The notes beneath the pieces were generated by a model that did not search any database, was not told where the DNA came from, and saw only the letters and a list, made by a program, of their open reading frames with translations. A program made the position numbers and the translations under genes. From IMG/VR virus record IMGVR_UViG_3300044675_003385, positions 1-20,907 of that record: a stretch of 20,907 nt of DNA. One strand, written 5' to 3'. This DNA comes from a virus. Shown here in pieces: positions 1-20,907 of the stretch (its first letter is position 1; each line of letters opens with the position of its first letter).

Positions 1-155
1 TTAATTAACTCTAAAATGTAGGTAATTGCACCATCTGACAAACCACAAGCATTTTTAGTTTTTGCTGTTAATCGGTTAATTTGTGAAGCGGTAAACAAAT
101 TTTTTCTAAACTGTTTCCAATCTTCTCGAGTTTCATAAATAAATCTTTCTATCAT
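1..155 (-). CDS. YqaJ-type viral exonuclease/recombinase, 5' part only
   Basis: This is the first 51 codons of a gene that runs off the left edge. The ATG at 155 overlaps the TGA of the upstream annealing-protein gene (ATGA junction), and a GGAG motif sits about ten bases before it, so the start is well supported. The N-terminus contains REDWKQFRKNLFTASQI (residues 10-26), which resembles the opening motif of YqaJ and lambda-exonuclease-like proteins (Arg...Trp...Arg...Thr-Ala-Ser). Those enzymes are PD-(D/E)XK 5'-3' exonucleases that make single-stranded tails for a partner annealing protein. The catalytic acidic residues would lie outside the window and cannot be checked. The neighbour, a Rad52-like protein, fits the usual SSAP plus exonuclease pair. 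Confidence 0.72.
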   Translation of the reverse strand, partial: MIERFIYETREDWKQFRKNLFTASQINRLTAKTKNACGLSDGAITYILELI

Positions 156-697
156 GCTAGTTTCTCCTTATTACTTTTGATAAAATTTAAAGTTTCAGCA
201 TCAGGCTTAAATTCTACTACATCACGTCTATTTAAGTTAGCCCCAAACAAACTACCGAACATATCACAAGCATCTTTTATAGCTGTTGTTTTAGCTATTG
301 GCAAAGCCATAATTACAGCCCCTTTATTTATGTTTGACAAATCAAGGTTTAAATTTCCACTATCTTTTTTAGTTTGCAATTCGCAAGCACCTACACCATC
401 ATGATAATTCCATTCGTTGGTAACTGGGTGCAAATAATGAACTCTAACATGAACTTCAATTGCATTGAATAATTGGGCAGTTTTTAAAACTTCAATTCGG
501 TACTGCTTAAAAATCTTACGTAATAGATGCTCAATTTTATCAATTGGCAAATAATTGTAATCCTTAATATAAGGATGTCTTTTAATCCACGTTTGAGGTG
601 GTTGCTGACTTAATAATAAGTTCAAAGCATCGTTTTTGTAGCTTAATTCTAAATCTTCGGTCAAATCTAGAATAGTTGGCAGTTTTCTGTTTTCCAT
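152..697 (-). CDS. Rad52/DdrA-like single-strand annealing protein (SSAP)
   Basis: The product has 181 residues when started at the ATG at 697. An in-frame TTG at 718 would add seven residues, but the A-rich run directly before the ATG favours 697. Residues 75-160 resemble the Rad52-family SSAP core: alternating beta strands (EVHVRVHYLHP), a YHDGVGACE turn near residue 98, then a Lys/Ala/Asp-rich helix near 126-157 (KGAVIMALPIAKTTAIKDAC) ending in MFGSLFGANLNRRD, which parallels the 'AlKRAlrxFG' segment of Rad52 and DdrA. Such proteins form rings on single-stranded DNA and pair complementary strands in phage recombination. The gene is read from promoter B and is coupled by ATGA to the YqaJ-like nuclease. 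The assignment rests on fold-like motif reading, and an Erf or RecT relative remains possible. Confidence 0.66.
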   Translation of the reverse strand: MENRKLPTILDLTEDLELSYKNDALNLLLSQQPPQTWIKRHPYIKDYNYLPIDKIEHLLRKIFKQYRIEVLKTAQLFNAIEVHVRVHYLHPVTNEWNYHDGVGACELQTKKDSGNLNLDLSNINKGAVIMALPIAKTTAIKDACDMFGSLFGANLNRRDVVEFKPDAETLNFIKSNKEKLA

Positions 698-721
698 ATT
701 TTTTTTATTGTCTTGCAAATA

Positions 722-979
722 TTAGTTACATTCAATTTTAGACATTTGAACAGTATATTTTCCAGCTAAGTGAACTAATTGAGCCGCTTTTGGTATCCAC
801 TGATGAATAGTTGATAACCCAGTTTCTTTACGACCATAAATGTTGTTTATTTCGCCTTTTTGAAAAAAAGTATAAGCCATGTTAAATGCTTGTGACTTAT
901 TGTTAGCTAAAATTTCAACTGTAATAGTTTCAGTGTTGTTTTTTTTAGTTCCGTTTAGTTTTAATGTGTAAGTTTTCAT
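722..979 (-). CDS. Uncharacterised early protein, 85 aa
   Basis: First gene after promoter B, with about 18 bases of leader if transcription starts just after the -7 box. I do not recognise a family. The N-terminal 30 residues are strand-like and Thr/Lys-rich (MKTYTLKLNGTKKNNTETIT), followed by a helix-like stretch (SQAFNMAYTFFQKGEIN) and a mixed C-terminal half without cysteine pairs or membrane segments. Its operon partners are the Rad52-like SSAP and the YqaJ-like nuclease, so a role in recombination or DNA handling is possible, but this is only guilt by association. The ATG at 979 is the sole reasonable start. Confidence 0.7.
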   Translation of the reverse strand: MKTYTLKLNGTKKNNTETITVEILANNKSQAFNMAYTFFQKGEINNIYGRKETGLSTIHQWIPKAAQLVHLAGKYTVQMSKIECN

Positions 980-1002
980 AATGTTTTCCGTTTATTGTGA
1001 TA

Positions 1003-1033
1003 CAAATATAGTATTACTAATTGTAATACCAAA
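1003..1033 (-). promoter_or_regulatory. Early promoter B (recombination operon) with paired GTAWTAC boxes
   Basis: On the minus strand TTTG (1033-1030) is followed by exactly 19 bases and then TATATTTG (1010-1003). This matches the Bacteroidota primary sigma-factor promoter (TTTG, about 19-21 bases, TAnnTTTG). The spacer is made entirely of GTATTAC, five bases, GTAATAC, an inverted pair that fills the gap between the two promoter elements. A regulator binding there would block polymerase. The expected transcript starts near 997, just before the ATG at 979. Confidence 0.78.
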
Positions 1034-1075
1034 CATTATTTTTAACAATACTGAAAATCAGCCAATTAAAATTAT

Positions 1076-1303
1076 TTATTTGTATAAATTAACTATAAAT
1101 CGCTCGTTTTCTATGCCTGCATCGTGCCATTCTATACGTGCAATGGCTAGGGCTTTAAAGTCATCTTCGGTGCTATCGTCACGATTGCAAATAACTTTTA
1201 AATTGTCGTAAATTTCCTTTTTACTTTCAACTTTTGCGGACATTTCCTCACGTTGTCGCCTAGTTTCGCTAATTTCTTCGATTGTTGGCCTATATCTGCT
1301 CAT
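1076..1303 (-). CDS. Uncharacterised early protein, 75 aa, charged and helical
   Basis: No recognised family. Residues 7-40 are rich in Glu, Arg and Lys (EEISETRRQREEMSAK) and look like one long amphipathic helix or short coiled coil. The rest is acidic (RDDSTEDDFKALAIARIEWHDAG). No membrane segment or signal peptide is present. The start overlaps the end of the upstream gene by 14 bases, which supports it as the last gene of the promoter A operon. It is followed by about 40 bases before promoter B, and I see no convincing terminator there, so read-through into the recombination genes is possible. Confidence 0.68.
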   Translation of the reverse strand: MSRYRPTIEEISETRRQREEMSAKVESKKEIYDNLKVICNRDDSTEDDFKALAIARIEWHDAGIENERFIVNLYK

Positions 1304-1529
1304 TTAGTTGTCTAATTAGTTGTTTAATTTGCTCTTTTTGAAGTTCAATTTGATTTTCTTTTTGATTGATTTTAGCGTTTAAATTATCGTTATTATAGTC
1401 AACAAACCAAAAACTATTATTGATTGTTATGTGATGGTTTAATGTCGCTATATCCTCGTTTAAAATTGTTATTTGCTCAATACATTTGCGGATATTATAC
1501 GTTAATTCAATTATCTTTTTAATCTGCAT
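1290..1529 (-). CDS. Uncharacterised coiled-coil early protein, 79 aa
   Basis: A Gln-, Asn-, Ile- and Leu-rich helical protein. Heptad-like hydrophobic spacing is visible from residue 5 to 35 and again from residue 52 to 79 (ENQIELQKEQIKQLIRQLNE), separated by an aromatic stretch (NNSFWFVDYNNDN), so an antiparallel helical hairpin or oligomer is likely. It overlaps the upstream gene by 11 bases and the downstream gene by 14 bases, typical of tightly packed phage early operons. Function unknown. Confidence 0.68.
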   Translation of the reverse strand: MQIKKIIELTYNIRKCIEQITILNEDIATLNHHITINNSFWFVDYNNDNLNAKINQKENQIELQKEQIKQLIRQLNEQI

Positions 1530-1770
1530 ACTCCTTAATGCTAAAAGGTTGGTCCATTTTAATTAATGCAGTTCGGCTATCTTGTATTTTTTCAGCATAC
1601 CATTCATTTGCAATGCTTAAACTATTTGCATAAGAAAGAGCCGTTGTTTTGCTTCTCTCATGGTTAGTTACTACCATGTATTCGCCTATATCGTTACGCT
1701 GCAAACTAACTGTAATAGGGCTTAAATTCTCACTTATTGGAGTGATTACTGTTCTTTTTATTAATTCCAT
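1519..1770 (-). CDS. Uncharacterised early protein, 83 aa
   Basis: Not a family I recognise. The first half looks beta-rich (ELIKRTVITPISENLSPITV, then EYMVVTN) and the second half helical (TTALSYANSLSIANEWYAEK), ending with a short acidic tail. The alternation suggests a small alpha/beta fold. There are no catalytic-looking motifs and no membrane segment. The ATG at 1770 lies five bases after the upstream stop, within an A-rich leader, consistent with translation as part of the promoter A operon. Confidence 0.66.
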   Translation of the reverse strand: MELIKRTVITPISENLSPITVSLQRNDIGEYMVVTNHERSKTTALSYANSLSIANEWYAEKIQDSRTALIKMDQPFSIKEYAD

Positions 1771-1775
1771 GTTAT

Positions 1776-1997
1776 TTATTTTTTAAAGGTTTCGTTATAG
1801 TATTGTTCTGCCATTCTATTATAGAATTTACTTGGTCTATCAGATTGTTGGTCGCTTCGGGCATCTCTATAAGCATCAATTATCTGTTCTTTCTCCATTG
1901 CTTTAGCTTGCTGATATACAACTGTGTTCTTAATGTCAATCTTAATGTGGTGGTTTTCTAATTCATTAACTAACCATTCTACTGCTGTTAATTCCAT
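1776..1997 (-). CDS. Conserved-type small Bacteroidota phage protein, 73 aa
   Basis: The layout (MELTAVEWLVNELENHHIKI, then QAKAMEKEQIIDAYRDA, then RMAEQYYNETFKK) resembles a short family I associate with Bacteroidota phages and prophages, built of an N-terminal helix, a linker and a second helix ending in AEQYYNETF. No function is known to me. The ATG at 1997 lies inside the preceding gene (10-base overlap). The highly charged helical composition suggests a soluble protein that binds a partner or nucleic acid, but nothing in the sequence proves this. Confidence 0.7.
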   Translation of the reverse strand: MELTAVEWLVNELENHHIKIDIKNTVVYQQAKAMEKEQIIDAYRDARSDQQSDRPSKFYNRMAEQYYNETFKK

Positions 1998-2224
1998 GTT
2001 CTAGGTTGTGTTATTAAATTTAAAGTAACTGTTATATTGTTCACCAATAAATCGGCTTGTTTTTTCTTAAACAAATTGTTTTGCTCAATAGCGTAATTCC
2101 TAAGTCTGCTTATTTTCTCAAACCTTGTTTTGAGTTGGTCCACTCTTGAAACCTTTGGCGTTTCTATTTCCCTTGCATTTCTTAAAAATTGTTTTAATTT
2201 TGCAGGTGTAAAAATGTTTTCCAT
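1988..2224 (-). CDS. Uncharacterised basic early protein, 78 aa
   Basis: Strongly basic, mostly helical protein (PAKLKQFLRNAREIETPKVS, DQLKTRFEKISRLRNYAI). The net positive charge fits nucleic-acid contact, but no helix-turn-helix or zinc motif is visible. The ATG at 2224 is preceded by a run of seven A residues, the same leader type that precedes the SSAP start at 697. It overlaps the next gene by 10 bases. Function unknown. Confidence 0.68.
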   Translation of the reverse strand: MENIFTPAKLKQFLRNAREIETPKVSRVDQLKTRFEKISRLRNYAIEQNNLFKKKQADLLVNNITVTLNLITQPRTWN

Positions 2225-2237
2225 ATTTTTTTATTAT

Positions 2238-2474
2238 CTACTTAGAGGGCTGCTTAATTGCGGCTCTTTTTGTTTCTACATAAATCTTAGCTTTTGGATT
2301 TAGCTTTAAAGTTTCTTTAATTAATGCTGCATAGTTAAGTTCACATAGCTTACTGCTATCGGTTTTAATCAACTTAATTATGTTTTGTTGGGTGCAATTC
2401 ATTTTAATTGCAATTCTGCAGGTCGCTGCATTGTCTGACAATAATCTGTCTTTTATAACGTTGTTTAGTTTCAT
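2238..2474 (-). CDS. Small putative helix-turn-helix protein, 78 aa
   Basis: Residues 14-38 (NAATCRIAIKMNCTQQNIIK and the following LIKTDS) have the spacing of a helix-turn-helix: a helix ending in the hydrophobic IAIKM, a turn at NCT, then a recognition-like helix QQNIIKLIK. The rest is helical and basic with a Lys/Pro-rich tail. It could be a small regulator acting on the paired GTAWTAC boxes of the two early promoters, but this is inference from position only. The family is not recognised with certainty, and a packing-only helical protein is the alternative. The start at 2474 is four bases after the upstream stop. Confidence 0.6.
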   Translation of the reverse strand: MKLNNVIKDRLLSDNAATCRIAIKMNCTQQNIIKLIKTDSSKLCELNYAALIKETLKLNPKAKIYVETKRAAIKQPSK

Positions 2475-2477
2475 GTT

Positions 2478-2669
2478 TTAATCCTCGCTTATTGATACTA
2501 TTAATGATGTGTTGTAAGTTTTTTGTAGCCATTCTTTAAGTGGTGTAATAGCGTTGTTTACTACTTCACGATTTGGCATAAACGGTATTTCTTTTATTTT
2601 TACCGTTGCTAGGTGCTTCCCTTTCATTTCAGGGGCTTCTAAGTCTTGGATGTATATTTTTGCTTTCAT
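2478..2669 (-). CDS. Uncharacterised early protein, 63 aa
   Basis: A short protein with a beta-like N-terminus (MKAKIYIQDL), a basic middle (MKGKHLATVKIKEIPFMPNR) and a helix (NAITPLKEWLQKTYN) before a final strand LIVSISED. Possibly one small alpha/beta domain. No motif is recognised. The ATG at 2669 follows a 56-base spacer that is very A-rich on the coding strand, which fits a Bacteroidota-type translation start. Part of the promoter A operon. Confidence 0.64.
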   Translation of the reverse strand: MKAKIYIQDLEAPEMKGKHLATVKIKEIPFMPNREVVNNAITPLKEWLQKTYNTSLIVSISED

Positions 2670-2725
2670 AATTTTATTTTTTATCGTTTTTCTTCTTCTA
2701 ATATTTCGATTGAATAATTCATATA

Positions 2726-2950
2726 TTAATTTTTTAACAGTACTACATAAGAAATTCCCATACCAGCGTGTACATCAATTAATGATTTTTTACTTTTTAA
2801 TAAGTCTTTTTTTAATTCTGACTCATAATATTTTTTACTTTGAGGTCTAATTCTTTTAATACATTCATCAATAAGTAAATCTATATCGCTACACTCAATA
2901 GTGTAGCGATTATATGATAGATTTTGCGGTGTGTGTGATATACTGACCAT
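2726..2950 (-). CDS. Uncharacterised early protein, 74 aa
   Basis: No recognised family. An acidic region (ECSDIDLLIDECIKRIRPQS) precedes a Lys-rich helix (YYESELKKDLLKSKKS) and a Gly-containing C-terminus (DVHAGMGISYVVLLKN). The ATG at 2950 shares one base with the TAA of the preceding gene (TAATG junction), strong support for the start and for coupling. Function unknown. Confidence 0.66.
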   Translation of the reverse strand: MVSISHTPQNLSYNRYTIECSDIDLLIDECIKRIRPQSKKYYESELKKDLLKSKKSLIDVHAGMGISYVVLLKN

Positions 2951-3168
2951 TATAACAATGATATTAATTGTTTGTAGTAGTGTCTTGAGTTTAAATAAGT
3001 GTTTAAGTAGTCTATCTTTCTGAACTCTTTAGAAAATCTAAGCTCTTTTTTTACTATTTTATTTACTTGGTCTAACTCTTTTTGTATTGATTCTTTTGTC
3101 AATCTATTAGAGTTTTTAAATTGGTTATAAAATTTTATTGCTTTTGCTTTTTGTTCTTGAGTTGTCAT
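2950..3168 (-). CDS. First gene of the early operon, uncharacterised, 72 aa
   Basis: The ATG at 3168 lies about 25 bases downstream of the promoter A -7 box, so this should be the first and most strongly exposed product of early transcription. The protein is helical and basic (EQKAKAIKFYNQFKNSN; KIVKKELRFSKEFRKIDYLN), with many Lys, Asn and Tyr and no cysteine. Phage genes in this place are often host-takeover or regulatory factors, but the sequence shows no family signature. It joins the next gene through a TAATG junction. Confidence 0.68.
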   Translation of the reverse strand: MTTQEQKAKAIKFYNQFKNSNRLTKESIQKELDQVNKIVKKELRFSKEFRKIDYLNTYLNSRHYYKQLISLL

Positions 3169-3192
3169 AATTTCTGTGCCTTAATTGCCTTA

Positions 3193-3223
3193 CAAATGTA
3201 GTAATACTTTCAGTAATACCAAA
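3193..3223 (-). promoter_or_regulatory. Early promoter A with paired GTAWTAC boxes
   Basis: The minus strand carries TTTG (3223-3220), a 19-base spacer, and TACATTTG (3200-3193), a full match to the Bacteroidota promoter pattern. The spacer is GTATTAC, five bases, GTATTAC. It has the same size and layout as in promoter B, but here the second box has the other central base. The box GTAWTAC is itself nearly palindromic, so both versions can be read by the same factor. It lies just after the late terminator and drives the early operon beginning at 3168. Confidence 0.8.
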
Positions 3224-3286
3224 AACAAAATAAAAATAAATCGTAACTTGCTATAAATCAAACAAATATTTTTTATAAAGTGCAAT

Positions 3287-3317
3287 AAAAAAGCCCTCAA
3301 AACTTAATTTAAGGGCT
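3287..3317 (-). terminator. Strong rho-independent terminator ending the late operon
   Basis: On the minus strand AGCCCTTAAA pairs with TTTGAGGGCT across a six-base loop. This gives ten base pairs with one G-T wobble, and a run of six T residues follows immediately. It sits eight bases after the spanin stop codon and upstream of early promoter A, so it separates late from early transcription. Confidence 0.9.
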
Positions 3318-3324
3318 AAATATG

Positions 3325-3741
3325 TTATTGTTTGTTTAACCATTTCCGAATAAACGAAAGCAAAACTAAGATAACTAAAATTAAAGGCAAAATAAACCAA
3401 TAATCAGCAGCTAACTGTTTATACCAAACTAACTTTTTAGTAAGTACTGGCGCTTTAATAAATACTTCCTTTGTATAGAATACTGTATCGCCTTTACATT
3501 TGCCCTCAAGATATATTTTGCCATACTTTTTTATGTATCGAATTTCAATTTTATCTTTAACCAAATAAACCGAGTCAACATCTTGACTAAAAACTGTATC
3601 AACTTGAATACTATCAATAAAAATTGTATCATGAATTACTGTACTAACTTGAACCGTATCTTTGTTGCAAAACTTTTCAATAGCTTGGTTTTTAGTGTAG
3701 CAACTTGACAATAATAGTAAGGCGAATAATAGTTTTTTCAT
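3325..3741 (-). CDS. Unimolecular spanin (u-spanin), outer-membrane lipoprotein with C-terminal membrane anchor
   Basis: The product has 138 residues. Residues 1-14 form a lipoprotein signal (MKKLLFALLLLSSC) with the lipobox LSSC and the predicted lipidated Cys14. Residues 15-112 are a periplasmic stretch rich in Asp, Val and Thr, predicted to be beta-like (DTVQVSTVIHDTIFIDSIQV). Residues 114-131 (YWFILPLILVILVLLSFI) form a transmembrane helix followed by a basic tail. One chain anchored in both membranes is the defining layout of u-spanins, which disrupt or fuse the outer membrane in the last lysis step. The start overlaps the 39-aa gene by ATGA, and a strong terminator follows. The topology is clear, while the exact family is not recognised. 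Confidence 0.82.
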   Translation of the reverse strand: MKKLLFALLLLSSCYTKNQAIEKFCNKDTVQVSTVIHDTIFIDSIQVDTVFSQDVDSVYLVKDKIEIRYIKKYGKIYLEGKCKGDTVFYTKEVFIKAPVLTKKLVWYKQLAADYWFILPLILVILVLLSFIRKWLNKQ

Positions 3742-3857
3742 TTCTTTTTTGGTTTTTGTTTTTCGGTTAATCGCTCTTTTTGCTCACGTTCTTTTTTAGC
3801 GTGTTTATCTTTGATTATAGCCACTATTCTAGCTCTTTCTAAATCTACACTATCCAT
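3738..3857 (-). CDS. 39-aa highly charged peptide coupled to the spanin gene
   Basis: ATG at 3857, TGA at 3740-3738, with the spanin ATG overlapping as ATGA, which supports real translation. The peptide begins MDSVDLERARIVAIIKDKHA and continues almost entirely as Lys, Glu, Gln and Arg, ending KPKKK. It has no membrane segment and no signal. It may only serve to load ribosomes for the spanin, or be a small lysis-timing factor, and nothing in the sequence decides this. It starts 15 bases after a terminator stem-loop and four bases after a promoter-like TATCTTTG box, an unusual setting. Confidence 0.6.
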   Translation of the reverse strand: MDSVDLERARIVAIIKDKHAKKEREQKERLTEKQKPKKK

Positions 3858-3861
3858 GCAG

Positions 3862-3869
3862 CAAAGATA
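3862..3869 (-). promoter_or_regulatory. Candidate -7 promoter element (TATCTTTG)
   Basis: Exact match to TAnnTTTG immediately after the internal terminator and just four bases before the ATG at 3857. A weak upstream TTG is present, but none of the spacings is ideal. If active, the mRNA for the 39-aa peptide and spanin would be nearly leaderless. Chance occurrence in AT-rich DNA is quite possible. Confidence 0.35.
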
Positions 3870-3872
3870 AAT

Positions 3873-3898
3873 AAAAAAGCCCCACAATATGCAAGGCT
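3873..3898 (-). terminator. Internal rho-independent terminator in the lysis cassette
   Basis: On the minus strand AGCCTTGC pairs with GTGGGGCT through eight pairs, three of them wobble pairs, around the loop ATATT, and TTTTTT follows directly. It lies between the 24-aa membrane peptide and the 39-aa/spanin pair, so it probably lets only part of late transcription reach the spanin. Confidence 0.75.
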
Positions 3899-3933
3899 AA
3901 TTTACTTTTTATTTCGGAGTGAAAATTCAAAGA

Positions 3934-4008
3934 TTATTTTTTGAAAAAATATGTATAAATCATTTCAGCTAGTGCAATTACTATTGCTCCAATTATTAAA
4001 ACTATCAT
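3934..4008 (-). CDS. 24-aa transmembrane micropeptide
   Basis: ATG at 4008 overlaps the TGA of the DUF5675 gene as ATGA, and the stop is TAA at 3936-3934. The product is one membrane helix (MIVLIIGAIVIALAEMIYTY) with a short FFKK end. Length and the small, Gly/Ala-containing helix fit a tiny holin, antiholin or lysis-accessory peptide. Such short frames occur by chance in AT-rich DNA, so the coupling junction, hydrophobicity and lysis-cassette position are the only support. The internal terminator follows about 35 bases later. Confidence 0.5.
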   Translation of the reverse strand: MIVLIIGAIVIALAEMIYTYFFKK

Positions 4009-4397
4009 TTGATTGTAATAAATATTTTTTCAGTCTTTGAAATCTTATTTAAAACGCTCATAAATTTAGCATAAGCAGTTCTACTATTGCCAATCATATT
4101 AACTCCCTTAGTAGTTCCTAAAAGTATGCAGCCCTCAGTATCTTTTGAATAATTACCCCAATGAATACGAACGCCCTCAAAGGTAGGTACGTTTAAAAGT
4201 AGTGGCATTTGTTGTTGAAAGCGATTACTAAAATTAATAATAACCTCATATCTACCTTTGGGTATTGCAGTTACGTTTTTTATTTTTACTTCGCGTTCCT
4301 TATCTTCTAAAGTAAAGCAATGGAAAACATCATTTATATAAAGTTTTCCTATTGTACTATCATCTGTTTTAGTTTCTCTAATTACTTTCAGTTCCAT
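4005..4397 (-). CDS. DUF5675-family protein, candidate endolysin
   Basis: The product has 130 residues, matching the layout I know for DUF5675: an N-terminal IGKLYINDVFHCFTLEDKER (residues 16-35), TAIPKGRYEVIINFSNRF (43-60), then LLNVPTFEGVRIHWGN and DTEGCILLG (67-94), with invariant-looking His79, Asn82, Thr87, Gly89 and Cys90. Family function is not established as far as I know. The H..N....T.GC arrangement resembles the active-site Cys motif of L,D-transpeptidase (YkuD) folds, which act on peptidoglycan. Its neighbours are a holin-like gene upstream and a spanin downstream, and no other endolysin is visible in the cassette, so it is the best endolysin candidate. It overlaps the holin-like gene by 20 bases and has no signal peptide. 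Confidence 0.78.
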   Translation of the reverse strand: MELKVIRETKTDDSTIGKLYINDVFHCFTLEDKEREVKIKNVTAIPKGRYEVIINFSNRFQQQMPLLLNVPTFEGVRIHWGNYSKDTEGCILLGTTKGVNMIGNSRTAYAKFMSVLNKISKTEKIFITIK

Positions 4398-4584
4398 TAT
4401 TTTTAACTGTTATTTGTGTAACATATCCACCTATTGCAATCATAGTAGGTATAATTAATTTAGGCCAATCTTTACTGACTACAAATGTTGTAAAATCAAT
4501 AGTTGACCATGCAGTACCAACTGCAACTAATAAGCCTGCTAGTGTGCTTAATTCACTTTTATATTTTGATATAAATTTTTTCAT
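4378..4584 (-). CDS. Holin-like small membrane protein, 68 aa
   Basis: Started at ATG 4584 (68 aa). A TTG at 4617 in the same frame would add 11 residues but lies within the upstream gene and has poorer context. Two hydrophobic segments are visible, residues 13-32 (STLAGLLVAVGTAWSTIDFT) and 40-56 (WPKLIIPTMIAIGGYVT), after a basic amphipathic N-terminus (MKKFISKYKSE). Two short membrane helices with a charged N-terminus fit a class II holin, the pore former that sets lysis timing. It follows the XhlA-like gene and overlaps the DUF5675 gene, which supports a lysis role. No exact family is recognised. Confidence 0.65.
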   Translation of the reverse strand: MKKFISKYKSELSTLAGLLVAVGTAWSTIDFTTFVVSKDWPKLIIPTMIAIGGYVTQITVKNNGTESN

Positions 4585-4585
4585 G

Positions 4586-4930
4586 TTATTTTTTAAAAAA
4601 TGCGTTATAAATTGCAAGGGCTATTCCAGCCAATGCACCCATGGCACCCATTGCCCACATAGTTAATGCTAAACTGCCACTTAGTTTAAATCTTGTTTCA
4701 TCTAATAGCTTCATAAATGCCTCAATCTTTTGGATGCGTGCAAGTATTGTGTTTTGTGGTTCAAAATCATTCTTAAATAGTGCTATACTTAACTGCTCAA
4801 TTTGCTTAGTCAAAATTTGTACTGTTTCATCTCGCCTTTGTGCTAACATTTCAGCGTGTTCAATTGATTTTCTAAGGCTGTTAATGTCGTTTGTTAGCTT
4901 AATAAATATTAGTTCTTCTTCCTGCCCCAT
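4586..4930 (-). CDS. XhlA-like coiled-coil protein with C-terminal membrane anchor, 114 aa
   Basis: Residues 5-75 form a predicted coiled coil (IKLTNDINSLRKSIEHAEML and KQIEQLSIAL). Residues 85-111 are one strongly hydrophobic helix with Gly and Ala (SLALTMWAMGAMGALAGIAL), ending in Lys-Lys. Coiled coil plus one C-terminal transmembrane helix is the layout of haemolysin XhlA-type proteins encoded with phage holins. It overlaps the upstream membrane-protein gene by 22 bases, and the holin-like ATG at 4584 follows its stop directly. A role as a holin partner or second holin is inferred. A different membrane-tethered virion protein cannot be excluded. Confidence 0.62.
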   Translation of the reverse strand: MGQEEELIFIKLTNDINSLRKSIEHAEMLAQRRDETVQILTKQIEQLSIALFKNDFEPQNTILARIQKIEAFMKLLDETRFKLSGSLALTMWAMGAMGALAGIALAIYNAFFKK

Positions 4931-5331
4931 TCGTTTGTTTCGTTAAATAGTACAAAATAAGCATAAAATAATGACAAAACAGTACTCCCATTGCGTAAGA
5001 TAGTCACAATAGGTAAATAGTTTTTACTAAAAATAATTAAGTTAGCAATGTTAAAAATTGAGTCCCAAATCAATGCAAAGAATATAGCCTTAACAAGTTG
5101 GTTTTTTATTTCAACACAAGCCACAAACGAAATCAAAGCAATAAAACAATAGTAGTTCAACCATTGTAAAAACCACCATAGCATACCATCAACTTTAAAA
5201 TCATTTTGAAATAAAGTAAAGTTATACGCTATTTCATTCGGTGGAACGCAAAAAAACAAGTGCATAGCCACTAATGCAGCTATGAACTTATTCCGACTGT
5301 AAGTTTTAGGAAACGAAAACAATAATGCCAT
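4909..5331 (-). CDS. Four-helix integral membrane protein, 140 aa, uncharacterised
   Basis: Four hydrophobic segments are visible: about residues 15-30 (KFIAALVAMHLFFCV), 50-73 (MLWWFLQWLNYYCFIALISF), 79-101 (LVKAIFFALIWDSIFNIANL) and 111-128 (ILRNGSTVLSLFYAYFVLF). The tail is polar (NETNEWGRKKN). No enzymatic motif is seen. Its place between the tail genes and the holin-like genes suggests either a lysis component or a superinfection/host-membrane function. The start at 5331 overlaps the preceding gene by 26 bases, and the next in-frame ATG (5265) would lose part of helix one, so 5331 is preferred. Confidence 0.66.
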   Translation of the reverse strand: MALLFSFPKTYSRNKFIAALVAMHLFFCVPPNEIAYNFTLFQNDFKVDGMLWWFLQWLNYYCFIALISFVACVEIKNQLVKAIFFALIWDSIFNIANLIIFSKNYLPIVTILRNGSTVLSLFYAYFVLFNETNEWGRKKN

Positions 5332-5560
5332 TTGAAATAGTTATTGTTTCGCCACTTTGCAAAGCATACTCCCCATCTTCAGGAACTGCAAAGCCCTCAT
5401 TTTCTACATAACCATATACTTCAATTTCTTGCTCAGTATATTGGTCTAATTCGATACCGCAATCAGTATATAAATACTCCTCACTATCAAAAATCTTATG
5501 AGGTTTTGGTTTCGGTTTTGGTTTTGGCTTTGGTGGAACTACTGGTCCTAGTGTAATCAT
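5306..5560 (-). CDS. 84-aa protein with N-terminal Lys-Pro repeat, distal tail region
   Basis: After MITLGPVVP the chain has a strict Pro-Lys alternation from residue 9 to 20, then an acidic domain (IFDSEEYLYTDCGIELDQYT and EQEIEVYGYVENEG) that looks like a small beta domain. Alternating X-Pro repeats form stiff extended rods, as in TonB. It follows the receptor-binding gene and a 67-aa gene, so it could be a tail-tip accessory or fibre-attachment protein, which is inference. The coding DNA is a CCAAAA-type hexamer repeat that could change length by slippage. It overlaps the membrane-protein gene by 26 bases. Confidence 0.64.
   Translation of the reverse strand: MITLGPVVPPKPKPKPKPKPHKIFDSEEYLYTDCGIELDQYTEQEIEVYGYVENEGFAVPEDGEYALQSGETITISNGIIVFVS
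5501..5536 (-). repeat. Tandem CCAAAA hexamer repeat encoding the Lys-Pro rod
   Basis: Codon pairs CCA-AAA (with CCG and AAG variants) are repeated about six times in frame, seen on the plus strand as GGTTTT units. The unit length of six means that gain or loss of a unit keeps the reading frame and only changes rod length. Confidence 0.8.
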
Positions 5561-5563
5561 ATT

Positions 5564-5767
5564 TCAGTTAATTATTGGCTCTATAAATTCAATTTGTGTT
5601 AATTTTGATAGTTGTTCTTTTATTTCGGCAAAGTTATTATCGCTTAAAACTTCTAAACCGACTATCCAATTATCATTAACATCTTTTGCAAACTCTAGTT
5701 TTGAAAGTCCATTTTCATAACCATTTAAAGAGTTGTATTGCGTTTTTGTGGCTTTTAAAACTTTCAT
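5564..5767 (-). CDS. 67-aa small protein downstream of the receptor-binding gene
   Basis: A short alpha/beta-looking protein: MKVLKATKTQYNSLNGYENG, then KLEFAKDVNDNWIVGLEVLS, then a helix (NFAEIKEQLSKL) and an acidic strand (IEFIEPIIN). This resembles a small protein I associate with the end of tail-fibre clusters in Bacteroidota phages, but no function is known to me. It starts at 5767, one base after the stop of the fibre gene, consistent with coupled translation and a role with the fibre (chaperone or tip component). Confidence 0.68.
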   Translation of the reverse strand: MKVLKATKTQYNSLNGYENGLSKLEFAKDVNDNWIVGLEVLSDNNFAEIKEQLSKLTQIEFIEPIIN

Positions 5768-5768
5768 T

Positions 5769-6545
5769 TTATAGACTTGTTAAATAAGTGATTATTGCGG
5801 TTCTTAAAGTTAATGCTTCGCTTACTAAACTTGCACCATTTCCATAAATAGATACTCTACCATTTGTATTTAAAAACATATTTTGAGCATTTAATATTCT
5901 TCTATTTTGGCTAATTCTTGCAGCAGTTGTTGTTATTCTATTTAGTTGCGTAGTTTCATTAAACAATACTACATCGGTTGCAGATGTACGATTAATTAAC
6001 TTAAACCCATTACCGCTCATGTCCGCACTTAAAAGCAAATTAGTAGCTAACATATTAAATCTTTGATTAACTACATCAGCCATTAATACAGCATCTCCAC
6101 CACCTCCAATAGTTCCGAACACTGGTCCACTAGTAGCCCCTACTTGATATGCAAATTCTCCTGCATTATTATTTTGGAAATTAACTCCTTGCGTTGCTGC
6201 ATTAAAATTAGTATCAATATAACTTGAACTCCCATTTGAGTTAAAACCTTGATTACTTGTAAAAGTTGGAGAACTTACTAAAGTAGCTTTTGTTCCACTT
6301 GGGTTTTTCCAATTAATACATGCAAAACTAGCATCTCCATCATTAGCTAATACAAATAATACATCTAACTTAGCCCAAACTCCACTACTAATTAATGTAT
6401 TTAAAAGTATGTTTTGTTTTACTTGCTGCCCTGTACTTGGTAGCGTGTATCCTTGTGTCCTAGCTTCGGCTAATACTGCATTATATTGAGTTGAAAAACT
6501 CCCATATACTGCATTATCTATACCTATTCCTAATCTTATACTCAT
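5769..6545 (-). CDS. Putative receptor-binding protein with LamG/concanavalin-like region, 258 aa
   Basis: The N-terminal 60 residues (MSIRLGIGIDNAVYGSFSTQ onward) are helical and probably attach to the tail. Residues 80-250 are Ser-, Thr-, Asn- and Gly-rich with strand-like spacing, including TFTSNQGFNSNGSSSYIDTN (residues 93-112), which resembles the opening of LamG or concanavalin-like lectin domains in phage fibres, and a late NMFLNTNGRVSIYGNG segment. These jelly-roll domains bind sugars. Position after the tail hub and before the lysis genes fits the host-recognition protein. No peptidase or lyase motif is visible. The sugar target cannot be read from sequence. Confidence 0.72.
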   Translation of the reverse strand: MSIRLGIGIDNAVYGSFSTQYNAVLAEARTQGYTLPSTGQQVKQNILLNTLISSGVWAKLDVLFVLANDGDASFACINWKNPSGTKATLVSSPTFTSNQGFNSNGSSSYIDTNFNAATQGVNFQNNNAGEFAYQVGATSGPVFGTIGGGGDAVLMADVVNQRFNMLATNLLLSADMSGNGFKLINRTSATDVVLFNETTQLNRITTTAARISQNRRILNAQNMFLNTNGRVSIYGNGASLVSEALTLRTAIITYLTSL

Positions 6546-6563
6546 GTGTCAAATATATTATTT

Positions 6564-6998
6564 TTAATGTTCAATTTCTAATTTGTGGGCGGAGTCCCTA
6601 ACCATGCTAAACATAACTAATCCATTTTGTATAGCACTTGTAAATGTTACACTTTCAATTGATATTGTAGTTGAACCAACTGAAATGTTTTCAGATACCC
6701 TAGCACTAACAATTTCTAAAGTATCTAAATCAATTATATCAATTACATCATTTGTTTTTAAATTATATTTTAATGGTGTTACTTCTATTTCTGTTAAACT
6801 GTCAATAAAAACACCATTAACTAATTTACCTACATAAGGTATATAAGGCAATAGTACATTTAAAGCGTTACTTAAAAAAGTAATCCTATTGCCTAAAACT
6901 CCTATGCTTTGGCTTAAATTATTAGCAATATATTCAACATTTTTTTGATTATAATTTACTATTTTTTCAATACTATTTATACGTTCCTTGTCAGTCAT
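6564..6998 (-). CDS. Tail fibre base / collar-like protein, 144 aa
   Basis: Residues 1-50 form a probable coiled coil (IEKIVNYNQKNVEYIANNLS), suggesting a trimer. Residues 70-135 form a small beta domain (EIEVTPLKYNLKTNDVIDII; ISVGSTTISIESVTFTSAIQ) of a type seen in collar and upper-fibre proteins. The ATG at 6998 shares a base with the TAA of the tail-hub gene (TAATG). It likely links the tail tip to the receptor-binding protein encoded next. No enzymatic motif is seen. Function is inferred from layout and order. Confidence 0.62.
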   Translation of the reverse strand: MTDKERINSIEKIVNYNQKNVEYIANNLSQSIGVLGNRITFLSNALNVLLPYIPYVGKLVNGVFIDSLTEIEVTPLKYNLKTNDVIDIIDLDTLEIVSARVSENISVGSTTISIESVTFTSAIQNGLVMFSMVRDSAHKLEIEH

Positions 6999-8962
6999 TA
7001 CGCTAAAGCATTATCGTTGCTTACCCCATTGTTTATTATTTTACTTATTGCAACACTTGTACTATCATAAGTCAATTCAAACCATTCTCCATTCCATTCG
7101 TTTCTATTAGCGTTATATGTGGCTTGTTTTAAGTGCCAGTGTTTATTATCATAAGTCAATAGTTGATGTGGGTAATATTGACCTCTTATAGTTGCTGATA
7201 TAATTTGTTTGCTTGACCTATTCATTGCCATTGCATTTATAACAATCAATTCATAAATATTATAGGTTACACTTGGGCTACTGCCTGCATTACCTACTAC
7301 CCAATCATTTGTAATAGGATTGCCACTAACATTTAGTTGCATTCCACCTTTTGGTGTTATGCTTTCACTATCGTAAAGCAAAATTTGAGGTATTTCTAAT
7401 TCTTTAGGGTCAAATGGTTTCGGTGTTATGCTAGCCCTATATGTTATATCTTCGGTTTCTGAACTATTATTTTCTAAATACCTAACCGACATTTCGCCAT
7501 TAAAAATAGAAACTGTATCAGTTAAAAATAAAATACCACTACCAACTACATAACTACCACTATAAACAGGGTAAACAGTGCAATATATTTCAGTAAAATC
7601 GAAAGCGGGCATAGGTGGAGTTATTATGCTTTGTTCCCAATAAAATACATTTGTCGAAAAATTATCATAAATACTAACTGTTGATACTGTTGTACTCCAC
7701 GAATAAACATTACCTACTTTACGTAAATAATAATTTGTGCCGCCTACTGTTTTAATTCTTACTTGAAAATTTAATTGTTTTGTGGTTACTGAAAATAAAG
7801 CTACTGGAGTACCTCCAGTTGTCAATACTTTAACTCCTACATAAGTTCCTGCAACTGTTCCTCCGCTAGCATAATTAAACTGCTCACTATTGATTTTAAA
7901 ATATAAACCTAATGTATTATTTCCACCACCTGAAAAATAAAAACTATTACCTGCTGTTGATTGAATAGCAGTTGTGCTATTTGTATTTTTAGCTTCACTT
8001 AATAAAATTGTATTAAATGCTGGCTTTTTTATAAATACTGAGTACGTTGGCCTAATGGTATTATACTGCCCACCTGCTAATATTTTTAATGGACCTGAAC
8101 TATTACTTACTGCTACACGTGGCGCAATGTTAGTAGTGCTTAATGTAGTTCCTAAAAAGTCGGTATTATAAAACTTTACAGAACTATCGGTATAATTCTG
8201 AATTTGTATCATCCAAATTTGCCCTTTTGAATAAATCATCCTACACCCAAATAAGGTTGCAATTGTTTTTAAAATCTCAATTACTTTGATTGTGTTTTGT
8301 GTTCTATCTTCGCTTAGTTCATTAAAATTTGAACCTTTACTTAAAGTCATTCCTAGCACATCCACATTTGGCCTGCCAGTCATTCCGATTTCGTACCAAT
8401 TAATGTTGTGTGAAAGCACAGTAGCAGTTTGTGGTAAATCATCCCAAACACCCATTGTATTTATAGCATAATTAGTCAAGATACGTAAAGCATATAGAGC
8501 ATTCGCAGTACTTGAATAAGCTACTATTTGCTCATTTAAATACGCAAAATCATTCGCAATAATTTGAAACATGCAGCCGCTTTCTAAAGCATCGTTATTC
8601 CATGCACTTTGATTTTGTACAACATTGCCACGCCAATATTCAACCCACGAACCACTAACTTTCTCTTCAATAATAATGTAGTAAGTTTGGCTGTTTTGTT
8701 GCACCATGTTTTTAAGAAACGTAAATAATGTAGTATCGTCCCTTTGTGCATTTTTAGCTAATACTAAATTTAAAGTTAATTCACCGCCTATAATTGGTGC
8801 AAAATTAGTATCTTCTCCACTATCGTATTTTAATTCAAATCCATTTTCATCAACTAAAAAATCAGTTAAAATAGAACCGCTATAACTCTTATCGTAAATA
8901 GAAATTCTATATTCGATATTATCGTAGTTTTTAATTGTTGATTGATACCTAATAGCTGCCAT
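6998..8962 (-). CDS. Tail tip / baseplate hub protein (Dit/Tal-like), 654 aa
   Basis: The largest protein of the window. Residues 1-130 are beta-rich (YRISIYDKSYSGSILTDFLV, then GELTLNLVLAKN and SWVEYWRGNV), resembling the distal tail or hub N-terminal domain. The middle (about 150-300) contains mixed helices and FGCRMIYSKGQIWMIQIQNY, similar to hub folds. Residues 320-520 are Ser/Thr/Gly-rich beta domains, and the C-terminus (HQLLTYDNKHWHLKQATYNA) closes the hub region. It directly follows the tape measure gene, the standard place for the tail tip protein. No cell-wall hydrolase motif is seen. Start by TAATG overlap with the tape measure stop. Confidence 0.74.
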   Translation of the reverse strand: MAAIRYQSTIKNYDNIEYRISIYDKSYSGSILTDFLVDENGFELKYDSGEDTNFAPIIGGELTLNLVLAKNAQRDDTTLFTFLKNMVQQNSQTYYIIIEEKVSGSWVEYWRGNVVQNQSAWNNDALESGCMFQIIANDFAYLNEQIVAYSSTANALYALRILTNYAINTMGVWDDLPQTATVLSHNINWYEIGMTGRPNVDVLGMTLSKGSNFNELSEDRTQNTIKVIEILKTIATLFGCRMIYSKGQIWMIQIQNYTDSSVKFYNTDFLGTTLSTTNIAPRVAVSNSSGPLKILAGGQYNTIRPTYSVFIKKPAFNTILLSEAKNTNSTTAIQSTAGNSFYFSGGGNNTLGLYFKINSEQFNYASGGTVAGTYVGVKVLTTGGTPVALFSVTTKQLNFQVRIKTVGGTNYYLRKVGNVYSWSTTVSTVSIYDNFSTNVFYWEQSIITPPMPAFDFTEIYCTVYPVYSGSYVVGSGILFLTDTVSIFNGEMSVRYLENNSSETEDITYRASITPKPFDPKELEIPQILLYDSESITPKGGMQLNVSGNPITNDWVVGNAGSSPSVTYNIYELIVINAMAMNRSSKQIISATIRGQYYPHQLLTYDNKHWHLKQATYNANRNEWNGEWFELTYDSTSVAISKIINNGVSNDNALA

Positions 8963-10749
8963 TATCCGAAATTAAAGTTACGATTGAATTTTTTATCATT
9001 TCTACCATTTACCAATTGAATATCATTGCCTTTAATCATACCGTTAATTACAATTGTATTGCCTTGTGTTGGTGCAAAATTACTGCTCATATTATTGCCT
9101 TGGTTAAATGATGATTGAGCAACTGATGGTGTACTACCTTTGCTTGCTCCTTTTGTTCCACCTTGATTTAAACTTTTAATTACTGAACCAATTGCTACCA
9201 TTGCAACCCCTGCGGCTATTGCTCCAACTGGATTTAATGAACCAACTGAACTTTCAAAAGCTAATTGAGCAACACCAAAAGCAATATATTGCGCTCCTAG
9301 TTGTTGCGCTAAACTTGCTAAACTACCTAATAGTATATCACCTAATGCCGCAAATGGGTCATCAATATTCCCAACTATTGCATTACCTATTAAATCACCT
9401 ATACTATTAAAAGTTTGAACTAGCGTACTATCAATTGCACTTTTAATACCATCATTTAATTTTTTTAATAAATCTTTTGCTCTTTCTGCTGCTGCTTGAA
9501 TGTTAGCTTCATTTATTCCAAAAGTTAAATCTAAATTTACATTTTTACTTGCACCAAAATCATAACTACTACCTGATAATTTTGGTAGCATTGGTTTTTG
9601 CATTGCTGCTAGTTTTGGTGCTAATTTTGCTTTATCTTCAGCTAAAGCTATTATCCGTGCATTTTCTTCGGTTTCCCACTTAGTTAATTTTAATCTATAA
9701 TCAGCTAAATTATCTGCAAGTTTTTGTTTATCTTGGTTTTGTTTTTGGCCTTTGTCAAGTTCCTTTTTATTGTATTCTTCATTAATCTTTTGGAGTTGTT
9801 CCTGATGTATTCTATAATTATCTTTTATAGCTTCGTTTACTATTGTACGTGCGAAACTTCTACGCCCACCGCTAGCAATTTCTTCGCGTTCAACAGTTAC
9901 TAATTGTTGAATTAAATCGTTTTTATTTTTTTCATAAATAGCATTTTCAGCTTGTAATGCTTGCGCTCTTTCATCTAAACCACGTGTAGTTATGTCTTTC
10001 CACGTTTTAAATAATTGTAGCTGTAATGCTTGCGTTTTAATAGTTTGTTCTAATTCTTTTCGCCATTTCTCAGTAGCATCTGAAACACTATTATAATTTA
10101 CAACTAAAGCAGTTATTCCAATAGCTGCTAATCCGAATATGCCTAATGCCATATTCATACTTATTCCCATAGCTGTAATACTAGGTATAACTTGACCTAC
10201 TATAACCGCTTGTAATGCTGTAAAGGCTGCGCCCATTTCTTTTAATTGGGCTAACCCTTGAGTTAATGCTAAAGCACTTTGAACTTTTAAAAGCATTTCT
10301 TGAGTAGCTTTGCTTTCAGTTCCTAATAAACCCATTGCGCCCGTTACTATACTTGCTGCGCCTGCGGCTTGCTGTAATGCACCTGCCACAACTGTAAATT
10401 TACTATCAGCACTAAATGCAGTAATTACTGTATTTATATCGCCTATTTGGTCTTTTAATTCTCCTGCACGTGCTGCACTTGCTATAGCTTGTTGGCTCAT
10501 TACACCAAACTTTTCAGCCATTTGCTGTGTATCTTGGGTAGCTTGCCTTAATTGGGTTCGTAGGCTTTGTACTTTATCGCCTAAATCTTTTGTAGCTGTT
10601 CCGCTTTTACTTGAACTTCCAACAATAGCACTACCAATAGTATCCATTCCACTTTTAGCAGTTGAAGCCGCTTGCTGAATGTCATTATTTAAGGGGTCTA
10701 AATTTAAACCTACTCCTATTGCTAATACATTATTGCTATTCTTTGCCAT
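8962..10749 (-). CDS. Tape measure protein, 595 aa
   Basis: The N-terminal 110 residues are Gln/Ala/Ser-rich helices (VQSLRTQLRQATQDTQQMAE). Residues about 118-225 are long hydrophobic Ala/Gly-rich helices (MALGIFGLAAIGITALVVNY), the membrane-active part typical of tape measures. Residues 240-370 are charged coiled coil, and a second Ala/Gly-rich region follows near 500-545 (VGAIAAGVAMVAIGSVIKSL). It comes after the tail tube and assembly chaperones and before the hub, as in siphoviruses. At about 0.15 nm per residue, 595 residues would set a tail of roughly 90 nm. No peptidase or lysozyme domain is visible. Confidence 0.88.
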   Translation of the reverse strand: MAKNSNNVLAIGVGLNLDPLNNDIQQAASTAKSGMDTIGSAIVGSSSKSGTATKDLGDKVQSLRTQLRQATQDTQQMAEKFGVMSQQAIASAARAGELKDQIGDINTVITAFSADSKFTVVAGALQQAAGAASIVTGAMGLLGTESKATQEMLLKVQSALALTQGLAQLKEMGAAFTALQAVIVGQVIPSITAMGISMNMALGIFGLAAIGITALVVNYNSVSDATEKWRKELEQTIKTQALQLQLFKTWKDITTRGLDERAQALQAENAIYEKNKNDLIQQLVTVEREEIASGGRRSFARTIVNEAIKDNYRIHQEQLQKINEEYNKKELDKGQKQNQDKQKLADNLADYRLKLTKWETEENARIIALAEDKAKLAPKLAAMQKPMLPKLSGSSYDFGASKNVNLDLTFGINEANIQAAAERAKDLLKKLNDGIKSAIDSTLVQTFNSIGDLIGNAIVGNIDDPFAALGDILLGSLASLAQQLGAQYIAFGVAQLAFESSVGSLNPVGAIAAGVAMVAIGSVIKSLNQGGTKGASKGSTPSVAQSSFNQGNNMSSNFAPTQGNTIVINGMIKGNDIQLVNGRNDKKFNRNFNFG

Positions 10750-11089
10750 TGTTTAATGTCGTTGGAAACTTATCCGAAATTTCGTTTATTTCGTTTGCTA
10801 AATTATCATTTTTTTTCTCAAATAACTCAAAGTATTTTTCAAGTCTTATTTCTTTTTTGGCGTGTGTTATTTCGGCTATTGCAAACGCTAATCGTTTATT
10901 TAAATTGTTTGTAGTTTGCATGCTGTATAATTGGTTATGGTTCCAACCTAAACAAGCATGAACAAAGTAATCTAAACTAGCATTTAATAACTTTTTTTCA
11001 CTCCAATTTAAAACTCCATAAGCGAACGCCTTAATGTCGCCCAAACTTAGCCCACCCCCTAACAATGATGTTAGTTGGTGGGTGGTTCG
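10736..11089 (-). CDS. Tail assembly chaperone, frameshift-produced C-terminal part (gpT-like)
   Basis: This frame has no ATG at its beginning, only a TTG at 11065, and is open back to 11104, overlapping the end of the upstream chaperone. It is joined to that gene by a -1 shift at CCCAAAC, continuing as Arg-Thr-Thr-His and so on. The added part (about 117 residues, helical: LGDIKAFAYGVLNWSEKKLL, then KRLAFAIAEITHAKKEIRLE) gives a 246-aa fusion. In lambda the equivalent gpG-gpGT pair is made in a fixed ratio and loads tail-tube protein on the tape measure. Position directly before the tape measure agrees. It overlaps the tape measure start by 14 bases. Confidence 0.82.
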   Translation of the reverse strand, partial: RTTHQLTSLLGGGLSLGDIKAFAYGVLNWSEKKLLNASLDYFVHACLGWNHNQLYSMQTTNNLNKRLAFAIAEITHAKKEIRLEKYFELFEKKNDNLANEINEISDKFPTTLNNGKE

Positions 11090-11095
11090 TTTGGG
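11051..11095 (-). promoter_or_regulatory. Programmed -1 ribosomal frameshift element
   Basis: The slippery heptamer C-CCA-AAC (11095-11089) is in the right phase for the upstream gene. A six-base spacer follows, then a stem: CCCACC (11082-11077) pairs with GGTGGG (11056-11051), and inside it CTAAC (11074-11070) pairs with GTTAG (11063-11059) around a six-base loop. The zero-frame stop TAA lies inside the stem. Heptamer, spacing and hairpin all match established -1 frameshift signals of tail chaperone genes. Confidence 0.9.
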
Positions 11096-11475
11096 TCGGC
11101 AGGTTCATTAACTATGGTTTGCATTGCAATGATTTCATTTTGAAAATCAATTCCTAACTTATATAAATTAGTTGAATTTTCTATCATTTCAGCTGCATCA
11201 TCTTCGTTTATTTTCTTAGTTACAATTAAGCAATTAATTACAAAATCATAATACTTAACCTCGTCAGTTCTTACTAAAATATTTACCATCTCATGTGGTT
11301 CATATTCTTTCTGTTTTTTTAGTTCTATTTGTACTGAATTATCAAGTGTTTGAAACTCCTTTAATTCGTAAATAAAACAACTGTCAAGATATTTTAATAA
11401 ATCTTGTACGCTACCTAATTTTAAAGCCTTTAATACACCGATTAAATGCTTCATTTTAAATTTATTTTCCTGCAT
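11071..11475 (-). CDS. Tail assembly chaperone (gpG-like), 134 aa
   Basis: A mostly helical, slightly acidic protein between the tail tube and the tape measure gene (MKHLIGVLKALKLGSVQDLL; DNSVQIELKKQKEYEPHEMV). No catalytic motif is present. The acidic Pro/Asn tail (NEPADPNEPPTN) carries the slippery site that makes the longer chaperone. Small helical proteins in this exact place, with a frameshifted extension, are the gpG/gpGT tail assembly chaperones, which keep the tape measure soluble and recruit tube subunits. Sequence similarity within the family is usually very low, so order and the frameshift are the evidence. Confidence 0.8.
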   Translation of the reverse strand: MQENKFKMKHLIGVLKALKLGSVQDLLKYLDSCFIYELKEFQTLDNSVQIELKKQKEYEPHEMVNILVRTDEVKYYDFVINCLIVTKKINEDDAAEMIENSTNLYKLGIDFQNEIIAMQTIVNEPADPNEPPTN

Positions 11476-11486
11476 TATTATTAAAT

Positions 11487-11897
11487 TTAAACTGTGCCTA
11501 CTGTTACTGCGCCTGTAATTGCATAAGTTACTGAATAAGTTACTTTATCATTTGCGGCCGATTTAAACGACATATCAGAAATATAAAGATTGCCTGTATA
11601 TTTCACATCGCCACTTGTTGCACTCAAGGCATATTCAAAAGCTACTAATGTACGTGCTTCAAACCAATCAATCATGGTTTTTGCATATACTTCAGTTGGA
11701 CTGCCTGGTACTTTATCAAATATAGCTTCAGCACTAAGTGTATATTCCTTAAGCCCCATAATTACCTCTTTTACTCCGCCACTTGTTTTTGATGTGGTTT
11801 CAATTGGGCTTAGTTTTGAGCCAAAATCTGAACTCGTTTCTTGATTAACTAGCTTACTATCTAGTTTTAATCGTGCGTTATTTCCGTTAGTTGCCAT
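11487..11897 (-). CDS. Major tail tube protein (compact form), 136 aa
   Basis: Beta-rich protein opening MATNGNNARLKLDSKLVNQE, with TTSKTSGGVKEVIMGLKEYT (residues 34-53), then LSAEAIFDK and a C-terminal YISDMSFKSAANDKVTYSVT segment. These features are typical of TP901-1-type siphophage tube proteins. The upstream neighbour aligns with it over both ends, so the two are paralogues. This short copy is the better candidate for the structural tube. It stacks as hexameric rings around the tape measure. It is followed by the chaperone genes, the normal order. Confidence 0.82.
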   Translation of the reverse strand: MATNGNNARLKLDSKLVNQETSSDFGSKLSPIETTSKTSGGVKEVIMGLKEYTLSAEAIFDKVPGSPTEVYAKTMIDWFEARTLVAFEYALSATSGDVKYTGNLYISDMSFKSAANDKVTYSVTYAITGAVTVGTV

Positions 11898-11901
11898 TAT
11901 T

Positions 11902-12726
11902 TTATATTGTTGTTATTGTTGTTGAACCTGTTGATTGAAAATTGCAAGTAAAAGTACTTATACTATCATGTGCATTTTTTACGCTTACATCAGTAATAAA
12001 ACCCTCATAAGCAGTAGTAAATGAACCGCTAAAGTAATCTGAATATAGTAAACTTACTTTTGTTCTGTTTTCTGCAATTGTTTGTAAATCTCTTAATGTT
12101 TCAGTTGAACCTTTATAAGCTGTTAGAATGCCCTTTTCTAGTTGTGGTCCAAATAAACTAACTGTTGTTCCGCTTACTTTTTTTATTTTGCAATAAATTT
12201 CGTATGCTGTTTCCAATTCAAATGATATACTATGCCTTACCCAATTACTTGTCAATGTTATTGTTGAGCTAATTGAAGCACCTGCGCTATCTCCAGCTTC
12301 AATAGTTACACTTCCACTACCTTTTAGCCATACTGAAAAATAAATAGTATTGCCTTCTATTAAATTATCATTACTTACAAATGTTTGAGTAATTGCATTG
12401 CCAGTACCCCATGTTAATACTTGTGCTAATAATTGATTATCATTGTTAGCTACTTTTGTTGCACTTATGCTGCCCGTACCACCTTTAACCCAAATAGCAT
12501 TGTTAAAAGCTTCTGGCCATTGTAAGTAATTGGTTAAATTAGCAGTACAAATTCCCTCCATTGAGCAACTAGCTTCTTTTAAAGTTGGTAAAACCTCTTT
12601 AAATCCTTGACTATCTTTTGTAGTCATATCCTCGGTTGCTACCTTTTGGCTAAAATCATTTGATTTAGTCAATGCTATACGTTGGCCACCTACATATAAC
12701 CCTAAATAATTTCCATTAACTGCCAT
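11902..12726 (-). CDS. Tail tube paralogue with inserted carbohydrate-binding-like module, 274 aa
   Basis: Residues 1-60 (MAVNGNYLGLYVGGQRIALT, then MTTKDSQGFKEVLPTLKEAS) and residues 210-274 (RTKVSLLYSDYFSGSFTTAY, then GFITDVSVKNA) match the two ends of the next gene's tail tube protein. Between them, residues about 62-208 form a beta sandwich with phage-CBM hallmarks: LQWPEAFNNAIWVKGG near 68-83, NTIYFSVWLKGSGSVTIEAG near 126-145, and the end signature LFGPQLEKGILTAYKG at 191-206, like 'GaQLExGxxaTxYixT'. The virion tube may contain a decorated minority subunit, or this may be a tail-tip or terminator-side ring. Junctions with neighbours are tight (one to four bases). Confidence 0.8.
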   Translation of the reverse strand: MAVNGNYLGLYVGGQRIALTKSNDFSQKVATEDMTTKDSQGFKEVLPTLKEASCSMEGICTANLTNYLQWPEAFNNAIWVKGGTGSISATKVANNDNQLLAQVLTWGTGNAITQTFVSNDNLIEGNTIYFSVWLKGSGSVTIEAGDSAGASISSTITLTSNWVRHSISFELETAYEIYCKIKKVSGTTVSLFGPQLEKGILTAYKGSTETLRDLQTIAENRTKVSLLYSDYFSGSFTTAYEGFITDVSVKNAHDSISTFTCNFQSTGSTTITTI

Positions 12727-12727
12727 A

Positions 12728-13138
12728 TTATATTTGTATTGTTATAAAATAATCTTGTTGTAACATATAAACTCCATCTACTGCGCTGTTATCGTTGAAA
12801 ATATCACGCTCATCCTCAAAAGTAATTCTTTGAACTGTAAATCCTGCTATATTTCCGCTTTGGTCATCTAATACTGATCTTACCAATCCTGCAATTTCTT
12901 GAACACTTGCAAGGGAAGTAGCTAACATACTAATTTGAAACCGCATTTTATACCATTGAACATTACCATCTTTTGATTGCTCGCTAGGTGTTGATATGCT
13001 TTCATAAATAATATAAGGATATACATCACTATCAGCCGCTCTTAATGGTCTTATTCTAGTGCCTACTAAAAACCCTAAAATAGTGACATTATTAATTAAT
13101 AAGTACCTTATTATATTTCCTGCTTCGCTTACTGTCAT
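12728..13138 (-). CDS. Tail completion/terminator protein (gp17/DUF3168-like), 136 aa
   Basis: N-terminal helix (AGNIIRYLLINNVTILGFLV), then VYPYIIYESISTPSEQSKDG, a strand WYKMRFQISMLA, a helix SLASVQEIAGLVRSVLD and a final strand GVYMLQQDYFITIQI. This helix-strand arrangement matches the tail terminator family (lambda gpU / SPP1 gp17 type), which caps the tail and joins it to the head. It sits directly before the tail tube genes, as expected. The ATG overlaps the preceding TGA (ATGA). Confidence 0.82.
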   Translation of the reverse strand: MTVSEAGNIIRYLLINNVTILGFLVGTRIRPLRAADSDVYPYIIYESISTPSEQSKDGNVQWYKMRFQISMLATSLASVQEIAGLVRSVLDDQSGNIAGFTVQRITFEDERDIFNDNSAVDGVYMLQQDYFITIQI

Positions 13139-13662
13139 AATCCTTGTTTAGTGCCTTGCTCTTTTACTATTCTTTCAGTTCCTTTTTTTATGTTTTCAAT
13201 AATAGTGTTACCTATTAAATCGTATGTTGGTCTTATAAATGGTTTAGCCTGCATTACTCCTAAAAACTTACCTGCATATGGTATATTTTCATGTTTTCCG
13301 CTAAACTTTTTTGTTCCACCGCTTGACCTTGTAAATCCACCTGCTAGCAATCCTTTTTTCATGTAGCGTTGTTTAGTTCCAAACTCTACTAAGTGTGCAT
13401 GGTTTCCACCCTCAAACGCTGAATTTTTATTGCTGTATTGTGGTCCAATCCAAAAAAAATTATTATTCTTTTTTGATTTTACTATACCAATACTAAGTTT
13501 TAAAGTACCTTTATTAACAACTACTTTTGATGTCATTTCAACTTCTACTTTTTGCGCTTCGCTAAATGCTAAATCCGAAAATTGTTTTGTTGAATTTTCA
13601 AAAGTTTTATCTAACATTGAAAGTACTTTTTGCTCAATATTTGTTGGCATTTTTACTTCCAT
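13135..13662 (-). CDS. HK97 gp10-like head-tail/tail component, 175 aa
   Basis: The signature HAHLVEFGT (residues 88-96) and the FWIGPQYSN strand before it are hallmarks of the HK97 gp10 family, whose members act at the head-tail joint. The basic loop (KGLLAGGFTRSSGGTKKFSG) and the late AKPFIRPTYD segment also fit this family. The start (MEVKMPTN) shares one base with the head-closure stop (TAATG). An internal start at MPTN is possible but would leave a gap. Neighbours are head closure and tail terminator, the normal siphophage order. Confidence 0.88.
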   Translation of the reverse strand: MEVKMPTNIEQKVLSMLDKTFENSTKQFSDLAFSEAQKVEVEMTSKVVVNKGTLKLSIGIVKSKKNNNFFWIGPQYSNKNSAFEGGNHAHLVEFGTKQRYMKKGLLAGGFTRSSGGTKKFSGKHENIPYAGKFLGVMQAKPFIRPTYDLIGNTIIENIKKGTERIVKEQGTKQGL

Positions 13663-14015
13663 TATCCAATCCTTTCAATTCCACTTAACCTTGTTACTGT
13701 TCGCCTTTGAAATTCAGTTGCATCTACTATCGAATTTATTTGATACATCTGCCCCTCAACTCGCATTAACCAATTTAATTTAACTTCTAAACTTTCAATA
13801 TCACCATATCTACAATCAATTGTAGTAGTAGTATTTGATTGTCGTTGCATGTCGTTAAAAACTTCGTTATTTGCTCTGTTATTTACATAACAAAATATAG
13901 TAGCTGTGGCTGTTTCTGAATACGTTTGTGTAATTTCTCCACTACTATTGTTTTCATTTATAGTAGGTGCGAATAATTCACAAGTCATATCAAATTTACC
14001 GCTAATTATATTCAT
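13662..14015 (-). CDS. Head closure / head-tail adaptor protein, 117 aa
   Basis: An all-beta protein (FDMTCELFAPTINENNSSGE, then TATATIFCYVNNRA, IDCRYGDIE) ending in VEGQMYQINSIVDATEFQRR and TVTRL. The 'minimal barrel' strand order and the YxIxxIxDxxxxRR-like C-terminus match the SPP1 gp16/HK97 head-tail joining family, which closes the head after packaging. Its place between connector and gp10-like genes agrees with this. Confidence 0.82.
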   Translation of the reverse strand: MNIISGKFDMTCELFAPTINENNSSGEITQTYSETATATIFCYVNNRANNEVFNDMQRQSNTTTTIDCRYGDIESLEVKLNWLMRVEGQMYQINSIVDATEFQRRTVTRLSGIERIG

Positions 14016-14018
14016 GTT

Positions 14019-14582
14019 TTAGTTATAAGCGCAATCTAAATTAGTTGCAGTTGTATTGGTTGAAAATACTTTTTTTACCTGATAAGGAAACGGTCCTGCA
14101 GGAACATTTTTAAATAATTGCGCTCCATTACTTGCGGCTGTTGCTGTATTAGTATCTGCATGGTCACTTAACAGTACATTTAAATCACCTGCAACTCCTA
14201 CAAATAAAGTCCCCTCTACTCTTACAGTTGTTTGGACTCTAGTTCTTGCTACTGTTGGTAGTGTTGTTGTTGCTCCGCCTAAATCTACTGCGCTGCCATT
14301 AAAACTTAAACTTAGTTTTATATTATCAGCATCTACAACTATAACAAAGTATCTTAATAAATTACTTATGCCTGTAACAGTTCCAACCGTCTCAACTCTT
14401 AACACATCATTTGCATTATAACCATGAGCCGCAATTGTTAATGTATCAGTTCCTAAATTAGCTGCTGTAACTGTTTTTATTACTTGCTCAGGTACTGGCA
14501 CTATTACAGGAACTACATCAGTTATGTAATTGGTATCGCTTGGTGTAACTGCTATTACTTTTGAGCCTAAAAGATTATTCAT
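14019..14582 (-). CDS. Beta-rich virion protein, possible decoration or spike-base-like, 187 aa
   Basis: Residues 38-105 (AANLGTDTLTIAAHGYNAND, then YFVIVVDADNIKLSLSFNGS) form a small beta domain that is common in phage structural proteins. Residues 125-187 (GTLFVGVAGDLNVLLSDHAD, then FKNVPAGPFPYQVKKVFSTN, and a final TTATNLDCAYN) resemble the C-terminal domain seen in gene-transfer-agent spike-base proteins. It lies between connector and head-closure genes, a place often used by head decoration or neck proteins. Function is inferred, and the domain matches are by eye. Confidence 0.64.
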   Translation of the reverse strand: MNNLLGSKVIAVTPSDTNYITDVVPVIVPVPEQVIKTVTAANLGTDTLTIAAHGYNANDVLRVETVGTVTGISNLLRYFVIVVDADNIKLSLSFNGSAVDLGGATTTLPTVARTRVQTTVRVEGTLFVGVAGDLNVLLSDHADTNTATAASNGAQLFKNVPAGPFPYQVKKVFSTNTTATNLDCAYN

Positions 14583-14584
14583 AT

Positions 14585-15154
14585 TTATGTTCTATTATAT
14601 TTATTATGGTCAATGTCTAACAATACTTTAATTCCAAAAGGTATTTCGGTTAATGCTTGACTTTGTGCTTGCTGTTTATTTTCGTAAAGATGAGCAATTA
14701 ACAAAAGCATTGCGCTTCTATATGTTTTAGGTACTAAATCAGCACTTGTATAGCCTGCAACAAATCTAATTTTAAAAGCATTTAAAGTAGTTTTCATACT
14801 AGGTATATTCTCTAGTAAAATTCTACCTATTGGGCTTATTAAATCAGTTGTATATGTGCTACTATTAATTGTTTGCTCAGTACCGTTTAAATCAATGTAT
14901 TTTACAGATGTTATTGATTGAATTGGGAACTTGTTTAATCTAATTTCTTTATCAACAATACTATCGTAATTAGCTTGCAATGTTTGTGTCATTAATGGTC
15001 GCATTGAGTAATTTTCAACCCATTGGCGAGCCGCTGTAATCAATGCAGTTATCAAACTATCCTCTAAGGTGTTATTGACCCTTAAATGTAGCTTTGCTTC
15101 CGCAAGTGTTATCGGTTCGGTTGTTGGTGCTGTTATTACTGAATAGCTTTCCAT
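14585..15154 (-). CDS. gp6-like head-tail connector protein, 189 aa
   Basis: N-terminal TEPITLAEAKLHLRVNNTLE followed by DSLITALITAARQWVENYSM (about residues 12-51) is the clear signature of the HK97 gp6/phiE125 gp8 family. Later strands (FPIQSITSVKYIDLNGTEQT, AFKIRFVAGYTS) and a final helix (YRSAMLLLIAHLYENKQ) complete the helical-beta fold. The protein forms a dodecameric ring below the portal. It is the expected gene after the capsid region. Confidence 0.9.
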   Translation of the reverse strand: MESYSVITAPTTEPITLAEAKLHLRVNNTLEDSLITALITAARQWVENYSMRPLMTQTLQANYDSIVDKEIRLNKFPIQSITSVKYIDLNGTEQTINSSTYTTDLISPIGRILLENIPSMKTTLNAFKIRFVAGYTSADLVPKTYRSAMLLLIAHLYENKQQAQSQALTEIPFGIKVLLDIDHNKYNRT

Positions 15155-15346
15155 TTATTTTTTTACTGCTTTTTTAATTTCTTTTGGTTCTGTTTTTACT
15201 GCTTTTTCTATTTCGTTTTCAACTATTTCAGCAAAGCCATTTTCAACTAATTCATCAGCTTGGTTTGAGTTAATTTCAGCTAATTCGCCTACATGATAAC
15301 CTAATCCAAAACCTACTGGACTTTTTATAAATTTTATTGTTTTCAT
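15155..15346 (-). CDS. Small capsid-connector region protein, 63 aa
   Basis: The best start is the ATG at 15346 (MKTIKFIKSPVGFGLGYHVG). An in-frame ATG at 15385 would add 13 residues but lies inside the tRNA-like hairpin, so I do not use it. Residues 1-45 form a small beta domain with a helix (NSNQADELVENGFAEIV), and the Lys/Glu-rich tail is likely flexible. A short protein of this kind between capsid and connector genes occurs in many HK97-type phages of Bacteroidota. Its role (capsid stabiliser or connector aid) is unknown. Translation may be coupled to the capsid gene through the hairpin. Confidence 0.72.
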   Translation of the reverse strand: MKTIKFIKSPVGFGLGYHVGELAEINSNQADELVENGFAEIVENEIEKAVKTEPKEIKKAVKK

Positions 15347-15350
15347 CTTG

Positions 15351-15393
15351 AAGCGTGGGGAGGTATCGAACCTCCCTAATTCCATTCACGCTT
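15351..15393 (-). other. tRNA-like acceptor/T-arm minihelix after the capsid gene
   Basis: On the minus strand AAGCGTG (15393-15387) pairs with CACGCTT (15357-15351), seven perfect pairs. Ten unpaired bases (AATGGAATTA) follow the first strand, then GGGAGG pairs with CCTCCC (six pairs) around the seven-base loop TTCGATA. On the 3' side the two helices touch with no gap, exactly as acceptor and T stems stack in tRNA, and GGTTCGATACC fits the T-arm/B-box pattern. D and anticodon arms and the CCA end are absent. It ends four bases before the next start codon. Confidence 0.72.
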
Positions 15394-15402
15394 AATTAAC
15401 TA

Positions 15403-16728
15403 CTAAGTAGTTGTTGCGTCTAATATTGCTGCAAATGCTGACGGCTGTTTAACCGCTACACCTACATATTGGTTCATTACAATTCTTGTTTTACCTCCAA
15501 TTGCTTGTGAAGCTGGGTCAACTACTAAATCAATTCCACCATATTGGCCTACTACTAAGTTTTCCCAATCTCCAAAAATGATAGCTGAACAAATACCAGA
15601 TGCTGTTCCTTTTGTTAGATTACTTGGCACATTTGAAGTACTGTAAGTTTCTTTACCTGCGATTTGTTCAGGTTGGCCCATAAAGTAGCTCATGTAAGGC
15701 ATAATCATTGCGCCTGAACCGCTATCGATTACAGTTTGCTTTAATTTTGCTACTACTTTAGGATTTACTAAGAATTTACCATTCATTCCTGCATTAGCTG
15801 TTTCTACAACTTGGATTAATTCTAAAATCTTAGCTAAAGTTGGAGCACCACCATTAGTTCCAATTGCTACTGAGCCAATTCCACTAGTACCTAACAAACC
15901 AGTAGGCTGTCCGCTTGAACCTGAACCATTAATTGCGGCCGCTTCAATTGCTACTGCAAATGCTTTTAAGAATGAATTAGTAGTATATTGCTGAATAGAA
16001 TAGTTATTTTGTAACAATAACTGTTTAGACAAATCCACATAAGCAGTCAAACGCTTAGGAGTGATAGAACGGCTTGCAGTTGTTGGGTCACCTGCACTAG
16101 CATCTGCAACTTCAGTAGCCCATCCTGCTGTTACACCTGCGCTAAATCCAGTTAAGTCTGTATTAGCTGCCAATCCTTCCAATTTTACTGCTCCTAATTG
16201 AGGTAAAACAGTTTTAGCATACAAAGCATCAAAGAAACCTACTTTTTCAGTAGCAATAAAGTTACCACCTGCGGTTGAACTACCTGCACTCATTGTACGT
16301 TTTTCAACTTGCATAAATCTGTTAGATAAATACAAACCATCACCCATTGAGCCTAATTCTCTTTTTTCTTTTGCGCTTTCTTGTAAAATTTCACGCTCAA
16401 ATCCAGTAACTCCGTTTTCGTCACCTCTTGAAATTGACATTTCACGAATTAACTTACCAAAGCTAAAATTTTCTAATTCTCTTTTTTCTGAATTAGGAGT
16501 TGCAATTGGAGTTGGATTGTTTGCTACTTTATCAGCTGCAAATTTTTCACGTAATTCAGCATTTGAAATTTCAGTATCAAATGTTTTTACTTCGGTTTCG
16601 ATTGAGCGCAAACTAACTAACTCTTCGCTTGTTAATTCTCTCTTTTCGTTTTCAGCTTTAGAAACTATATTAGCTCCTTCGGCTCTTTTTTGTGCCTGTA
16701 ATTGGCGCAATTCTACACTTGTTTTCAT
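15403..16728 (-). CDS. Major capsid protein, HK97 fold, 441 aa
   Basis: Residues 1-75 are a charged coiled-coil delta domain (RELTSEELVSLRSIETEVKT) that would be removed by the prohead protease encoded upstream. Later segments match HK97 capsids: KLIREMSISRG near the N-arm, GGNFIATEKVGFFDALYAKT, TAYVDLSKQLLLQNNYSIQQ (spine helix and E-loop region), AINGSGSSGQPTGLLGTSGI, and a C-terminal YVGVAVKQPSAFAAI. The length is typical for a capsid with its own scaffold domain. Two tandem stops (TAG TAG) end the gene, and the tRNA-like hairpin follows nine bases later. The precise cleavage site cannot be read. Confidence 0.93.
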   Translation of the reverse strand: MKTSVELRQLQAQKRAEGANIVSKAENEKRELTSEELVSLRSIETEVKTFDTEISNAELREKFAADKVANNPTPIATPNSEKRELENFSFGKLIREMSISRGDENGVTGFEREILQESAKEKRELGSMGDGLYLSNRFMQVEKRTMSAGSSTAGGNFIATEKVGFFDALYAKTVLPQLGAVKLEGLAANTDLTGFSAGVTAGWATEVADASAGDPTTASRSITPKRLTAYVDLSKQLLLQNNYSIQQYTTNSFLKAFAVAIEAAAINGSGSSGQPTGLLGTSGIGSVAIGTNGGAPTLAKILELIQVVETANAGMNGKFLVNPKVVAKLKQTVIDSGSGAMIMPYMSYFMGQPEQIAGKETYSTSNVPSNLTKGTASGICSAIIFGDWENLVVGQYGGIDLVVDPASQAIGGKTRIVMNQYVGVAVKQPSAFAAILDATTT

Positions 16729-16737
16729 TGGTTATTT

Positions 16738-17304
16738 TTAGTTTAAGTTAAATTTAAATTTTTGTGCTAAATAGTAGTTTTCACTTACTTGTTTTGGTTG
16801 TATAAATTCTCTATTTCTTTTTTTACATGCTTCTATTTCGGTTTCCTCGTATGCTGGATTTACTACTGGTCCTACATCGTATAATTTGCCTATTTTTATA
16901 ATTGTACGTAAACAAGTATCATCTTCAAAGTCCTCAACTTTTTGTTCTGTAACAGTAAATGCAAATGAACAGCCTCTTATATTGCCTAGTTTTACATTTT
17001 CTAATACATCATTACCAATAGTTGTATTAGGTGCTTCAAACTCAAAGTATAGCCCTTTTTCATCAACCTTTAATGTTAATGTTCCTGTACCATCCTTTGT
17101 ACGTGCTAATAAATACTCGCTTTCATGGTTAAATAAAGCTACAACATCACTAAAATCAGCACCATCAAAGGCACCTCTCGCAATAGTTTCTTCGTAGCCT
17201 TCCCACATTACATATTTACTATCAAAAATAGCTGCATAGCCTTTAATAGTTCGCCCCTCTTCGCTTACGACATCGGCTGCTCTTATATTAAATCTTCTTT
17301 CCAT
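16738..17304 (-). CDS. HK97-type prohead protease, 188 aa
   Basis: Catalytic motifs are visible: FNHESEYLLART (residues 58-69, His60) and GCSFAFTV (111-118, Ser113), the herpes/HK97 assembly-protease His and Ser. The N-terminus (FNIRAADVVSEEGRTIKGYA) and the late LYDVGPVVNPAYEETE are typical of the S78/U35 family. The enzyme cleaves the capsid scaffold domain and itself inside the prohead. Its ATG shares one base with the portal stop (TAATG), and the capsid gene follows nine bases later. All key residues are intact. Confidence 0.92.
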   Translation of the reverse strand: MERRFNIRAADVVSEEGRTIKGYAAIFDSKYVMWEGYEETIARGAFDGADFSDVVALFNHESEYLLARTKDGTGTLTLKVDEKGLYFEFEAPNTTIGNDVLENVKLGNIRGCSFAFTVTEQKVEDFEDDTCLRTIIKIGKLYDVGPVVNPAYEETEIEACKKRNREFIQPKQVSENYYLAQKFKFNLN

Positions 17305-18386
17305 TATTGTGGTTGACCTCCTATTGGTTCAGTTGTTGTTGGTGTTGTTGTTATAGTTGATTGTTTTTGCCAAAATGGTATAGCTTCACTTGCTGGCATC
17401 ATGTTGCTAGGTATATAATTTATATTGCTAGCTTCATTGTCTAAAGTGTTTTCGCCATACATTTTCCTTAGTTCATTTGGTGTTGAAGCACCATACATAA
17501 ACATAGTTCTCGCTTTACGTTCCATTGCGGCACTATCACCCCTTAATAGTACCTCAGTATCAAACATTCCATCTAAAGTTTCACGCTCATAAATAGCAAA
17601 TAGTTTCCTATCAGCTTCCTGCTCAAATCGTCTAATCCAAGGCATTAAACAGTCAGTCACATAGTTTATATTAACTTGCTCTAAAGCATTGTTATTAGTA
17701 TCCGATAAATCTTGTAGTTTTGATAAAGGCATGCGAAACATTCTAGCTATTTCGCCCCTAATTTGATTTTCAGTTTCTATAAATTGTGACTTTTGTGGGT
17801 CATTATTCATAGATTGAAATGTCACTCCTTCAGGCACTGCACCAACTCCACCTTTTTGAAAACTAGCCATAAACATATTAACATAAGTTTGTAGCTTTTT
17901 TTCATCCGAAACGCCTGCAAACGATAATAAACCGCTCATGCTTGCACCATCTTTAAAGTAGTTATTTGAGTAATCTTGAACCGCTAATGCTTTGCCTAAA
18001 GTTTCTAATTGGTAACTGATTACTGATTGACCAATCATTCCATTACCTGGACCTTTCAAATGGAAAATTTCATCTTGACTGCACCATCTATTAAGATTTA
18101 AGATAGGATAATTAACAAGATACCACATTGAGCGAGTATCAACATCAAATTGAGGTGTTACAAAATTACTATCGATATAGTGAAGTTCACTAGGTAGGCC
18201 GCCACCATCTCTTAAAATATACCAATAGCCATTACCACGATAAATAGCTTCGTTAAATATTGTATAGATTAAATCAAATGGATTTGCGTAATTGTTTGGC
18301 TTTACGTTAAGTAATTGGTATGCTTGAGTATTTTTAAGCCTTGTTTTATTGCCGTTTTTCTCGTTTTTAACTGTAATAAAGGGCAT
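17304..18386 (-). CDS. Portal protein, HK97 family, main part after an in-frame TGA
   Basis: Read from the ATG at 18386 it has 360 residues with portal features: NPFDLIYTIFNEAIYRGNGY (clip/wing start), WCSQDEIFHLKGPGNGMIGQ, SYQLETLGKALAVQDYSNNY, and EIARMFRMPLSKLQDLSDTN followed by NNALEQVNINYVTDCLMPWI near residue 210-250. The C-terminus is Thr/Pro-rich. HK97 portals are usually 390-440 aa, and the missing N-terminal part lies directly upstream in the same frame, separated only by TGA at 18404-18402. The portal is the dodecameric DNA channel. Whether this shorter form is made from ATG 18386, or the whole by read-through, cannot be decided. It ends in TAATG with the protease gene. Confidence 0.88.
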   Translation of the reverse strand: MPFITVKNEKNGNKTRLKNTQAYQLLNVKPNNYANPFDLIYTIFNEAIYRGNGYWYILRDGGGLPSELHYIDSNFVTPQFDVDTRSMWYLVNYPILNLNRWCSQDEIFHLKGPGNGMIGQSVISYQLETLGKALAVQDYSNNYFKDGASMSGLLSFAGVSDEKKLQTYVNMFMASFQKGGVGAVPEGVTFQSMNNDPQKSQFIETENQIRGEIARMFRMPLSKLQDLSDTNNNALEQVNINYVTDCLMPWIRRFEQEADRKLFAIYERETLDGMFDTEVLLRGDSAAMERKARTMFMYGASTPNELRKMYGENTLDNEASNINYIPSNMMPASEAIPFWQKQSTITTTPTTTEPIGGQPQ

Positions 18387-18401
18387 TTTTGCTATATCTT
18401 C

Positions 18402-18599
18402 TCACATATTGCGACCACAAGCATAGTAAGTAGCTAGGCTTTTTGCTGTTTTTTCGGTGACATTTTCGCCACTTTTAGAAACAGAACTAAACCAATTAGC
18501 AAATGGAAACTGACCATAAGTATTGGCTGGCATTAAACTCTTGGGCTGTTTAGCCCTTAAAGTTATTGTTTGTAGTATTTTGCTTAATGCGTTCGCCAT
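18402..18599 (-). pseudogene. Portal N-terminal fragment ending at an in-frame TGA
   Basis: 65 codons from ATG 18599. The end TEKTAKSLATYYACGRNM is the first conserved helix of HK97 portals ('TAxxxxAVxACVRxIAEDIAxLPF'), and the next five codons after the stop, Glu-Asp-Ile-Ala-Lys, continue it in the same frame into MPF. With the stop replaced by a sense codon the gene would give a normal 431-residue portal. Other genes in the window use TGA as a true stop and TGG for Trp, so a different genetic code is unlikely. A nonsense mutation, an error in the sequence, or partial read-through are the options. Confidence 0.85.
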
Positions 18600-18647
18600 T
18601 TCTTACACAAATATTTGGCAAACACATTATATTAATCTTAACTATTT

Positions 18648-18821
18648 TTAATATTGACCAAAATAGTAGCTTTTAGACACTTTAAAAGAATTGTAAGAAG
18701 TAAAACGATGTACTTTATATTTTTCAAAATATTCAGATTCTAAAGCATTATAAGTTTCTTCGCCATTTTTATAGTTTGGCAAAAGTTCATAAAATCGTTT
18801 AAAATATTGTGCTATTGTCAT
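18648..18821 (-). CDS. 57-aa small protein between terminase and portal
   Basis: ATG at 18821 directly follows the terminase TAA (18824-18822), stop TAA at 18650-18648. The product starts MTIAQYFKRFYELLPNYKNG and continues to EKYKVHRFTSYNSFKVSKSY, rich in Tyr, Phe, Lys and Asn. The 'YxSYxSF' ending resembles a short conserved gene I associate with the terminase-portal gap in Bacteroidota phages. No function is known. The tight junction and codon content support real translation. A 48-base gap follows before the portal start, in which I see nothing definite. Confidence 0.66.
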   Translation of the reverse strand: MTIAQYFKRFYELLPNYKNGEETYNALESEYFEKYKVHRFTSYNSFKVSKSYYFGQY

Positions 18822-20474
18822 TTACCATAGTTTTAAAAATGTGTACTCCTTTTCTTTGGGTTGTTCTGCTAACCATTGCATATATGCTGCTATTGCCATT
18901 ATATTACTTACAATTCCATCTACTTTGTTTTCTGGCTTTGACTTATCAACTTTCATGTTTCCGCTTGCGTCACGTAAAATTAATACGTTTGAAGCCATCC
19001 ACCTGATAACTTCATTACCACCATGATTTAATTCCTTTGATATAATTAGTCTTTCGAGTTCGGCCGTTGGTGCTGCCATACTCATGAAACCTTGTCTAAA
19101 TGGATGTAATTTAATATCATCCTCAGTTAATTCAGTTACTAATGTAGTTGCAAAAACAGCATCATAATTTATAAATTGAATTTTGTATTTACTTGCTAGT
19201 GCGTTTATTCGCTTTCGGATTAATTGGTGGTCAATAACATCACCATCAGTAAATTCAATAAGCCCCATTTTATTCCAATTTACATAATTGTGATAGTTTC
19301 TTTTGTGGCGTTCCTTTGCCACCTCTTCAGGTATCCAAAAAAAGTAAAGTTGTTTAAAATCTGTTTCATTGCCTACTGGTGGAAAATTTAAAACTAAACT
19401 GCTAAAATCTTGTGACTTACTTAAATCCATTCCACCAAAACATTCCCTACCCTCTAAGATACTAATGTCAAACGGTTGTCCGCTCGCATTCCATTTATCA
19501 TCAGGTATCCACGTTGTGGCAGTATCAGTCCAAACATTTAAATATTTTGTTTTAAAGTTTATTTCTTTGCTACCATCATTTTTTGCTGATGTTAATTCAG
19601 CTTTTAAAAAGTCAAGATTAACACTTACATTTAAATTTGGATTTGCTTTCGCCCACGATTTAGGATTTTGCCAATCATCATTTTCATCGATAGTAAATAC
19701 CATTGAAAATAATGTATCGTCTTTTAATTTTTTACTAAGTACGTCTAAACAATATTTTCGCTCGTTAAAACATGGGAAACTTTTGTTAAATCCTGCAGTC
19801 GTAATTGTGAATAGCAATGGGTTGATTGTTGCACCCATTCCTGACTTTACTACATTATAAACCTCATCTGTTTTATGTGCATGATATTCATCAATAATAG
19901 CGAAATAAGGTTTAAGCCCATCTAGTGTAACGCTATCAGAACTTAACGCTTTCATCATTCCTGCTTCATAACCATTCGCATAGTTATAGCATTCGTATTG
20001 TTTAACTCTTACTGCTTGCTCATTTATAAGCCATGATTTTTGAGCCATTTGTTTGGCCGCTTTATAACATAAACTAGCTTGGTCACGTGTAGTGGCACAA
20101 GTATAAATTTGTGCATCATCTCTAGTATCAGCAACTAAACCGATTAAACATATTGCGGCCGCTAATGCTGTTTTACCATTCTTACGAGGAACTTCAATAT
20201 AACTTGTTTTAAATCGTCTAGTACCATTTTTATAATACCATCCAAACAAATTACCTATTATAAACTTTTGCCATAATTCTAAAACAAAAGGAGTACCATC
20301 AACATGGTTCAAACTTTCAATAAATGCTATTGCATACGCTGCTTTTTCGGTATCAAAATAAATATCTGTTCTTTTTAAATCTGACAAATACCTATCTATT
20401 GCCAACTGTACATAGTGACATTGAGTTTCTTTAGTATTGCAGTATTTTAAAAGTTCAGTTTCTATTTTAGCCAT
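18822..20474 (-). CDS. terL: Terminase large subunit (HK97-type)
   Basis: 550 residues with intact motor and nuclease motifs. Walker A is PRKNGKT (96-102), Walker B FAIIDEYHAH (191-200, Asp195 and Glu196) and the coupling motif FTITTAG (222-228). The RNase H-like nuclease shows GGMDLSKSQDF (Asp350), INYDA (Asp438) and NKVDG (Asp519), the expected three acidic residues. The protein drives ATP-powered packaging into the prohead through the portal and cuts concatemeric DNA. It overlaps the small subunit gene by eight bases. Family reading places it with HK97/phiC31-like TerL (Terminase_1), often cos-type, though the packaging mode cannot be proven here. Confidence 0.96.
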   Translation of the reverse strand: MAKIETELLKYCNTKETQCHYVQLAIDRYLSDLKRTDIYFDTEKAAYAIAFIESLNHVDGTPFVLELWQKFIIGNLFGWYYKNGTRRFKTSYIEVPRKNGKTALAAAICLIGLVADTRDDAQIYTCATTRDQASLCYKAAKQMAQKSWLINEQAVRVKQYECYNYANGYEAGMMKALSSDSVTLDGLKPYFAIIDEYHAHKTDEVYNVVKSGMGATINPLLFTITTAGFNKSFPCFNERKYCLDVLSKKLKDDTLFSMVFTIDENDDWQNPKSWAKANPNLNVSVNLDFLKAELTSAKNDGSKEINFKTKYLNVWTDTATTWIPDDKWNASGQPFDISILEGRECFGGMDLSKSQDFSSLVLNFPPVGNETDFKQLYFFWIPEEVAKERHKRNYHNYVNWNKMGLIEFTDGDVIDHQLIRKRINALASKYKIQFINYDAVFATTLVTELTEDDIKLHPFRQGFMSMAAPTAELERLIISKELNHGGNEVIRWMASNVLILRDASGNMKVDKSKPENKVDGIVSNIMAIAAYMQWLAEQPKEKEYTFLKLW

Positions 20475-20856
20475 TTTTAGCTTTCATTTTTAAACTATCT
20501 AACATGCTCATTTTAGCTTTTGTTGTTCCCTTAATTCTACTTTTAGGAGTTATACCAATTTGCATAGCTGCTTTATACATTGCATTGAAACTACTTTGTT
20601 TCATTGCGTGTTTTGGATTCGGTATTTCAGTTCCATTGCCTGCAATAATTGTAGTTCCCTCTTTTTGCATTGCTAATTCAAAATCAATATAATTACCCAA
20701 TTCAGCGCAATATGTTATAAATGCAAATTGCTCTTTTGCTTCAACTTTGCCACTACCTAAAACTTCATCATAAAGCCTTAAATATTCAACCTTACCATGT
20801 TTATTATTTTCTAAAATTAATGGTATTTCAATTTTTGGTTTTGTTTCTTTTTTCAT
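20467..20856 (-). CDS. terS: Terminase small subunit, P27-like
   Basis: 129 residues. EYLRLYDEVLGSGKVEAKEQ and FAITYCAELGNYIDFEL-type helices (about 24-62), then GNGTEIPNPKHAMKQSSFNA and MYKAAMQIGITPKSR (about 73-109) match the P27 terminase small subunit pattern, including the NPxxxxxxxxxxxxxxxxxxxxGLTPxSR-like ending. The Lys-rich tail probably contacts DNA. It recognises the packaging site and activates the large subunit. The ATG at 20856 follows an A-rich leader. The gene directly precedes and overlaps terL, the standard order. Confidence 0.86.
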   Translation of the reverse strand: MKKETKPKIEIPLILENNKHGKVEYLRLYDEVLGSGKVEAKEQFAFITYCAELGNYIDFELAMQKEGTTIIAGNGTEIPNPKHAMKQSSFNAMYKAAMQIGITPKSRIKGTTKAKMSMLDSLKMKAKNG

Positions 20857-20907
20857 AACTGCTTGTTTTTGACCCTACTCAACTACTGTGATATGTATGT
20901 ATAAAAC
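20857..20907. other. Leader before the terminase genes, right edge
   Basis: 51 bases without a gene. On the minus strand I see no TAnnTTTG box, only an alternating TATACATACATAT stretch and an A-rich leader before the small terminase ATG. A late promoter or packaging site is probably further upstream, outside the window. Confidence 0.5.

Follow-up and report, generated by a model that had tools for sequence, protein, structure and literature searches.

RNase P binds stacked acceptor and T helices and accepts minihelices; the D-loop is dispensable for this recognition and a T-like loop is needed (PMC11221534; PMC4919913). The enzyme also acts on polycistronic operon mRNAs and on phage RNAs, and phage C4 antisense RNA, M3 RNA and T4 gene 32 mRNA are among its natural non-tRNA substrates (PMC11143913). 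In phage RNAs or between operon genes, those natural substrates present tRNA-like or hairpin structures as targets, and the element described here resembles them in this. To our knowledge, none of them is a conserved acceptor/T-arm copy located right behind a capsid gene, and the acceptor/T-arm minihelix has so far been known mainly as a laboratory model substrate. The model substrates of RNase P (pATSer and acceptor/T-stem duplexes) and the external guide sequences have in common with our element a stacked acceptor/T helix of 12–13 bp, a T-loop and the lack of D and anticodon arms. However, they are engineered and usually carry a 3' RCCA, whereas the phage minihelix is natural, is part of a late mRNA and is followed by CAA, its cleavage being putative.

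Other comparable elements occur at the same gene position. Phage-encoded tRNA genes are represented there by a tRNA-Val(CAC) gene in one relative (contig L095); in contrast, the minihelix has neither anticodon arm nor D arm and is unable to decode. Post-capsid hairpins and intrinsic terminators also share its position and probably its general task. Unlike them, the minihelix is devoid of a U-tract, but it harbours an internal bulge, a T-loop and an invariant acceptor sequence.

Locus and architecture of the minihelix

The stretch of DNA that we analysed (hereafter the window) is the IMG/VR record IMGVR_UViG_3300044675_003385, 20,907 nt in length, with its phage genes on the minus strand. They code, in this order, for terminase, portal, prohead protease, an HK97-type major capsid protein, a 63-aa protein, a gp6-like connector and tail proteins. 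The capsid relatives of the window are nearly all metagenomic, and the hosts of these uncultured, minihelix-bearing phages are probably Bacteroidota, judging from sequence character, from the guess made in the first-pass annotation and from one related contig (L120) found in a Bacteroidia MAG. The features of the intergenic region and its flanks are as follows, all on the minus strand and in the direction of transcription.

15403..16728, minus: major capsid gene (PF05065; phrog_617 major head protein), upstream of the minihelix
15399..15411, minus: small palindrome ACTAC-TTA-GTAGT spanning the capsid stop codon (weak evidence, as coding constraint applies)
15387..15393, minus: 5' strand of the acceptor-like stem, AAGCGTG, invariant in 7/7 distinct versions
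15377..15386, minus: 10-nt linker AATGGAATTA replacing the D and anticodon arms; GGA and final TA conserved
15371..15376, minus: 5' strand of the T-stem, GGGAGG, with compensatory changes relative to 15358–15363
15364..15370, minus: T-loop-like heptaloop TTCGATA; CTCGATA and TTCAATT in relatives
15358..15363, minus: 3' strand of the T-stem, CCTCCC, pairing with GGGAGG, with compensatory changes
15351..15357, minus: 3' strand of the acceptor-like stem, CACGCTT, stacking directly on the T-stem
15347..15350, minus: 3' tail CAAG before the next ATG; CAA is constant in relatives, at the place of the encoded CCA of a tRNA
15155..15346, minus: 63-aa gene (phrog_2616, function not assigned), downstream of the minihelix and followed by the gp6-like head-tail connector gene

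The minus strand thus reads, over the 43 nt from 15393 to 15351, AAGCGTG AATGGAATTA GGGAGG TTCGATA CCTCCC CACGCTT, then CAAG, then the ATG at 15346. The first-pass annotation had described helices of 7 and 6 bp with a gapless 3' strand, a 10-nt linker and a 7-nt loop, placed between the capsid gene and the next start codon and ending 4 nt before the ATG, and both this geometry and this placement hold on the minus strand. Its description of the T-arm as consensus held in part: the loop TTCGATA is there, but position 60 is an A and not the usual pyrimidine, so that the window is near-consensus only. A sister allele, TTCAATT, has the full T-loop consensus.

With an acceptor stem of 7 bp, no gap and a T-stem of 5–6 bp, the element belongs structurally to the tRNA acceptor/T-arm minihelices. 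Its minimum free energy is –20.0 kcal/mol versus a mean of –10.4 for shuffled sequences (z = –3.9), and 0/200 shuffles fold as well. The first acceptor pair is A-U, not G-C. With a T-stem of 6 bp, most alleles total 13 bp rather than 12, although those with the TTCAATT loop allow a canonical 7 + 5 reading. The linker is NNNGGAAGTA in nearly all relatives, and by analogy its GG may correspond to G18G19 of the tRNA D-loop.

ARAGORN and Rfam searches at gathering thresholds reported nothing for the minihelix. At loose thresholds, the tRNA-like Rfam matches were confined to T-arms of tmRNA models, at a non-significant 6–7 bits. The cloverleaf of the tRNA family (RF00005) is absent, as ten bases stand for both the D and the anticodon arms. 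A nucleotide search of phage records with the minihelix yielded short stretches only; a tRNA-Leu of a Bacteroides phage shares an identical 20-nt T-arm stretch with it, which is not significant as homology (E 0.4). No published description of such an element was found in the open-access literature. The minihelix fits no described family and can be classed as a tRNA-like cis element in an mRNA.

Two other interpretations of the intergenic region were discarded. An intrinsic terminator does not fit, as no U-tract was found and CAAGATGAAAAC follows the hairpin. An ATG in the linker (15383–15385, minus strand), in frame with the next gene, would add a 13-residue N-terminal extension and may mislead gene callers. 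This extension is not conserved: the linker ATG is replaced by AAG in L003 and is out of frame or absent in L020, L022 and L035.

Conservation and covariation in close relatives

We collected relatives of the window by their capsid proteins, without regard to the minihelix. Wherever the capsid is at least 82% identical and the gap is intact, the relative carries it in this same position. A pattern scan in which T-stem and loop were left free identified 22 other IMG/VR contigs that carry it, all behind the capsid gene, and in all 22 the loop is [CT]TC[AG]AT[AT]. Together with that of the window, there are seven distinct versions of the minihelix. All 13 base pairs are kept in all seven, and three T-stem pairs have changed on both sides; column pair 21–33 occurs as AU, GC, CG and UA. 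The covariation score is 0.227, versus 0.063 in shuffles, none of which (0/500) reaches it, and at most 0.066 when the partner strand is slid. The RNAalifold consensus fold agrees with this result. The first-pass annotation had named a lack of compensatory changes or of T-loop conservation as grounds for abandoning its proposal; on the contrary, relatives display both compensatory changes and T-loop-like loops throughout. The proposal is supported in part, its RNase P cut and its start codon opened by ribosomes being candidate mechanisms.

The acceptor shows no change at any of its 14 positions and the linker at most two in ten, compared with a divergence of up to 0.46 (46%) at fourfold sites of the capsid gene. 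No covariation is seen in the acceptor within this group because it never varies there. Relative to the T-loop consensus TTCRANY, T55, C56, R57 and A58 are kept in all versions; deviations are A60, seen in several alleles, and the C54 of the GGGCGG allele, which makes up one large allele group. In shuffled sequence, T-loop minihelices of this geometry occur at 0.39 per Mb-strand, and in the fetched loci this geometry was found only behind capsid genes, bar one A+T-rich chance match. A pattern scan without the acceptor returned the same group again plus chance matches. The minihelix is therefore under clear evolutionary selection, and it is neither a chance hairpin nor a terminator.

Comparison of L025 with L112 showed that the flanks are 96% (upstream) and 98.5% (downstream) identical, yet 7/19 T-arm bases differ. 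This suggests that T-arm versions, that is, 19-bp blocks of T-stem and loop, may be exchanged between phages in a cassette-like manner by recombination. Since the T-arm differs as a block between near-identical flanks, it is the distinct alleles, and not the number of contigs, that constitute independent evidence. Separately, contig L114 carries a complete tRNA-Thr at 855–928, which need not be a match to the acceptor-free pattern.

The post-capsid site in other lineages

We found independent tRNA-like elements behind more distant capsid genes as well. Contigs L174 and L182–L187 have a linker-less T-loop minihelix, AAATAATGAGGGG-TTCGA(A/C)T-CCCCTCATTATTT (L174:3828–3860), after a capsid gene whose product in L174 is 44% identical to that of the window. 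Their loops, TTCGAAT and TTCGACT, are textbook T-loops that vary at position 59 only, a position that is free in tRNAs. In L228, a 10-bp T-loop hairpin with the loop TTCAACC is located behind the capsid gene. Among 311 distinct continuous 9-bp hairpins with a 7-nt loop in the fetched DNA, three have a T-loop, and all three are behind a capsid gene. T-loops are found exactly behind the capsid gene in at least three lineages.

A different element, GGGCGGT-GT-GGCTTAGCGGCC-TA-TCCGCCC-RCCA/ACTA, directly follows the capsid stop in L054–L077, whose capsids are ~59% identical to that of the window, and in L120. It is 34 nt long and comprises a 7-bp acceptor-like stem, a small D-arm-like inner hairpin and an NCCA/NCTA 3' end, a few nucleotides before the next ATG. 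Four of its pairs have changed on both sides, and pair 7–24 is often unpaired. Its reading as a tRNA derivative is less certain than that of the minihelix. An alternative pairing of ATAGG with CCTAT can also be drawn.

The complete tRNA-Val(CAC) mentioned above is located in the intergenic region after the capsid gene at L095:3845–3917 (also at L011:4345–4418) and is preceded by a separate hairpin. A single gene position in this way shows tRNA-like forms that range in several steps from a complete tRNA down to a minimal mimic.

Behind the capsid gene of most other relatives with a gap is an ordinary hairpin or a terminator. Among them are L097 and L098, whose capsids are 80% identical to those of the L174 group and which carry a plain hairpin devoid of a T-loop at the same place. 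Similarly, across 37 capsid clusters, most of those with a gap of at least 40 nt carry a hairpin with a clearly negative z. Isolated phage genomes provided only distant capsid relatives, of which Cellulophaga phage phi39:1 has a hairpin with a T-run at the post-capsid place, and only three matches came from scanning 395 Bacteroidia genomes for the capsid, two of which were new and added no further element. The occurrence of tRNA-like and plain hairpins at the same spot points to a general post-capsid hairpin site at which several lineages use a tRNA mimic. As many relatives have a plain hairpin or a terminator, likeness to a tRNA appears to be one solution for this site and not a requirement.

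Candidate functions

In our view, selection maintains the minihelix as a cis-acting structure of the late mRNA, one that mimics a tRNA's acceptor stem and T-arm. We propose that it would punctuate the transcript between the capsid message, which is very abundant, and the connector genes, which are expressed at a low level. The folded minihelix would give the capsid mRNA a stable 3' end and insulate the connector genes, the next start codon, 3–5 nt from the base of the helix, would be kept partly sequestered, and a cut by RNase P at the 5' base of the minihelix would split the capsid mRNA from the downstream mRNA. To this explanation as a whole, tRNA-mimic punctuation with a probable RNase P cut, we assign a probability of about 0.45. 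Its parts differ in strength. As a hairpin behind the capsid gene is a property common to the relatives, the baseline interpretation is that it bounds the capsid mRNA, and we consider this role fairly likely for the minihelix. An effect on the next start codon is less certain.

Cleavage by RNase P is proposed with some reserve, at rather less than even odds. The predicted site is the 5' base, because the minihelix presents the stacked acceptor/T helix and the T-loop that this enzyme measures, and a T-loop that persists on a changing stem suggests that tRNA shape is what is being read. The distance from T-loop to putative cleavage site is 13 bp, or 7 + 5 in the TTCAATT alleles, within the 12–13 bp of RNase P substrates. 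Bacterial RNase P normally pairs with a 3' RCCA, although this is not strictly required of all substrates. The minihelix has no RCCA to pair with P15 of RNase P RNA, all alleles having CAA instead. The A-U first pair, the total of 13 bp in most alleles and the C54 allele group also count against RNase P, a C at loop position 54 being expected to weaken a true T-loop. So does the invariance of the acceptor sequence, which is unnecessary for recognition of shape and suggests that something reads more than shape. Other possible readers are RNase Z, tRNA-modifying enzymes or a sequence-specific protein.

The main alternative, which we regard as unlikely but by no means negligible, is that the element is just a strong post-capsid hairpin, a barrier to 3' exonucleases that retards decay or transcription with no involvement of a tRNA enzyme, its tRNA look reflecting the stability of the T-loop as a loop or descent from a tRNA gene. 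In its favour, most capsid clusters with a gap of at least 40 nt carry stable hairpins with all kinds of loops, and the T-loop-free hairpins of L097/L098 and the plain hairpins or terminators of most other relatives indicate that the site can fulfil its general role without any tRNA-processing enzyme. However, an unconstrained hairpin would not hold a T-loop in every allele while its stem changes four ways, nor does it account for a 10-nt bulge with conserved GGA..TA, for the invariant acceptor sequence or for the recurrence of T-loops at exactly this place in separate lineages. It is improbable that the element is primarily a translational gate, in which the helix would hide the next start and make translation of the connector depend on ribosomes finishing the capsid gene, ~9 nt upstream. 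The helix does end 2–5 nt before the ATG in all alleles, and the 20 nt preceding the ATG are on average predicted to be only ~30–36% unpaired. Nevertheless, any hairpin would serve this purpose, which leaves the T-loop unexplained, and the ATG is ~15–27 nt away in the L174 group and in most relatives with plain hairpins.

The invariance of the acceptor beyond the needs of pairing could also reflect a protein-binding site (for a tRNA-modifying enzyme, EF-Tu or the capsid protein acting as a repressor) or a decoy for a host defence that cuts tRNAs. The T-arm alleles, which seem swapped as blocks between flanks 95–98% identical as if under their own evolutionary pressure, would agree with this, but nothing indicates a free, separately transcribed form, and we consider such a role decidedly improbable. 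Even less probable, to the point of being hardly credible, is an attP core derived from a host tRNA gene or a decaying, functionless tRNA pseudogene. The likeness to the 3' part of a tRNA and the full tRNA-Val at the same site in a relative recall such an origin, yet the acceptor retains its 5' strand in conserved form, and the compensatory changes show selection. In addition, neither the T-arm plus acceptor string nor the model R1 had a match in 295 sampled Bacteroidia genomes (0/295 each), a thin sample without a positive control.

If the tRNA-mimic explanation is true, the window contains a natural, evolutionarily maintained acceptor/T-arm minihelix within an mRNA. It offers a direct test of the idea that the proportion of capsid to connector proteins is set through RNase P, an essential enzyme of the host that phages would have recruited. 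By extension, minimal tRNA copies might serve more generally as punctuation of phage mRNAs, read by host tRNA-maturation enzymes that would cut the late transcript after the capsid gene, which can be likened to the tRNA punctuation of mitochondrial transcripts. Depending on the lineage, such punctuation would then take the form of a complete tRNA, of an acceptor/T-arm minihelix whose D-loop-like linker is present or absent, or of an acceptor with a small arm and an NCCA end. We regard this extension as speculative and rather doubtful.

Finally, the small palindrome at the capsid stop codon reads ACTGT-TTA-ACAGT in several relatives, and it is possibly a second hairpin just 5' of the minihelix.
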